From positions 1 to 64,000 of the forward strand of contig MKWA01000014.1 in the NCBI GenBank assembly GCA_001899285.1: a stretch of 64,000 bases of DNA, written 5' to 3'. Positions 1 through 64,000 of the stretch are shown here, in pieces; the first letter of the stretch is position 1, and each line of letters opens with the position of its first letter. This DNA is from Rhizobiales bacterium 64-17. GTDB lineage: Bacteria; Pseudomonadota; Alphaproteobacteria; Rhizobiales; Xanthobacteraceae. The position numbers were made by a program, and so were the translations under genes. Under the pieces are notes generated by a model. The model saw only the letters and a program-made list of their open reading frames with translations, ran no database searches and had not been told where the DNA came from.

Positions 1-1692
1 ATGGAAGTCGCGCCCGTTCGACGTGCGCGCGACCAAGCCGGCGCGGATCGTGAAATCGCCGAACCGCTCGCCGGCCTGCCGGTCTGTCGCATAAGCCGCG
101 AACACCGGGTCGAGCGCGGCGACAATGCCTTCGTGATCGAGGTCTTCCGCATACAGCTTGGACAGACGCGATCCGTCGAACGCCGCGCCGAGATAGAGAT
201 TGTATCGCCCCGGTCCTTTCCCGACCAAACCGATCTCGGCCAGATAAGGCCGCGCGCAGCCGTTCGGGCAGCCGGTCATGCGGATGACAATGTCGTCGGC
301 GGACAGGCCGTGACGCGCAAGGCTGTCGTCGAGCGCATCGAGCAAGGTCGGCAGATAGCGTTCGCTTTCCGCCAGCGCGAGACCGCAGGTCGGCAATGCG
401 ACACAGGCCATCGCATTGCGCCGCAGGCCCGACCATGGCGCCAGCAGACCCGCGGCCTTGGCGATGCGGTCCACCGCATCCTGATGCGCGAGCGGAATAT
501 TGGCGATGACCAGATTCTGGTTCGGGGTGATGCGGAAATCGCCGACATTGAGTTCGGCGATCTGCCGCAGCGCCGACATCTGATCGCGTCCGGCGCCGCC
601 ATCCTGAATGCGGCCGTTCTGCACGTACAAGGTGAGATGCGCCCGGCCATCGCCGCTCTCGACCCAGCCGTAGCGATCGCCCATCGAAGTGAACACAAAC
701 GGATTCGGCTCCCCGAACGTGATACCCGCGCGCCGCGCGACCTCGGCGCGAAAATTCTCCAGCCCGCGATCCTCGATGGTGTATTTGAGGCGCGCATGCT
801 TGCGGTTGGCGCGGTCGCCCCAGTCGCGTTGCGTGGTCACGACCGCTTCGGCCACCGCGACGGCCTGATCCGTGGTGCAGAAACCGAGCATGTCCGCGGT
901 GCGCGGATAGGTATCCGGCTCGCCATGGGTCATGCCCATGCCGCCGCCGGCCACCACATTCCAGCCCGTCACGTCACCGGCCTCGTTGAGGACAGCGACA
1001 AAGCCGAGATCGTTGGCATAGAGGTCCACGTCATTCGACGGCGGCACCGCCACGGCGACCTTGAACTTGCGCGGCAGATAAGTCCGGCCGTAGATCGGCT
1101 CGAGGACCTCATCCGACTGCGGCGCCCCGGCGATCTTCTCCCCATCGAGCCAGATCTCGCGATAGGCGCCGGAGCGCGGCGTCAGATGATCCGAGATCGA
1201 CTGCGCCAGAGTCTGCGCCGCGGCATGCGCCTGCGACTGATACGGGTTCGGATTGCACATCACGTTGCGATTGACGTCGCCACAGGCCGCGATGGTGTTG
1301 AGCAGTTGCGCGTCGATCTCCTTCAGGGTCGCGCGCAGATTCGACTTGATCACGCCATGAAGCTGAACGGTCTGGCGGGTCGTCAGGCGCATCGATCCAT
1401 TGGCATAAGTGCGCGCAATATTGTCGAGCGCCAGCCACTGCCGCGCGGTCAGGACACCGCCGGTGATCCTCACCCGCAGCATGAAGGCAAAGGCTTTCTC
1501 CAGCTTCTTGCGGCCCCGCTCCGCCCGCAGATCGCGGTCGTCCTGAAGATACATCCCGTGAAACTTCACGAGTTGCTGATCGTCCTCGACGATCGACCCG
1601 GTGAGCCGATCACGAAGCCCCTCGGTGATGGTGCCGCGCAGGAAGTTGCTGGCGTCCTTGATATGCTCGTTGCGAGAGAGTTCTTTGCTCAT
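1..1692 (-). CDS. cysI: Sulfite reductase (NADPH) hemoprotein beta-component, partial
   Basis: Reduces sulfite to sulfide with electrons from CysJ, using coupled siroheme and a 4Fe-4S cluster in cysteine biosynthesis. The minus strand is open for 564 codons from ATG at 1692 to the window edge; the known family is about 570 residues, so only a few C-terminal residues are missing. It starts MSKELSRNEHIKDASN and carries the paired cluster/siroheme motif TGCPNGCARPY near the C-terminus, after NVMCNPNPYQS and GGGMGMTH segments typical of nitrite/sulfite reductases. It lies 45 bp downstream of cysJ in the same direction, an evident operon. The opposite strand is also open over this stretch but reads as a GC-rich shadow. 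Confidence 0.93.
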   Translation of the reverse strand, partial: MSKELSRNEHIKDASNFLRGTITEGLRDRLTGSIVEDDQQLVKFHGMYLQDDRDLRAERGRKKLEKAFAFMLRVRITGGVLTARQWLALDNIARTYANGSMRLTTRQTVQLHGVIKSNLRATLKEIDAQLLNTIAACGDVNRNVMCNPNPYQSQAHAAAQTLAQSISDHLTPRSGAYREIWLDGEKIAGAPQSDEVLEPIYGRTYLPRKFKVAVAVPPSNDVDLYANDLGFVAVLNEAGDVTGWNVVAGGGMGMTHGEPDTYPRTADMLGFCTTDQAVAVAEAVVTTQRDWGDRANRKHARLKYTIEDRGLENFRAEVARRAGITFGEPNPFVFTSMGDRYGWVESGDGRAHLTLYVQNGRIQDGGAGRDQMSALRQIAELNVGDFRITPNQNLVIANIPLAHQDAVDRIAKAAGLLAPWSGLRRNAMACVALPTCGLALAESERYLPTLLDALDDSLARHGLSADDIVIRMTGCPNGCARPYLAEIGLVGKGPGRYNLYLGAAFDGSRLSKLYAEDLDHEGIVAALDPVFAAYATDRQAGERFGDFTIRAGLVARTSNGRDFH

Positions 1693-1737
1693 GGAAAGCA
1701 CCATTGGCGCGATGCGCCTGCGCGCGGCCGCGATGAT

Positions 1738-3477
1738 TCAATAGGTGTCGGTAAGATAGCGCTTGTCGCGCTCAAGCTGACGGACAAATTCGGCGGCCTG
1801 TTCGGGCGTCGCCGACTTCACATCGGCGTAGGCTTTTTCGACGGCCTGGCGCACCGAACCGGCCATCTCCTTGGCATCGCCGCAGACATAGAACGAGGCG
1901 CCGCCTTCGAGCCACGCCACGAGGTCGTGGCGCTGCTCCCAGATGCGGTGCTGGACATAGACCTTCTCCGGCTGGTCACGGGAGAACGCCACATCCATGC
2001 GCGTCAACGCGCCGTCTTTCACGGCCTCCTGCCATTCGAGCTGATACAGGAAGTCGTGGGTCGACGTCCGGTCGCCGGAGAACAGCCAGTTACGCCCCGT
2101 CGCCCCACTCGCGCGGCGCTCCTGGAGAAAAGCGCGGAACGGCGCGACGCCGGTCCCCGGCCCGACCATGATGATGTCCTTGTCGGCGGCCGGCAGCCGG
2201 AAATGCTTGTTGGCGCGCAGTTTGACGCGCACCTTGTCGCCGCACTTGCGCCGCTCCGCGATATAGGTCGACGCGACGCCCTTGCGATCGCGACCATGGG
2301 CGCGATAGCGCACCGCCGAGATCAGGAGATGCGCCTCATTGCCGACGTCACGGCGCGACGACGCGATGGAATAAGCGCGCGGCGCCAACGGCCGGGTGAT
2401 CGCCCGCAGATAGTCGGCGGTGATCGCGATCGGAAAAAACGACAAAAGATCGATCAACTGCCGGTCTTCGATCCAGGCTTTCGCCTCGCCGGCGTCAATC
2501 AACGACCTGACGTATTGATGGCCGGTCAGCGTGGCGTAGGCGTCGAGGTTCTTGAGCGAGAGCGTGTGAATATCGCGCGTGCGCAATTCGTCGCGCAGCG
2601 CGGTGTCCTGGGCGAGCCCCGCCGCCGCGAGCACATCGTCGATCTCCACGGGATCGTTCTCGATATAAAGATCCAGCGAGTCGCCGGGCTCGTAGGGCGG
2701 TACCGCGCCCTCGAAGCTCAAGGCGAGGTGCACGGTCTCCTTGTCGGACCGGGAGGAGTTGAGATCGATGAGGTCCGTGATGTCCGCCTCGACGATTTCG
2801 GTTTTCGCGGCGCCCGCCTTGGCGAAATCGACGGCGATCACCGTTCCGGTGCCGGCCTCGGCTGGCGCGAGCTTCTGAACGGTCCTGCCGATCCAGTCCG
2901 CTGCCGGCTTCTCGAAATCGAGATCGCAATCGACGCGGTCGACAACGCGACGGGCGCCGAGCGCCTCGAGACGCGCATCGATGGCCTTGCCGACCGCGCA
3001 AAACTCGACATAGGCGGAATCGCCGAGTGCCAACACGCTGTACTCGACGCCATCGAGCCGGCCAAAATCGGCCTGCATCAACTCATTGTATTTTTCCACG
3101 GCGCGCGACGGCGGATCGCCTTCGCCCCAGGTCGCCGCGATCACCACCAGCCGCCGCGTTTTGCCGAGCGATGGCAAGTCGAGATCGGCAAGATCAACAA
3201 TGCTTGGCTTGAGACCATTCTTGCGCGCGACCTTGGCAAGATCGCCGGCGAGACGTTCGGAGTTCCCGGACTCGCTCGCGAAGACAATGGTCAGCGGCTC
3301 CGTCGCCACCGGCGGCGCGACCGTCGGTGGCACGACGCCGGCCGCCGATTCAATTCCGGCGAGAAACCCCGCAAGCCACGCGCGCTGCCGATCGTTGGCC
3401 GGACCGACGACCCGGTTCAACAACTCGATCTCTTCGTCACCGAACGGTGCCGTCTTCGGGATATACGGAACGCCCAT
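1738..3477 (-). CDS. cysJ: Sulfite reductase (NADPH) flavoprotein alpha-component
   Basis: Passes electrons from NADPH through FAD and FMN to CysI. From the ATG at 3477 the protein has 579 residues. A short N-terminal helix region (YIPKTAPFGDEE, RQRAWLAGF) precedes a flavodoxin domain (about 60-205, with IVFASESGNSERL), an FAD domain with the RAYSIASS motif, and an NADPH domain with GPGTGVAPFRAFLQER, ending in YLTDTY. An upstream TTG at 3543 would add 22 residues, but CysJ proteins usually begin just before the IPxxAPF segment, so 3477 is preferred. It is first in the cysJ-cysI operon. The AYSIASS and GTGVAPF signatures make the assignment firm; only the start is uncertain. Confidence 0.93.
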   Translation of the reverse strand: MGVPYIPKTAPFGDEEIELLNRVVGPANDRQRAWLAGFLAGIESAAGVVPPTVAPPVATEPLTIVFASESGNSERLAGDLAKVARKNGLKPSIVDLADLDLPSLGKTRRLVVIAATWGEGDPPSRAVEKYNELMQADFGRLDGVEYSVLALGDSAYVEFCAVGKAIDARLEALGARRVVDRVDCDLDFEKPAADWIGRTVQKLAPAEAGTGTVIAVDFAKAGAAKTEIVEADITDLIDLNSSRSDKETVHLALSFEGAVPPYEPGDSLDLYIENDPVEIDDVLAAAGLAQDTALRDELRTRDIHTLSLKNLDAYATLTGHQYVRSLIDAGEAKAWIEDRQLIDLLSFFPIAITADYLRAITRPLAPRAYSIASSRRDVGNEAHLLISAVRYRAHGRDRKGVASTYIAERRKCGDKVRVKLRANKHFRLPAADKDIIMVGPGTGVAPFRAFLQERRASGATGRNWLFSGDRTSTHDFLYQLEWQEAVKDGALTRMDVAFSRDQPEKVYVQHRIWEQRHDLVAWLEGGASFYVCGDAKEMAGSVRQAVEKAYADVKSATPEQAAEFVRQLERDKRYLTDTY

Positions 3478-3965
3478 CGACACGAACCCTGGAAAACCGC
3501 CTTGTTGGCTTCCCAGATAGAAGGACGTTTCAGCAACGCGCAACGCAGCGCAAAAAATAAAAAGAAATGCATGCTCCGGCGCGCGATCGTCAGTCGATTA
3601 TTTCCTCCTCACGACGGCGCGCGACGAGATTGGCCTATGCCCCTTCGCGGAAAAATTGCGCAAAACCTCCGAAGCAGCGCGACGAGGGCCGATCCCGAGG
3701 CAATCGCCAACAGGAGCCTTTGCGACGGACATCATCCCGAGAGGGGTAACGTCCGCGGTCTGCACCGGCCAGTTCTTGATGACGGCCGCCGCACGGCCGC
3801 GATCCGCCCACATCGGGGTGAACCGACCGGGAAGTCGCCACCGAATTCGCCCCACCGAAAAAATCTGCGAGGACACGCGCGTCCCGGTCTCGTTTCCCGC
3901 GACAGGAGAAGCGTCGCACTGGTAGAGTTCCGGGGTAGATCGCAACTCGGGAACCATCTCAGTCG
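3478..3965. other. Gene-free divergent region between cysJ and the molybdenum hydroxylase gene
   Basis: No convincing gene is seen. A minus-strand frame at 3598-3972 is open for 124 codons but has no recognisable domain and would overlap the start of the downstream gene. The region must hold the promoters for the divergent cysJ and hydroxylase genes. No riboswitch-like conserved core could be recognised by eye. Confidence 0.5.
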
Positions 3966-6263
3966 ATGTCAAGCCACCGCTTCACAGGCCGCCGCGAGGA
4001 TCAACGTCTTGTCACCGGCCAGGGGCGCTACACCAGCGACTGGAACCGCGACGACCAGGTCCATGCGTTCTTCCGCCGGTCGGACCGGGCGCACGCCACT
4101 ATCGTTTCGATCGACACCGCCGCAGCGCGCGCCAGCCCGAACGTCCTCGCCGTCTTCACCGGCGAGGATCTGAAAAACGTCACGTTCGGCAAGTCCATGC
4201 CATTGATCCCGCCGCCGGGCCGCGACGGACAGACCGTCAAAATTCCCGAGCGGCCGATGATGGCGCGCGATCGTGTTCGCTTTGTCGGCGAGGAAGTGGC
4301 GCTGGTGATCGCGACGACCGCCAATGCCGCGCGCGACGCCGCCGATCTGATCGAGATCGAGTATCGCGACCTGCCGCCGGTGATCGGCTTTGACGCCGCG
4401 CTCGCGGCCGATGCGCCGCGCCTGCATGAGAACATTCCCGGCAATGTCTGCTTCGATTTCGAATACGGCAACGACGCGGACACCACCGCCGCATTCGCGC
4501 GTGCCGCCGGCATCGTCGAGGTGACGCTGCAAAGCCCGCGCGTCGCCCCGACGCCGATGGAGCCGCGTGGCACCCTTGTCAGCCACGACGCGGCGACCGG
4601 CTGTTTCGACATCTACTGCGCGAGCCAGGGCGGCTTTGCCTTTCGCGATGAACTGGCAGCGTTGGCCAATGTGTCGCCCGACCTGCTGCGCGTGCACCGG
4701 GTCGATGTCGGCGGCGCGTTCGGCGCAAGGACCAGCCCGTTTCCGGAATATCCGCTGCTGATGCACGCCGCCCGCGTGCTCAAGCGCCCGGTCAAATGGC
4801 TCTCCACGCGGTCGGAGGATTTCCTCACCGACAATCACGGCCGCGCGATCACGGTGCGCGGACAACTGGCCTATGACGCTGACGGACGCTTCATCGGCCT
4901 GCGCACCGAGTGGCTGTGCGATTCCGGCGCGTATCTCACATCCGCCGGCGTGCTGACCAACAGCATCAACGGCAAGACCATCGGCGCCGGCATCTATCAC
5001 GTCGACGCCGTTTATGGCCGCCACCGCCAGGTGATGACCAACACCGCGCCAACCAATGCCTATCGCGGCGCCGGCCGGCCGGAAGCCGTCTATATTGTCG
5101 AACGGCTGGTGGACGAAGCCGCCGCGCGCCTCGACTGCGATCCGCTGACGCTGCGGCTGCGCAACGCGATCACGCCGAAGCAAATCCCGTACACGACGCG
5201 CACCGGCACGGTGCTGGACAGCGGCGACTTCCCGGCGCTGCTCAAACAGGCGAAATCGGCCTCGGACTGGGCGGGTTTCCGCAGCCGCAGGACGCAGGCC
5301 GCCCGCCGCGGGAAACTCTTGGGTCGCGGCTGCGCGGCATTCTTCGAGCCGTCCGGCGGCGGCGGTGTCCGCGTCGATCAGGTCGCGATCGAATTCGACC
5401 GCGACGGCACGATCATTCTGTATTGCGTCGCCGGTCCGAGCGGACAGGGTCACGAAACGGTCTTTCCGGACATGGTCGAGAACTGGCTCGGCCTGCCGCA
5501 CGGCGCGGTGCAACTGCGCTCCGCCGATCCGTTCGGTCCGAGCCTGCAGGGCAATCCGTCGATCGGCTCGCGCTCAGGCATGCTGCAAGGCAGCGCCTTC
5601 AAGATCGCATCGGACGCCGTGATCGAGAAGGCGCGGCTGCTCGCCGCGACCACGCTGGAAGCGGACCCGCACGATGTGGAATTCGACAGCGGCCAATTCC
5701 GCATCGCCGGCACCGATCACACCGTTTCGCTGCTCGACCTGATCAAGCAGCATCAGTCGGATCAAAAGCATCCGCTGGATACGCTCGCCGAGAATCCCGT
5801 GTCGCGTGCTTTTCCCGCCGCCGCTCATGTGGTCGAGGTCGAGATCGACAAGGCGACCGGTACGGCGAGCATCGTGCGTTATACCGCCGTCGACGATATC
5901 GGCACCGTTCTCAATCCGACGCTCGCCGACGGGCAGATCGTCGGCGGCATCGTTCAAGGCGCCGGCCATGTGTTCGGAGAGTGCTGCCTGTACGATCCGC
6001 AGGACGGCCAGATGCTGACCGGCAGCTTCATGGACTACGCGATGCCGCGCGCGCATCTCCTGCCGTCGGTCGATTTGCTGAACAGCCCCTCGCCGACGCC
6101 GGCCAACCTGCTTGGCGCGAAAGGCGTCGGCGAAACCGGCACCACAGGCGCCATGTCGGCATGCATGAACGCCGTCATCGACGCGCTCCGGGCTGCGGGT
6201 GTCGATCACCTCGACATGCCGGTGACGCCGTACCGGGTCTGGCAGGCGATCCATCAGGCGTAA
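3966..6263 (+). CDS. Molybdopterin-binding large subunit of a xanthine dehydrogenase / CO dehydrogenase-type hydroxylase
   Basis: Large catalytic subunit of a molybdenum hydroxylase; the substrate (aldehyde, purine, CO-like or aromatic) cannot be told from sequence. At 765 residues it matches the family. The N-terminal a/b-hammerhead domain (RFTGRREDQRLVTGQGRY) is followed by cofactor-binding segments, including VDVGGAFGAR and the AYRGAGRPEA loop; the latter is the general-hydroxylase form, not the cysteine-bearing loop of true form I CO dehydrogenase. GVGETGTTG near the C-terminus holds the conserved catalytic Glu. No FAD or 2Fe-2S subunit gene is in view, which is unusual. The element boundary follows 12 bp after the stop codon. 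Confidence 0.88.
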   Translation: MSSHRFTGRREDQRLVTGQGRYTSDWNRDDQVHAFFRRSDRAHATIVSIDTAAARASPNVLAVFTGEDLKNVTFGKSMPLIPPPGRDGQTVKIPERPMMARDRVRFVGEEVALVIATTANAARDAADLIEIEYRDLPPVIGFDAALAADAPRLHENIPGNVCFDFEYGNDADTTAAFARAAGIVEVTLQSPRVAPTPMEPRGTLVSHDAATGCFDIYCASQGGFAFRDELAALANVSPDLLRVHRVDVGGAFGARTSPFPEYPLLMHAARVLKRPVKWLSTRSEDFLTDNHGRAITVRGQLAYDADGRFIGLRTEWLCDSGAYLTSAGVLTNSINGKTIGAGIYHVDAVYGRHRQVMTNTAPTNAYRGAGRPEAVYIVERLVDEAAARLDCDPLTLRLRNAITPKQIPYTTRTGTVLDSGDFPALLKQAKSASDWAGFRSRRTQAARRGKLLGRGCAAFFEPSGGGGVRVDQVAIEFDRDGTIILYCVAGPSGQGHETVFPDMVENWLGLPHGAVQLRSADPFGPSLQGNPSIGSRSGMLQGSAFKIASDAVIEKARLLAATTLEADPHDVEFDSGQFRIAGTDHTVSLLDLIKQHQSDQKHPLDTLAENPVSRAFPAAAHVVEVEIDKATGTASIVRYTAVDDIGTVLNPTLADGQIVGGIVQGAGHVFGECCLYDPQDGQMLTGSFMDYAMPRAHLLPSVDLLNSPSPTPANLLGAKGVGETGTTGAMSACMNAVIDALRAAGVDHLDMPVTPYRVWQAIHQA

Positions 6264-6274
6264 GGCGAGGAAAT

Positions 6275-6286
6275 TGGTGGGCCCGG
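6275..6286 (+). repeat. Left attachment site (direct repeat of tRNA 3' end)
   Basis: TGGTGGGCCCGG, identical to 25902-25913. The identity stops at the next base, then AGG is again shared, as expected for a short serine-recombinase core where attB and attP differ outside a few bases. The reverse complement is the CCGGGCCCACCA end of the tRNA, without the rest of a tRNA around it. Confidence 0.8.
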
Positions 6287-6394
6287 AAGGCCTCCCTCTT
6301 ACCCTGCTCTTCTGCGCACTCGGCATCAAGCCGCTGAATCGCGTTGTTCAGTCGAACGGCGCTTGGCGGTCTGCTGCTGGTGGGAAGGCAGGCC

Positions 6395-6832
6395 ATGGCT
6401 TCGACCCGAGCTAGCCCTTCCCCGATTACCGCACCATTCTCGATCCGGCTGACCAAGGACGAGAGAACGGACCTTGCATCCCGCGCGGGCAATCGCCCGA
6501 TCGGGGCCTACGTGAAATCCGTTCTGTTTCCAGACGGCGGGCCAACCCGCCGGTCGCCAGCCCGCGTCGCGCATGAGTCGCAAAAAGAGTTGGGGAAGAT
6601 ATTAGCCGCCCTCGGGGCAAGCCGTCTGGCGTCCAACTTCAATCAACTTGCCAAGGCGGCCAACCAAGGCGCACTCCCCGTCACTCAGGAGTTGGAAAAC
6701 GAACTTTGGGCCGCCTGCGCCCAGATCGCGGAAATGCGTGACCAGCTTCTGGCCGCGCTTGGTATTAGATCGGTCAATCAGAATCTAGTCCAGACGTTCA
6801 ATCGGCATGCCAAATCGCGAGGCGTCCTATGA
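6395..6832 (+). CDS. mobC: MobC-like relaxosome accessory protein
   Basis: Probable auxiliary DNA-binding protein that helps the relaxase open oriT. From the ATG at 6395, preceded by a GGGAAGG ribosome site, it has 145 residues. An N-terminal ribbon-helix-helix-like stretch (APFSIRLTKDERTDLASRAG) is followed by the segment typical of MobC proteins (ASNFNQLAKAANQGALP) and a C-terminal helix. It is the first gene of a tight operon: its TGA overlaps the ATG of the next gene (ATGA). The ORF also opens upstream at 6344, but that start has no ribosome site. Confidence 0.82.
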   Translation: MASTRASPSPITAPFSIRLTKDERTDLASRAGNRPIGAYVKSVLFPDGGPTRRSPARVAHESQKELGKILAALGASRLASNFNQLAKAANQGALPVTQELENELWAACAQIAEMRDQLLAALGIRSVNQNLVQTFNRHAKSRGVL

Positions 6833-7539
6833 GGACCGTCACGCGACATCTTGGGCCTGGCATCATCCTTCACGGGGGCGATTGCCGCGAAATCCTTGCC
6901 AAGCCGGATTCCGTCGATTGCGTCATCACGGACCCGCCCTATGACACGGCGACGCACGCGGGCGCTCGCTCGCTTAAATCTCTCAAGGCGTCGGTCATCG
7001 ACTTCCGTCCAATCGGCACGAACGAGCTGGTCGAATACAGCCGCGTCTTTTGTCAGGTCGCGCGACGCTGGGTGGTCATGACTTGCGCTTGGCAACATGC
7101 CACGGCGCTGGAATCCGCTGGCGTTCCTCTGGTGAGGTTGGGAGTTTGGATCAAACCAAACGCGGCCCCGCAGTTCACGGGTGATCGGCCCGGCATGGGC
7201 TGGGAAGCCGTGGCGATATTGCACCGATCCGGGCGAAAGCGCTGGAACGGCGGCGGACATCATGCCGTGTGGCGTTGCCCTGTCGTGCGCGGTCAGCATC
7301 CAACCCAAAAACCCGATCGTCTCGTCGCGGAATGGATTCGCCTGTTCTCGAACAAGGGCGAAACGGTTCTTGATCCATTCATGGGATCTGGAACAACCGG
7401 CGTCGCCGCCGTTCGGCTGGGACGCAACTTCGTTGGCTGCGAGATTGATCCGAAATACTACGACATCGCCTGCAAGCGCATCGAAGCCGCGCTGAAGGAA
7501 GAAGCGCTGCCGGAAGAGCCGGAAAGGCTCAAGGCATGA
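6829..7539 (+). CDS. DNA (N4-cytosine/N6-adenine) methyltransferase inside the mob operon
   Basis: A 236-residue amino-DNA methyltransferase of the N6_N4_Mtase family. Motif IV DPPY is at residues 35-38 and motif I FMGSGTTG at 184-191; the order DPPY-before-FxGxG marks the beta class. HPTQKP lies just before motif I, as usual. No cognate endonuclease is adjacent. It overlaps mobC (ATGA at 6829) and the relaxase gene (ATGA at 7536), so translation of the three is coupled. Its place between two mobilization genes suggests it marks the transferred DNA against host restriction or regulates the operon; this is inference. The target sequence is unknown. Confidence 0.88.
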   Translation: MRTVTRHLGPGIILHGGDCREILAKPDSVDCVITDPPYDTATHAGARSLKSLKASVIDFRPIGTNELVEYSRVFCQVARRWVVMTCAWQHATALESAGVPLVRLGVWIKPNAAPQFTGDRPGMGWEAVAILHRSGRKRWNGGGHHAVWRCPVVRGQHPTQKPDRLVAEWIRLFSNKGETVLDPFMGSGTTGVAAVRLGRNFVGCEIDPKYYDIACKRIEAALKEEALPEEPERLKA

Positions 7540-8783
7540 TTTTGAAAGGCTCACAGCGCGGCGGCCCCCGTGCGCTCGCGCTTCACCTCATGAACATGAA
7601 GGACAACGATCATGTCACGATCGCGGAAATTCGTGGCTTTTGCTCGGAAGACCTCTTCAGTGCGATGGCGGAGACCCATGCGGTGGCTAATGGCACGCGC
7701 TGCCGTCAGCCGGTCTTCTCGCTCAGCCTTAACCCGCCGAAAGACAAAGAGCTGGCCTCGGAGATATTGGTCGCCGCCATTGACCGGGCGGAAGCCGCCC
7801 TGGGCTTAGGCGGTCAACCGCGCGCCATTGTGATTCATGAGAAACACGGACGCAAACATGCTCACGTGGTCTGGTCGCGTATCAATGCGGACACGATGAC
7901 TGCTGTAAATCTCCCGTTCTTCAAATTCAGGCTGAAAGAGCTATCAAAGCAACTGTACTTGGAACACGGCTGGGATCTGCCGCAAGGTCACCGTGCGAAC
8001 GGAGGCAAGAATCCGCTCAACTTCACACTGGATGAATGGCAGCAAGCCAAGCGGCACGATTTAGACCCGCGTGAAATCAAGCAGGCGTTTCAAGATGCGT
8101 GGCGCAGATCCGACAATCTGACCACTCTTAGACATGCATTGGAGGAGCAAGGTTATTTCCTGGCGAAAGGCGATAGTCGCACCGTGGTCGCGCTTGATAT
8201 TCACGGCAAGGTCTATTCGCTGGCGAGATGGTGTCAGACCCGAAGCAAGCACATCGCCGAAAAGCTAGGTCCGGGGACCAATCTTCCAAGCGTTGACGAG
8301 GCCCGAAAGGCAATTAGAAACGGCGTCGCTAAGAACGTTATTGCCCGCCGTGCCGAACAAGCTCAACGGCACGAGATTGAACGAAAGCCGCTCAAGGACG
8401 CGGCACATACAATGCGCGCGATCCACCGCAAGGAACGGGAAAGCATGGCAAAAAGACAGACGGAGCGTTGGCGGAAGGAGTCGGTTGCGCGGGCGGGCAA
8501 ATTTCGGCGAGGACTTGGTATCGTTATGGATGCGCTGACCGGACGACTGTTCGCGCTGCGCAAAGAAAACGAACTCGAAGCTCATTCCGCTTGGCTTCGC
8601 GATCGCGCTCAACGCGAACAGTTATTCAGCCTTCAATTCAAGGAACGAGAGGCGCTTCAAAAGCAAATCGATCGGGTCAGCGAGCGGCATCGCTTGGAGC
8701 GTCTACGGACAGCGCGGCGTATAATGGCCTTCGTACAAACGCGTCCGCGTAAAGCCGAAGCGGATTACGGTTACGACCTATGA
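7536..8783 (+). CDS. Relaxase / mobilization nuclease (VirD2/MobA-like)
   Basis: Would nick oriT and pilot the single strand to the recipient. The protein has 415 residues. The N-terminal relaxase domain shows the metal-binding histidine cluster in HEKHGRKHAHVVWSR (H101, H104, H108, H110). The C-terminal half is basic and rich in Arg, Glu and Lys, with coiled-coil character. The first tyrosine is at residue 141, after the histidine motif, so the usual N-terminal catalytic Tyr of MOB-P/Q relaxases is absent; proteins of this GSQRGG-type N-terminus may use another nucleophile. Start overlaps the preceding methyltransferase stop. Confidence 0.85.
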   Translation: MILKGSQRGGPRALALHLMNMKDNDHVTIAEIRGFCSEDLFSAMAETHAVANGTRCRQPVFSLSLNPPKDKELASEILVAAIDRAEAALGLGGQPRAIVIHEKHGRKHAHVVWSRINADTMTAVNLPFFKFRLKELSKQLYLEHGWDLPQGHRANGGKNPLNFTLDEWQQAKRHDLDPREIKQAFQDAWRRSDNLTTLRHALEEQGYFLAKGDSRTVVALDIHGKVYSLARWCQTRSKHIAEKLGPGTNLPSVDEARKAIRNGVAKNVIARRAEQAQRHEIERKPLKDAAHTMRAIHRKERESMAKRQTERWRKESVARAGKFRRGLGIVMDALTGRLFALRKENELEAHSAWLRDRAQREQLFSLQFKEREALQKQIDRVSERHRLERLRTARRIMAFVQTRPRKAEADYGYDL

Positions 8784-8817
8784 CGGTCGCGGCAAGTCGA
8801 ATTGCAGACGAACAATC

Positions 8818-9144
8818 CTACTGTCGCGGGTCGTCGTACTCAGGCTCTTCACCCGGCGCAAACTTCGCGAGGTACTCGTTATAATCGTCCCTAAGCACCG
8901 ACATCATCGCATCGGACAAAACCCGGTCCTTCGTATTCGGCGCCATTTTGTAGAACTCATAAATCAGGCCGTACTCGCGGCCATAAACGTCGTTCCAAAC
9001 TTCTTCAAACGCCAACATCTCCCAATGCCATTCAGACATTTGAAGTTTCAATATTCTGCCGTTCGGCAGAGGCACTTCACGAATTATAAGGTTCGTAAGC
9101 TTGTCTTCCGTTGGCTCAGGCAGCCTTACCTTCTTCTCCATCAA
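8818..9144 (-). CDS. Hypothetical protein in the mobile element
   Basis: A 108-residue acidic protein starting MMEKKVRLPEPTEDK. No domain is recognised and no membrane segment or signal peptide is seen; it has several Trp and Tyr residues (WHWEMLAFEEVWNDVYG) and an acidic C-terminus (EEPEYDDPRQ). Its start overlaps the stop of the upstream minus-strand gene by 4 bp, so the two are co-translated. It lies between the relaxase and coupling-protein genes, on the opposite strand, so a regulatory or mobilization-accessory role is possible but unproven. Confidence 0.7.
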   Translation of the reverse strand: MMEKKVRLPEPTEDKLTNLIIREVPLPNGRILKLQMSEWHWEMLAFEEVWNDVYGREYGLIYEFYKMAPNTKDRVLSDAMMSVLRDDYNEYLAKFAPGEEPEYDDPRQ

Positions 9145-9458
9145 ATCCCAAAATCGTCGTCCTTGCTCTTCTTCTTATCATACAACGTCGGACCGGACTT
9201 CTTGAAGCTATTATCGTGCTTGGCGCTCGGCGCGCGCGGCACTTGTTTCATGCGCTCCGCCGTGCGCTCCCGTTCGCCGTTTTCTTTAGCCAGAAAACTG
9301 TTGTAGGCGCGCGTCTCGGGCGTGGGCTCCAGGGTGGTGCGCGTACCATTCGGCGTAAATTGGAATACCCGCCGATGTTCGTACGACGGTTTCACGGGCT
9401 CGCGCTGCCCCAATAAGATGCGTGTCGCTTTCGGTTTCTTTTCGTGGTCATCGGGCAT
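9141..9458 (-). CDS. Hypothetical basic protein in the mobile element
   Basis: About 105 residues from ATG at 9458 (MPDDHEKKPKATRILLG); an upstream start at 9491 adds 11 residues and is less likely. The protein is very rich in Lys, Arg and Glu and ends KKKSKDDDFGI, with no hydrophobic segment, so it looks largely disordered. It is cotranscribed with the 8818-9144 gene (4-bp overlap) and divergent from the coupling-protein gene at 9516. Function unknown. Confidence 0.65.
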   Translation of the reverse strand: MPDDHEKKPKATRILLGQREPVKPSYEHRRVFQFTPNGTRTTLEPTPETRAYNSFLAKENGERERTAERMKQVPRAPSAKHDNSFKKSGPTLYDKKKSKDDDFGI

Positions 9459-9515
9459 GGGATTCCCTCGTGCCTTTCCGGCAATTAACATAATATAAGA
9501 AGGGGCAGAAACAAC

Positions 9516-10979
9516 ATGAACGACTGGTCTTCGTGGTTTGAGGCCTTAGACCGTGCAATGCCGCGCGGATGGTCGCCTGACCGCCAAGCGCAGGGCGCTT
9601 TCGCGCGATGGGCGCAGCCCTCAGAGATTCTTGCGCCGGGTTGGCTCTGGAAGCCGGGCACGGCCAACGTACTTCTTGGGCAGTACCAGGATTCGCTGGT
9701 GTGCCGGAACGATGACAATAGGCATTTGATCACGGTCGCGGGGACGCGTGCGGGCAAGGGCCGATCGCTGATACTACCAAATCTGATCACGTGGCCGGGA
9801 TCCGCAATTGTTATCGATCCGAAGGGAGAGCTGGCACGCAAAACGGCGCGTTGGCGGAACGAAGGTCTTAAACAAAGCGTGGTCGTTCTCGACCCCTTCG
9901 GCGTGTCGGGGTGGAAGGGAACTTCCTATAACCCGCTAGACGACATCGATCCTGCGTCTGATTCCGTCATGGATGACGTAGCGATGATCGCGGATGCCCT
10001 AATCACGAATGAGAGCACTGGCGATCGGCATTGGACTGACAGTGCCAAGAATCTCATCCGGCTTCTGATCCTCTACATGTTCACAGATGGTGGTGAGGCG
10101 ACATTCTTGAGGCTTCGGCGAATATTGCTCGGCGACGAAGGCCAGTTATCAGGAAGAGACAAAGATAGTGGCTCGCCCAATCTATTCACCCGAATGATGG
10201 AAACTGACGGGTTTGACGGATACGTCAAACTGGTCGCGGCGAATTTCTATGACAAGCATGATCGGGAGTTGAGCTCGATATTATCGGTTACGCGCGAGCA
10301 ACTCTCCTTTCTGGATTCCAAGCGCCTGCCCGGCGTGTTGGAGCCGTCCGGCTTCACGATTGAATCGATCAATCAGCAGCCGACGACGGTTTACATGTGC
10401 CTCCCGGCGTCACGTCTTGCCACGCATTTCCGTTGGCTGCGGGTAATCGTGAACCTAGCGATGGCGAAGCTTGAATCGCGCGGACAAGTTCAACCTCTTC
10501 CGGCCCTGCTGCTCTTGGAAGAATTTGCGACGCTCGGGCATATGGAAGCGATCGAGAAAGCGGCCGGGCAAATCGCGGGCTTCGGCGTTAAACTTTGGGT
10601 AGTTCTGCAAGACCTCGGTCAACTGAAGGCGATCTATAAGGACCGTTGGGAAACGTTTTTGGGGAACGCAGGTATTACCACTTGGTTTGGGTTGAACGAC
10701 CTGACCAGTCTTGAATACGTATCCAAGCGATTGGGGACGACGCATTTCGTCCGCGTCGATAAAACGGACCTGACCTCTAGCCAACGGCAGGCGGGGGCAG
10801 CAGAGTTTCGGGAGGTGGTGGTGGGCTCACCTCTATTGACGTCGGAGGAAGTCGAACGGATGTTTGCGCGCGAAACAACCAGGTTGCTCGTCCTGCACCC
10901 AGGATCACGTCCCGTGGTGTTGAAGCGCCTCGATGCGTCTGATGCAATGTTTAATGGGATGATCGATGAGGAAAAGTAG
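9516..10979 (+). CDS. VirD4/TraG-family type IV coupling protein
   Basis: ATPase that would bring the relaxase-DNA complex to a secretion channel. It has 487 residues, with Walker A GTRAGKGRS (76-84) followed by LILPNLITWPGSAIVIDPKGEL, a TraG hallmark, and a Walker B-like LLLLEEFATLG near 330 followed by the sensor segment WVVLQDLGQL. Unlike VirD4 and TraD it shows no N-terminal transmembrane helices, so it may act as a soluble hexamer or use a partner anchor; the next gene encodes a membrane protein and overlaps its end by 14 bp. No VirB-type genes are present. Confidence 0.88.
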   Translation: MNDWSSWFEALDRAMPRGWSPDRQAQGAFARWAQPSEILAPGWLWKPGTANVLLGQYQDSLVCRNDDNRHLITVAGTRAGKGRSLILPNLITWPGSAIVIDPKGELARKTARWRNEGLKQSVVVLDPFGVSGWKGTSYNPLDDIDPASDSVMDDVAMIADALITNESTGDRHWTDSAKNLIRLLILYMFTDGGEATFLRLRRILLGDEGQLSGRDKDSGSPNLFTRMMETDGFDGYVKLVAANFYDKHDRELSSILSVTREQLSFLDSKRLPGVLEPSGFTIESINQQPTTVYMCLPASRLATHFRWLRVIVNLAMAKLESRGQVQPLPALLLLEEFATLGHMEAIEKAAGQIAGFGVKLWVVLQDLGQLKAIYKDRWETFLGNAGITTWFGLNDLTSLEYVSKRLGTTHFVRVDKTDLTSSQRQAGAAEFREVVVGSPLLTSEEVERMFARETTRLLVLHPGSRPVVLKRLDASDAMFNGMIDEEK

Positions 10980-11523
10980 AGCGCAGGAAGATTGGGAAAC
11001 GTTTTGCTCTTTTCGGTTCAAAGGTACTTTTGTCGAGCAAACGAAAGACCGAATTCGGATCAAACAGAAAATTTCATTAAGCAATAAAGGCTCTAAATAT
11101 TTGGTAGTAATTGTCGGAACGATTTGGATCGTGCCCGCTCTCGTCATGTTCTGCATAAACGTCGAATGGGCAGTTGTCGCTTTCCTTTATCTTCTGGTTG
11201 CGGCCCTTCCGCTTTGGATCATCATGATGATCGTCGCGCCATTTTTGAAGCGATGGACGACAGTCGATATTTATCGTCAGCGGGTTGTCGTCAACAATGG
11301 CAATGAGCAATTCGACATTCCGTTGGCGAGTATTCGGAATATCGATGTTAGGCCGAACGCGCATTTCTTTGCGATCTATATTTGGAAAGGCCCTGTGCCA
11401 ATCATGACGCTGACCGAATATGCCTCGGAAAACGCGACGGCAATCAAGGAGGGAATGGTGGCGGCGGTCGTGCTCATGAACCCGGAACGATCTTCATCGT
11501 CTCGACCGGAGTATCAGGATTGA
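10966..11523 (+). CDS. Membrane protein with C-terminal PH-like domain
   Basis: A 185-residue protein with two adjacent hydrophobic helices (about 45-90: YLVVIVGTIWIVPALVMF and the AFLYLLVAALPLWIIMMIVA region), then a soluble part with a short beta-rich stretch (VDIYRQRVVVNNGNEQFDIP, SIRNIDVRP) like bacterial PH-like membrane-associated domains. It overlaps the coupling-protein gene and is translationally coupled to it, suggesting it may anchor that soluble protein. Its 3' end overlaps the convergent integrase gene by 50 bp. The PH assignment is tentative. Confidence 0.68.
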   Translation: MRKSRAQEDWETFCSFRFKGTFVEQTKDRIRIKQKISLSNKGSKYLVVIVGTIWIVPALVMFCINVEWAVVAFLYLLVAALPLWIIMMIVAPFLKRWTTVDIYRQRVVVNNGNEQFDIPLASIRNIDVRPNAHFFAIYIWKGPVPIMTLTEYASENATAIKEGMVAAVVLMNPERSSSSRPEYQD

Positions 11524-12100
11524 CGCTCCACATACGGGAGGCAATTTCCCGCTCTTCCTCGCCCATCGCGTCGGCGTAAATGGCCGTCGTCTTCATAGAG
11601 GCATGTCCGAGCCATTTTTGAAGAAGATTGAGCGGCACGCGTGAACGAATGGCGTGCAGGCCAAAAGCATGCCGCAGACCTTTGGGCGTCGCATGAACTC
11701 CCGGCGCAATCTTGGCCTCAGCCATGACGGCCTTAATCAGCCGCCACGCCTGCGATCGTGACCAAGTCCAAAGTTTCTCGTGCCTTAAGCCGTTCGAATA
11801 AGCCGAAAGTGACGCCAGCAAGTCGTCCGGCGCGGGAATCTCGCGCACATGCAACCGTCCGCGCTTTTTCAGGCTGACCACGGATACTAATCCTTGGTCA
11901 GCCGAGATTGAAGATGGGCGAAGCGCCAGCGCCTCGGAAATCCGGCACCCGAGATGCGCTAACGTCAGGCACAGCAAGCCTATGTCAGCGCGCGGATGGG
12001 CCATCGCGGCGCCGATAAACCGGGCACGTTCGTCTCCCGTCAGGTATTTGCGTTTTCCGCGCGGCGTATAAAGGGAAGCCGCACTCACCCAATTGGCCAT
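11474..12100 (-). CDS. Short tyrosine recombinase (XerC/D-like)
   Basis: Catalytic-domain-only tyrosine recombinase of 208 residues. Active-site residues are visible: Arg53 in GCRISEAL, Lys near 79-80, Arg143 in TPKGLRHAFG (Lys140 stands where a His is common), His166 in WLGHASMKTTA, and Tyr175 in TTAIYADA. An N-terminal core-binding domain is nearly absent. It is not next to an element end, while a large serine recombinase sits at the tRNA, so it probably does something other than integration, such as dimer resolution or local inversion; two related dyad sites in inverted orientation lie just upstream of its start. Confidence 0.87.
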   Translation of the reverse strand: MANWVSAASLYTPRGKRKYLTGDERARFIGAAMAHPRADIGLLCLTLAHLGCRISEALALRPSSISADQGLVSVVSLKKRGRLHVREIPAPDDLLASLSAYSNGLRHEKLWTWSRSQAWRLIKAVMAEAKIAPGVHATPKGLRHAFGLHAIRSRVPLNLLQKWLGHASMKTTAIYADAMGEEEREIASRMWSVNPDTPVETMKIVPGS

Positions 12101-12134
12101 TATCGCTCCAAGCCGTGCTTCCGGCTTGGTTGCG

Positions 12135-12154
12135 ACAGTCTTGCCTATTCTGTT
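12135..12154 (+). promoter_or_regulatory. Dyad site 1 upstream of the tyrosine recombinase (candidate recombination core or operator)
   Basis: A 20-base site containing TTGCCTATTCTGTT, flanked by ACAG, forming an imperfect dyad of 7-base arms around TGCCT. It lies 35 bp upstream of the recombinase start. The same 20-mer, with two mismatches, occurs inverted at 12265-12284. Confidence 0.5.
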
Positions 12155-12264
12155 GAAGTCTCTAAAGCGCCCGGAATCTGGGCGTTTCTATCTTAATTAC
12201 GCTCAGAGTTTTAACAGCACGATCAAACTTTGGCAACGATAAGGCAGCCAGTTTCTTGCCCTGA

Positions 12265-12284
12265 AACAGAATAGGCAATTCTGT
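12265..12284 (-). promoter_or_regulatory. Dyad site 2, inverted copy of site 1
   Basis: On the minus strand it reads as site 1 with two changes that make the dyad perfect: AACAGAAT, TGCCT spacer, ATTCTGTT. The two sites flank about 110 bp. Arms of 7-8 bp with a 5-6 bp spacer fit both a tyrosine-recombinase core site and a repressor operator. Confidence 0.5.
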
Positions 12285-12315
12285 TGCATGTCCTCCGAAG
12301 TGTCCGTTCGCCAAG

Positions 12316-12343
12316 CCTGAAGGAAATTGCCTTCAGGTTTTTT
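12316..12343 (+). terminator. Rho-independent terminator
   Basis: Perfect 8-bp stem CCTGAAGG / CCTTCAGG with loop AAATTG, followed by six T. There is no plus-strand gene ending upstream, so it ends either a short untranslated transcript from the 12160-12315 region or acts as an attenuator in front of the 12370 gene. Confidence 0.8.
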
Positions 12344-12369
12344 GATTCAGACACCTTATGGAGTCGATC

Positions 12370-12534
12370 ATGTCGAACGATCTCGAAGCGCAACGTCAAA
12401 AAGCACGAGAAGACTTCTCGCGCGATCAGCAAGCCCAAATGGCGACCGAGCAATCTATCCGCGATGCGGATGAGCGAAACGCGCGCAACGCGGAGCTTTC
12501 GCGGCTGCGGGCCGAAGCTGACAGCAAGAAGTAG
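12370..12534 (+). CDS. Small highly charged protein (54 aa)
   Basis: ATG at 12370 opens 54 codons (MSNDLEAQRQKARED... ending AEADSKK). The product is almost entirely polar, with alternating Asp, Glu, Arg and Lys and many Ala and Gln, predicting one long amphipathic or coiled-coil helix. No family is recognised. It sits alone between a terminator (12316-12343) and a GC-rich hairpin (12546-12569), so it seems to be a separate transcription unit. The charge pattern and absence of stops in a compositionally balanced frame support it being real; function unknown. Confidence 0.5.
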   Translation: MSNDLEAQRQKAREDFSRDQQAQMATEQSIRDADERNARNAELSRLRAEADSKK

Positions 12535-12545
12535 CGCATAAACCA

Positions 12546-12569
12546 GGGCGTCGGTTGTAGCCGACGCCC
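12546..12569 (+). terminator. Hairpin downstream of the 54-aa gene, probable terminator
   Basis: Perfect 9-bp stem GGGCGTCGG / CCGACGCCC with loop TTGTAG, 11 bp after the stop codon. The following tract (CGGTTTCCTT) is only moderately T-rich, so termination may be partial. Confidence 0.6.
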
Positions 12570-12597
12570 CGGTTTCCTTGCAACATAAGGGGTCGAA

Positions 12598-12963
12598 ATG
12601 AAATTCGTTAGATCAGCGGCTAGTGCCGTCATCGCGTTGGCTGTGGCCGGATGCTCAAGCGAGCCGTCGGCAAACGATATGCTTGAAGCGCTCTACAGCA
12701 ACCAGAATTTCGCCGCGACGCTCCTCATGGTCGTTGGCATGTCGGGAGCGACGCGCTCGAACGCGCAAGTGGAAGCCGAGGTCGCCAAGCTCAAGGCTTC
12801 CGGTGTCGTTGAGAAATCCGGCTGCGCCGCCGCCCAAAACGCGCCGGGCTATGTCTGCGATTTCAAATGGGGAAGCAAGCAACCTTCCGGCGGCACCAAT
12901 TGGGGTCAGCCGATGAAGGCGCGCTTCTTTAAGTCAGGCAGCGCCTGGGCCGTCGAAATTTAA
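12598..12963 (+). CDS. Small lipoprotein, function unknown
   Basis: 121 residues with an N-terminal lipoprotein signal (MKFVRSAASAVIALAVAGCS) whose lipobox AVAGC predicts lipidated Cys19. The mature part has a Cys pair (CAAAQNAPGYVC) that may form a disulfide in the periplasm. A good ribosome site (AAGGGG) precedes the ATG. It lies beside another secreted-protein gene on the same strand. Exported cargo of this kind could serve entry exclusion or envelope binding, but nothing in the sequence proves it. Confidence 0.72.
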   Translation: MKFVRSAASAVIALAVAGCSSEPSANDMLEALYSNQNFAATLLMVVGMSGATRSNAQVEAEVAKLKASGVVEKSGCAAAQNAPGYVCDFKWGSKQPSGGTNWGQPMKARFFKSGSAWAVEI

Positions 12964-13000
12964 TCACGCAATAGCGCACTCATTCATCAAGGGATTTGAT

Positions 13001-13816
13001 ATGACGAAGCGAAGCCTCATGGCAGTTACCGCAATATTCCTGACTGCGACCGGCGCTCAAGCGCAGCAAACGATGCAGTGGAAGCAGGTGCTGAATGTTC
13101 AAAAGCACCTCAATCAGCCGCAGGGCGTCTCGATCGACATCCTGGGTATCGAGCCCGGTGACACCTATGAGGACGCAAAGGCGAAGTTGGAAAAGATTGC
13201 GGCGGAGCCGGGTTCGCAAGAGATCAGTCCGGTCCGCGAAACGAAGAACATATTTCGTCTGCAAACGCCCGGCGGGTTCCTCACGGCTGAGTATGTGGGT
13301 TCGATGCAAATGGAACGTCGTCTGCCGGAGCATCCGCGCGTGCAGGAAGGCATCCGTATCCTGTTTAGCGCGCCGTCGTCGGGTCACCAGGTGTTGGGCG
13401 TCGTTCGCAACCTGACTTACTACGAGCAAAACGAACAACCCCGTGTCAGCGAAACGCTCGCCAGGCTATCCGAGAAGCTGAAGGCACAGCCACAGCAATT
13501 CGACACGACCTTCCGCTATCAGTTCGATAACGGGCGCGCCTTCGCCACGCCGGGCGCGAATATCTTGTCGTGCAAAATCAACATGTCGGCAAATTCGCCG
13601 GACGCTGCACGCAACGCGAACAACACGGGCGTGTGCGATATCATCCTAGACGTTGGCGTGGAGTTCGGGATTTCTAAGGACCACGCCAAGAGCTTGCGGT
13701 TTACGTTGAGCGACAACGAACGCGCACGTCAGAACGTTTCTGCAGATTTTAAATATTTTTCGGAATATGCGCGCGGGGTTCAAACTCAAAGCCAGGGCAC
13801 CGCGCCAAAGCTGTAG
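13001..13816 (+). CDS. Secreted protein, function unknown
   Basis: 271 residues with a classical signal peptide (MTKRSLMAVTAIFLTATGAQA, cleavage after AQA). The mature part includes GVSIDILGIEPGDTYEDAKA, like the opening of periplasmic proteins that compare paired sequence-specific terms, and two Cys (ILSCKINMS, TGVCDIIL) that may pair. It follows the lipoprotein gene by 37 bp and may be cotranscribed. It ends 58 bp before the convergent REC-like gene. No family assigned. Confidence 0.72.
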   Translation: MTKRSLMAVTAIFLTATGAQAQQTMQWKQVLNVQKHLNQPQGVSIDILGIEPGDTYEDAKAKLEKIAAEPGSQEISPVRETKNIFRLQTPGGFLTAEYVGSMQMERRLPEHPRVQEGIRILFSAPSSGHQVLGVVRNLTYYEQNEQPRVSETLARLSEKLKAQPQQFDTTFRYQFDNGRAFATPGANILSCKINMSANSPDAARNANNTGVCDIILDVGVEFGISKDHAKSLRFTLSDNERARQNVSADFKYFSEYARGVQTQSQGTAPKL

Positions 13817-13874
13817 AAGGTATGCCAAGCATCGCCTGCGGGATGTGAACGCGCCCCTCGTAGCGCGCTCTCAT

Positions 13875-15260
13875 CTAATCCACCTGGACGAGACCGACCC
13901 GTGCGGAATGTGCAGCGTGCGCGTTTCTAATAAGCGTGGTTGGAAGCTCGCGCAATCTGAACCAAGGTTCGATCCCGTCGTAAGCAGCATTGACAGGCAC
14001 CGTCAGCTTATAACGATTGCAATACATTAGGACCACATCTTGAGCGTCAAAATTTGGACGCGACCAACGCAGTTTTAAAGTTGGAAGTGTGCCAAACGTG
14101 TTTTGCTTGTAGTCACTGCTGATATCTCCCTTCCAGGCCGCCGGAACTACAAAGCCCGCAATTAGGAACGAGTTTATCCTGTGGTTCTGCGCTGCATCAC
14201 AAACCGGCGAGAGCTCGATCAGAACGGGTTGAGCCCCCTGCTGCCATTTTTCGAACACCGGCCCTGCCTGCTTCTTGCTGCACAGACTCACAAAAGTATC
14301 CAACGATGTCCCAAAGGAACTTTGGAATTTTTGTGAGTCCGCGACCCTGAACACAGTGCCAGGCAGATAGAGACCGGCATCAGTAGATGCGGGGGAAGTT
14401 AACAAGAGCCCATTCATATGGGCAGCGAAGCCGTTGCCTGTTGCCCCAGGAGGATTCTCGACCAGCCAGTTGCCATGGGCGGCGACATTTGCGATTCCGG
14501 CAGGATTATCCAATTGGTCTGTCAGCAATTCCGACAAAACTGCCAGGAGATATCGGGGAGCTGCCGCTGCTGTGAAGTCACCCTCGCTTTGTGCCTTCGC
14601 GAGTCTTTGCATCGTAGCCTTTAGGCCGTCCTTCAAATCCCGTGTTGAACCCTGAATGGCAACCTCGGCGACAGCGGTGAGCCCCTGACTGACCTGGGCG
14701 CAGGCGTCTTCGACCAGACTTTCCCAAGACCAAAGCAAGTTTACCGCCTCCTGACCCTGGAGCGTGTTATTAACTTCGGCCTTCAGTAATTCGGACCAAT
14801 TTTCATCGGGCCGATCCTCCGGCTTGGGCTTGTTCATTTCAACAAAAATCAACCGGCCATTGTAGCGAGGTTCATGTTCAAGAAGCGTGCGTATGAACAA
14901 CTGCGCCTCGGTCTCCTGATCGTCAGGAGGCACGCCTTCGACGGCCACTTTTTCATTAGCGTATTTGCTCCAGATCACAACAATTACGGGTGCGGTCTCC
15001 GGCGAAACAATCCGGGTAAACGCGTTTGCGGTATACGCTGCCGCATCCTTGCCAATTGTGGCTGAGAGATGAAGGTCGAGAAATACAAGCCGAACGCGCT
15101 TAAACGGCTGCGCGGGAAGACTGTCAACGGTACCCAGCAGATGCACCGTACTTACATGCATCTCGTTCAGAGCTTTCAGAATTTCCTTGTATTCATCTTC
15201 CTCATCATCAATGACGCAAACCGAAGGCGATGCAAGATTCGCAATCATGTCATTGCTCAT
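13875..15260 (-). CDS. REC-like (response-regulator-type) protein of the GHKL defence cluster
   Basis: 461 residues from ATG at 15260, which overlaps the end of the upstream kinase-like gene by 11 bp; a longer start at 15341 is possible. The first 110 residues look like a diverged receiver domain: VCVIDDEEDE gives the acidic cluster (D18, D19, E20), LVFLDLHLS the presumed phospho-acceptor D62, and VIVVIWSKYA the conserved Ser/Lys strand. The remaining 350 residues match no known DNA-binding output domain. Coupled translation with the dual-ATPase protein indicates they act together, the REC domain perhaps as its phosphorylation target or regulatory subunit. Confidence 0.72.
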   Translation of the reverse strand: MSNDMIANLASPSVCVIDDEEDEYKEILKALNEMHVSTVHLLGTVDSLPAQPFKRVRLVFLDLHLSATIGKDAAAYTANAFTRIVSPETAPVIVVIWSKYANEKVAVEGVPPDDQETEAQLFIRTLLEHEPRYNGRLIFVEMNKPKPEDRPDENWSELLKAEVNNTLQGQEAVNLLWSWESLVEDACAQVSQGLTAVAEVAIQGSTRDLKDGLKATMQRLAKAQSEGDFTAAAAPRYLLAVLSELLTDQLDNPAGIANVAAHGNWLVENPPGATGNGFAAHMNGLLLTSPASTDAGLYLPGTVFRVADSQKFQSSFGTSLDTFVSLCSKKQAGPVFEKWQQGAQPVLIELSPVCDAAQNHRINSFLIAGFVVPAAWKGDISSDYKQNTFGTLPTLKLRWSRPNFDAQDVVLMYCNRYKLTVPVNAAYDGIEPWFRLRELPTTLIRNAHAAHSARVGLVQVD

Positions 15261-17343
15261 CGAATTGTAGAGCGACAACGGCGCCGGTGATTTCATCCGG
15301 TACATCGATGTCACCGTCATCTGGGAACACAAGACGACCACGATTTACAGTCATGACTTCGTTGACGATATAGAGTCCCAGGCCCATGCTCCCGACGCGA
15401 CGGCTGAAAAACGGCTCGACCAAGTCTTCGGGACGATCGTCACCAAAACCCGGCCCGTTATCTCCAACAACGATCGCAGGCCCGCCTTCGAGGTCTCGCG
15501 TGGTCGCGATGTAGAGAAGTTTTTGTTTCGGGTTTTTCGATTCTAGCCAGTGGATGCTGTTATCAATGAGGTTGGTGATCGATGCCACGAGCATCTGTTT
15601 CGACCCCTGAACGGGAAAATCTTTTGCGCCGTCTTCCATTCCGTTCAAAAGACTTATTTTGTGACGCTTCAGCCGGATCTCTGCGCTGAAGATCGCCTCT
15701 TTAATAAGCGCGGATGCCGTCGTTTTGGCCGGCGTGGGATTTTTCAGGAGATTGGTAACTGGCCGCATCGCTCGATAAAGTTGGTCCACAAGAGTTTTGA
15801 TGCGCTCAGGTTTGGCGTCATGCGCCGCCGCGGCACGAAGCTCATCGAGAATTTTTTCCGCGCCATGCAGCATCATGCCGATGGTGAGACCGGGAACCGC
15901 GGCGTGAAGGAGCTGGTCACGGTACATTTCAAGTTCTTTTTCGGCAGCTTTTAGGACGGGCTCAACCTCGGCTAGGACGCCTTTTTGTTCGAGTACTTCG
16001 CGCACTTCAGAGAGTTTTTCGAAAACCTTCTTGCCGGTCCCTTTGCCGAGAGCTTCACGAATACGCTTTTGATCTTTTCCTTTTTCCGCCTCAACCTGCG
16101 TCAGGACCGCAATTACAGCGTCCCTGAAGTCCTCAAACGCCGGATTCTCAATGAATCCCTCGCGGTTTGTCTTTTCCCGCAGATCATCGCTGGCGGTTGC
16201 ATCAAGACGTAGAGCCCCCAGAATCTGGTTATTACTCGTACGCGCTGTGGGGGTGTTTACGCGGCGCAGATCCAGATTGAGCCAGTCGTTTCCGGGCTCG
16301 CCAAAGTCATAAACTCGGATGCCGTCTCTGTAGATTCGTATGCCGCCATTTTCATCGAGGTAGCTTTTAAGGCCCTTCACGTCGCCCGTGACAGCCTTGA
16401 GAACAGATGGGTCGCGGTCGAACATCCAGAAATCAAACTCGACCTTTCCGATCTTGTGACCGGAGAGGTCCAGCGACACCGACTTTCTATCCTCCCGCTT
16501 TTCTAGCGGAAATTTCAACTTTGCTTTGCGCTTGTTCAGTTGCTTTTCAAACGCAGAAGGCGGAGTGAAGCTGTATTCAAAAGCGCCGACATCGCCATCG
16601 ATTGAACCGCGGATGTGATAGAGTGCGCACTTGTGCGCATCATCTGCAGTAAACATATTTTTAAGCCACTCTTCCCTTCCTGGGGCTGAGAGGCTGACCT
16701 CAAAATCAGCAGGCCCTTTGAAGGGTGAGCACAGGCTGTTCACTGAACGATACAGGCGACGCAGGCTGCCGCGCGTCCAGACTTCGCGCAGGCGCGTTAC
16801 TTCGAAACGCGTGCCATGATTGTTTCCGGGAAACGTCTCCGGCTTGCGCTTTTGCAGAGTAATGAAGGCATTATCGAGATCATCCGCGGATTCGATTGCG
16901 TCCCAATCAAACTCCAGAACAATCTCCTCACCGCCGCGGGTGCGGGTAATCATCGTGATATCATGACCCAGCTTGTGTATCGAAAGACGGCCAAGACCTT
17001 TTTCGCCCAGGGGGTAGCGGTTGAATTTCTTGGTTCGCTTGTCAGCTTGGCGCTGTAGCAGCTTCACATCTGTCGCGATCATCATCCAGACATCGCGCAA
17101 TGTCGCTTCGCTCATGCCGGTGCCATCATCTTCGATGATGATTTTGCCAGTCGCTTGGTCATCCGGATTGATCACCGTAACGAGACACATTGTGGCGTCG
17201 GCGTCGTAGGCGTTTTTGACGAGTTCGAAAACCGCAAGATTGGCGTCGCGGATAAGCTGCTCACCAAGCAGCGTCAGAAGTCGCGGCTTTACTTTGAAAG
17301 TCAGACCGTTCTTCGGACGAGTTTTTGAGACCGCGCCAGCCAT
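15250..17343 (-). CDS. Dual GHKL ATPase: HSP90/MutL-type N-terminus plus histidine-kinase-type C-terminus
   Basis: 697 residues with two Bergerat-fold ATPase modules. The N-terminal one has ELVKNAYDADA (40-50), DDGTGMS (72-78) and GEKGLGR (113-119), as in MutL, HSP90 and MORC proteins. The C-terminal one has NLIDNSIHWLE (from about 591), DNGPGFG (628-634) and MGLGLYIV (653-660), as in histidine kinases, with a HisKA-like His in GMMLHGAEKILDEL. Related GHKL proteins are known in restriction-modification neighbourhoods (the MORC/paraMORC families described by Iyer, Abhiman and Aravind). The gene sits 3 bp from the Dcm-like gene and overlaps the REC-like gene, forming one operon. Confidence 0.85.
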   Translation of the reverse strand: MAGAVSKTRPKNGLTFKVKPRLLTLLGEQLIRDANLAVFELVKNAYDADATMCLVTVINPDDQATGKIIIEDDGTGMSEATLRDVWMMIATDVKLLQRQADKRTKKFNRYPLGEKGLGRLSIHKLGHDITMITRTRGGEEIVLEFDWDAIESADDLDNAFITLQKRKPETFPGNNHGTRFEVTRLREVWTRGSLRRLYRSVNSLCSPFKGPADFEVSLSAPGREEWLKNMFTADDAHKCALYHIRGSIDGDVGAFEYSFTPPSAFEKQLNKRKAKLKFPLEKREDRKSVSLDLSGHKIGKVEFDFWMFDRDPSVLKAVTGDVKGLKSYLDENGGIRIYRDGIRVYDFGEPGNDWLNLDLRRVNTPTARTSNNQILGALRLDATASDDLREKTNREGFIENPAFEDFRDAVIAVLTQVEAEKGKDQKRIREALGKGTGKKVFEKLSEVREVLEQKGVLAEVEPVLKAAEKELEMYRDQLLHAAVPGLTIGMMLHGAEKILDELRAAAAHDAKPERIKTLVDQLYRAMRPVTNLLKNPTPAKTTASALIKEAIFSAEIRLKRHKISLLNGMEDGAKDFPVQGSKQMLVASITNLIDNSIHWLESKNPKQKLLYIATTRDLEGGPAIVVGDNGPGFGDDRPEDLVEPFFSRRVGSMGLGLYIVNEVMTVNRGRLVFPDDGDIDVPDEITGAVVALQFDEQ

Positions 17344-17346
17344 GGC

Positions 17347-18297
17347 TCAGGCCGACCCGATACATTCGACAATCGCCTGCATGACCGGCGGACAAACGCC
17401 ATTGCCGAGAATTTTGATGTTCTCTCTGCGACTACCGTGGTTCATGATATAGTCGCTTTTGAATCCCATGGCTTTTTTCAATTCAGACACCTGCAACATT
17501 CGCATATTGTGACCGCCCGCCCCCGGCTCGACCAGAGCAAATCGATCAACGGTCGTAATTGTGCGCAGGGGCCGATCCAGAGGCTGCCACCCGCCGCTTC
17601 CATCGCTGCCATAATATACCAGCAAAAATGCTGCCTTTTTCCCAACTTTTGCGAACCCACGCTCGGCCCGCTCCAGCGTAGGCTTCGCGCGTCCAGGCCG
17701 GAAAAGGGGCGTTGTGTCCCATGTGCCTGGCTTGTCGAGAATGTCATGAACGGTTTTCTTTTTCCGTATTCTCGGAATTTTGATATCGGCCACTTCATCT
17801 TCCAGGTCACAGACGACAAAGAGACGCCTGCGGCTTTGCGGTACGCCGAAATCGGACGCATCGAATACAAATTCGCGAACGTTATACCCCAGATCCTGCA
17901 ATGCCTCTTTCAGTTCGCCATAGCGGGACCATGGCCGCATATGGACAACATTTTCCATGACGAGCCAGCGGGGCCTGAATTCTTTGGCGTATCGTAGAGC
18001 CTGCATCGCGGTCGCCCGACTGGCCTCGGAACGAGGGGCCGCGCCTTTTGCGCAGGTATGGTTGGTACATTCCGGCGAAGCCAACAGAAGATCGATGTTA
18101 CCGATCTTGTTGTGAAGCGCCCGCGGTCCGACGTCCTCCAATCTGGCGGTGACAACATGCGCCTCTTTGAAGTTCTCCCGATAGGTTTCGGTTGCTACGT
18201 CACATAAATCTATGCCGCAGACAATCTCGGCACCGGCCTGTCGGGCACCGTAGCTGCTGCCGCCCCCACCACAGAATATGTCAAGCGTCCTGATCAT
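17347..18297 (-). CDS. Cytosine-C5 DNA methyltransferase (Dcm-like)
   Basis: 316 residues from ATG at 18297, preceded by a strong GGGAAGG site; a longer start at 18360 would leave only 3 bp before vsr. Motif I is LDIFCGGGGSS, the catalytic loop is ASPECTNHT with Cys77, motif VI is MENVV (114-118) and motif VIII is QSRRRLFVV. The catalytic PC dipeptide is replaced by EC (SPEC instead of PPC), a departure from most family members. It is the first gene of the Dcm / GHKL / REC operon and diverges from vsr. Recognition sequence unknown. Confidence 0.9.
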   Translation of the reverse strand: MIRTLDIFCGGGGSSYGARQAGAEIVCGIDLCDVATETYRENFKEAHVVTARLEDVGPRALHNKIGNIDLLLASPECTNHTCAKGAAPRSEASRATAMQALRYAKEFRPRWLVMENVVHMRPWSRYGELKEALQDLGYNVREFVFDASDFGVPQSRRRLFVVCDLEDEVADIKIPRIRKKKTVHDILDKPGTWDTTPLFRPGRAKPTLERAERGFAKVGKKAAFLLVYYGSDGSGGWQPLDRPLRTITTVDRFALVEPGAGGHNMRMLQVSELKKAMGFKSDYIMNHGSRRENIKILGNGVCPPVMQAIVECIGSA

Positions 18298-18363
18298 TAG
18301 CCTTCCCGTTGAGGCGATTTCAGACCAGGCTACCAAGTCAAAGGATGTCTGACCAGGCACAAA

Positions 18364-18789
18364 ATGGACGTACTTACTCCCTCCCAGCGCAGTCTTTGCA
18401 TGTCACGTATCAAAGGGCGCAACACCAAACCCGAGCTCGTATTGCGGCGCGCACTATGGGCGCTTGGCCTCAGATACCGACTGCATACAAAGCTGCCCGG
18501 CAGGCCGGACATCACATTTGCTGGACGGCGACTGGTCGTTTTCATTGACGGCTGCTTTTGGCATGGATGCCCCAAGCATGGTGTGCAACCGAAAACGAAC
18601 CACGAATTCTGGCGCGATAAGCTGAACAGCAACATCGCGCGCGATCGAAGGGTTACGGCGCAGTTGCGAGCTGATGGATGGAAGGTCGTCCGGGTTTGGG
18701 AACATGAAGTGAAGCAAGACATTTCTGCTGTCGTCGGCCGTATTCTGAAAATCATTGCGAGGGAAGATTTTCATGGACGCAATTCATAA
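18364..18789 (+). CDS. vsr: Very short patch repair endonuclease
   Basis: Nicks beside T:G mismatches that arise when 5-methylcytosine deaminates, directing repair back to C:G. 141 residues, close to E. coli Vsr. It has RSLCMSRIKGRNTKPE at the N-terminus, metal-binding Asp49 in GRPDITF, and the CFWHGC motif (64-69) containing the catalytic His and zinc-ligand cysteines. It diverges from the Dcm-like gene across 66 bp, so both share a control region, and it overlaps the following endonuclease gene by 17 bp. Confidence 0.93.
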   Translation: MDVLTPSQRSLCMSRIKGRNTKPELVLRRALWALGLRYRLHTKLPGRPDITFAGRRLVVFIDGCFWHGCPKHGVQPKTNHEFWRDKLNSNIARDRRVTAQLRADGWKVVRVWEHEVKQDISAVVGRILKIIAREDFHGRNS

Positions 18790-19933
18790 AGCCAAACTGC
18801 AGAACGCAGACCTGATCATTGATCGGGTGTACGCGGGCGGAAGAAACGGAAACGCGTCCGACGACCCGCTTCCTCCGCTCGTTGGGGTGAGCAATCAGGG
18901 TGGGTTCCGTTACATTGGAAACAAAGAGAAGCCCCGACTTATTGTTTTAACTTCGACGCTGCGGGATTTGGACTGGCCTGACAATCTGGACCGGCAATCA
19001 GGAACGTTCACATATTTTGGTGACAACAAAAGCCCCGGCAATGAGCTGCATAAGACAAAACGCTTCGGCAATCTTCTGCTGCGCGATCTATTTGATCGCC
19101 TGCATCGATCGGGTGCTCGTGCAGAGGTGCCTCCGGTACTAATATTCGCCAATGTCTATCGCTCATGGAGAGACGTTCAGTTTCTTGGGCTCGCTGTCCC
19201 AGGCGTGGAAAATCTTGATCCAAACAGCGATCTAGTTGCCGTCTGGAGATCCAAAGACGGGCAAAGATTTCAAAACTATCAGTCGAAGTTCACAATGCTT
19301 AACGAAGGCGTAATTTCCCGGCAATGGCTGAAAGAAGTCAGCGCGGGAAACTCACTTGGCATTAACGCCCCGCCTTCATGGAGACGGTGGGTCGAGAAGG
19401 GCGTATATGACGCGCTCAAAGCCCCCAGGGTTCTGAACCACCGAACCAAATCTGAACAATTGCCGGATACCGACGAAGGCCGCGCCATCATTCAGATGGT
19501 GCGACAGCATTTTGTGGACGATGAATACCGGTTTGAGCAGTGCGCAGCCAAGCTGGCGGAACTTATGCTGCCCCGAATTGTCTCGCTTGATTTGACTAGG
19601 CCAAGCAGGGATGGCGGACGTGATGGTATCGGAAAGTACCAACTGGGGGACGGCGCTTCCGCAGTGGATGTCAGTTTCGCGCTTGAAGCCAAATGCTACG
19701 GTCTCACGAATTCCGTGGGTGTGAGCGAGTTATCGAGACTTATATCCCGGCTGCGGCACCGGCAGTTCGGTGTGCTCGTCACAACATCGTACGTTGCAGA
19801 TCAGGCTTATAAAGAAATCAAAGAGGACGAGCATCCCATCATAGTAATTTGCGCCGCGGACATCGTGCGACTGCTGAAAGCGGCGGGCATTGCCACGGCT
19901 CACGACGCATTGGAATGGCTGGCTGCGTTTTAG
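18773..19933 (+). CDS. Restriction endonuclease with C-terminal Mrr-type nuclease domain (AspBHI-like)
   Basis: 386 residues from ATG at 18773, with the ribosome site GAGGGAAG inside vsr. The C-terminal third has an Mrr-type PD-(D/E)xK core: the D284 region in RDGGRDGIG, E305-A-K307 in FALEAKCYG, then LISRLRHRQFGVLVTTSYV, typical of Mrr catalytic domains. The N-terminal 200 residues (PLVGVSNQGGFRYIGN) resemble the DNA-reading half of AspBHI-like enzymes, some of which cut methylated DNA; this part is tentative. Linked to Vsr and the Dcm-like methylase, it is presumably the cutter of the cluster. Confidence 0.75.
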   Translation: MDAIHKAKLQNADLIIDRVYAGGRNGNASDDPLPPLVGVSNQGGFRYIGNKEKPRLIVLTSTLRDLDWPDNLDRQSGTFTYFGDNKSPGNELHKTKRFGNLLLRDLFDRLHRSGARAEVPPVLIFANVYRSWRDVQFLGLAVPGVENLDPNSDLVAVWRSKDGQRFQNYQSKFTMLNEGVISRQWLKEVSAGNSLGINAPPSWRRWVEKGVYDALKAPRVLNHRTKSEQLPDTDEGRAIIQMVRQHFVDDEYRFEQCAAKLAELMLPRIVSLDLTRPSRDGGRDGIGKYQLGDGASAVDVSFALEAKCYGLTNSVGVSELSRLISRLRHRQFGVLVTTSYVADQAYKEIKEDEHPIIVICAADIVRLLKAAGIATAHDALEWLAAF

Positions 19934-19975
19934 ACCATCGGGCTAAGAATTAAGGACGCAGCCTAGCGGTAACAC

Positions 19976-20725
19976 TCACTTCGCCCTTGCTGCCTCAGCA
20001 GCAATATGCCCGGCGAGCGTCGTTACGAACGTCCTTAGTCCGGTGAGGTCTGAAAGTTCGGAATATGCTCCGTCATTAGTGGCGGTGCGTGGCGATGCTA
20101 ATACGCAGGCCGATGTGTAGAGCTGCTCCTGAACGAGACGCTGACAAAGCACGTCGTATCGCTTCAAATAAGAAGCACCCTGAAAATCCTTAAATACAGG
20201 AAAGTGCGGAGAGCGGTCCGTCACAGGACGACGAGATTCCGGCGCATCTTCAACCATCATCATCCAGCCTACGAACGGGCGAGGATGTTTGCCGAACGCG
20301 TTTTCACGATAAGCGGTCCACAAATCGTGCGCAGTGCCGATCGCTTCTTCTGTTCGGTTGTTGAAGTTGTTGCCGAATGACGGTCCGACCTGGCTTTTGA
20401 GTTCGATAGCCGCCACCAGACTATCTCCTTGGGTGACGAGAAGATCCCACAGTTTGGTTGGACGAAAATATCCCGGAAGCGTCAAAACCGCGCGCCGTTC
20501 ATGAATGACCGCATTACGAAGGCCGTTTGCCTTCACCAAATCAATGACGAGAGCTAGAAAGCCATCCATGTTTTTGCCGGCGGTGACGCCGGCGCGTTCG
20601 CCTTGATCTGCTTTTCCGGCCTCGATTTGTTTTTGTCGAGCCTTCTCTCTATTTCCCCAAAAGGCCATCGTGGCCTCGCGCGCCTTGCGCTCATAATCAG
20701 CAAGTTCAAGCGACATCAGATTCAC
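19976..20725 (-). CDS. PaeR7I/XhoI-family type II restriction endonuclease
   Basis: 249 residues, the size of PaeR7I. The catalytic site is seen as WDLLV (D94) and ELK (E108-x-K110) in [19 protein letters not shown]; the family is recognised from this block with [14 protein letters not shown]. Known members cut CTCGAG. The gene is downstream of its methylase on the minus strand with a 20-bp overlap, so the toxic nuclease is translated after the protective enzyme. The specificity is inferred from the family, not seen. Confidence 0.88.
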
Positions 20726-22439
20726 TTCCGCCCAGCACCAATTGTTCGGCTGGGGTCATTTTATAAAGTTCAAAAACAGCTTGGTTACAGGCGACCGCAT
20801 CGCGCGACGCTGCCGCTTTAATTAGCCGCTTACGCAATGAAACCGGAACATCCGTCCAGGCAGGGACGCGAATTCGACGCAAGTACTGTGCTTGAAAGCG
20901 CAGATACCCCCCGCGCATCTTTGTCGAGTAGACGGCGACAAACATGCGCGCGATGCCGGACAACAACACGGCCTGCAAGGCCTGCAAATCCCACGTCTCC
21001 GACGTGAGGTAATACAGGTTGTGGTGCGGATAGAGACCTTCGTTTTCGTAAACGATATGCGCTTCTCCCTTGATATCCGGGATAAGCAGCTTTGGCTTGG
21101 CGGCAAGAGCGGGATAAATGCGGTCAATGGTCCGATACCAATTAGACGGAGCCTTTTGCGCAACATGCCGACCGGCAATCTGATCGCGCCTTGCTTCAAG
21201 GTAGCTCCGCAGTCGCGGATATTTGATCAGCTCCACCAAGCCTCCCTTATCGTCAAAGGGATTGATTACGCCTAAACCGCGCCAATCGACGCAGCGGCTT
21301 AAAATGTCACGCGTCATTACCAACGGCAATTTGCGGTCGGCTTCAACGTTAAGTTCGTCAAATTTACCAATAAAGGCTCGATCCGCACCCGTCGCGACAC
21401 CAATCCCGACTTTGCATCCAGCTTCCTCGATGGTCGGAAAATCTCTTTCAAGGCGGCGGATTAGGGCGAGTTGATCAGAGGACTCCAATATCCACGGCTC
21501 CGCGCCCGCAACAACGCGTGGGACAATCTTCACCCCGGTATTTGAAGCAGGTTTGACTTTGGAAGTCAGATGCTGCGCGAGCGTTGTCAGTTCGTTCGCA
21601 TCAATCGCCGGACGATGTGCGACGCGAGTAGCATCGGTCTTTTCTCTATCGATGACGATGATCGCAGGATAGGCAATGACATCGCTGTGAAACGCGGGTG
21701 TGTCCACCATGTCCACATAGGCTTTGAGATGAAAGTGATCGGCAACAAATTGCCGCAACGGACCGCCATAGCGGTTTTTCATCCAACGATCGGCACAGAT
21801 GAAACCAAGCGTCCCCTTCGGGGAAAGGCTTTGCAACGAACGCTGGATAAATGGGACGTAAATATCAGCGCGATCATATATGGTATGGTACCGTGCGCGA
21901 TATTCTGCCATCAGCGCGTCCGCGATCAATTCTTGCCGAACGTAAGGCGGATTGCCGATCACAAAGTCGAATTGGCCGTCCAACTCGATCAAAAGAAAGT
22001 CGCCGAAGACCAGCCATTGATCGGCAAGACTTTCCGCAGTGCGTCTGGCGATCCCAGCTTTCGTAAGATGCGCAACGACTGCGGTACGCGTTTCGCGATA
22101 GCTGTGGCGATGTAACTCGACCGCTCGAATAGCATCCGCAAGCGCGTTATAGGCCTCGGGCTTTCCGGCTTTGTCCCAGGTCTGCAACAGCCGGTCGATC
22201 GCACACAGAAGAAAATCGCCGCCGCCGAAGGAAGGTTCAAGCAAGCGCATCGTCAGCAGCGGACGGTCGATCGTATAGCCGCTAAGATCGAGAATGAACT
22301 CGACGACTTCCTTGCGGGTGAAAACTGCCCCGCGCTGTTCAATGCCCGCAGAAGCCAAGGCGTTGACAGCCGTCGTGACCGGACAATCTCCGAAGAGATT
22401 GGGTCGTCGAAGGCTAATAAGGGGGGCGTTCGAGGTCAT
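20706..22439 (-). CDS. Type II N6-adenine DNA methyltransferase partner of the PaeR7I-like enzyme
   Basis: 577 residues from ATG at 22439. The Eco57I/Taq-type fold shows motif I as [11 protein letters not shown] (about 67-77) and motif IV NPPY at 163-166 ([11 protein letters not shown]), so it methylates adenine at N6. The rest is the target-recognition half. It precedes the endonuclease by a 20-bp overlap. An in-frame start at 22517 exists, but the promoter at 22476-22505 lies between the two, favouring 22439. Protects host DNA at the presumed CTCGAG sites. Confidence 0.9.
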
Positions 22440-22475
22440 TTCAGAAGCCAGTGTAGAAGGATAGCGATTGGAACA

Positions 22476-22505
22476 AAAATAGAACTGCGCCCGCTGGCGG
22501 GTCAA
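22476..22505 (-). promoter_or_regulatory. Probable sigma-70-type promoter of the PaeR7I-like operon
   Basis: On the minus strand TTGACC (22500-22505) and TATTTT (22476-22481) are separated by 18 bp, about 37 bp before the chosen methylase start. Confidence 0.5.
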
Positions 22506-22815
22506 GGACGCATCCATATCGACGCACAGGACGCGGTCTTCCGCGCGATATTGCGTTCAAGATGGCCCGAGCGTTTTCACAGAAAGACGGTCATTCCATG
22601 CCACTGATTCGGTGCCGCTGGAGAGACAAATCTCCCGACCCGACGGCGCGGGGTGTCGGGGGCGGCAAGACGCCCCTGAATCGATGGGGTGCCGGGGAGA
22701 GCCGAAACCTCCGCCCGGCGCGTGGTCCAGCGGCAAGACGCCAGGTCGTGGTTCAGCGGCGACACGCTGACCGTGGGGTTGCCAGGGGAGCGCGGAGGCT
22801 CCCGCTGGATGGTGA

Positions 22816-22835
22816 TGAAACGGCCAGACGTTTCA
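22816..22835. repeat. Dyad repeat, copy 1
   Basis: TGAAACG, 6-base spacer, CGTTTCA. The flanking bases (GATG before; GACGCGG and later AGGCTC after) are also shared with copy 2, giving a direct repeat of about 35 bp with internal symmetry. Confidence 0.6.
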
Positions 22836-22913
22836 ATGACGCGGACACAGGCTCAATGTCGGTGCCGCGTCACGGCTGGGGGATGCAACGGGGGCGCGCA
22901 GCGGCCCCCTTGC

Positions 22914-22962
22914 CAAGATTGTGCTGTATTACAGCACACATCTTGCGAACCGCTTTTGCGGT
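22914..22962. promoter_or_regulatory. Tandem hairpins, candidate nic region of oriT or operator
   Basis: TGTGCTGT (22920-22927), ATT, ACAGCACA (22931-22938) is a perfect 8-bp dyad, extended outward by CAAGAT (22914-22919) and ATCTTG (22940-22945) with one unpaired base. Immediately after comes ACCGC-TTTT-GCGGT (22949-22962). The sequence CATCTTGC just 3' of the dyad is reminiscent of nic sites (YATCCTG-like) that follow an inverted repeat in MOB-P origins. Assignment is speculative. Confidence 0.4.
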
Positions 22963-23172
22963 ACGATTTCGGTATTACGTTTGTGCTCTGACATTCGGAT
23001 TGGATTCAGTCAGAAGCTACAAGCCAACAAATCTAACAGCCGATGCGGTATCCGAATTTCATCCGTGACGTTGGACTGTGCGAACACGCGTGAGGCAAAT
23101 GCAGTCTGTGTGTTTGGCGCAAGTGGTCGCGTGAGTGGGGGTCTCGGGGGACCGGCAGTTCCCTGAGCGGGG

Positions 23173-23194
23173 ATGAAACGCCCGGACGTTTCAT
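23173..23194. repeat. Dyad repeat, copy 2
   Basis: ATGAAACG, 6-base spacer, CGTTTCAT, followed by TGGCGCGGCGAGGCTC. It is 358 bp from copy 1 in the same orientation and brackets the tandem hairpins. Confidence 0.6.
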
Positions 23195-23277
23195 TGGCGC
23201 GGCGAGGCTCGACGCCTCAAACGCGCCCAGGGGCCGCCCCGCCCTGCCTTTTCATAAATGAAATGCCACGCTGCGCG

Positions 23278-23703
23278 TCATTCGTTCGACGGAGACGATG
23301 GCGGTCGAACATGATCGCTATCGGTTTGCCGACCGCGCGTACCCGAACGACCGTCAACGAAACGATCGAGATCTTCACTTCGGAACGCGGCGGACGAGTA
23401 GAGATACGAGTGCATCCCGTACTCGAACTCTACGGCGTCACGGGGATAATTTTTCGCGATCCATTTGTAGAGCAGGACGGCGCGCTTTCGTGAAATCCGT
23501 CCAGATCGGAAATTACTTTCGAAGTCGATACCGCGTTCAAACGGGCCATCGAAAGCTGTGCGGTAGATGTCATCCCATTCCAGGAATTCGCGTAGTCGAA
23601 CGGCCTGAATGATCCGGTACAGATGCTTTCGCCCATCGCGCGTAAGCATCGCCGTTTCGATACGCCAATTTGGCCAGAAACGATTGAGGATGCTTGTGAT
23701 CAT
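23278..23703 (-). CDS. Hypothetical protein beside the recombinase
   Basis: 141 residues from ATG at 23703; a later Met at residue 19 of this version (MLTRDGRKHLYRI) is also possible. The sequence is balanced and protein-like (RLREFLEWDDIYRTAFDGPF, AVLLYKWIAKNYP), with a helical N-terminus that could bind DNA, and a disordered Ser/Arg-rich tail. No family is recognised. Three TTACCCG repeats lie just upstream of its start, so it may be autoregulated. It diverges from the recombinase unit. Confidence 0.6.
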   Translation of the reverse strand: MITSILNRFWPNWRIETAMLTRDGRKHLYRIIQAVRLREFLEWDDIYRTAFDGPFERGIDFESNFRSGRISRKRAVLLYKWIAKNYPRDAVEFEYGMHSYLYSSAAFRSEDLDRFVDGRSGTRGRQTDSDHVRPPSSPSNE

Positions 23704-23714
23704 AGGCGGCAAAA

Positions 23715-23744
23715 TTACCCGGCGATTTACCCGCGTATTACCCG
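23715..23744. repeat. Three short direct repeats (TTACCCG) upstream of the 23278-23703 gene
   Basis: TTACCCG at 23715-23721, 23727-23733 and 23738-23744, spaced 12 and 11 bp, i.e. about one helical turn. They lie 12-41 bp upstream of the 23703 start and look like iterated operator sites. Confidence 0.55.
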
Positions 23745-23900
23745 CGACGGCTGATTCCAGAAAGGCGACATTTCCATAATGGTGAACTGGCTTATGTAGG
23801 ATTATATTCCTTGACGCGCAGACCCGGAATGATCAAGAATGGCGGACGTTCGCATCGGGGCGATGCGACGCCAATCTCGGGAATTGAAAGGAGATCAGCG

Positions 23901-24092
23901 TTGACGTCCCCCGACAAAACGATTCAGACTCTAAGTCAAACGCCGCCACTCGCACCGATCGAAGTCCGCGACCCAGGTCATGATGACCGCATCATTGATT
24001 TGGTTCGCCTACTCGCCCGCCGCGCCGCTGAGTATGATTATGCCCAGCTCCTGTTGCGTCGTGAAAACATCGACCCAGGAACTATGCAATGA
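23901..24092 (+). CDS. Small protein translationally coupled to the serine recombinase
   Basis: 63 residues from a TTG start at 23901, chosen because a near-perfect ribosome site AAAGGAG lies 6 bp upstream. Its stop overlaps the recombinase ATG (ATGA). The C-terminal half is amphipathic (DDRIIDLVRLLARRAAEYDY), probably one or two helices. Its position suggests it is a partner or directionality factor for the recombinase or simply a coupling leader; no family is recognised. Confidence 0.6.
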   Translation: MTSPDKTIQTLSQTPPLAPIEVRDPGHDDRIIDLVRLLARRAAEYDYAQLLLRRENIDPGTMQ

Positions 24093-25945
24093 CTCTAACG
24101 AAAGAGATAACCAGAGTTGGCGTTTATTCTCGCTACTCTGACGACGAACTCCAAAGCCCGGCATCTGTTGAAGATCAGATCCGCGAGTGTAAAGAATTCG
24201 CACAACGTGAGGGCTGGGAAGTCGTCGCCATCTACACCGATGAAGGAATTTCGGGCTTCACTGCGAAAAATCGTCCAGGGGTTCAGCGGCTGATTAAAGA
24301 CGCGATGTCGAAGAAATTTGATGTCGTTCTGTCAGAGGCGCTGGATCGCATCAGCCGCGACCAAGAAGACGTGGCGCATGTTTATAAGCGCATGCAGTTT
24401 CAGGGCATCTCAATGCACACCCTGACAGAGGGTGAAATAACCCCCCTTCACATCGGAATGAAGGGCACGATGAACGCGCTATTTCTTGTCGATCTCAGCC
24501 GCAAGGTGAAACGAGGCCAGAGGGGTCGCGTGTTGAGCGGAAAAATTGGCGGCGGAAATTGCTACGGCTATAACGTCCTGAAAAATCAAAATGCCAACGG
24601 CGAAATCGAGCGTGGCGAACGCGAGATCAATAAGCTCGAAGCCGATATCATCCGCCGAATATTCCGCGAGTACGTCGATGGCGTTTCGCCCAAAGCGATT
24701 GCAGCCCGACTAAACAGAGAGGGCATCCCCTCTCCGCGCGAAGGAACAGTGCGCAAAGGCAAGATTATCACCGGATGGTCACCGACCACTATCTACGGGA
24801 ATTGGCAACGTGGCTCCGGCATCCTGAATAACGAGCTCTATGTCGGTCAGCTTGTATGGAACAAGGTCAGCTACCCGAAGAATCCGGATACTGGCAATCA
24901 CGTGGCACGTGTCAATCTGCATAAAGATTTGGTTCGAACGGAGATCCCGGAATTGCGGATTGTCGATCAGGATCTCTGGGATTCCGTGAAGAAGCGCCAA
25001 CTCAAAGCTCGGGGAGAAAAGAAGGCTTTCTGGGCTCATCAGCGGCCAACCCACCTCTTCTCATATCTTCTCAAGTGCGGCTGCTGTGGAAATGGTTTCT
25101 CCAAAATTTCCTTGGCGCATTACGGATGCTCAACCGCCAGGAATAAGGGCGCATCGCTTTGCAAAAATTTGCGAGTGGTCCGTCAAGACACATTGGAAGA
25201 AACGGTTCTATCGATTCTTCAAACGCACCTAATGGAGCCGAAATTGTTGGCGGAGTTCTGCAAGGAATATACGTCACACCTCAACCGATTGCGCATGGAA
25301 AACAACGCGACCGTTTCATCTCGCAAGGCGGAACTAGCAAAACTTCAGGCGCGTCAAAAGCGCATCGTCCAGGCCGTTATGGATGGCTTCTCGACGGAAG
25401 CGATGAAAGAAGAGTCGAACGCTATCGATCGTCGCGAGCGAGAACTGAAAGAACTGATCTCGACTGACCGCGAAGCACCTGTTCTGCTTCATCCGAATAT
25501 GGCGCAGCGATATCATCAAGCAGTCGGAGAGCTGTTGTCCGCGTTGCGCGACAAGAACCACCGAACGCAAGCAATCGAACTGATTCGTAGCCTGATCGAG
25601 AAGATCGTTCTGACTCCCGACGAAAACTCCGAAGAGTTGTTGGTGAATCTGTATGGCGATCTGGCGGGCATCCTAAAACTGGCAACCGTAGGTAAGACGG
25701 CCCATTCGGAGACGGAGCTCAAGCAAATCGCGCTGTTTATGTCTGAGATGAACGCCAGTCCTGAAAGCATGCAGGACAAGATGGTTGCGGGAGAAGGCCT
25801 CACGCTTACACGCAATAGGCGAAACTCCCGCAAACACAGGCTTTCAAACAATTCGCGTCTCAGTCCCAACCCTACGGGTATTTCCGTAAGGCAGGGGAAG
25901 ATGGTGGGCCCGGCAGGACTTGAACCTGCAACCAGAGTGTTATGA
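24089..25945 (+). CDS. Large serine recombinase (integrase of the element)
   Basis: Catalyses integration and excision by double-strand cleavage with a serine nucleophile. 618 residues: resolvase domain (VGVYSRYSDDE, presumed Ser17; ALDRISRDQED), recombinase domain (GYNVLKNQN, IRRIFREYVDG), a zinc ribbon (LKCGCCGNGF, CSTARNKGASLC) and a C-terminal coiled coil. The last residues (MVGPAGLEPATRVL) are translated through the attachment site and the antisense strand of the tRNA gene, the stop being provided by the tRNA anticodon region. In the excised circle the frame would continue differently into the left end. It is coupled to the small gene upstream. Confidence 0.93.
   Translation: MTLTKEITRVGVYSRYSDDELQSPASVEDQIRECKEFAQREGWEVVAIYTDEGISGFTAKNRPGVQRLIKDAMSKKFDVVLSEALDRISRDQEDVAHVYKRMQFQGISMHTLTEGEITPLHIGMKGTMNALFLVDLSRKVKRGQRGRVLSGKIGGGNCYGYNVLKNQNANGEIERGEREINKLEADIIRRIFREYVDGVSPKAIAARLNREGIPSPREGTVRKGKIITGWSPTTIYGNWQRGSGILNNELYVGQLVWNKVSYPKNPDTGNHVARVNLHKDLVRTEIPELRIVDQDLWDSVKKRQLKARGEKKAFWAHQRPTHLFSYLLKCGCCGNGFSKISLAHYGCSTARNKGASLCKNLRVVRQDTLEETVLSILQTHLMEPKLLAEFCKEYTSHLNRLRMENNATVSSRKAELAKLQARQKRIVQAVMDGFSTEAMKEESNAIDRRERELKELISTDREAPVLLHPNMAQRYHQAVGELLSALRDKNHRTQAIELIRSLIEKIVLTPDENSEELLVNLYGDLAGILKLATVGKTAHSETELKQIALFMSEMNASPESMQDKMVAGEGLTLTRNRRNSRKHRLSNNSRLSPNPTGISVRQGKMVGPAGLEPATRVL
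25902..25913 (+). repeat. Right attachment site within the tRNA 3' end
   Basis: TGGTGGGCCCGG, identical to the left copy at 6275-6286; it is the complement of the CCA end and acceptor strand of the tRNA. Confidence 0.8.
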
Positions 25946-25977
25946 GCACTCGGCTCTAACCATTGAGCTACAGGCCC
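25902..25977 (-). tRNA. tRNA with CAT anticodon, probably tRNA-Ile2 (lysidine type), alternatively elongator tRNA-Met
   Basis: Complete cloverleaf with encoded CCA (25902-25904): acceptor GGGCCTG / CGGGCCC, D arm GCTC...GAGC, anticodon arm GAGTG-CTCATAA-CACTC, variable TGGTT, T arm GCAGG-TTCAAGT-CCTGC. The anticodon CAT fits Met or the Ile AUA tRNA; the T arm with TTCAAGTCC and the short D loop resemble bacterial Ile2. The element is inserted exactly at its 3' end, leaving it functional. Confidence 0.92.
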
Positions 25978-26243
25978 CCGGACGGCTTTTAGCAATGGCG
26001 TCTGGCAGGCGATAGACCGCCGTCACGCCGCCCCCAACCCGCTCGCCCTCCTGAAACCGGCCGGAAGACCGGAACGCACGCGGCGGCCCGGCCGTTGCCT
26101 TGGCGGAGGAACGCGCCATGACGCCCTGCCGCTGTCCGTCCGTCCGACCGACCGCCATACCGGACTCGTCTGGCGTGCATCTCGCCGATGACGCGAGGGC
26201 CGGTTGCTTCTCGCCTCTCGCGCGACTCAGCTATGAGTTGCGC

Positions 26244-26978
26244 ATGTTTCCCACTCTTCGGCTTCTGCTGGCCGGGGTCTCCGCACTGTTCCTCGTAACG
26301 CTGGGCGCTCTCAGCCTCACCTCCACCTCGCCGCCGGGCGTCCCGGCGCGCGTCGTCACCGCCGCCTTTGCGCCGCGCGGGCCGCTGATCAGCGCCGACG
26401 ACCATCCCGAATGGCGTCCGTTCCTGGTGCAGGCGGCGCTGCGCCGCGCCGATGAAGTAGCCAAGCTGCGCGACCTGCCGGAGCGGGATGGCGCGAACGG
26501 CGCGCGGCTGCGCTGGGTCAGCCTGCCGGCCACCGCGCAGGATCAGGCACCCGCCGATGCGGTGGAGGTCTTGAACGACATCCCGAGCGCCACCCTGCCG
26601 ATGGATATCGGCGAGGCCAGTTCCACCGAACTGCCGGTCGGTCCGGCCGAGGAAACGCCGCCACCGCCGGTGCCGCTGCGGGCGCTGCAATCGGCGATCG
26701 ACGCGCTGCCGCCGGTCGGCGCGGATGATGCCGCGACCCTCGGCGACATCACCGGATCGGTCCAGGCCGCCCCATCACAACCGGCACAGCCGGTGATGCT
26801 GCCGCGCGCGCGGACCGGCGTCACCGCCGCGACGCCGAAGCGGGCACAGAAACCGCGGCGCAAATTCCGCCGCACCCGAGCCGCCGTCGCCGCGCCGGCG
26901 CAAACCCAACAGCAGACCGCAAACCCGCTGAACACATTGTTCGGGCAAAACCAGACGCCGGCGCTCACCGCCCGCTAA
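26244..26978 (+). CDS. Membrane-anchored Pro/Ala-rich protein, function unknown
   Basis: 244 residues from ATG at 26244 (MFPTLRLLLAGVSALFLVTL), a single N-terminal hydrophobic anchor or signal. The rest is low-complexity and rich in Pro, Ala and Arg, with a basic patch (KRAQKPRRKFRRTR) and a Gln/Asn-rich tail, so it is mostly disordered in the periplasm. A longer start at 26100 would place the hydrophobic helix internally and is disfavoured. It converges on the transglycosylase gene across a terminator. Confidence 0.55.
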   Translation: MFPTLRLLLAGVSALFLVTLGALSLTSTSPPGVPARVVTAAFAPRGPLISADDHPEWRPFLVQAALRRADEVAKLRDLPERDGANGARLRWVSLPATAQDQAPADAVEVLNDIPSATLPMDIGEASSTELPVGPAEETPPPPVPLRALQSAIDALPPVGADDAATLGDITGSVQAAPSQPAQPVMLPRARTGVTAATPKRAQKPRRKFRRTRAAVAAPAQTQQQTANPLNTLFGQNQTPALTAR

Positions 26979-26986
26979 CAACAAAA

Positions 26987-27009
26987 AGGCGCCGGACCGG
27001 CCGGCGCCT
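26987..27009. terminator. Bidirectional terminator
   Basis: 9-bp stem AGGCGCCGG / CCGGCGCCT with a run of A before and CTTTATTATTTT after, between convergent genes at 26978 and 27039. Confidence 0.85.
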
Positions 27010-27038
27010 CTTTATTATTTTCATATCCAGACGAAAAA

Positions 27039-27809
27039 TCAGTGCGACGTGAGACGCTCCGCGAGCGCCGCGGCGCCTTGCTGCGCCGGCGCGGGCGGCA
27101 GCGCGGACGCTTCGTGCCGCATCGACGACAGCGGCGCGGCTTCGGCCGAGGACTGCGCAACCTGCGGCGCGGCGACCGGACGGGTCTGCGCGTTGGCGAG
27201 CGAATAGGCGTTCATGCCCTTGCGCTTGGCATCGTAGTAGTAACCGCGCGCATAGAGCGCGACGGCGCGATCGTGATTGCCGCCCGCGACCTTGTAGGCG
27301 CCGGCGAGATAACGCACCGCATAAGTCATGTTGGTGTCGGCATCGAGCAGGCCCTGCACGCCGCCGCTGTAGCCGAGCGCGCGCGCCGTGCCGAGACGGA
27401 TCTGCATCATCCCGTAATTGCCCTTGGAGATCGCGCGCGGATTGTACTTGCTCTCGCGCATGATCACGCGATGCACCAGCGACACCGGCAGGCCGTTCGC
27501 GGCCGCATGCTTGGCGACCAGCGACGCATAGGAACTGTTCATCCCATGCAGCGTCGCGTGGGCGACCGGCGCAACCGCCGTCTCATTGCCGTTGGCATCA
27601 AGCAGCGCGTCATGACGATGCGCGCGCGCGGCGAAGGACGACGTGACCCGTGCGGATTTTGCGAGCGCCGCTTTGCCTTTCACCGTCAGGGCCTGCACCG
27701 GCACCTTGCCGGAATTGATGTCCTGAGCCGACTGCGCCGAAGCGGAAGCAGCAGAGAGCACGAGCGAGGCGCATGCGGCGGCAAATGGCATGAAGCGCGA
27801 AAGTCGCAT
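27039..27809 (-). CDS. Lytic transglycosylase, SLT domain
   Basis: Cleaves peptidoglycan glycan strands in the periplasm. 256 residues with a signal peptide (cleavage after ASASA). The SLT fold spans about 95-205: catalytic Glu in RVIMRESKYNPRA, then SKGNYGMMQIRLGTARALGYSG and NMTYAVRYLAGAYK, the standard GLMQI and AxxYL blocks. A Pro/Ala-rich tail follows. Ends next to the bidirectional terminator. Confidence 0.9.
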   Translation of the reverse strand: MRLSRFMPFAAACASLVLSAASASAQSAQDINSGKVPVQALTVKGKAALAKSARVTSSFAARAHRHDALLDANGNETAVAPVAHATLHGMNSSYASLVAKHAAANGLPVSLVHRVIMRESKYNPRAISKGNYGMMQIRLGTARALGYSGGVQGLLDADTNMTYAVRYLAGAYKVAGGNHDRAVALYARGYYYDAKRKGMNAYSLANAQTRPVAAPQVAQSSAEAAPLSSMRHEASALPPAPAQQGAAALAERLTSH

Positions 27810-28125
27810 GAATCACAGTCCGTCGTTGTTGTGGGTTATCCCGCACACACAGGCGGAATAAGGCATCGATGTGGCGAGCGCCACCCCACGCGGGAACCCG
27901 CCGCCTGCGCACAGCGCATGGCGCGGCGCGCCGAAACCCGCTCCGGTCGCGAAAACAGTGATTTTTCAAGCGATTGCGACGGTCCACGCGACGCGAAAGC
28001 GCCGGTTCCCACAGCAACCTTAATGCGAAAATCACGCCGCGCCGGGCCGAAAATTTACCGGAGCGCAACCCGCGCGGCGGCAATTTCCCCTGCGGGCGGC
28101 CCCTTTGCTGCATCGAGCCACGGCC
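27810..28125. other. Intergenic region without gene
   Basis: Upstream regions of the divergent transglycosylase and PilZ genes. GC-rich; no gene, RNA or clear hairpin was recognised. Confidence 0.5.
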
Positions 28126-28554
28126 ATGACGACCATGACGACGAACACGACGCACATGACGACAGCCGACGACAATGCCCGCACCGCGCCGCGCACCCGC
28201 ACCTTCCTCAAGGGCGTCGTGCTCTATGACAATCGCCGCGTGTCGATCGAATGCACGATCCGCGATCTCTCCGACACCGGCGCGCGCATCGCGTTCCCGT
28301 CGCCGATCACCATCCCGGACCGGATCGAGCTGTTCATTCCGCAGAAGAACCGCACCTATTCCGCCGACGTGCGGCGGCGCGACGACTGCGAGGTCGGCAT
28401 CGCGTTCCGCGACCAGCGCTCCGGCGAGCAGCGCCGCGAAGCCGACGCAACGATGGGCGACCGCATCGCCGCGCTCGAGCACGAAGTGGCGCAACTGCGC
28501 CGCATCGTCAAGCAACTGCGCGACAAGGTGCTGCCGCACGAAACGGACGTGTAA
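28126..28554 (+). CDS. PilZ-domain protein
   Basis: 142 residues if ATG 28126 is used; in-frame ATGs at 28135 and 28156 are alternatives and the Thr-rich first ten residues suggest the later start may be right. The PilZ-like body contains RRVSIECTIRDLSDTGARI, matching the D/NxSxxG part of the c-di-GMP binding consensus, but the RxxxR arm is only weakly seen (RTRTFLKGVV). A C-terminal helix (ALEHEVAQLRRIVKQLRDKV) predicts coiled-coil oligomerisation. Likely a c-di-GMP effector or a degenerate relative. Confidence 0.75.
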   Translation: MTTMTTNTTHMTTADDNARTAPRTRTFLKGVVLYDNRRVSIECTIRDLSDTGARIAFPSPITIPDRIELFIPQKNRTYSADVRRRDDCEVGIAFRDQRSGEQRREADATMGDRIAALEHEVAQLRRIVKQLRDKVLPHETDV

Positions 28555-28578
28555 GGCGCGCGCGCCAAGCTGCCGTTC

Positions 28579-28652
28579 ATTCCCGCGAAAGCGGGAATCC
28601 ACACGTCCCGAGCAACAGCCAAGCAAAGCGTGGACCCCCGCTTTCGCGGGGG
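28579..28652. repeat. Pair of REP-like palindromes
   Basis: ATTCCCGC-GAAA-GCGGGAAT (28579-28598) and CCCCCGC-TTTC-GCGGGGG (28635-28652), 36 bp apart. The same two-palindrome unit recurs at 47585-47658, so it is a dispersed repeat. Confidence 0.8.
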
Positions 28653-28679
28653 TGAGCGGGATTGAAATACCGAGCGCAG

Positions 28680-29066
28680 TTAATCGCGGGGAATCGGCCG
28701 CGGCTTGCCGTCGTCGTCGATGGCGACGAAGGTGAAGGTCGCATCCGTCACCTTGTCGCGATGATGGGTGCGAAACCGCATCGCCCACGACTCGATGTGA
28801 ATCTTCATCGAGGTGCGGCCGACGCTCTCCACATCGGTGAACACCTCCAGCACGTCGCCGACCCGCATCGGCTTGAGAAACGTCATCGCATCGACCGACA
28901 CCGTGACGACACGGCCGCGCGCCCGCTCCACCCCGGCGATGCCGCCGGCCTGGTCCATCCGCGACATCACCCAGCCGCCGAAGATATCGCCATTGGCGTT
29001 GGTGTCCGCCGGCATGGCGATCACCCGCACGGTCAGCGCGCCGCGCGGCGTCGACTGTTCGCTCAT
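28680..29066 (-). CDS. Acyl-CoA thioesterase (YciA-like hotdog fold)
   Basis: Hydrolyses acyl-CoA to free acid and CoA. 128 residues, a single hotdog domain. The pattern PADTNANGDIFGGWVMSRMD with the catalytic Asp, then VTVSVDAMTFLKPMRVGDVL, is that of the YciA/ACOT family. The upstream ribosome region is GAGAGAG. Separated from the PilZ gene by the REP-like pair. Confidence 0.9.
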   Translation of the reverse strand: MSEQSTPRGALTVRVIAMPADTNANGDIFGGWVMSRMDQAGGIAGVERARGRVVTVSVDAMTFLKPMRVGDVLEVFTDVESVGRTSMKIHIESWAMRFRTHHRDKVTDATFTFVAIDDDGKPRPIPRD

Positions 29067-29093
29067 TCGCTCTCTCCTCGTCGGCCGAGCCCA

Positions 29094-29468
29094 TCATAAC
29101 CCGCGCTCGGCCGCAACCAAGGCTACGGCCTTGCAGAAGTCGATGCGCGCCGCCTCCAAGTCCTCCGCGCTGAGCGGCGGGCCCGCACAGTCGATGAGCC
29201 GCGTGGGGTCGTCCCACGAGCAGCGATGCCGCCGCCGGCAGAGCGCCGCCGGACAGGTGCGCCACGTCTCCCTGATGTTGGCGAACAGGCGCGTCAGCGC
29301 CATCTTGCGCGCATCGAGACTCATCCCCGATCCATCAGGCGACGTCTGCAACTCGACGGCGAATTCGCGATCGGACAGCTCGTCGATCGACGGGCGCATT
29401 CTGTGCCGGTTGCGGCGGCAGCGATGCGCATGGTTGCGCGCAAGCGTGCGGGGTTTGCGTTTGCTCAT
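29094..29468 (-). CDS. Hypothetical cysteine-containing protein
   Basis: 124 residues starting at 29468. N-terminus strongly basic (MSKRKPRTLARNHAHRCRRN), then helical segments with a Cys-rich block (ETWRTCPAALCRRRHRCSWDDP) that could bind a metal. No family named. Three 17-bp tandem repeats, each with an ATG on this strand, lie over the start, so the true initiation point is uncertain; the other two ATGs are in other frames. Confidence 0.6.
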   Translation of the reverse strand: MSKRKPRTLARNHAHRCRRNRHRMRPSIDELSDREFAVELQTSPDGSGMSLDARKMALTRLFANIRETWRTCPAALCRRRHRCSWDDPTRLIDCAGPPLSAEDLEAARIDFCKAVALVAAERGL

Positions 29469-29516
29469 GGCAATTCTCGATTCATGGCAAGTCTCGATTC
29501 ATGGCAAGTCTCCATC
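29466..29516. repeat. Three tandem 17-bp repeats over a start codon
   Basis: Units at 29466-29482, 29483-29499 and 29500-29516, consensus CATGGCAAGTCTCGATT with one to three differences. Copy number change would shift the frame relation between ribosome site and ATG. Confidence 0.7.
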
Positions 29517-30089
29517 GAAATGAGGTGTGTGAGAAAAAGCGGACGCGCGTCCGCGTGTGCCGCCGGCGCGTTGCGCCGCGGCGGGGCGGCGCCATGACCG
29601 GCACAACGGCCAGCCCGCCCCCGAAACGCCGCCCCGAACCGGGGGAGGCGGAGCGCCGCAAGGCGCTGTCGTCAGATCCGGTGCGAAGCACGGCGCGCGC
29701 TCACGCGCCGCCCTCTCCGCGCCGGCCGCCTCTCCATAACGAGAGAGACGTCGCCTTACGGCGCTCCACCCGCGGCGATTTCAGTCGCCGGGACCGTGCT
29801 TCCGGGGCGCGGACAGATGGAGCGACCGATCCTTGCGGGATCGGACTCCACCGGCTCCCGCGGGCTTTGGCCCGCGTTCGTCCTACCCCGTCCAGCCCTT
29901 GCGGGCGGCCCCACTTAGTTGGGGCGGACGGCAACCCCGGCGCCTCCCGGACACAGGGTGCGAATCCTGCGCGCGGGCGCCGCCGTCCCCACTCCGCCAA
30001 CCAAACGCCTCCGGAAGGCGCCCCCGGTTGAGCGGGGATGGATAGGAATATAGACTTAAATTCCTACAGAGTCAAGAACCGCAAACTGG
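29517..30089. other. Gene-free GC-rich region with multiple hairpins
   Basis: No convincing gene. It contains CCGATC-CTTGCG-GGATCGG-like, GCGGGC / GCCCGC and CCCCA / TGGGG hairpins, and GGACGGC (29928 region) pairing with GCCGTCC (29980 region) around a T-arm-like CAGG / CCTG loop. It is too short and irregular for a tRNA, and no tmRNA tag or RNase P core was seen. AGGAAT / ATTCCT flank 30049-30063. May encode a structured RNA; function unknown. Confidence 0.4.
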
Positions 30090-30755
30090 CTACGCCGCAT
30101 TCTCTTGAGTGAATAGGAACGGAAATTCAGCTTCACTTCCCCGCTTAATTTTCTCAAACAAGCGGGGAGCATTCGCTGGCTTCCCTTCTTCATGAGTGGC
30201 GAGTGCAACGTAGTAATTTTTCCCTTCGTGCTTTCCAAAAATAATCCAATCACCGGTCAATCCACGCTTGGCTTGATCTTCATAACCCTTAAATATCAAA
30301 CGCTGAAAAAAATGCCCCTGCCACAGAGCAGGCTTGTCGCCGTATTTTCCAGAGACTTCTCTCATCATTGACGTCAGTGGATCATCCTTTCTATCCCCCC
30401 TCAAATTCCAACGGCTGCCTATACTCCACAAGATGTGCCGCGGAGCAGTCCAATGAACATGCCAAAGGGGATGCAATGGGGAATAGCGAAACTGTCCGAC
30501 CTCGCGAGGTAACAGCTGGAACGATAATCCTTCGAGGATGTCGAGCACATCGAGGATAAGATGATCCTCATTAAGCTTGGTACGAACCTGCAATAACTGA
30601 GCTGCGAAGCTAATACTCATTCGGTCTGAGTAAGGGCGATTATTTGTTATTTGCCGTTTGATCCTGCTCAGCTCCGCCATATCAAAACTTATTTTTACAA
30701 GTCCCTCCTCGGTACGTTGAATCTCATCAGAGTTTTCCGGCTCGTCATTTTCCAT
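30090..30755 (-). CDS. Hypothetical protein of foreign composition
   Basis: 221 residues from ATG at 30755 (MENDEPENSDEIQ); the longer upstream frame runs through a palindromic repeat and is rejected. It is visibly richer in A and T than its neighbours. The sequence is soluble and well structured (RYSPLHPLWHVHWTAPRHIL, LTGDWIIFGKHEGKNYYVALATHEEG), without a recognised domain. It stands alone between a structured non-coding region and chromosomal genes, which suggests acquisition by transfer. Confidence 0.65.
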   Translation of the reverse strand: MENDEPENSDEIQRTEEGLVKISFDMAELSRIKRQITNNRPYSDRMSISFAAQLLQVRTKLNEDHLILDVLDILEGLSFQLLPREVGQFRYSPLHPLWHVHWTAPRHILWSIGSRWNLRGDRKDDPLTSMMREVSGKYGDKPALWQGHFFQRLIFKGYEDQAKRGLTGDWIIFGKHEGKNYYVALATHEEGKPANAPRLFEKIKRGSEAEFPFLFTQENAA

Positions 30756-30802
30756 CAAGTACCCCAACGAACGAGAACCATGCTCTTTGAATTCTCGGAA
30801 GA

Positions 30803-30835
30803 CGTGGATGCCCGGGTCAAGCCCAGACATGACGG
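30803..30835. repeat. Dispersed palindromic repeat
   Basis: GATGCCCGGGTCAAGCCCAG with following ACATGACGG; same general design (ATGCCCG...CGGGCAT) as the repeat near 46738-46760. Confidence 0.55.
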
Positions 30836-30936
30836 AGCGACAGTCATTCCGCCAAAGATTCTCCCAAAATCGCCCTGACGGGATCGCGTGGTCTCCTTGA
30901 TATTGACTCCCCCGCCCGCTTCCCCCACAAGCCGGC

Positions 30937-31185
30937 ATGGCAAAACGACCCGGCAGCAACGCCAAAGGCGAATTCATCTTCTTCGACGTCGTCTATGAGG
31001 ACGGCTCGCAGCGTTCCAACCGGCGCGTGCCGGCCGAGATCGCCGGGACCAATCCGAAGAACCCCGAAGGCGACGAGGCCGCGCGTGGCTATCTGATCGA
31101 GCAGGACCGCGAGATCGCCGAGAAGTCGGGCCGTCCGCCGCTCGCGATCAAGACCGTCACCCGCGCCGGCGTGAAGAAGAAGTAG
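30937..31185 (+). CDS. Small conserved-looking hypothetical protein
   Basis: 82 residues, starting MAKRPGSNAKGEFIFFDVVY. Compact, charged, no membrane segment; it looks like a small beta-rich protein with a basic tail (TRAGVKKK). GC content and codon use match the chromosome. No function can be assigned. It precedes a pair of inverted repeats. Confidence 0.7.
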   Translation: MAKRPGSNAKGEFIFFDVVYEDGSQRSNRRVPAEIAGTNPKNPEGDEAARGYLIEQDREIAEKSGRPPLAIKTVTRAGVKKK

Positions 31186-31206
31186 GCGCGAGGCGCGCTC
31201 CCTCGC

Positions 31207-31250
31207 CTCATCCTGAGGAGCCGCGCATCGCGCGGCGTCTCGAAGGATGA
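31207..31250. repeat. Dispersed repeat, CTCATCCTGAGGAG family, copy 1
   Basis: CTCATCCTGAGGAG, GC-rich palindromic centre (GCGCATCGCGC), GTCTCGAAGGATGA. An inverted copy is at 31297-31340. Confidence 0.8.
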
Positions 31251-31296
31251 AGCCCCCCCGCAGCCCCCCACAATTCAAGACGGAATGGGCCGCCCT

Positions 31297-31340
31297 CGTC
31301 CTTCGAGACGCGGGCTACGCCCGCTCCTCAGGATGAGGGC
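31297..31340. repeat. Dispersed repeat, CTCATCCTGAGGAG family, copy 2 (inverted)
   Basis: TCGTCCTTCGAGACGCGGGC ... CCGCTCCTCAGGATGAGG, the reverse complement of copy 1 in design. The pair forms a large inverted repeat around about 45 bp. Confidence 0.8.
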
Positions 31341-31395
31341 GGAGGAAAAGCCTGTTTCGCCTGACGACGAGGCAAACGCCCTCCACCATCCCACG

Positions 31396-31845
31396 TCAAT
31401 CCGCGTTCGCCAGACACGGATCGAGCAGCGCGTGGTTTTGATCGACGCGGCGATAGGCGCCCTTCATGGTCACACGGTCGCCGGGCTTCATGCCGTTGTC
31501 CTGATAGGTGACGCACATCACCCGCAGATCGCGGCACATCACCAGATACCAGAGCGGACCGGCGCGCTGCACCAAGACCAGTGGCCCGGCGAGCGTGAGA
31601 TCGACCCGCGTGTCGGGATCGTCGCCGCGCGCGCTCTGCTGTGCCGCGAGCGCATCGGCCATCACGCGCAGCTCCTCGCACGACGACGCGCGCCGCGCCG
31701 GGAGATCGCCGGGCGAGAAGGCGGGGACGGAGGCGAAGCCGTCGTTCGGATCGGCGGCCGCGTCGTCCGCCGCCTGCGCGCGCAGGTTCTGCGGCGCCGC
31801 AAGCAGCAGGGCGAGCAACAGGGGGATGCCGCGCCGGCGCGTCAT
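31396..31845 (-). CDS. Secreted hypothetical protein
   Basis: 149 residues from ATG at 31845 with a signal peptide (RRRGIPLLLALLLAAPQNLR, cleavage near AQA). The mature part has two Cys blocks (SSCEELRVMAD, MCRDLRVMCVTY) and a Cys near the end (LLDPCLANAD), likely disulfides, and GMKPGDRVTMKGAYRR, an OB-like strand pattern. Its start overlaps the stop of the TehA-like gene (ATGA), so it is cotranslated with it; it may be a periplasmic partner of that channel. Confidence 0.7.
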   Translation of the reverse strand: MTRRRGIPLLLALLLAAPQNLRAQAADDAAADPNDGFASVPAFSPGDLPARRASSCEELRVMADALAAQQSARGDDPDTRVDLTLAGPLVLVQRAGPLWYLVMCRDLRVMCVTYQDNGMKPGDRVTMKGAYRRVDQNHALLDPCLANAD

Positions 31846-32972
31846 GCAGCGCGCAGCCGCATCAGCCGCCAGCGCGTCACGGCGAAACCCGTCGCGGTGA
31901 CGAGCCACGCGGCAAGCGCGATCCACACCATTGCACCGGACACCGCCGCGAGCGGCACGACATTAGTGGCGTGCGACAGCCGCAGGCTCGCCAGCGCATA
32001 CATGCCGAGCGGAAACACCAGCCCCCAGAACAGCGGCGTATAGGTCAGCGGCACGCGGTGCAGACCATGCGTCCACACGCCGAACGCGACCAGCAGCGGA
32101 ATCCACCACGTCGCCCACGCCCACATGACGAGCGTCACGCCATCGACGAACGGCCGCATCGCGGCGAGGAACGGCAGCCCCGGATCGGTGAGGCTCAACA
32201 GCGCGCCGGCATTGGTGCTGATCGCCGCAGCCCCCATCACCACCCACAGGAGCGGCGTCAGATCCTGCGGCCGCACCTCGGAGAAGAAGATGCGCTGCGC
32301 GAACAGCACGATGAAGATCGCGTAGAGCACCACGCCGACACCCCACAGCATATGCGCGAACAGCATGACGAACGGCGCAAGCGCGCCCATCTGCGGCGCG
32401 ACGACGATGCCGTGCAGCGCCACGGCTTCGGTCGCGACGATGGCGATCAGCCAGCCGCCGAAGATGATGTCGGCGCGCGCCGCGGTGTTGAACACGATCA
32501 GCGTCGCGAAGCCGAGATAAGTGAGCGCGAACCAGAGCGCGAGCGCGCCGAGCCACAGCCCCAGCGCGACGCCGCCATGGCCGCGCAGCGCGAAGCCGAC
32601 GCCGAGCACATCGGTCGCGGCGACCAGGGTGAAGAACGCGAACACCAGCTTCGGCTCGGTGAGATCGGCCCAGACGCGGCGCGGGAAACAGACGATGCGG
32701 ATCAGCGTCATCGCCAGCAGCAGCGCGTAAGCGGCGATGGTGAGCGCCATCAGCGCATCGGAGATGACGCGCGGGCCTTCAAAGAACATCGCATTGGCGA
32801 TGATGCCGGTCGCCATCACCAGCGCGAAATAGCCGGGATAGAGCGCGGCGACCGCCTCGCGGCAGCTTGCCCAGCCGACGGCGCGAGACCCCGCCGGAGC
32901 GGCGGCCGGCGTTTCGGGCAAAGCGGAGTCGGGCGAGGAAACGGGCGCAGATATTGGCGCAGACATGGGCAC
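31842..32972 (-). CDS. TehA/SLAC1-family anion channel or tellurite-resistance protein
   Basis: 376 residues with about ten hydrophobic helices after an N-terminal Pro/Ala-rich tail. The first helix (YPGYFALVMATGIIANAMFF) is the TDT-family signature, and PLFWGLVFPLGMYALAS near the end fits SLAC1/TehA. Likely an inner-membrane channel or exporter of small anions; the substrate is unknown. Followed by a coupled secreted-protein gene. Confidence 0.85.
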   Translation of the reverse strand: MPMSAPISAPVSSPDSALPETPAAAPAGSRAVGWASCREAVAALYPGYFALVMATGIIANAMFFEGPRVISDALMALTIAAYALLLAMTLIRIVCFPRRVWADLTEPKLVFAFFTLVAATDVLGVGFALRGHGGVALGLWLGALALWFALTYLGFATLIVFNTAARADIIFGGWLIAIVATEAVALHGIVVAPQMGALAPFVMLFAHMLWGVGVVLYAIFIVLFAQRIFFSEVRPQDLTPLLWVVMGAAAISTNAGALLSLTDPGLPFLAAMRPFVDGVTLVMWAWATWWIPLLVAFGVWTHGLHRVPLTYTPLFWGLVFPLGMYALASLRLSHATNVVPLAAVSGAMVWIALAAWLVTATGFAVTRWRLMRLRAA

Positions 32973-33094
32973 AATCCCGGATGCGCGGAGCGACGCCTTT
33001 CGTCTAGCGGCGCGGCATCATTTGTCAACGCGGGCGCGGCCGAACCACCAGCGGAGGGCTGACGGCCGGCGCTCCGCCCGCTAGTCTTTGCCGC

Positions 33095-33739
33095 ATGACC
33101 GCGCCCCGCTCCGCATCCGAGCCGGTACCCGTGCCTGCGCCCGCGCCCGTCGCGACGCCGTACGAACTCGCCTTCACCACCGACCGCAAACGGTTCTACT
33201 GGACCAATCCGAACTGCGGCATCACCATCGTCGATGCCGGGCGCGACAGCGCGCTGGTCTGGGAGACGCCGCAGGGCGAGGAGCGCCGGCGCTGGACCGA
33301 GATCAGCGCCGTCAACATGCTGCTGGCGAGCGACGGCAAGCAGGAGGTCAACCAGTGCCGCATCGACTTCAATGACGGCCGCAGCCTCACCGTCTCCGAT
33401 GCCGGCGCGAACGGCCAGCTCGACGAGACCCGCACGCCGATCTACCGCGCCTTCGCCCGCGCGCTCAATGCACGGCTCGCGCATGCGCCGGACGGCACGA
33501 TCCGCTTCACCGCCGGGATGACCGAGGGCCGCTATCGCGTGATGCAGATCCTGCTCGGCCTGCTGACCGTGCTGTTCGTCGTCACGCCGGTCGTGCTGGT
33601 GTTCATCGTCCGCGACTGGCGCGTGCTCGGCACGCTCGCCGCAGGCGCGGCGTTCGTCTGGCCGTTCTGGCGGCTGATGCAGAACAACGCGCCGCGCGCC
33701 TATGATCCGCGCCATCCGCCCGACGAGCTGATGCAATAA
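33095..33739 (+). CDS. Membrane protein, function unknown
   Basis: 214 residues. A soluble N-terminal region (ELAFTTDRKRFYWTNPNCGI, RWTEISAVNMLLAS) looks like a small PH-like beta domain and is followed by two hydrophobic helices (about 150-190: QILLGLLTVLFVVTPVVLVF and VLGTLAAGAAFVWPFWRLM). No family name. It precedes the OmpA-like gene on the same strand by 144 bp. Confidence 0.65.
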   Translation: MTAPRSASEPVPVPAPAPVATPYELAFTTDRKRFYWTNPNCGITIVDAGRDSALVWETPQGEERRRWTEISAVNMLLASDGKQEVNQCRIDFNDGRSLTVSDAGANGQLDETRTPIYRAFARALNARLAHAPDGTIRFTAGMTEGRYRVMQILLGLLTVLFVVTPVVLVFIVRDWRVLGTLAAGAAFVWPFWRLMQNNAPRAYDPRHPPDELMQ

Positions 33740-33883
33740 CAGCGCGCAGTTCGCCGTGAACCTTTTCCACGCCCGCAGCGACAGAGCATGACGGCCGGAC
33801 CGGCGCCGCGTGCACCGCTTGCCCGCGGCCGCACGACCGCCGACAATCCTGCCCCCTGCGCGCCCTTGCAGAAGGAGACATCC

Positions 33884-34822
33884 ATGCGCCGCTTCGCCCT
33901 TCTCGCTCTCGCCGCCCTCGCCGCTTTGTTCTTGGGCTATGCCTCCGCCGCCACCGCGCAGCCGCACGACGTTCCCGGCGCGCGCGATTATCCCGGCATC
34001 GGCCGCTTTGGCGGCAGCGTCGTCACCGGCTATGCCATGAAGGACTTCGACGCGGCACGAATGCAGGCCGCGCCGTTCAAGGACGGCAAGGCGACGGACG
34101 CGCGGCGGATCGAGGGGCGCGTGACGCGGATCGCCTATCGCACCGGCGCCGGCCCGTCGATCCTCGAAGTGTCGCGCAATTTCGAGACGCAACTCGCCAA
34201 GGCCGGGTTCGAGACGCTGCTGGCGTGCGACACCGACGCCTGCGGCGGCATTCCGTTCAGCGAGGCGATCGACGCGCTGCCGATGCCGCAGATGTGGGTG
34301 GACGGTTTCAACTTCCGTTACTTCGCCGGACGCAAGGCCGAGGCCGGACGCGAGACCTATGCCGCCGTGGTGGTGAGCGAGACCAACGGCGAAATCACCG
34401 CGCAGCTCACCGTCGCCGTGACGGGCGCGATCGCCGACAAGATGGTGGACGCCGCCGCGATGGCCAAGGGCCTCGGCGAGAGCGGCCACATCGCGCTCTA
34501 CGGGATTTATTTCGACACCGACAAGACGGTGGTGAAGCCGCAGAGCAAGCCGACGCTCGACGAGATCGCCAAGCTGTTGCGCGCACAGCCGGCGCTCAAC
34601 GTCGTCATCGTCGGCCACACCGACAGCCAGGGTGCGTACGACTACAACATGAACCTGTCGCAGCGCCGCGCGGCGGCGGTCGCGGCCGCGCTCGTCTCCG
34701 GTTACGGAATTCCGCAGGCGCGGCTGCGCACCGCCGGCGTCGGCTATCTCGCGCCGGTCGGCTCCAACGCCAGCGAGGACGGCCGCGCGGTCAACCGGCG
34801 GGTGGAGTTGGTCGCGCCGTGA
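33884..34822 (+). CDS. OmpA-family outer-membrane/peptidoglycan-associated protein
   Basis: 312 residues from ATG 33884 with a strong ribosome site (GAAGGAGA) and a signal peptide ending TAQ/AQP. The N-terminal 170 residues resemble the DUF4892-type domain found before OmpA modules. The C-terminal OmpA domain shows YGIYFDTDKTVVKPQSKPTL and VGHTDSQGAYDYNMNLSQRR, the peptidoglycan-binding core, ending VNRRVELVAP. Probably links the envelope to the cell wall. Confidence 0.88.
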   Translation: MRRFALLALAALAALFLGYASAATAQPHDVPGARDYPGIGRFGGSVVTGYAMKDFDAARMQAAPFKDGKATDARRIEGRVTRIAYRTGAGPSILEVSRNFETQLAKAGFETLLACDTDACGGIPFSEAIDALPMPQMWVDGFNFRYFAGRKAEAGRETYAAVVVSETNGEITAQLTVAVTGAIADKMVDAAAMAKGLGESGHIALYGIYFDTDKTVVKPQSKPTLDEIAKLLRAQPALNVVIVGHTDSQGAYDYNMNLSQRRAAAVAAALVSGYGIPQARLRTAGVGYLAPVGSNASEDGRAVNRRVELVAP

Positions 34823-34844
34823 GGTGGGTCAGGTCGCGCGGGAT

Positions 34845-34976
34845 TTATCGCGCGGCGTGATGAAGCGCTGTTGTGCCGGCAGCCTTCAGCCCGTCGCGCG
34901 GCTTTTCCAGCTCCGACTGCTCAAAACCATTGGTGGCGAGAATGAAGATGCGTTTGCCGGTGAGCGAGGCGGCCAT
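34845..34976 (-). pseudogene. Truncated PfpI/DJ-1-family gene (N-terminal remnant)
   Basis: Opens MAASLTGKRIFILATNGF then EQSELEKPRDGLKAAG, the start of a PfpI/YhbO-type protein, and stops after 43 codons, whereas the family has about 180 residues with the catalytic Cys further on. The C-terminal half is missing. The remnant sits against the insertion-like AT-rich block carrying the OLD nuclease, so a deletion or insertion event at this point is likely. Confidence 0.7.
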
Positions 34977-35065
34977 GGGAGGTCTTCGTGCTGAGAGAGA
35001 GTTCAGCGGAGATAACTACGCACAGCCTCTATAGTTTCGCAGAAGCCAATTTGCGTCCTAGCTAC

Positions 35066-37159
35066 CTAACGGTCATCATCAACAAGAAAGTCATCGAAAA
35101 TTTTCCCCCAAAGCTCAATCGTTTCTGCGGTGAATTTGGCATTCGAAGCCAGCGCTCGCTTCTTTGTTTCCCGAGCCAATTCCACCTTCCATCCATCGCT
35201 CAGCGCGATTCCTTCAGTTCGAGCCCAAGCCTCAATCTGAGGAACAATCGGCTCCCCTGCCTTAACAATTTCAGAGAATGCCGTTTCAGCTCGTCTTCCC
35301 CACCGGTCAACAACACCGACAAAGAAATCTACTGGGAACAGATCTTCGACTTCAGAATTTTCAAATGCGACATAAGAATCAGTCGTCCTTATTTTTTTCT
35401 TCTCGGATTGATACAAGCCATTTCGTAAATCGCGAGCCATTCGCTGACCGGCATCATCGCCATCCAGAAGAATTGAGGGCAAAATTTCTTCTCTTCCGCT
35501 TAGGATGCTTGCGACAGCTTTCGCATTTCCCGCCGCATGAGCTGGAGGAAACACCAATTCCCGTTTCGGATTGATACGCTTATTAGCAATCAATATTAGC
35601 TTTATTGTTGACAGATAATGCTGATCGGATGGCCCCTCTACTATTACTGGCTGACATCCGTACAAGATGCTCTCGGCCACATTCATGTTCAATGCGGAAT
35701 ATATGGCATAAGTCGCACCCGATTTTCTGGGGTCATCCGTCCCTACCCGAAGATCGGGAGACGCTTTCGTCGATCCATCGTCAGCCACATATACTTTTCG
35801 CACACGATCAAGCATATCGGCCTCTACGAGAAACGGAGAATGAGTCGTGTATATGATTTGATTCGTTTTCGTCAGATTCTCAAAAAACGCCGACAAATCG
35901 CGTTGCGCGAGAGGGTGTAGAGACAATCCGGGTTCGTCTAATAATAAAATTGCATCGCGATGATCCCCGGCGCTTTCCACCAAAAATATCAGGTAGAAAC
36001 TAAAGAACCATTGGAGACCACTGCTTCTATCTTCGAGTTCAATTTTTTCTGGTCGACGTTTATCGCTTACCCAAATGCGAAAATGATCACCATCAGCTTG
36101 AAACTCAAATGTATAATCTCCCTGTTTCCACCAATCTCGGAATTTTTTAGTTAGATCTGTCCCGGCCGAATTAAGAAGGATAGTTCGCTCGCGTTTGTTA
36201 GTCGCAATATCTTCAATTTCTTGCGGAGACGGCCGCCGCCCATCAGGTGATTTGAAATCTCTTCCCAACTCGAGAACTTCTTTCGGCTGCAGCCCAACAA
36301 AACTGAACAATACTCGCAATGTTCGTGCCTTTGCTGCCTCCTTCGCACCCAAGTCATCACGGGTTAGATTCTGAACAACATGAGGAAGATAAATTTCAGA
36401 ATCTAAATTTCCGTAATTCGAATAGAAAACAAATCGCGGAAGATTCTTGACAACTAAATCTTTAACTCCAGGCACATCGTTAGGATCCAAAGCCTTTAAC
36501 CGCCCCTCAATCGCCTCCAATGCCTCCAATAGAAGGGCGTAACGTGGCACAATCGAGCTAGTTGGGGCAGCGGCTTCCGGCTTTAAGCGACACAGCGCTT
36601 CCTTTATTTCGGCAATACTTTCGACATCATGCTCATTCGAATTTGCAACTCGATTCTTAGCTGCCTCTAAAGCAGCCACGAAGTCCTCCCTCAGAGACCC
36701 TTCTTTAGCCAAAGGCGCCATTGGCAAAATTTCACTGATAGCTTTATCTATTGCTGCGATAACTTCAGAAGCAGGCACCTTTATCGGCTTCTCGTATTTC
36801 GGAAAATCACACCAATAATCGCCCGCGAAATTTCGAAAAACACACACCGTGTCAGTTACGTTCTGATCTAAACCGGTTAAATCAGAAAGCTTTCCGGCAA
36901 TCTCCGTGGCGTCGAAGTGCGCTTGAATAAAATAGAAGTTTTGCGGATTTTGACGGATAGCCGCATAATTTCCCTTTGGATAATCCGAAGTCGGCCGAAC
37001 CTCTCCCTCCCGAGCCGGATTTAGCTTCCACAACGGCAATAATAGATTCGTTTTTCCAGATTCATTCACACCTATTAGAGCCGTAACTCTATCTGCATCA
37101 ATCCAACCGCTATCAACGACGGACCGGAAATTCTTCACCCGAAATTTGAGCAAACGCAT
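35066..37159 (-). CDS. OLD-family ATP-dependent nuclease (AAA ATPase plus TOPRIM)
   Basis: 697 residues. The N-terminal ABC-like ATPase has Walker A GVNESGKTNLL (near 30-40), a signature DRSSGLQWFFSF and Walker B AILLLDEPGLSLHP. The C-terminal TOPRIM nuclease shows the Glu in VIVEGPSDQHYL and the acidic pair in LLDGDDAGQRMA. This is the class 1 OLD layout, found in overcoming-lysogenization-defect proteins and in GajA of Gabija; no GajB helicase gene is next to it. AT-rich relative to the chromosome, so acquired. Likely anti-phage function, inferred. Confidence 0.87.
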   Translation of the reverse strand: MRLLKFRVKNFRSVVDSGWIDADRVTALIGVNESGKTNLLLPLWKLNPAREGEVRPTSDYPKGNYAAIRQNPQNFYFIQAHFDATEIAGKLSDLTGLDQNVTDTVCVFRNFAGDYWCDFPKYEKPIKVPASEVIAAIDKAISEILPMAPLAKEGSLREDFVAALEAAKNRVANSNEHDVESIAEIKEALCRLKPEAAAPTSSIVPRYALLLEALEAIEGRLKALDPNDVPGVKDLVVKNLPRFVFYSNYGNLDSEIYLPHVVQNLTRDDLGAKEAAKARTLRVLFSFVGLQPKEVLELGRDFKSPDGRRPSPQEIEDIATNKRERTILLNSAGTDLTKKFRDWWKQGDYTFEFQADGDHFRIWVSDKRRPEKIELEDRSSGLQWFFSFYLIFLVESAGDHRDAILLLDEPGLSLHPLAQRDLSAFFENLTKTNQIIYTTHSPFLVEADMLDRVRKVYVADDGSTKASPDLRVGTDDPRKSGATYAIYSALNMNVAESILYGCQPVIVEGPSDQHYLSTIKLILIANKRINPKRELVFPPAHAAGNAKAVASILSGREEILPSILLDGDDAGQRMARDLRNGLYQSEKKKIRTTDSYVAFENSEVEDLFPVDFFVGVVDRWGRRAETAFSEIVKAGEPIVPQIEAWARTEGIALSDGWKVELARETKKRALASNAKFTAETIELWGKIFDDFLVDDDR

Positions 37160-37555
37160 CGAATCCCCCGTTTAAAATTGGCAAAATAAAGCAATTCTAT
37201 TTAATGCGGCTATCTAGCTTCTTCAGTAAGCCTTCTCGCACGCTTAGCAGCAATAGATTTCCCCACCTGATTTAAATTAACCCCTGTTTTGCAACGCAAA
37301 ATCAACAGACAGCGTTCTGTTTCAATCTTATCAGGCCACTACCCAACGCACTTAATCAATCATCTAAGCTCAAGAGCCCTTAGCTCACTCAAATGTTTCA
37401 CCCACAGGCGGATGCTTCGCATTTGCACGGTCTGACAAATGTTTAGCCCCCAGACTTGGTCCGGGGGCTAAAAGCTCTATCCGACATGGGCGCACGATGA
37501 TAAGGCCACCCTCGGGTCAACCTCTAGGGCACCGGGCGCTGAAAAGCGCGCTCCG
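37160..37555. other. AT-rich intergenic region between the OLD gene and rpoD
   Basis: No gene seen. The first 280 bp share the AT-rich composition of the OLD gene; the last part is GC-rich again. It holds one strong hairpin at 37442-37472. Confidence 0.55.
37442..37472. terminator. Probable rpoD terminator
   Basis: 10-bp stem TTTAGCCCCC / GGGGGCTAAA with an 11-base loop, about 85 nt past the rpoD stop on the minus strand. Confidence 0.7.
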
Positions 37556-39652
<2,097 letters not shown>

Positions 39653-40077
39653 TCGTACTCTGCCTCTCCTCGTCGCCGCGCCGGACCCGCATGGGCGTAT
39701 CCGGATGGCGGAAAGGGGCAGCGAGGTGATCAACCCCGGCCTGCCCCGCGAATCGAACGTTACTGTCGTGGGCCGCGCTTAAGGCCCGATTAACCCTGAC
39801 CGGCTTCCAGAGCCCAACCTGGAGCCCGTGGCGATAAAAGACCCATATTCCGCCTGTTTGCGAGTCTCAAGCTGATTCCCGCGCGGCAAAACCGGCCGGA
39901 AACGTGGCTCGAACTTTCCCGCAAAACCCGGCTTCAAACCCCGCTCGGCGGGTTCCGGGCCTCCGGCGCCGGACAGGTCGTCCCGGCCCCCGATTCCCTG
40001 AGGTTTCGCTTGGTCCTCCCCGCCCCGTGAGCGGCGGCGGGAGGTGCCGTGGCCGATTTCGACCTTGTCCGCCGGCC
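39653..40077. other. dnaG-rpoD intergenic region
   Basis: 425 bp without a supported gene; it must carry the rpoD promoter and leader. Open frames here are GC-rich noise. Confidence 0.5.
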
Positions 40078-42087
40078 CTAGAAGGACCGGGACGGGCGGC
40101 CGGACGAGGCCCCGAACCCTTCGATCAGCGCTTCGGTGCCATCGGCGGCGGCGATCCGGCTTTTCACGTCGAACAACCAGGCCTGATTGGCCTCGGTCGC
40201 ATCGTCGGCCAGCGCCGCCTCGGCGTCCTTCAGTTCCCTAGTTAGGGAATGCCATTGCCGATGCAAGGCGACGAGCTGCTGCCAGGTGATTAAAACATCG
40301 GCCGGCGCGGCGGCGGGCTCGGCGCCCCACACCGCCGGGGTGGTCACCGCCACCGCCAGCCGTTCCAGCATGTCGGCGAAGCCGCGCCGGATCAGCCCGG
40401 CACGCAGAATCTCCGCATCTGGCGAGGCTTCCTGGGCGAAACCGTCGATGATCGCGCCTTTCAGCCGCTCGGCGTCGTTGTGGCGGAACGCCAGCGAGGA
40501 AAGTTCCTCGAGATGGTCGTGCAGCAGCCAGGGGTGGTTGAGCACGGTCTGCAGGATCAGGGCTTCGCGCAGCGGCATCGCCGTGCGCGGGCCACGCATC
40601 AGCGGCGAGGCCGCAAGCTGCTGGCTCACCGCCGCGTAGCCATTCTGTCCGCCGAATGCCTGTCCGCCGAAACCTGGCGCACCGCCCCGGCGCGGATCGC
40701 CGCCCCGCAGGCCGCGGCCGCCGCGCGGATCGGCCCCGGCGGCATCGCGCCGCCAGCCTTCGGCCGCCGCCATGCGGCGCGGGAACGCGCCGCGCGCAGC
40801 ACCGCCACCGAAGCTCTCGGTCTGGAAAAAGCCGCGCAGCCGCGCCTCGAAATCCTGCCGGTAATATTTGCGCACCGCCTCGTGGCCGATGCCGCGCGTC
40901 ACCGCATCGAGCCGCGCCTCGAGCGCGGCGCGGCGTTCCGGCGTGTCGAAGCCACCGGCCTCGACCTCGCGCAGCCACGCCACATCGGCCAGCGGCTTCG
41001 CCTGCGCCACCACGTCCGCGACGGCTTCACGGCCGCCGGAGCGCAGCAGATCGTCCGGATCCTGCCCCTCGGGCAGCATCGCGAACCGCAGGCTCTTGCC
41101 GGGTTCGAGCTTCGGCAGCGCGAGATCGACAGCGCGATATGCCGCGCGTTTGCCCGCGCCGTCGCCGTCGAAGCACAGCACCGGCTCGGCATGCATCTTC
41201 CAGATCAGCGCAAGCTGGTCCTCGGTCAGCGCGGTGCCGAGCGGCGCGACCGCGCCGGGAAAGCCGGCATTGACCATGGCGATGACGTCGACATAGCCCT
41301 CGACGACAACGATTTGCGCGCCCTGATGCGCCGCCTGCCGCGCCGCCGCGCCGTTGTAGAGATTGTGCCCTTTGTGAAAGAGCGTGGTCTCCGGCGAGTT
41401 GAGGTATTTCGCCTTCGTCTCTTTATCGAGCGCGCGGCCGCCGAAGGCGATGATCCGCCCGCGGATGTCGGTAATGGGAAACATCACGCGGTCGCGGAAC
41501 CGGTCATACGGCACCGGAATGTCGTCGCCGTGGATCAACAAGCCGGTCTCGGTCATGTCCTCGACCGGAATGCCCTGCTTGCCGAGGTGTTCCTTCAGCG
41601 CGAACCGCTCGCCGGTCGCGTAGCCGAGGCGGAATTTGAGCTGCGTCGCCGCATCGAGTTCGCGGTCGGCGAGATAGCCGCGCGCTTTCGCGCCGTCGCG
41701 GCCGGCGAGCGTCGCCTGGAAATATTGCGCGGCAAGCTCCATCACCTCGTAGAGCGTCTTGCGCTTCTTCTCGCGCGCATCGTCCTCGCGCGACACCACC
41801 GGCAACGGCATGCCGGCCATCTGCGCCAGCCGCTCGACGGCTTCCGGGAACGTGACGCCGTCGGTGCGCATGACGAAATCGAAGATCGAGCCGTTGGTCT
41901 GCGAGGAGAAGTCGAACCACGCCTGTTTCTGGTCGTTGACGAAGAACGACGGCGTCTTCTCCTTGTTGAACGGCGACAGCCCTTTGAACTCGCGCCCCGC
42001 GCGGGTCAGCTTCACGCGCCGGCCGACGACTTCCGAGACCGGAAGCCGGGCTTTCAGCTCTTCCAGGAACTGGGGCGAAAAACGCAT
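40078..42087 (-). CDS. dnaG: DNA primase DnaG
   Basis: Makes RNA primers for replication. 669 residues: N-terminal domain (MRFSPQFLEELKARLPVSEV), TOPRIM catalytic core (VVVEGYVDVIAM, LCFDGDGAGKRAA) and a C-terminal helicase-binding region after a Gly/Arg-rich linker (about 440-505). The zinc-ribbon ligands are replaced: GLSPFNKEKTPSF has Ser38 and Asn41 for Cys and His, and WFDFSS has Asp59 and Ser62 for the Cys pair, so the ribbon fold is likely kept without zinc. Confidence 0.97.
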   Translation of the reverse strand: MRFSPQFLEELKARLPVSEVVGRRVKLTRAGREFKGLSPFNKEKTPSFFVNDQKQAWFDFSSQTNGSIFDFVMRTDGVTFPEAVERLAQMAGMPLPVVSREDDAREKKRKTLYEVMELAAQYFQATLAGRDGAKARGYLADRELDAATQLKFRLGYATGERFALKEHLGKQGIPVEDMTETGLLIHGDDIPVPYDRFRDRVMFPITDIRGRIIAFGGRALDKETKAKYLNSPETTLFHKGHNLYNGAAARQAAHQGAQIVVVEGYVDVIAMVNAGFPGAVAPLGTALTEDQLALIWKMHAEPVLCFDGDGAGKRAAYRAVDLALPKLEPGKSLRFAMLPEGQDPDDLLRSGGREAVADVVAQAKPLADVAWLREVEAGGFDTPERRAALEARLDAVTRGIGHEAVRKYYRQDFEARLRGFFQTESFGGGAARGAFPRRMAAAEGWRRDAAGADPRGGRGLRGGDPRRGGAPGFGGQAFGGQNGYAAVSQQLAASPLMRGPRTAMPLREALILQTVLNHPWLLHDHLEELSSLAFRHNDAERLKGAIIDGFAQEASPDAEILRAGLIRRGFADMLERLAVAVTTPAVWGAEPAAAPADVLITWQQLVALHRQWHSLTRELKDAEAALADDATEANQAWLFDVKSRIAAADGTEALIEGFGASSGRPSRSF

Positions 42088-42252
42088 ATGCCAGAAACTT
42101 TAGCGATCCAAAGGTTACAGTCGGTCACGAGAGTATAAAGGATGAAGGCCCAAACTGGGGCTAAACTCTGGAATGGGAAATATGCACGTTTTCCATGTTT
42201 TCCACAGCCGACCGAATTGGCAAGATGTCTCTCTCTGGTGGGGAGGCGACTA

Positions 42253-42510
42253 ATGACGGGCTTTTGCATCGGCTGCGGGAAACCAAGCAAATACTCAGTC
42301 CAACTAGCCGTTGGGCCTCAAGCTAATCGTTTGACCGCATTGCCTCGTTACTACCTTCCGAACCAACACGCTCGTAACCCGGATTTCCCCGCAGTTATTG
42401 AAGATGTTTTCTTTTGCAAGAAATGCATGAGAGCCGTCGAAGACTCAATGCGTTCAGCAATTTTGTATCTGCAATCCGAGAACGATCAGATTTCTACAAA
42501 GCTCGTCTAG
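42253..42510 (+). CDS. Small zinc-ribbon-like protein, function unknown
   Basis: 85 residues from ATG at 42253 with a good ribosome site (GGGGAGG); an upstream in-frame start at 42142 lacks one. Two CxxC pairs (FCIGCGKPS and FFCKKCMRA) separated by about 50 residues predict a single zinc-binding domain. It is more AT-rich than its neighbours and sits between dnaG and a DUF1993 gene on the opposite strand, so it may be recently acquired. Confidence 0.6.
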   Translation: MTGFCIGCGKPSKYSVQLAVGPQANRLTALPRYYLPNQHARNPDFPAVIEDVFFCKKCMRAVEDSMRSAILYLQSENDQISTKLV

Positions 42511-42564
42511 CAAAGCGATGTAACAACTGGGCATCATACACAGATTCACGCCCTCGGCCCCGTC

Positions 42565-43071
42565 TTATTCCTTGCCGAGATAGTCCGGCTTCGCCAGCGG
42601 CACGCCCTTGTGGCGCAGGATCGCGTAGGCGGTGGTGAGGTGGAAATAGAAGTTCGGCAGCGCGAAGGTGAGCAGGTAGTGCCGCGCCTCGAATTCGATG
42701 GCGCGATTCCGGGTCTTGAAGATCACCGTCTTGCCGTCGCTGGCATCGATCGCCGCGCGGTCGAGGCCGGTGATGAACGCCACCGTCTTGTCGATGCGCG
42801 TCTTCAACTCGTCAAATGTCGTTTCCGTATCCGGAAAGCCCGGGATCTCGACGCCGGCAAGCCGCGCCGCGCAGCCCTTGGCGTTGTCGCTGGCGAGATG
42901 GATCTGCGCGGTGAACGGCCGCATGTCCGGCGCCAGCCGCGCCTGCGTCAGTTCGGCGGGATCAATCTTGTTATCGCGCGCGAACGCCGCACCCTTGTCG
43001 ATCAGATGCGTGAGGTTGGCGAAGCCACGCACGAAGGCCGGAATGGAAACGTCGTACATCGTCAGCGACAT
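42565..43071 (-). CDS. DUF1993-family protein
   Basis: 168 residues from ATG at 43071 (MSLTMYDVSIPAFVRGFANL), the normal start of the family. Helical bundle related to DinB-like proteins; FHLTTAYAILRHKGVPLAKPDYLG near the C-terminus and LKTRIDKTVAFITGLD in the middle are diagnostic. Biochemical role unknown in the family. It ends next to the zinc-ribbon gene and follows the sulfite-oxidase-like gene on the same strand. Confidence 0.85.
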   Translation of the reverse strand: MSLTMYDVSIPAFVRGFANLTHLIDKGAAFARDNKIDPAELTQARLAPDMRPFTAQIHLASDNAKGCAARLAGVEIPGFPDTETTFDELKTRIDKTVAFITGLDRAAIDASDGKTVIFKTRNRAIEFEARHYLLTFALPNFYFHLTTAYAILRHKGVPLAKPDYLGKE

Positions 43072-43156
43072 GATGCGATCCTTGAGACATGAAGCACGAC
43101 AGACGAGATAAGCAGCGGAGCGCACCGCGCCAAGGTGGACTTAAGACGCGGGCGCG

Positions 43157-43819
43157 TCAGTCGCCCTGATAGCGCTGCTCGGTCCACGGATCGCCGCGGT
43201 CGTGATAGCCGTTTTCCTCCCAGAAGCCGCAGCGGTCGACGGTCATGAATTCGATTCGCTTGAGCCACTTCGCGCTCTTCCAGAAATAAAGATGCGGGAT
43301 GACGAGGCGCAGCGGGCCGCCATGCTCGCGCGTCAGCGGCTCGCCGTTCCAGGTGTGTGCGAGGATCGCATCCTCGGCGGCAAAATCCGGCAACGGCACA
43401 TTGGTGGTGTAGCCGTCAGAACTGTGCAGCATCACATGCGTGGCGGCGACGGTCGGCATCACCGCGTTGAGGATCGTGTGGGTGGAGACGCCCTGCCAGG
43501 CATTGTCGTAGCGCGACCATGTGGTCACGCAATGAATGTCGGTGACGAAACGACTCTGCGGCAGCGCCATCAGCTCGGCCCAGGTCCAGTGCACGCGCGT
43601 CGTCACCGCGCCGTCGATATCGAGCGTGAACCGCGCGGTGTCGACCACCGGCTGCTCGCCGAGATCGAGCACCGGCCAATCCTTCACCAGATGCTGGCCG
43701 GGCGGCAGGCGGTCCGTCTCCGGCCGCGCCACGCGGCCGGTGATGAATTTCCGCTCGCGCGCCCAGGACTGCTTGGTGCGCGTCAGCTTGGTGTCGAGGC
43801 CGGTCGGATCATCGGTCAT
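43157..43819 (-). CDS. Sulfite-oxidase-like molybdopterin oxidoreductase
   Basis: 220 residues comprising only the molybdopterin-binding SUOX fold. The Mo-ligand Cys is in DIHCVTTWSRYDN; GGPLRLVIPHLYFWKSAKWL and FWEENGYHDRGDPW are the usual C-terminal blocks. No Tat signal is present, so it is probably cytoplasmic, unlike MsrP. Substrate unknown. Downstream of it on the same strand is the DUF1993 gene. Confidence 0.88.
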   Translation of the reverse strand: MTDDPTGLDTKLTRTKQSWARERKFITGRVARPETDRLPPGQHLVKDWPVLDLGEQPVVDTARFTLDIDGAVTTRVHWTWAELMALPQSRFVTDIHCVTTWSRYDNAWQGVSTHTILNAVMPTVAATHVMLHSSDGYTTNVPLPDFAAEDAILAHTWNGEPLTREHGGPLRLVIPHLYFWKSAKWLKRIEFMTVDRCGFWEENGYHDRGDPWTEQRYQGD

Positions 43820-43909
43820 CGGAAGCTCGCTTCATCACGGACGACATAACGTAAGACCGCCCGGCGGCCTTTGCCACCGGACGGTCTTTGGCCGTGCAAA
43901 ATGTAACGG

Positions 43910-44449
43910 CTACGCCGGCTGCGGCTCCAGTTCGCGCAACAGGTCGCGCAAGTCGAGCCGTTCGGTGACCATCGCCAGTTCGCCATCGGCGTTGCGCGGC
44001 CACTCGCTCTGCGGACGATCCCAATACAGTTCGACGCCGTTCTCGTCCGGGTCGCGCAGATAGAGCGCCTGGCTGACACCGTGATCGCTGGCGCCGTCGA
44101 GCGGCCACTTGGCATCGATCAGCCGTTTCAGCGCGGCGGCGAGCGCCTTGCGTGTCGGATACAGGATCGCGGTGTGAAACAGTCCGGTGGTGCCGGGCGC
44201 CGGCGGATGGCCGCCCCTGCTCTCCCAGGTGTTGAGGCCGATGTGATGATGATAGCCGCCAGCGGAGACGAACGCGGCGTCACGGCCGTAGCGCTGCATC
44301 AACTGGAAGCCGAGCACGCCGTTGTAGAACGCGAGCGCGCGGTCGAGGTCGGCGACTTTCAGATGCACGTGGCCGATCCGCGTGCCCGGCTCGACCGGGT
44401 TCGGGTTCTGCTGCTCGTTGCGCATCGGCAGAATGGGCGTGGTGGACAT
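43910..44449 (-). CDS. VOC-family (glyoxalase / extradiol-type) protein
   Basis: 179 residues from ATG at 44449 with ribosome site GGGAGAT. One vicinal-oxygen-chelate module pair: IGHVHLKVADLDRALAFY, then YHHHIGLNTW and LYLRDPDENGVELYWDRP, giving the metal ligands His (first strand), His and the C-terminal Glu. Similar to CatE-type dioxygenases and glyoxalases; the substrate is unknown. Cotranscribed with DoxX and probably controlled by the divergent LysR regulator. Confidence 0.86.
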   Translation of the reverse strand: MSTTPILPMRNEQQNPNPVEPGTRIGHVHLKVADLDRALAFYNGVLGFQLMQRYGRDAAFVSAGGYHHHIGLNTWESRGGHPPAPGTTGLFHTAILYPTRKALAAALKRLIDAKWPLDGASDHGVSQALYLRDPDENGVELYWDRPQSEWPRNADGELAMVTERLDLRDLLRELEPQPA

Positions 44450-44483
44450 GATGTGATCTCCCACAGATGAAATGGAATTCGGA

Positions 44484-44936
44484 TCAACGTGAGCGGCGCA
44501 GCGCCAGCGCGCCGTCGCCGAGCAGCGCCTGCACGGCGAGCGCCACCGCCCAGAACGCAGGATATTCCCACCCGCCATTGGCGTTGGTGAAGAAGAAACC
44601 GGCCGGGCCGTGCACCAGCACGATGGCGCCGAGCAGCACCGGGATCAACGCGAGCGCCACCCAGCGGGTGAACACGCCGAGGATCAGCGCGACACCGCCG
44701 ATGACCTCGACGGCGATGGTGAGATAGGCAAGCTCCGGCGGCAATCCCAGACTGCCGAAGAACTTGGCGGCACCGGCCGGCGTGAACACGACCACTTTCA
44801 GCGCGGCATGGGCGAGGAACAGCGCGCCGAGGGTGACGCGCAGCAGCAGCGCCGCATAAGGCGCGGTGCGGGCATCGACCGACGCGGCGGTCTGGTGCTG
44901 GGTCAGCGGGGCGACGGCGAGATGAGCGGCAGTCAT
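44484..44936 (-). CDS. DoxX-family membrane protein
   Basis: 150 residues from ATG at 44936 with four hydrophobic helices (YAALLLRVTLGALFLAHA, AYLTIAVEVIGGVALILG, VALALIPVLLGAIVLVHG and AFWAVALAVQALLG). The pattern matches DoxX/DoxD proteins, often redox- or quinone-linked. First gene of the doxX-VOC operon, 34 bp before the VOC gene, divergent from the LysR gene. Confidence 0.87.
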   Translation of the reverse strand: MTAAHLAVAPLTQHQTAASVDARTAPYAALLLRVTLGALFLAHAALKVVVFTPAGAAKFFGSLGLPPELAYLTIAVEVIGGVALILGVFTRWVALALIPVLLGAIVLVHGPAGFFFTNANGGWEYPAFWAVALAVQALLGDGALALRRSR

Positions 44937-45021
44937 GGTGTTTCTCCGGAAACGAATGCTGTGAACTGCCGCCAACATGGCCCTCGGCCCATGAGTTGAT
45001 AATCCGCTATTTTTGAATAAT

Positions 45022-45044
45022 ATCTCACACCTATGGTGTGAGAT
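45022..45044. promoter_or_regulatory. Perfect operator dyad between LysR and DoxX genes
   Basis: ATCTCACACC, TAT, GGTGTGAGAT: a perfect 10-bp dyad centred on 45033, ending 6 bp before the LysR start and 78 bp from the DoxX start. Typical of LysR autoregulation and divergent control (T-N11-A-like core). Confidence 0.75.
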
Positions 45045-45050
45045 TGGATC

Positions 45051-45977
45051 GTGCTCGACCGCGTCACCGGCATGCAGGTGTTCGTCCGCGTCGTCTCGCT
45101 CGGCAGCTTTTCCGCCGCCGCGCGATCGCTCGGCCTGTCGCAAACCATGGTGACCAAGCACATCACCGCGCTCGAGGAGCGGCTCGGCGTCACCCTTCTT
45201 CACCGCACCACGCGAAGGCTCAATCTCACCGAAGCCGGCCGCCGCTATCTGCAATCGAGCGAGCGCATCCTTGCCGAGATCGAGGAAGCGGAAACGCTGG
45301 CGGTCGCCGACCGGGTGGAGCCGCGCGGCACGCTGCGGATCAATGTGCCGCTCGCCTTCGGCATGCGCGAGATCGCGCCGATCCTGCCGCGCTTCGCCGC
45401 GCGGCATCCCAAGCTCACCGTCGATCTCGGCCTCGCGGACCGCATGGTCGATCTGATCGAGGAGCGCTGGGATCTGGCGATCCGCATCGGCCGCATGGCC
45501 GATTCATCGCTGGTCGCACGCAAGCTCGCGCCGCTGCGGCTGATGGTCTGTGCGTCGCCGGCCTATCTGCAAGAGCACGGCACGCCGAAAACCGTCGATG
45601 ACCTGCGGCGGCACTCGTGCCTCGGCTACATGCTGAGCGCCGCGACCTCCGCCGACCGCTGGCTGTTCGGCAAGGACGGCAAGATGTCGGTGCCGATCTC
45701 CGGCCGGTTCCGCGCCGACAACGGCGACGCGCTGCGGCTCGCGGCGCTGGAAGGGCTCGGCCTGATCTACCAGCCGACGTTCCTGCTGGCCGACGATCTA
45801 CGCGACGGACGGCTGCGCGCCGTGACGCTCGACAAGCCGCCGGTCACCTTCGATGGCGTGTTCGCGGTCTATCCGGCCGAGCGGCATCCGCCGGCCAAGG
45901 TGCGCGCCTGCATCGACTTTCTGGTGGAGGCGTTCCGCGGCGAGCCGCCGTGGGAGCGGGATTTGCCAGGCGCTTAA
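45051..45977 (+). CDS. LysR-family transcriptional regulator
   Basis: 308 residues from a GTG start at 45051. N-terminal winged HTH (MQVFVRVVSLGSFSAAARSL, LSQTMVTKHITALEERLG) and a C-terminal substrate-binding domain. Divergent from doxX-VOC, with a perfect dyad directly upstream of its own start, so it likely represses itself and controls the operon in response to an unknown small molecule. Confidence 0.92.
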   Translation: MLDRVTGMQVFVRVVSLGSFSAAARSLGLSQTMVTKHITALEERLGVTLLHRTTRRLNLTEAGRRYLQSSERILAEIEEAETLAVADRVEPRGTLRINVPLAFGMREIAPILPRFAARHPKLTVDLGLADRMVDLIEERWDLAIRIGRMADSSLVARKLAPLRLMVCASPAYLQEHGTPKTVDDLRRHSCLGYMLSAATSADRWLFGKDGKMSVPISGRFRADNGDALRLAALEGLGLIYQPTFLLADDLRDGRLRAVTLDKPPVTFDGVFAVYPAERHPPAKVRACIDFLVEAFRGEPPWERDLPGA

Positions 45978-46048
45978 GGTATAATGTTGCAGCGCAACAC
46001 AGGTTCGGATTAAAAGCCCGCAACATCGTTTTACACGGGAGCCTCGTC

Positions 46049-46582
46049 ATGGACCTCCGCTACGTCACCGCCGGCCCCAATCCGCCGAAGGACATTCACG
46101 CCGTCATCGAAATCCCGCTCGGCGGCGTGCCGGTGAAATACGAAATCGACAAGAAGTCGGGCGCGCTCTACGTCGACCGCTTCCTGCACACGGCGATGTT
46201 CTATCCGGGCAACTACGGATTCATTCCGCAGACGCTGTCGACCGACGGCGATCCGATGGACGTCATGGTGGTGAGCCAGGTGCCGGTGGTGCCGGGCGCG
46301 ATCATCCGCTGCCGCCCGGTCGGCGCACTGATCATGCAGGACGAAGCTGGCGGCGACGAGAAAATCCTCGCCGTGCCGGTCGACAAGCTCAATCCGTTCT
46401 ACACCGACATCCGCGACTATCGCGATCTGCCGCCGATCATCTGCGAGCAGATCGCACACTTCTTCCAGCACTACAAGGATCTGGAAAAGGGCAAGTGGGT
46501 GAAGGTCGCGGAATGGATCGACCCTGCCGATGCGCAGAAGCTGGTGCTGGAAGGCATCGAGCGCGCGAAGGAAAAGGCGTAA
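46049..46582 (+). CDS. ppa: Inorganic pyrophosphatase
   Basis: Hydrolyses pyrophosphate, driving biosynthesis. 177 residues from ATG 46049 (ribosome site ACGGGAG). Family I active-site residues: YEIDKKSGALYVDRFLHTAM, YPGNYGFIPQT, DGDPMDVMVV with the metal-binding Asp triad, and VDKLNPFYTDIRDYRDLP. A TATAAT at 45980-45985 upstream is a possible -10 element; a TGTTGC-AGC-GCAACA hairpin follows it. Confidence 0.96.
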   Translation: MDLRYVTAGPNPPKDIHAVIEIPLGGVPVKYEIDKKSGALYVDRFLHTAMFYPGNYGFIPQTLSTDGDPMDVMVVSQVPVVPGAIIRCRPVGALIMQDEAGGDEKILAVPVDKLNPFYTDIRDYRDLPPIICEQIAHFFQHYKDLEKGKWVKVAEWIDPADAQKLVLEGIERAKEKA

Positions 46583-46609
46583 GGGTCATTTCTCGATCCC
46601 ACCTCACGG

Positions 46610-46765
46610 TTCGAGACGCCCGTTTCACAGGCTCCTCACCATGAGGCTTTAGAGAGATACGCAACTCTCTCAGCCGTCATGGCCGGGCTTGTCCCGGCCA
46701 TTCACGTCTTTCTTTGGCGCAGCAACGCAAGTCGTGGATGCCCGCAACAAGTGCGGGCATGACGC
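46610..46765. repeat. Cluster of dispersed palindromic repeats downstream of ppa
   Basis: Contains a TTCGAGACGCC...GGCTCCTCACCATGAGG unit (46610-46647), ATGGCCGGG-CTTGT-CCCGGCCAT (46679-46701) and ATGCCCGCA-ACAAG-TGCGGGCAT (46738-46760). These resemble the repeat families seen at 31.2 kb and 30.8 kb and probably act as bidirectional stops between ppa and the convergent oxygenase gene. Confidence 0.7.
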
Positions 46766-46827
46766 GGATGGAATCGCGCTATCGTCGCATGCACCGAACC
46801 CTCTCCCGCCAGGGAGCGGGAAGAAAG

Positions 46828-47574
46828 TCACCGCGCGTCGTGGAAGATGATGCCCGCCGTGTGCCGGCGGCCGGAGCGCACGCGACTGACGCCGTGGCGC
46901 AGATTGACGCGGTAGCTGCCGCGCGTGCCCTCGACCGGCCGATGATGTACGGCGAACAGCACCGCATCGCCCTGGCGCAACGGCACCACTTCGGGCCGCG
47001 ACTGCATGCGCGGCCGCTGCTCGGTGAGCACGAACTCGCCGCCGGTGAAATCCTCGTCCGGCTGCGACAGCAGGATCGTCGCCTGTAGCGGAAACGCCAG
47101 TTCGCCGTAGAGATCCTGATGCAGACAGTTGTAGTCGCCCGGATCGTAGCGCAGCAGCAGCGGCGTCGGCCGCGTCTGGCCCGCCGCGTGGCAGAGCGCG
47201 AGAAAATCCGCATGCGTGTCGGGATAGCGCGTGGCGATGCCCATGCGCGCGTTCCACCGGTTGGCGATCGGCGCGAGCCGAGGATAGAGCGCCGCGCGCA
47301 GCGACGCGACCCGATCGGGCAGCGGATAGGACAGATACTTGTATTCGCCGCGGCCGAAACCATGCCGCGCCATGATTACACGGCTGCGAAACCGGCTGTC
47401 GTCGTCGTAGAGCGTGACGAGCGCGCGGCATTCCGCCGGCGTCAGCAGCGCGTCGAGCACGGCACAACCGCGCGCATCGAGATCGGCCGCGACCGATTCC
47501 CAATCGCAGCGGACAACATGACCGTCATTGGGTTGACTCACGAGAACCGCTGTATCGGGCAAGGCACTCTCCAT
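46828..47574 (-). CDS. 2-oxoglutarate/Fe(II)-dependent oxygenase (prolyl-hydroxylase-like)
   Basis: 248 residues from ATG at 47574; the upstream extension to 47610 is a repeat (MWIPAFAGMT) and is rejected. Iron ligands His152 and Asp154 in NCLHQDLYGE and distal His227 in NLRHGVSRV, then Arg236/237 in RRHTAGIIFHDA for 2-oxoglutarate. Likely hydroxylates a protein or small molecule; substrate unknown. Flanked by repeats on both sides. Confidence 0.85.
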   Translation of the reverse strand: MESALPDTAVLVSQPNDGHVVRCDWESVAADLDARGCAVLDALLTPAECRALVTLYDDDSRFRSRVIMARHGFGRGEYKYLSYPLPDRVASLRAALYPRLAPIANRWNARMGIATRYPDTHADFLALCHAAGQTRPTPLLLRYDPGDYNCLHQDLYGELAFPLQATILLSQPDEDFTGGEFVLTEQRPRMQSRPEVVPLRQGDAVLFAVHHRPVEGTRGSYRVNLRHGVSRVRSGRRHTAGIIFHDAR

Positions 47575-47584
47575 CCTTCCGGTC

Positions 47585-47658
47585 ATTCCCGCGAAAGCGG
47601 GAATCCACACTTTGCCATTGAAACGGCTTTAAGCGTGGGTCCCCGCTTTCGCGGGGAC
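47585..47658. repeat. Pair of REP-like palindromes
   Basis: ATTCCCGC-GAAA-GCGGGAAT (47585-47604) and GTCCCCGC-TTTC-GCGGGGAC (47639-47658), the same unit as at 28579-28652. Confidence 0.8.
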
Positions 47659-47712
47659 GAACGGGAGTTGTGATGGCGATGCCCGATAAAACCCGCCACC
47701 CGTTTTCTGCGT

Positions 47713-48678
47713 TCACCGCATCGGCAGGTTCGCGGCCTTGATCACCTGCTGCGCCTGCGCGCGCTGCTTGAGGATATCGGCGGCGAATGCATCCGGTGTG
47801 TTCGCCGCCGGCACCAGACCCCTGCCGATGATGTTTTTCTCCGCGAACGCCTTGTCCGCTTCGATCGCCGTCACCGTCGCCGACAATTTGTCGACGATTG
47901 CTTTGGGCGTGCCGGCCGGCACGAACAGTCCGTACCAGTCGCTCGACGGTACGCCGGCATAGCCGGCCTCGGTGATGGTCGGCACCTCCGGCAACAGCGG
48001 CGAGCGGATCGGATTGCCGATCGCGATCGGGATGATGTGGCCGGAGCGGATCTGCCCGAGCGCGTTGCCGACGCCGACGATGGAGATCGGCGTGGTGCCG
48101 TTGAGAATGCCGTTGATGGCGTCGCCGCCGCCCTTGAACGGCACGCGCACCCAGTCCGCGCCCTTCTGCTGCTTCAGGCTTTCCATGTAGAGCATCATCG
48201 CCGGCGACGCGGTCGAATAGCTCAAGGTGCCGGGCTTCGCCTTCGAGGCGGCGACGAGATCGTCGATGGTCTTCGCGTTCAGCGCGGAACTGACCAGCAC
48301 CGCCTGCGACATGAAGAACAGGTTCGACACCGGCTGCAACTGCTTGTCCGGGTCATAGCCGGGCTTCTGGTACAGGAACATATTATAGGTGAGCGATTCC
48401 GTATGCAGAATGCAGACGGTGTAGCCATCGGGCGTGGCCTCCGCGCAGGCGCGCGTGCCGATGTTCATGCCGCCGCCGGGCCGGTTCTCGACGATCACCG
48501 GCTGGCCGAGCCGCGCGCGCAACTCCTCGCCGAGCGCGCGCATGAACACATCGCTCAGGCCGCCGGGGCTGGTGGTGGTGATGGCGCGGATCGGTTTCGA
48601 CGGCCACTCCTGCGCCGTCGCCGGTGTCGCGCATGCGCCGATCGCGCACAGCGCGATCGCTGTGATGATGCTCCGCAT
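47713..48678 (-). CDS. Bug-family periplasmic solute receptor (tripartite tricarboxylate transporter)
   Basis: 321 residues from ATG at 48678 (ribosome site GGGAGG) with a signal peptide cut after ATAQ. EWPSKPIRAITTTSPGGLSD and IVENRPGGGMNIGTRACAEA are the Bug signatures, with DWYGLFVPAGTPKAIVDKLS near the C-terminus. Captures a carboxylate in the periplasm; the TctAB membrane genes are not nearby, as is usual for orphan Bug receptors. Confidence 0.93.
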   Translation of the reverse strand: MRSIITAIALCAIGACATPATAQEWPSKPIRAITTTSPGGLSDVFMRALGEELRARLGQPVIVENRPGGGMNIGTRACAEATPDGYTVCILHTESLTYNMFLYQKPGYDPDKQLQPVSNLFFMSQAVLVSSALNAKTIDDLVAASKAKPGTLSYSTASPAMMLYMESLKQQKGADWVRVPFKGGGDAINGILNGTTPISIVGVGNALGQIRSGHIIPIAIGNPIRSPLLPEVPTITEAGYAGVPSSDWYGLFVPAGTPKAIVDKLSATVTAIEADKAFAEKNIIGRGLVPAANTPDAFAADILKQRAQAQQVIKAANLPMR

Positions 48679-48794
48679 GATGCCTCCCTGCCGCCGCGCT
48701 CTATTGCCGGCGCGGTCAGGGGACAAGTCTAGCGAACGGCCGCAACGCCGTCTCGCGCCGTCGCGGCAAGTGGCCCACCTCGTGAGCAGCGGAT

Positions 48795-49811
48795 TTAAAG
48801 AGGCAGCGTGATGGTGCAGACGACGCCGGTGGGCTCGAACCGGCGCTCGACACGGCAATCGTCGACACCACGATCGAGCAGGATCGAGCCGAAGCCCTTG
48901 CGTTCCGGCGCCGTCACCGGCGGACCGCCGCGCTCGGTCCAGAGAAAATGCAGGCCCGGACGCCCGGCGGAATCGTTCTTGATCGCCCACGTCATATCGA
49001 CGTGACCGTCATCGCCGGACAGCGCGCCGTATTTCACCGCATTGGTGGCGAGTTCGTGCACCACCAGCGCAAAGGCCGTGATCGACGACGCCGGGATCGC
49101 GACGGGTGGCCCGGACATCGTCACGCGGGAATCCACGGAGCCGACGTGAGCGCCGATCTCGTCCTTGATCAGCGATTCGAGGTTGGCGCCGTTGCGAACG
49201 CCGGTCACCAGCGCGCGATTGGCGTTCGACATCGCCGCGATCCGCATCGTCACGGCCGCCATGAACGCCTTGGGATCCGGCGTCGTCTTGATGGTCTGAT
49301 TGACGATGGCCTGCACCACCGCGAGCGTGTTGTTGATCCGATGCGCCATCTCGCGCGCCGCGAGCGTCAAATGCTCATTCACCTCGAGCATTTCGCTTTC
49401 CGCCTTTTTTCTCGCCGTGATGTCGCGCGAGATGGAGACAAGCCGCGCTTCCCCGCCCGCATCCGACGGCATCATCGACACGGACACGTCCCACCACTTC
49501 AATGTGCCCTTGGCGGTCGGGCATTCAGCGATGAAGTGACCGACTTTGCCGGCGAGCGCCGCGGCGACGGCGCTGCGCACCAGCGGACGCAATGGCTCCG
49601 GCCACAGTTCCGGCCACGGCTTGTTGTGGAACAGGCTGAAATCGTCGATCTCCATCGCGCACAGGCCATCGGCGTTCATCGCCAGAAGATGACCGTCACG
49701 ATCCAGCGTCTTGACGCAATCGACGCCCGTATCGATCGGGGTGCTCTGGAGGTCGCTATTCAGGGGGATCGACAGAGGCCGCCTCACCGAAAGAGATGGA
49801 ACCGGTATCAT
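48795..49811 (-). CDS. PAS-domain sensor histidine kinase of the HWE/HisKA_2 type
   Basis: 338 residues from ATG at 49811; a longer start at 49901 is possible. A PAS domain (about 28-135) is followed by the phospho-acceptor His157 in EMAHRINNTLAVVQAIV and an ATPase domain with HELATNAVKYGALS and GFGSILLDRGV. Soluble, so it senses a cytoplasmic cue. No response regulator is adjacent (orphan), typical of alphaproteobacterial general-stress kinases. Confidence 0.88.
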   Translation of the reverse strand: MIPVPSLSVRRPLSIPLNSDLQSTPIDTGVDCVKTLDRDGHLLAMNADGLCAMEIDDFSLFHNKPWPELWPEPLRPLVRSAVAAALAGKVGHFIAECPTAKGTLKWWDVSVSMMPSDAGGEARLVSISRDITARKKAESEMLEVNEHLTLAAREMAHRINNTLAVVQAIVNQTIKTTPDPKAFMAAVTMRIAAMSNANRALVTGVRNGANLESLIKDEIGAHVGSVDSRVTMSGPPVAIPASSITAFALVVHELATNAVKYGALSGDDGHVDMTWAIKNDSAGRPGLHFLWTERGGPPVTAPERKGFGSILLDRGVDDCRVERRFEPTGVVCTITLPL

Positions 49812-49958
49812 GCCGGCCGACGCTTCCAGCCGGGCCGGCGATGTTAACGCGGCGCACAGACCAAAGAAATATGGCCGCGTGGCGGCGGGATGCGGCGGCA
49901 AGATTTGGTGCCGGAAGGCCGGGATTCTTCCGATTTAATTGCTCCGCGCAGCCTCGTG

Positions 49959-50414
49959 CTATGAGGACAGCGCCTGCTTCACCAGACCGCTCGCCTTGGC
50001 GAAATCCATCTGCCCGGCATATTTCGCCTTCAGCGCGCCGATCACCTTGCCCATGTCCTTCATGCCGGCCGCGCCGATCTCCTTGATGGCGCCGTCGATC
50101 GCCGCCTTCACCTCGTCGTCCGACATCTGCTTCGGCAGATAGGACGTGATGATGGCGATCTCCTCGCCTTCCTGCTGCGCGAGTTCCGGGCGACCGCCCT
50201 TCTCGTACATCTCCTTGGATTCCTGCCGCTGCTTGATCATCTTCTGCAGCACGGTGAGCACCTCGGCGTCGCCGAGCGCGGGCTTGCCGGCGCCGCGCGC
50301 CTCGATGTCGGCGTTCTTCAGCGCGGCATTGATGAGCCGCAGGGTCGAGACCGCGCGCTCGTTCTTGGCCTTCATCGCCTCTTTCAGGGCGTCGTTGATC
50401 TTGTCGCGCAGCAC
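49959..50414 (-). CDS. GatB/YqeY-domain protein
   Basis: 151 residues from a GTG start at 50414 (ribosome site AGGTGAG). The YqeY fold matches the tail domain of amidotransferase GatB; LRDKINDALKEAMKAKNERA and AIITSYLPKQMSDDEVKAAI are its signatures. Role unclear, possibly tRNA-related. Next to carA across ynfA, an arrangement common in this group. Confidence 0.92.
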   Translation of the reverse strand: MLRDKINDALKEAMKAKNERAVSTLRLINAALKNADIEARGAGKPALGDAEVLTVLQKMIKQRQESKEMYEKGGRPELAQQEGEEIAIITSYLPKQMSDDEVKAAIDGAIKEIGAAGMKDMGKVIGALKAKYAGQMDFAKASGLVKQALSS

Positions 50415-50440
50415 GGCTCACCTCGTCATCTTGTGTCGCA

Positions 50441-50785
50441 TCATGGAATCGCGTCGCGGGGACCGTAGAAGATGACCGCGGCGCCGATCAGGCAGATCGC
50501 GGCGCCGACGGCGTCCCAGCGGTCTGGCCTTACGCCCTCGACGAGCCAAAGCCAAGCGAGCGAGGCGGCGATATAGATGCCGCCATAGACCGCATAGGTC
50601 CGCCCGGCCACGGGCGTGTCGGCGAGCGTCAGCAAAAACGCGAACAGCAGCAGCGACGCCGCGCCCGGCAGCAGCCAGACCACGGATTTCCCCATCCGCA
50701 GCCACGCCCAGAACGCGAAACAACCGGCGATCTCGGCGATCGCCGCTCCGACGAACACCGCCGCCGATCCCAGTCCCAATGGCAT
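50441..50785 (-). CDS. ynfA: YnfA-family (UPF0060) membrane protein
   Basis: 114 residues from ATG at 50785 (an ATG at 50800 adds five). Four predicted helices, with [18 protein letters not shown] and [20 protein letters not shown], the family signatures. SMR-like small transporter of unknown substrate. The gene is upstream of yqeY on the same strand and divergent from carA. Confidence 0.92.
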
Positions 50786-50886
50786 GACCCCGTGTCTCAT
50801 TTCTGATGGGGGACAAGCCGTCGCCCGTCGCGCGCGCCTGCCAAAGTCCCCTTGCCTCTGCGTCCATTATACGCAAGGAAGAGCCT

Positions 50887-52113
50887 ATGTCCTTGAAAGA
50901 GCCCGATCATCCGCCGCACGCAACGGCCGCCGCAGGCTGGGCCGAACCGAAAACCACCGCCGTTCTTGTTCTTGCCGACGGAACCGTGCTGGAGGGCCAG
51001 GGCTTTGGCGCCACCGGCAGCGCCCCCGGCGAGGTCTGCTTCAACACGGCGATGACGGGCTACGAGGAAATCCTCACCGACCCGTCCTACGCTGGGCAGA
51101 TCGTCACCTTCACTTTCCCGCATATCGGCAATGTCGGCACCAACGACGAGGACATCGAGGCGCTGAATCTCGCAGCAACCCCCGGCGCGCGCGGCGCGGT
51201 GGTGCAGGCGTCCGTCACCGAGCCGTCGAACTATCGCTCCGCGCTCAACCTCGATGCGTGGCTCAAGCGCCGCAATATCATCGGCCTGTCGGGCATCGAC
51301 ACCCGCGCGCTGACCGCGCTCATTCGCAGCAAGGGTATGCCCAATGCGGTGATCGCGCACGATCCGAACGGCACGTTCGACCTCGCGGCCTTGAAGAAGG
51401 AAGCAAGCGCCTGGCCCGGCCTCGTCGGCATGGACCTGGTGCCGATGGTGACGAGCGCGCAGCGCTTCACCTGGGACGAAACCCCGTGGGACTGGGGCAA
51501 GGGTTACGGCCGGCAAAGTACGCAATCTGACAAGCCGGAATTCCATGTGGTCGCCATCGACTACGGCGTAAAGCGCAACATCCTGCGCCTGCTCGCCGGC
51601 GTCGGCTGCAAGGTCACGGTGGTCCCGGCCAAAACCGACGCCGCCGAGATTCTGGCGATGAAGCCGGACGGCGTGTTCCTCTCCAACGGTCCGGGCGATC
51701 CGGCGGCGACCGGCGAATATGCGGTGCCGACGATCCGCACATTGATTGCCTCCGGCACGCCGACCTTCGGTATCTGCCTCGGACACCAGATGCTCGGCAT
51801 CGCGGTCGGCGGCAAGACCATGAAGATGCATCAGGGCCATCACGGCGCGAACCATCCGGTCAAAGACCTCGACACCGGCAAGGTCGAGATCACCTCGATG
51901 AACCACGGCTTCGCGGTCGACAAGGACACGCTGCCGAACGACGTGAAGCAGACCCATGTGTCGCTGTTCGACGGCTCGAACTGCGGCATCGCGCTGACCG
52001 ACAAGCCGGTGTTCTCGGTGCAGTACCACCCGGAAGCCTCGCCCGGCCCGCGCGACAGCCACTATCTGTTCCAGCGTTTCGCCGACATGATGCGGAAGAA
52101 GAAGCGCGCGTGA
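50887..52113 (+). CDS. carA: Carbamoyl-phosphate synthase small subunit
   Basis: Glutaminase subunit that supplies ammonia to CarB for arginine and pyrimidine synthesis. 408 residues from ATG 50887. N-terminal CPSase domain (VLVLADGTVLEGQGFGATG) and a class I glutamine amidotransferase with nucleophile Cys in FGICLGHQMLG and the His/Glu pair in QYHPEASPGP. carB is 2.2 kb downstream, separated by a methyltransferase, tRNA-Cys and yihY. Confidence 0.97.
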   Translation: MSLKEPDHPPHATAAAGWAEPKTTAVLVLADGTVLEGQGFGATGSAPGEVCFNTAMTGYEEILTDPSYAGQIVTFTFPHIGNVGTNDEDIEALNLAATPGARGAVVQASVTEPSNYRSALNLDAWLKRRNIIGLSGIDTRALTALIRSKGMPNAVIAHDPNGTFDLAALKKEASAWPGLVGMDLVPMVTSAQRFTWDETPWDWGKGYGRQSTQSDKPEFHVVAIDYGVKRNILRLLAGVGCKVTVVPAKTDAAEILAMKPDGVFLSNGPGDPAATGEYAVPTIRTLIASGTPTFGICLGHQMLGIAVGGKTMKMHQGHHGANHPVKDLDTGKVEITSMNHGFAVDKDTLPNDVKQTHVSLFDGSNCGIALTDKPVFSVQYHPEASPGPRDSHYLFQRFADMMRKKKRA

Positions 52114-52152
52114 CGCTGACCTTCCCGGCGAGGTGAACGAGAAAAGCGCGCG

Positions 52153-52875
52153 ATGACCTCCGACTGGGTGAAATTCTACGACTTCCGCCACTCGATCATC
52201 TACGTGAACGAGCGGCACCGCGACGTGCATTACGCGCGGATCGCGCAGGACCTCGCGCCCTATATCCCGTCATCCACCGCGCGCGTGCTCGACTACGGTT
52301 CGGGCGAGGCGTTGCACGCCGACGACCTCGCCGCGCGCTGCGGCTCGCTCGCCTTGGCGGAGGCCGCGCCGAATGTCCGCGCCATCCTCAAGCAGCGCTT
52401 CGCCGGCAACGACAAGATCGCCGTGCTGACGCCGGAGGAAGTGGCGGCGCTGCCGGACCAGAGCTTCGACCTGATCGTCATGCACTCGGTGGCGCAATAT
52501 CTCACCGGCGCGGAACTCGACGGGCTGCTCGCGACCTTCCATCGCCTGCTCAAGCCAGACGGCCTGTTCGTGCTCGGCGACATCGTCCAGCCGCATCTCG
52601 CTTCGGTGCACGCGGCGCTGGCCTTGCTCCGCTTCGCCGCGCAGAACGGTTTCCTGCTCGCGGCGATCCGCGGCCTGATCCGCATCGTCGTCTCGGATTA
52701 TCTCAAACTGAGCCAGAAAGCGGGCCTGTCGCATTACACGGAATCAGAGGCGCTTCAACGGCTTAGGGCCGCCGGATTCGACCCCACGCGGGCGCCGCGC
52801 AACATCGGCCACAACCAGCAGCGGATGACCTTCACCGCCCGCCGGACCCAATCGTCACCCGCCTCTTCATCTTAA
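52153..52875 (+). CDS. SAM-dependent methyltransferase
   Basis: 240 residues. A class I methyltransferase with motif I VLDYGSGEALH, the acidic ASLALAEAAP loop and motif IV FDLIVMHSVAQYL, then LKPDGLFVLGDI. Starts 39 bp after carA and may be cotranscribed with it. Substrate unknown; the helix-rich C-terminal half (GFLLAAIRGLIRIVVSDY) suggests a small lipophilic acceptor. Confidence 0.83.
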   Translation: MTSDWVKFYDFRHSIIYVNERHRDVHYARIAQDLAPYIPSSTARVLDYGSGEALHADDLAARCGSLALAEAAPNVRAILKQRFAGNDKIAVLTPEEVAALPDQSFDLIVMHSVAQYLTGAELDGLLATFHRLLKPDGLFVLGDIVQPHLASVHAALALLRFAAQNGFLLAAIRGLIRIVVSDYLKLSQKAGLSHYTESEALQRLRAAGFDPTRAPRNIGHNQQRMTFTARRTQSSPASSS

Positions 52876-52935
52876 TTGTTTACCCTGCCCGCTGCGACAA
52901 CTTGTCAGTAACACTCACCGGGGTACCGTATGCGT

Positions 52936-53009
52936 GGCCCGGTGGCGGAGTGTTTACGCAAAGGCCGTGCAAGGACTTTACCCTGGTTCAATTCCAGGCC
53001 GGGCCTCCA
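52936..53009 (+). tRNA. tRNA-Cys (GCA), with an imperfect anticodon arm
   Basis: Acceptor GGCCCGG / CCGGGCC, D arm GCG...CGC, T arm CCTGG-TTCAATT-CCAGG and encoded CCA are perfect. Anticodon GCA is at 52969-52971. The anticodon stem does not pair fully: AGGCC opposite GACTT gives one C-A mismatch and one G-T pair with a 7-base loop, and the variable loop is only three bases. Could be functional or a decaying copy. Confidence 0.82.
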
Positions 53010-54018
53010 GTTCAGACGACGGGGCGGTTGCGACAGCAGCCGCCCCGTTCGCGTCTGCGGCGAAGTGCTCGCGCGCGACATTGAGTTCCGCGCCGACGAG
53101 AACGACGATCGACGTCAACCACATCCACATCATCAGGCCGATCGCCGCGCCGAGCGAGCCGTAGGTCGCGGCATAATTGGCGACATTGGCGAGATACCAC
53201 GACAGCGCGAGCGAACCGGCGATCCACGTCACAGCGGCGAACAGATTGCCGGGGCTGATCCAGCGCCATCGCGGATGTTTCAGGTCTGGCCCGAAGCGGT
53301 AGAGCACGCTGAGGCCGAGCAGCAGCAGCACGAACAAAGCCGGCCAGCGCAACAGTGAGGCCGCGCTCTCGGTCATGCTCCAGCCGAAATAGGCAAGCAT
53401 CAGCGGGAACACGACCACCGCGCCGATCGCCGACAGCAGCACGGCGATGGCGCCGAGCGTCATCGTCAGCGAGACGAGATTGAGCCGCACGAACGAGCGC
53501 GTCTCCTTCACCCGGTAGATGATGTTGAGCGCATCGATCGCCGCCTTGAGCCCGGCATTGGCGCTCCACAGCGCCACCATCAGACCGAACACGAAGGCGA
53601 CGCTCAGACCGCCGGCTCCGGCGGTGATCACACGCACCACCTGATCGCGCACGATCTCGAACGCCTCCTGCGGCATGGTGCCTTCGATCAGCGTGAGATG
53701 GCCGGCGATGGTGTTGATGTCGGCGAACAGCGCATAGCTCGAGACGAACGCGGTGATCGCCGGAAACAGCGCGAGCAACCCGTAGAAGACGATGCCGGCG
53801 CCGAGCGCCAGCACCCGGTCGTCGGTGATGCGCTGATAGAGATAAAACAGCCAGGCTTTGAGGCCGGGCCGCATGCTCGCCGCCGTCTCGGCATGAGCGG
53901 CAGCGCGGGACGGCAACCGGCGCGATGGCGCGGGCCGCCGCTCGGCGACCCAGGCGGTGGCCACCAGCGCGACACCGGCCATCAGCAGCGGCAGCGCGGA
54001 TCGGACCAGGCGCGGCAT
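52978..54018 (-). CDS. YihY/UPF0761-family membrane protein
   Basis: 346 residues from ATG at 54018; GTG at 54039 adds seven. Six or more hydrophobic helices after an N-terminal one; FYGLLALFPAITAFVSSYAL and GLMMWMWLTSIVVLVGAELN are the YihY/RNase-BN-like signature. Function in the family is unsettled. Its last residues (ELEARPGIEPG) are translated across the antisense strand of tRNA-Cys, whose T arm provides the stop, giving a 32-bp convergent overlap. Confidence 0.87.
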   Translation of the reverse strand: MPRLVRSALPLLMAGVALVATAWVAERRPAPSRRLPSRAAAHAETAASMRPGLKAWLFYLYQRITDDRVLALGAGIVFYGLLALFPAITAFVSSYALFADINTIAGHLTLIEGTMPQEAFEIVRDQVVRVITAGAGGLSVAFVFGLMVALWSANAGLKAAIDALNIIYRVKETRSFVRLNLVSLTMTLGAIAVLLSAIGAVVVFPLMLAYFGWSMTESAASLLRWPALFVLLLLGLSVLYRFGPDLKHPRWRWISPGNLFAAVTWIAGSLALSWYLANVANYAATYGSLGAAIGLMMWMWLTSIVVLVGAELNVAREHFAADANGAAAVATAPSSELEARPGIEPG

Positions 54019-54287
54019 GGGGATTCCCCGGAATTTCACAGGGGAATAACCGTCATCTCGCCAAACGGTTGCGCGGCTGATGGCGGAGGTTTGACCTGTG
54101 TTCAGCAGGCGCGCGCACCCTTCCCCACCTCTCGAATCTGGTCTAAGACCCCCTCGCGCGCGGGGGGCTCTGCCCCAGCGCCCGGCCGGGACGCGCGTCA
54201 GCGCGTCTTTTTTTATGTCCGTTTTCTCCTCCTCCCGCCCCGAGAGGAGGGATGGCCGGGCGAACGCGAAAGGCTACACGAAGCAGA

Positions 54288-57602
<3,315 letters not shown>

Positions 57603-57770
57603 AGCCTCCTCCGCGAGACCGTCATAGTCCGGCAAAGTTCCAGGCGTCACCGGCCTCTCCGGGCCGCGGCTGGAACGTTTCGCCGGACCTCGCCGTAAGA
57701 CTCCGGGCAGCGCGCGCCGCTACCGGAGTCGAATTGCGAATAGAGAGCACGTGAAAGGCGGACAGAGACG

Positions 57771-58244
57771 ATGGACAAGATTCCGATGACGGCTGCCGGG
57801 TATTCCCTGCTCGAAGCCGAATTGAAACAGTGTCAGCAGGTCGAGCGCCCGCGGATCATCCAGCAGATCAGCGAAGCGCGCTCCCATGGCGACCTGTCCG
57901 AGAACGCGGAATACCACGCGGCCAAGGAAGCGCAGTCGCACAACGAGGGCCGCATCGCCGAGCTCGAGGACAAGCTCGCGCGCGCCGACGTGATCGACGT
58001 GTCGAAACTGTCGGGCGACACCGTGAAGTTCGGCGCGACCGTGACCTTGATCGACGAGGACACCGAAGAGAAGAAGGTGTGGCAGATCGTCGGCGAGCCG
58101 GAAGCGGACGCCAAGTCCGGCAAGATTTCCATCACCTCGCCGCTCGCGCGCGCGCTTATCGGCAAGAGCAAGGGCGCGACCGTCGAGGTCGTGGCGCCGG
58201 GCGGCGCCAAGGCTTACGAGATCAAGAAGGTCGACTGGCGGTAA
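57771..58244 (+). CDS. greA: Transcription elongation factor GreA
   Basis: Restarts backtracked RNA polymerase by stimulating transcript cleavage. 157 residues: N-terminal coiled coil ([20 protein letters not shown], with [18 protein letters not shown] carrying the acidic tip) and a C-terminal FKBP-like domain. Follows carB by 168 bp and ends before a strong terminator. Confidence 0.97.
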
Positions 58245-58267
58245 GCCTGGTCGACAATCGTCAATTC

Positions 58268-58295
58268 AAAAAGCCCGGCTCATGCCGGGCTTTTT
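58268..58295. terminator. Bidirectional terminator after greA
   Basis: AAAAAGCCCGGC-TCAT-GCCGGGCTTTTT, a perfect stem with A and T runs on both sides, between convergent greA and the TauE gene. Confidence 0.92.
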
Positions 58296-58304
58296 CATTG
58301 TCCG

Positions 58305-59066
58305 TCACCCGCGCAGGAAGAACACCACGGTGAGCACCGCGCCGACGCCGACGACCACAGCGCGGATCGCCGCATCGGGAACGCGGCGCGCGATGGCGAC
58401 GCCGTAATAGCCGCCGATGATCGAGGCGACCGCCACCACCAGCGCCTGCGGCCAGTGCACGAGATCGTTGGCGATCAGCAGAATGACGGCGACGAGCTGC
58501 GCCAGCACGCAGGCGATATTCTTGATGGCGTTGGCGCGATGGAAATCGCCGGTATGCAGCAGCGCGAGCGCGGCGAGCCACATGATGCCCTGCCCGGCGC
58601 CGAAGAATCCGCCATAGACCGCGACCACCGCACCGAACAGATAACCGACGACGGTCATGCCGCCGCCGCTGCTGCCTTTGGCGAAGCGTTCGGCCAGCGG
58701 CCGGATCTGATTGCTGAACGCGAAAGTGATGGTGGCGACGGCGAGCAGCCACGGCACCAGCGGCCGGAATCCCTTGTCGCCGAGCGCCACCAGCAGCCAG
58801 CCGCCGATCAATCCGCCGGCAATGCCGAGCAACGCATAAGGCACCATCTCGCGCAGACGATCGCGCGTCTCCCGCCAGTAGGCGGCGCCGGTGGCGAAGC
58901 TGCCGGGAATGAGGCCGACCGCCGAGGTGGCGTTGGCGTCGAGCGTCGGCATGCCGAACGCGACCATCACCGGAAACACGAAGAACGTGCCGCCACCGGC
59001 GACAGCATTGATGACACCGGCGGCCAATCCCGTCGCGGCCAGCAGCAAAAGCTCAGTCAAAGACAC
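58305..59066 (-). CDS. TSUP/TauE-SafE-family sulfite or organosulfur exporter
   Basis: 253 residues with about eight helices. AAGVINAVAGGGTFFVFPVM and the mirrored second half (GYLFGAVVAVYGGFFGAGQG) are the two TauE signatures. Inner-membrane permease of anions such as sulfite; substrate not provable here. Upstream of it lies the Lrp-type gene on the same strand. Confidence 0.9.
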   Translation of the reverse strand: MSLTELLLLAATGLAAGVINAVAGGGTFFVFPVMVAFGMPTLDANATSAVGLIPGSFATGAAYWRETRDRLREMVPYALLGIAGGLIGGWLLVALGDKGFRPLVPWLLAVATITFAFSNQIRPLAERFAKGSSGGGMTVVGYLFGAVVAVYGGFFGAGQGIMWLAALALLHTGDFHRANAIKNIACVLAQLVAVILLIANDLVHWPQALVVAVASIIGGYYGVAIARRVPDAAIRAVVVGVGAVLTVVFFLRG

Positions 59067-59126
59067 GTTTATTTCCCGGTAGGCAAAGCAAATGGAAGGA
59101 AGTGAAGAGAGGACGGGAAACGGCGA

Positions 59127-59600
59127 TCAGGTCGCCGTCTCGAACGGCACCATCGCCGCATCCTTGGAGTTGCGCAGCGTCAGCGAGGTCTTGACGTTGC
59201 GCACATGCGGCTCGGCGGTCAGCCGCGTGACGAAATCCTGGAACGTCTTGAGGTCAGGCGCGACACACTTCAGGACGAAATCAATCTCGCCGGACAGCAT
59301 CCAGCATTCGCGCACCAGCGGCTCCTTGCGCACGAACGTCTCGAACGATTTGAGATCGGCGTCGGCCTGGCTGGCGAGATGCACCATGGCGAACACGGTC
59401 ACTTCATAGCCAAGCTGTTTCTGATCGAGCAGCGCGCGATAGCCCTTGATGTAACCCGCCTCCTCCAGCGCGCGCACGCGGCGCAGGCACGGCGGCGCGG
59501 AAATTCCGACGCGGCGCGCCAGCTCCACATTGGTCATGCGGCCATTGTCCTGAAGCTCCTTCAGGATGTTGCGGTCGATGGCGTCGATCTGGTCGGGCAC
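59127..59600 (-). CDS. Lrp/AsnC-family transcriptional regulator
   Basis: 157 residues from a GTG at 59600 with ribosome site GGAG. N-terminal HTH (IDRNILKELQDNGRMTNVEL) and a C-terminal RAM ligand domain (ECWMLSGEIDFVLKCVAPDL). Divergent from trxB. Probably responds to an amino acid. Confidence 0.92.
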   Translation of the reverse strand: MPDQIDAIDRNILKELQDNGRMTNVELARRVGISAPPCLRRVRALEEAGYIKGYRALLDQKQLGYEVTVFAMVHLASQADADLKSFETFVRKEPLVRECWMLSGEIDFVLKCVAPDLKTFQDFVTRLTAEPHVRNVKTSLTLRNSKDAAMVPFETAT

Positions 59601-59840
59601 GAAAACTCCGGAAGGCGTCAGGGGACGGTCACACAGGGCATTAGCCGCCTCCATACCGCGAAAGAATGTTTCGCGAAAGATTATTGCGCGCACAACTCAC
59701 CTGCTTCTGCGCAGACCTGCAAGTTGTGGCCGTCCGGAGCCCTGTGGGTTGCACTTCTTGCATAGCTCGGCGGAAAGCCTATGTTGTCGCACGTCTGCTA
59801 TGCGGCGACCGCCGCCGGCAAGACCATCAGGCGCGACTTC

Positions 59841-60806
59841 ATGGCCACATCACAGCACGTCAAACTTCTCATCATCGGCTCCGGACCGGCGGGCTACACC
59901 GCCGCGATCTATGCCGCGCGCGCCATGCTCGAGCCGGTGCTGATCCAGGGCATGCAGCCGGGCGGCCAGCTCACCATCACCACCGATGTCGAGAACTATC
60001 CGGGCTTCGCCGACGTGATCCAGGGTCCGTGGCTGATGGAGCAGATGCAGAAGCAGGCCGAGCATGTCGGCACGCGCATCGTCTACGACCACGTCAACAA
60101 GGTCGATCTCGACCAGCGCCCGTTCCGCGTGCATCTCGATTCCGGCGAGACATATCTCGCCGACGCGCTGATCGTCGCCACCGGCGCGCAGGCGCGCTGG
60201 CTCGATCTGCCCTCCGAGCAGAAGTTCAAGGGCTATGGCGTCTCCGCCTGCGCCACCTGCGACGGCTTCTTCTACAAGAACAAGGAAGTCATCGTCATCG
60301 GCGGCGGCAACACCGCAGTCGAGGAGGCGCTGTTCCTCACCAATTTCGCCAGCAAGGTGACGATCGTGCACCGGCGCGACCATTTCCGCGCGGAGAAGAT
60401 CCTGCAGGACCGCCTGTTCAAGAATCCGAAGATCGAGGTGGTGTGGGACAGCGCGCTCGAGGACGTGAGCGGCGACGAGAACCCGCTGAAGGTACGCAAG
60501 GCGAAATTGAAGAACGTCAAGACCGGCGCGATCACCGAGCGCGCCATCGACGGCATCTTCATCGCCATCGGCCATTCACCCGCGACCGAGCTGTTCGTCG
60601 ACAAAGTGAAGATGAAACCGTCGGGCTACATCGCCACCGCGCCGCATTCGACTGCGACCTCCGTGCCGGGCGTGTTCGCCGCCGGCGACGTCACCGACGA
60701 CATCTACCGGCAGGCGGTGACCGCCGCCGGCCAGGGCTGCATGGCGGCGCTCGAAGCGGAACGCTTCATCGCCGCGCACGAACAAAACCGCGACGCGGCG
60801 GAATAA
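59841..60806 (+). CDS. trxB: Thioredoxin reductase
   Basis: NADPH-dependent reductase of thioredoxin. 321 residues from ATG 59841. FAD-binding GSGPAGYTAAIYAARA, redox CATC in SACATCDGFFY, NADPH motif VIGGGNTAVEEALFLT and the C-terminal ATSVPGVFAAGDVTD block. An upstream start at 59781 is in frame but unlikely. Two bp before the LysR gene, so cotranscribed with it. Confidence 0.96.
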   Translation: MATSQHVKLLIIGSGPAGYTAAIYAARAMLEPVLIQGMQPGGQLTITTDVENYPGFADVIQGPWLMEQMQKQAEHVGTRIVYDHVNKVDLDQRPFRVHLDSGETYLADALIVATGAQARWLDLPSEQKFKGYGVSACATCDGFFYKNKEVIVIGGGNTAVEEALFLTNFASKVTIVHRRDHFRAEKILQDRLFKNPKIEVVWDSALEDVSGDENPLKVRKAKLKNVKTGAITERAIDGIFIAIGHSPATELFVDKVKMKPSGYIATAPHSTATSVPGVFAAGDVTDDIYRQAVTAAGQGCMAALEAERFIAAHEQNRDAAE

Positions 60807-60808
60807 TC

Positions 60809-61720
60809 ATGATCCCCACACGATCGACCATGGACTGGGACAAGCTCAAGGTGTTCCACGCAGCGGCGGAAGCCGGCAGCTTCACCCACGCGGGCGAGCG
60901 GCTCGGCCTGTCGCAATCCGCCGTGTCGCGCCAAGTGAGCGCGCTCGAAGCCGAACTGTCGGTCTCGCTGTTTCACCGCCATGCGCGCGGCCTGATCCTG
61001 ACCGAACAGGGCGAACTCCTGTTCCGCACCGCGCATGAAGTGTTCATGAAGCTGGAGGCGGCGCGCACCAAGCTCACCGACAGCCGCGAGCGGCCGAACG
61101 GCGAGTTGAAGATCACCACCACGCCCGGCATCGGCATCCACTGGCTGACGCCGCGGCTCGGCGAATTCCTCGATCTCTATCCAGACGTGCAGGTGAACCT
61201 GATCACCACCGATGAAGAGCTTGATCTGGCGATGCGCGAGGCCGACGTGGCGATCCGCCTGCGCCAGCCGACGCAACCCGACCTTATTCAGCGCAAGTTG
61301 TTCTCGGTGCATTCGCACGTCTATGCGACGCCGGATTATCTCAAGCGTTTCGGCACGCCACGCACCATCGAGGATCTCGAAGGCCACCGGATTCTGCTGC
61401 TCGGCGGCGCCGCGCCATCGTATCTGCAAAACCGCCGCTGGCTGATCGAGACCGGGCGCGAGGGCAAGCCGCCGCGCGGCGCGCATCTGATCATCAACAA
61501 CGTGCTCGGTTTGTTGCGCGCCTGCCAGAAGGGCCTCGGCATCGCCGTGCTGCCCGACTATCTGGTCGAGGACAATCACGGTCTCGTGCAACTGTTCAGC
61601 AACGCCGAGACGTTGGCGATGGAAGCGTACTTCGTCTATCCGGAAGAGTTGAAGTCGGTTGCGCGCATTCAGGTGTTCCGCGACTTCCTCGTCGCCAACG
61701 CGCAACGCTGGAACTATTGA
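60809..61720 (+). CDS. LysR-family transcriptional regulator
   Basis: 303 residues from ATG 60809 (MDWDKLKVFHAAAEAGSF is at residue 8, with an alternative ATG at 60830). HTH LGLSQSAVSRQVSALEAEL and a substrate-binding domain with ITTTPGIGIHWLTPRLGEFL. Translationally linked to trxB, an association seen widely in this bacterial group; its target is not visible here. Confidence 0.91.
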   Translation: MIPTRSTMDWDKLKVFHAAAEAGSFTHAGERLGLSQSAVSRQVSALEAELSVSLFHRHARGLILTEQGELLFRTAHEVFMKLEAARTKLTDSRERPNGELKITTTPGIGIHWLTPRLGEFLDLYPDVQVNLITTDEELDLAMREADVAIRLRQPTQPDLIQRKLFSVHSHVYATPDYLKRFGTPRTIEDLEGHRILLLGGAAPSYLQNRRWLIETGREGKPPRGAHLIINNVLGLLRACQKGLGIAVLPDYLVEDNHGLVQLFSNAETLAMEAYFVYPEELKSVARIQVFRDFLVANAQRWNY

Positions 61721-61904
61721 TCCGCATCAACTGCGTCAACAGGACACCGCATGGCTGACATGCGGGGTTCTGCGTTGTTCGCATGCAGGTGGGATCCCAT
61801 ACTTCACGTCATGCCGCGTTGGCTGCCGCATCCTCCCAAGATGAAATGCCGGCGCTGCATGTTCCCCTCTGGAAGCGATTGCCGGTTCCCCAAACCGGCA
61901 ACCG

Positions 61905-61934
61905 AACCGGGCCCCTCACGGGGCCCGGTTTTTA
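61905..61934 (+). terminator. Very strong rho-independent terminator
   Basis: AACCGGGCCCC-TCAC-GGGGCCCGGTT followed by TTTAT, 185 nt after the LysR stop. Either the end of the trxB-LysR transcript or of a small RNA from 61721-61904. Confidence 0.88.
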
Positions 61935-62176
61935 TGTGCGCTGCGCACGCGACGACCTGACATTGTTCACGCCGTATGCGCCCGATGGCGCGCGGATACG
62001 CCGCGGAAAAAATCCGCTCACCGCGGTTTTTCGACAACACCTGCGACCGCCCGCGTCCGCTGGAAAAACTCTCGTAAAACAAGGCGTTTAATCGAGGCGA
62101 CGCCCGCCCCCGGCAATACGATCGACGCCCACCGCGCGGATCGCGAAAGGCGCGTGACCGGAGCGTCGCCCACCTA

Positions 62177-62206
62177 TTGACCTGCAGCGGCGGCACCCCG
62201 CATATC
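62177..62206 (+). promoter_or_regulatory. Probable promoter of the dioxygenase gene
   Basis: TTGACC (62177-62182), 18-bp spacer, CATATC (62201-62206), about 42 bp before the start codon. Confidence 0.5.
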
Positions 62207-62248
62207 TTGCAGATACGGATAAAAACGAACGCAAACGGGAGGGTCCAA

Positions 62249-63127
62249 ATGCCCTATGTCACCGAAGCAACGCTCACCGATATCGCCATGGACCGCTGGT
62301 CGAACATTCCCGATGCGCGTCTGCGTCAGGTGATGGTCGCCGCCGTGAAACATCTGCATGCGTTCGTGCGCGAGGTTGAGCCGACCAAGGAAGAATGGTT
62401 CACCGCCGTCGACTGGCTGACCCGCGTCGGCCAGAAGAGCGACGAGAAGCGGCAGGAGATGATCCTCACCTCCGACGTGCTTGGCGTCAGCATGCTGGTC
62501 GACGCCATCAACAACCGCCGGCCGAGTGGCGCGACGCCATCAACCGTCGAGGGTCCGTTCCACATTCCGAACGCGCCGGAGATCGCCAACGGCCAGAACG
62601 TGACCGACGGCGCGCCTGGCGTGCCGTGCCTTGTTACAGGCACCATCAAGGGCCTGGACGGCAAACCGATCGCCGGCGCCGCGATCGACATCTGGCAGAC
62701 CGACGGTGACGGCCTCTACGAAGCCCAGCGCGAAATCGACCACGCCTATATGCGCGGCGTCTATCGCTCGCAGGCGGATGGCTCCTACATCGTGCGCACC
62801 GTGGCGCCGATTGGCTACACCATTCCGATGGATGGCCCGATCGGGGAACTGATGAGCAAGACCACCATCAGCCACTTCCGGCCGGCGCATATCCACTTCG
62901 CCGTGACGGCACCTGGATACCACAGCCTGGTCACGCATCTGTTTGTGGCCGGCGACGAATATATCGAGACAGACGTGGTCTACGGTGTGAAGAAGGAATT
63001 GATCGCCGACTTCCAGCAGAAGCCGGCGGGAACCGCGATTAACGGCGAAAAGATCGCAACGCCGTACGTCCAGGTTAACTATGATTTCGTTCTTGATAAG
63101 CAGGCTAAGGCAAAGGCTGCGGCGTAA
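62249..63127 (+). CDS. Intradiol ring-cleavage dioxygenase, hydroxyquinol 1,2-dioxygenase-like
   Basis: Opens the aromatic ring of hydroxyquinol or a related catechol to a maleylacetate-type product. 292 residues from ATG 62249, ribosome site GGGAGGG. N-terminal helical dimerisation domain (RLRQVMVAAVKHLHAFVREV) and a beta-sandwich core with the iron ligands Tyr in DGLYEAQ and/or PIGYTIPMDGPIG, and His in HFRPAHIHFAV. EGPFHIPNAPE is the family signature. No maleylacetate reductase is in view. Confidence 0.88.
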   Translation: MPYVTEATLTDIAMDRWSNIPDARLRQVMVAAVKHLHAFVREVEPTKEEWFTAVDWLTRVGQKSDEKRQEMILTSDVLGVSMLVDAINNRRPSGATPSTVEGPFHIPNAPEIANGQNVTDGAPGVPCLVTGTIKGLDGKPIAGAAIDIWQTDGDGLYEAQREIDHAYMRGVYRSQADGSYIVRTVAPIGYTIPMDGPIGELMSKTTISHFRPAHIHFAVTAPGYHSLVTHLFVAGDEYIETDVVYGVKKELIADFQQKPAGTAINGEKIATPYVQVNYDFVLDKQAKAKAAA

Positions 63128-63201
63128 GGCAACTTTCGGTTAAAATGCAGCGTTAATACGGTCACGACTCGCCGCGTCGTCCCGGCAGAAAAGGATCAGG
63201 A

Positions 63202-64000
63202 ATGTTGAGCTCTCGTCTCAATCGGCTGCTCACCGGCAGCGCGGTCGCCGTTGTTTTGACCCTTGGTGCCGCGCAAGCCGCGCTGGCTCAGTCCACCAGC
63301 GGCAGCAGCGAGCCGGCGATGGTGGACGGCGTTCCGGTTCCTGACACGACGATGCCGGCGCCGCCGACCGTCGAAGACCTGAACAGGAGCATGGTGCCGG
63401 CCACTCCTGCGCCGGCCGCGCAAGCTCCGGCTGCGCAGCCCGCACCGGCTGCCGCCGAAGCGCCGAAGGCGGCTCCCGCCGCGCCGGCAACGGCCGCGAC
63501 GCCCGCGCCCGCCGCAGCACCGGTCACCGCATCGCTCGACAACGCGGTCTCCGATAAGCTGCGCGAACTCTCGTCCGGCAAGTTCGACCGCATTCTCGGC
63601 AGCAAGAAAGAGCGCACTGCCGTCGAAGCGTTCTACAGCGCGCGCAACTTCAAGCCGTTGTGGGTGACGGATGGCGCCGCCAATGCCGGCGCCAAGGCTG
63701 CCGCCAAATATCTCGGCGGCGTCGAGGCCGACGCGCTCGATCCGTCCGATTATCCGACGCCGGATTTCACCGCGGCCAAGGACGCCGATGCGCTCGCCGA
63801 AGCGGAGATGAAGCTCACCAATTCGGTGCTCGCGTTCTCGCATCATGCCTCGATCGGCCGCGTGCACTTCACGCGCATCTCCGCCGACATCAGCTACGAC
63901 CTCAAGGCGCCGGAGCCGGGCGACGTGCTCAAGAAGCTCGCCGACGCCAGCGACGTCGCCGCCGCGCTCGACAGCTTCAATCCGCAGCAGCCGGGCTACA
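63202..64000 (+). CDS. L,D-transpeptidase (YcbB-type), N-terminal part
   Basis: Cross-links peptidoglycan 3-3 bonds; cut by the window end. 266 residues visible: signal peptide (LTGSAVAVVLTLGAAQAALA), a long Pro/Ala-rich linker (about 40-110) and the start of the scaffold domain (FYSARNFKPLWVTDGAANAG, LDPSDYPTPDF, HHASIGRVHFTRIS). The catalytic YkuD Cys domain would lie beyond the window. Ribosome site AAGGATCAGG. Confidence 0.85.
   Translation, partial: MLSSRLNRLLTGSAVAVVLTLGAAQAALAQSTSGSSEPAMVDGVPVPDTTMPAPPTVEDLNRSMVPATPAPAAQAPAAQPAPAAAEAPKAAPAAPATAATPAPAAAPVTASLDNAVSDKLRELSSGKFDRILGSKKERTAVEAFYSARNFKPLWVTDGAANAGAKAAAKYLGGVEADALDPSDYPTPDFTAAKDADALAEAEMKLTNSVLAFSHHASIGRVHFTRISADISYDLKAPEPGDVLKKLADASDVAAALDSFNPQQPGY

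Follow-up and report, generated by a model that had tools for sequence, protein, structure and literature searches.

Organization and surroundings of the cluster

The window, a stretch of 64,000 nucleotides at the start of contig MKWA01000014.1 from Rhizobiales bacterium 64-17, carries five neighboring genes in two divergent groups, three on the minus strand and two on the plus strand.

13875..15248, minus strand: receiver-domain protein (REC), assigned from aligned homologues, with all Pfam matches below cut-off
15250..17343, minus strand: dual GHKL ATPase (Pfam HATPase_c_3, 2.8e-22, and HATPase_c, 9.8e-16)
17347..18297, minus strand: C5-cytosine methyltransferase, DrmMII-like (PF00145, 2.7e-37; PADLOC DrmMII, 318 bits)
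18298..18363, no strand: divergent methylase/vsr gap of 66 bp, with CCAGG at 18325 and 18353
18364..18789, plus strand: Vsr endonuclease (TIGR00632, 1.5e-44; PDB 1cw0, 2.3e-19)
18773..19933, plus strand: AspBHI/MspJI-type endonuclease (PF18062 (RE_AspBHI_N), 2.9e-64; PF04471 (Mrr_cat), 2.5e-14)

All five open reading frames lie where the original prediction had placed them, with order and strands as given; the expected domains are borne out for four of the five proteins by Pfam, PADLOC, and NCBIfam (the receiver being the exception), and the 3-bp gap between the methylase and ATPase genes is correct. The 11-bp overlap reported between the ATPase and receiver genes holds if the receiver starts at 15260, but homologues favor the ATG at 15248 within an open reading frame that reaches 15341, which leaves a 1-bp gap. 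Homologues also place the methylase start most likely at 18297 and the nuclease start most likely at the ATG at 18773 (with a TTG start, the nuclease open reading frame runs from 18755); from 18773, the nuclease gene shares 17 bp with the end of vsr.

The cluster is situated in a stretch, at 8-26 kb, with a GC content of 53-58%, versus 61-69% in most 2-kb steps outside it (lower steps occur at 30-32, 34-38, and 42-44 kb). Also encoded in this low-GC stretch are a conjugative coupling protein, a tyrosine recombinase, an XhoI-type restriction endonuclease with an Eco57I-type methylase, and a large serine recombinase whose end overlaps tRNA-Met, and the surroundings of the cluster are a probable mobile island. 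A search for an attachment-site direct repeat at the tRNA gave a single 14-mer and nothing convincing, and a sigma-70 scan around the methylase/vsr gap found no promoter.

Recurrence of the gene order

All five genes recur in the same order on a metagenome-assembled contig from Hyphomicrobiaceae (L007), with identities to the window proteins of 76% for the kinase-like ATPase, 78% for the methylase, 62% for Vsr, 65% for the nuclease, and 55% for the receiver. Four of the five, the nuclease being absent, are found together in L022 (genome G045) and L148 (genome G1074), and a search for the nuclease in the G045 genome (98% complete, 6% contaminated; run with no positive control) came back empty. 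Because the full order recurs in L007 and four genes recur in L022 and L148, the cluster is more than a chance assemblage. The ATPase itself is rare, being present in 3 of 199 relatives (E 1e-30) and, within the order, in 3 of 377 genomes (E 1e-60), the source genome included in both counts, and a scan of genome contigs gave a single locus, L007.

From viral contigs, the best 80 of 84 ATPase relatives were taken, and 95 loci with an ATPase match of at least 500 aa and at least 100 bits were counted in all. A receiver match accompanies the ATPase in 23 of these 95 loci, directly downstream and on the same strand in every case; the 23 loci include 21 with the methylase, 11 with Vsr, and 2 with the nuclease, and the 72 loci lacking a receiver match include 29 with the methylase and 13 with Vsr. 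Once L148 is added, the methylase is present in 22, Vsr in 12, and the nuclease in 2 of 24 ATPase-receiver loci, counts that contain three near-identical locus pairs. The earlier view that the cluster exceeds a plain type II pair is upheld by this association of ATPase and receiver with the methylase. Its expectation that the pair would be conserved with both methylase and nuclease holds for the former (22/24) but fails for the latter (2/24), and a widespread five-gene unit is rejected, since the set is complete in only two of the 24 loci. With so low a count, the nuclease is the exchangeable part. In a scan of ten neighboring proteins from nine loci, other nucleases were found near the pair, namely EcoRII-C in L010 and both MvaI_BcnI and HNH_2 in L060, and the remaining neighbors were phage genes or gave weak matches or none.

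The ATPase and receiver as a diverged HEF_HK/Response_reg_2 pair

The ATPase is composed of an N-terminal MORC/MutL-like HATPase_c_3 domain, a middle region, a DHp-like His493, and a C-terminal HATPase_c domain. Residues N44, G74, G76, His493, N591, N595, D628, G630, G632, G654, and G656 are kept in 19 of 19 aligned rows and D72 in 17 of 19. An acid stands beside the DHp-like His in 17 of the 19 rows and Gly in the window and L007; the L022 ATPase likewise has Gly after this His. In histidine kinases, the acid next to the core His acts as a general base. Support for the phosphorelay envisaged in the original prediction is weak: the DHp-like His has been retained, without its acidic neighbor, in the window and L007.

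The receiver protein gave no Pfam match above cut-off (best, TetR_C_21 at E 0.03), its profile reached E 0.12 at best against solved structures, and its L022 homologue matches Response_reg at E 0.11. Profile-profile comparison with Response_reg_2 yielded a probability of 71 and E 3.7e-5 over the receiver part only. Residues D14, D58, W93, S/T94, and K140 are kept in all 14 aligned rows, as is a Cys-Asp pair (C350-D351) in the C-terminal domain, which spans approximately 300 aa and matches no known family above cut-off. A plasmid search for the receiver protein gave 0 matches.

The association of a kinase-like GHKL protein and a REC protein with C5 methylation and Vsr, originally regarded as unusual, had already been described: HEF_HK (PF19191)/Response_reg_2 (PF19192) pairs with C5-methylases and often Vsr are reported by Bellieny-Rabelo 2021 (PMC8011034). 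The window pair resembles this system in its dual HATPase architecture (HATPase_c_3 at one end, HATPase_c at the other), adjacent receiver gene, C5-methylase neighbor, and frequent Vsr, as well as in end-to-end ATPase homology and the Cys-Asp motif of the receiver C-terminus. Aligned by hhalign with seven HEF_HK proteins from phylum genomes, the window ATPase family matched over its whole length (probability 100, E 8.7e-73, 656 columns), whereas searches with PF19191 and PF19192 themselves, run up to E 10, matched neither of the two proteins. HEF_HK occurs in 10 of 249 phylum genomes, 9 of them above cut-off, and in the source genome not at all. Given the full-length ATPase match, the weak receiver match, and the common Cys-Asp motif, the window pair is, by these comparisons, a diverged branch of the known HEF_HK/Response_reg_2 kind that is missed by the Pfam models. 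It departs from that kind in ATPase length (697 aa versus about 1000 in the seven aligned HEF_HK proteins), in having H-G rather than His followed by Glu/Asp at the DHp-like His, and in the presence of an AspBHI-type nuclease, the terms 'AspBHI' and 'Mrr' being absent from the main text of PMC8011034. MORC/paraMORC neighborhoods are also similar, in that cytosine methylases, Vsr, and nucleases accompany GHKL ATPases, but unlike the window they include neither a receiver partner nor a 5-methylcytosine (5mC)-dependent nuclease in the portion of Iyer 2008 (PMC2292703) examined.

A nuclease with a 5mC pocket and its linkage to methylases

The nuclease combines an SRA-like domain with Mrr_cat and aligns to residues 15-389 of AspBHI (PDB 4oc8) at E 1.7e-126. 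The earlier label of Mrr-type misses the AspBHI/MspJI-type, 5mC-dependent identity indicated by sequence. Of the pocket residues of AspBHI, as named in PMC4499157, W69, D71, Y82, G84, and D85 correspond to W74, D76, Y87, G89, and D90 in the window, and Y83, R87, and N63 are replaced by F88, K92, and T68; the swaps are paralleled by K in LpnPI and by F (for Y83) and S (for N63) in MspJI. Among 21 aligned nuclease proteins, both with and without a linked methylase, W69, D71, Y82, Y/F83, D85, and K/R87 (AspBHI numbers) and the E-A-K catalytic motif are kept in all 21, position 63 is variable, and the G84 position is Ser in L007. The loop B3 Gln is also kept. The nuclease is, on alignment, a close AspBHI relative that retains the 5mC pocket and catalytic motif, and its dependence on 5mC is predicted. 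It shares with the AspBHI/MspJI family its domains, pocket, catalytic motif, and near full-length alignment to AspBHI, but differs in its linkage to a C5-methylase, Vsr, and a GHKL module and in recognition loops that are partly unlike those of AspBHI (N47 for R42 and another loop 2B). As the nuclease is of the 5mC-dependent type by sequence, the locus presents the puzzle of a writer of methylation alongside a methyl-cutter. The MspJI gene, too, adjoins a cytosine methylase, one now thought inactive according to PMC3874153.

At E 1e-20, the nuclease is present in 3 of 385 genomes of the class, 3 of 398 of the phylum, and 4 of 377 of the order (source genome included). Further copies came from 20 plasmid records, 10 of which match 80% or more of its length, and from 5 viral contigs and 1 phage scaffold. 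Eight of the 10 long plasmid matches (H42 and H49 were left out) and none of the 10 short ones were taken, and 22 distinct nuclease loci, the window and L007 among them, were compared over stretches of unequal length. Within these stretches, a C5-methylase is present in 15 of the 22 loci, including loci from Pseudomonadota and Bacillota, and missing from 7; Vsr is found in 10 and the ATPase-receiver pair in 2. Since the window's genome holds only 2 C5-methylases per 4.63 Mb, the probability of chance proximity is small, if the clustering of defense genes is ignored. The arrangement varies: the L033 methylase adjoins an NgoPII-type restriction endonuclease, other genes lie between nuclease and methylase in L031, and the stretches of L028 and L030 cover only the methylase end. 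In Mantel tests, nuclease and methylase distances are correlated over 15 loci (r 0.54, p 0.0002) and over 13 loci (r 0.50, p 0.0002); thinning of close pairs left 8 loci with r 0.36 and p 0.06, and co-divergence was rejected as not robust.

In 8 of the 22 loci, the nuclease and methylase are accompanied by a gene for a GHKL ATPase, which belongs to one of two kinds. At least two MZA-type genes accompany the nuclease relative and a C5-methylase in 7 of the 22, of which 3 also have Vsr; those of L029 match MzaB, C, D, and E. MZA (MzaB-E) is similar to the window cluster in this respect and in possessing a GHKL ATPase, but the window ATPase belongs to a different family and is partnered by a receiver. 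For eight window proteins, the PADLOC matches listed, with 25 per list for the two methylases, include no Mza model and, for DISARM, only the methylase (DrmMII), and identification of the cluster as MZA or DISARM was rejected on these listed matches.

The methylase and an upstream element with CCWGG sites

The window methylase displays motifs IV (SPECT), VI, VIII, IX, and X. In a tree of 49 methylases, it groups with those of L007 and L022; a set of 13 rows adds methylases of ATPase-receiver, MZA, and nuclease loci to it, and SPECT is common to all members of this set that were checked. A viral-contig scan with the window methylase alone gave no match.

The two CCAGG copies in the 66-bp gap correspond to a Poisson P of about 0.01, and L007 and L022 both preserve the block in this gap. 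The complete element consists of CCTGG, 19-20 bp, and then CCTGGTARCCTGG; the window copy is degenerate (CTTGGTAGCCTGG) and absent from the matches of the exact two-part scan. For 49 distinct methylase regions, CCTGGTA was found upstream in sense orientation in 11 and in antisense orientation in none, compared with 0/90 sense and 2/90 antisense upstream of the ATPase; antisense copies upstream of Vsr (4/30) and the nuclease (3/17) are expected from divergent genes. The binomial P of 8e-12, calculated from the background rate, is too strong, as related regions do not count as independent. When 5.85 million strand-bases were scanned for the two-part element, 10 of the 13 matches (9 distinct) fell just upstream of methylase motif I (inside the longest open reading frame in L136 and L139) and 3 fell elsewhere, including one in L231, itself retrieved with this same pattern. 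Vsr is present in all 9 distinct element-bearing methylase loci. An extended-element pattern scan yielded four contigs, none matching any of nine gene profiles.

Seven relatives from the clade of the window methylase that are not accompanied by the ATPase-receiver pair (one has the ATPase and no receiver match) do not carry the element, and it is thus rejected as a constant feature of the clade. Among methylase loci of the viral scan (76 of 80 used, four omitted), the element was detected, with up to two mismatches, in 6 of 13 close loci, one of which offered only 21 bases of region, and in 1 of 63 distant ones. Six nuclease-linked methylases have CCTGGTA (L007, L029, L136, L139, L140, and L146), the window copy being degenerate, and it was not seen in the stretches examined for the nuclease-linked L026, L027, L031, L033, L138, and L147.

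Such promoter sites are known for CfrBI and LlaDII (PMC3874152), and DISARM modifies CCWGG (PMC11676413). The element suggests, without proving it and with about an even chance of being right, that the methylase makes 5mC in CCWGG. Methylation of the inner C would fit the tabulated sites of the nuclease family, with 8/8 contexts for five of six members and 4/8 for AspBHI; the outer C fits only MspJI (32/32) and FspEI (8/32), and the PsuGI site (BB5mCGD) would not fit CCWGG. Provided that the window nuclease acts as most of its family do, the inner-C fit predicts self-conflict.

Interpretation

Our preferred explanation, held tentatively and at somewhat less than an even chance, is that the locus is a C5-methylation defense cassette on a probable mobile island, in which a methyl-directed nuclease is kept off self DNA by gating or sequence context. 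Its gene content, the order found in one further locus, the intact motifs, the linkage counts, and the cis-element are observations, on which the following scheme is built. The methylase would write 5mC, predicted at CCWGG-type sites, under the control of CCWGG copies in a promoter region common to the divergent vsr-nuclease operon, and Vsr would mend the T:G mismatches left by 5mC deamination. The nuclease would cut 5mC DNA in its own sequence context, for example foreign methylated DNA, and the dual GHKL ATPase and receiver would form an ATP-dependent gate on the methylase or nuclease activities, by analogy to MZA genes, which possibly gate related nucleases or methylases elsewhere. The methylase specificity, its regulation by the element, the gating, and the choice of gated activity are inferred. 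Counting against this explanation, the nuclease is absent from 22 of the 24 ATPase-receiver loci, and its link to the ATPase rests on two related loci. Loss of the methylase can expose a cell to harm from a Vsr-like enzyme (PMC12907096), and this may give the block a further means of maintaining itself.

A real, if lesser, possibility is that two independent systems share the locus, namely a methylation module of the HEF_HK/Response_reg_2 kind and an ordinary type IV enzyme that spares the resident mark by sequence context. The near-absence of the nuclease from ATPase-receiver loci, the empty search in G045 beside its four other genes (no positive control), the different nucleases near relatives of the pair in L010 and L060, the 7 nuclease loci with no methylase in the stretch, and the recognition loops that partly differ from those of AspBHI are all in keeping with this, whereas the overlap of the nuclease gene with vsr, the order kept in L007, and the 15 of 22 methylase-linked nuclease loci, above the expectation from 2 per 4.63 Mb (defense clustering aside), argue for a connection. 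It seems very unlikely that the nuclease has turned into an orthodox type II enzyme blocked by its methylase: it does occupy the position of the EcoRII-/MvaI-type enzymes of two relatives and is linked to a C5-methylase, and the same guess was once made for MspJI, but that guess proved wrong (both points from PMC3874153), the residues of the 5mC pocket (W, D, Y, F, G, D, K) have been preserved along with the Gln of loop B3, and alanine changes at D71, Y82, or D85 abolished cleavage by AspBHI (PMC4499157).

Also quite unlikely is a classical cytoplasmic two-component system, after the proposal in PMC8011034, wherein phosphorylation of the receiver would control the transcription or activity of the restriction-modification genes. 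His493 and the ATP-binding N591, N595, D628, G630, G632, G654, and G656 are invariant in the 19 rows and the receiver active-site residues in all 14, but H-G replaces H-E/D in the window and L007, and the receiver C-terminal domain matches no known family above cut-off. An unlikely but more far-reaching proposal is that methylase and nuclease act as a writer/cutter pair on the same 5mC sites, their activities made mutually exclusive by the CCWGG promoter element and the ATPase-receiver gate (a bistable methylation switch), such that infection or loss of the gate would lead to methylation followed by cleavage of DNA, including that of the cell itself.

Novelty and implications

The five-gene combination was not found described in the literature searched, most subscription papers being outside its reach. 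The ATPase-receiver-methylase-Vsr link is known in kind, and the unexpected part is the nuclease, an AspBHI-type, predicted methyl-cutter beside a methylase. The cis-element provides a concrete, refutable prediction for the specificity and regulation of the methylase. If true, the writer/cutter proposal would represent a methylate-then-cut immunity of a kind without description in the literature examined. Finally, the occurrence of 5mC-pocket nucleases near a C5-methylase in 15 of 22 loci turns the manner in which cells avoid cutting their own DNA, and the role of the ATPase module therein, into testable questions.

Genomic surroundings and relatives of the cluster

Immediately adjoining the five-gene cluster, the window carries a second restriction system, and a recombinase gene lies further along:

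19976-22517, XhoI-type restriction endonuclease with Eco57I-type N6 methylase
24089-25977, large serine recombinase gene, its end overlapping a tRNA-Met gene of the opposite strand

The overlap of the recombinase gene end with tRNA-Met likely represents the end of an island. In the genome G045, the four-gene block of ATPase, receiver, methylase, and Vsr (L022, 1-7500) ends next to a putative phage terminase gene, identified by eye, at the place where the nuclease would be. Elsewhere, AspBHI-type nucleases are adjoined by a C5-methylase and gene sets of the type found in MZA anti-phage systems (L028, L029, L030, L139, L146, and L147; Mza identity was checked on L029). Within the C-terminal domain of the receiver protein (window 13875-14900), a Cys-Asp is invariant, and the same Cys-Asp is present in the receiver genes adjoining HEF_HK proteins (L046-L052).

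A possible second source of 5mC

The window's own genome encodes a further C5-methylase:

L236 (G000:C10:110418-111536), second C5-methylase gene, with a Vsr gene convergent to and overlapping it

Given this second C5-methylase with Vsr in the same genome, the window nuclease may be exposed to a further 5mC mark, in addition to the one predicted for its own cluster.
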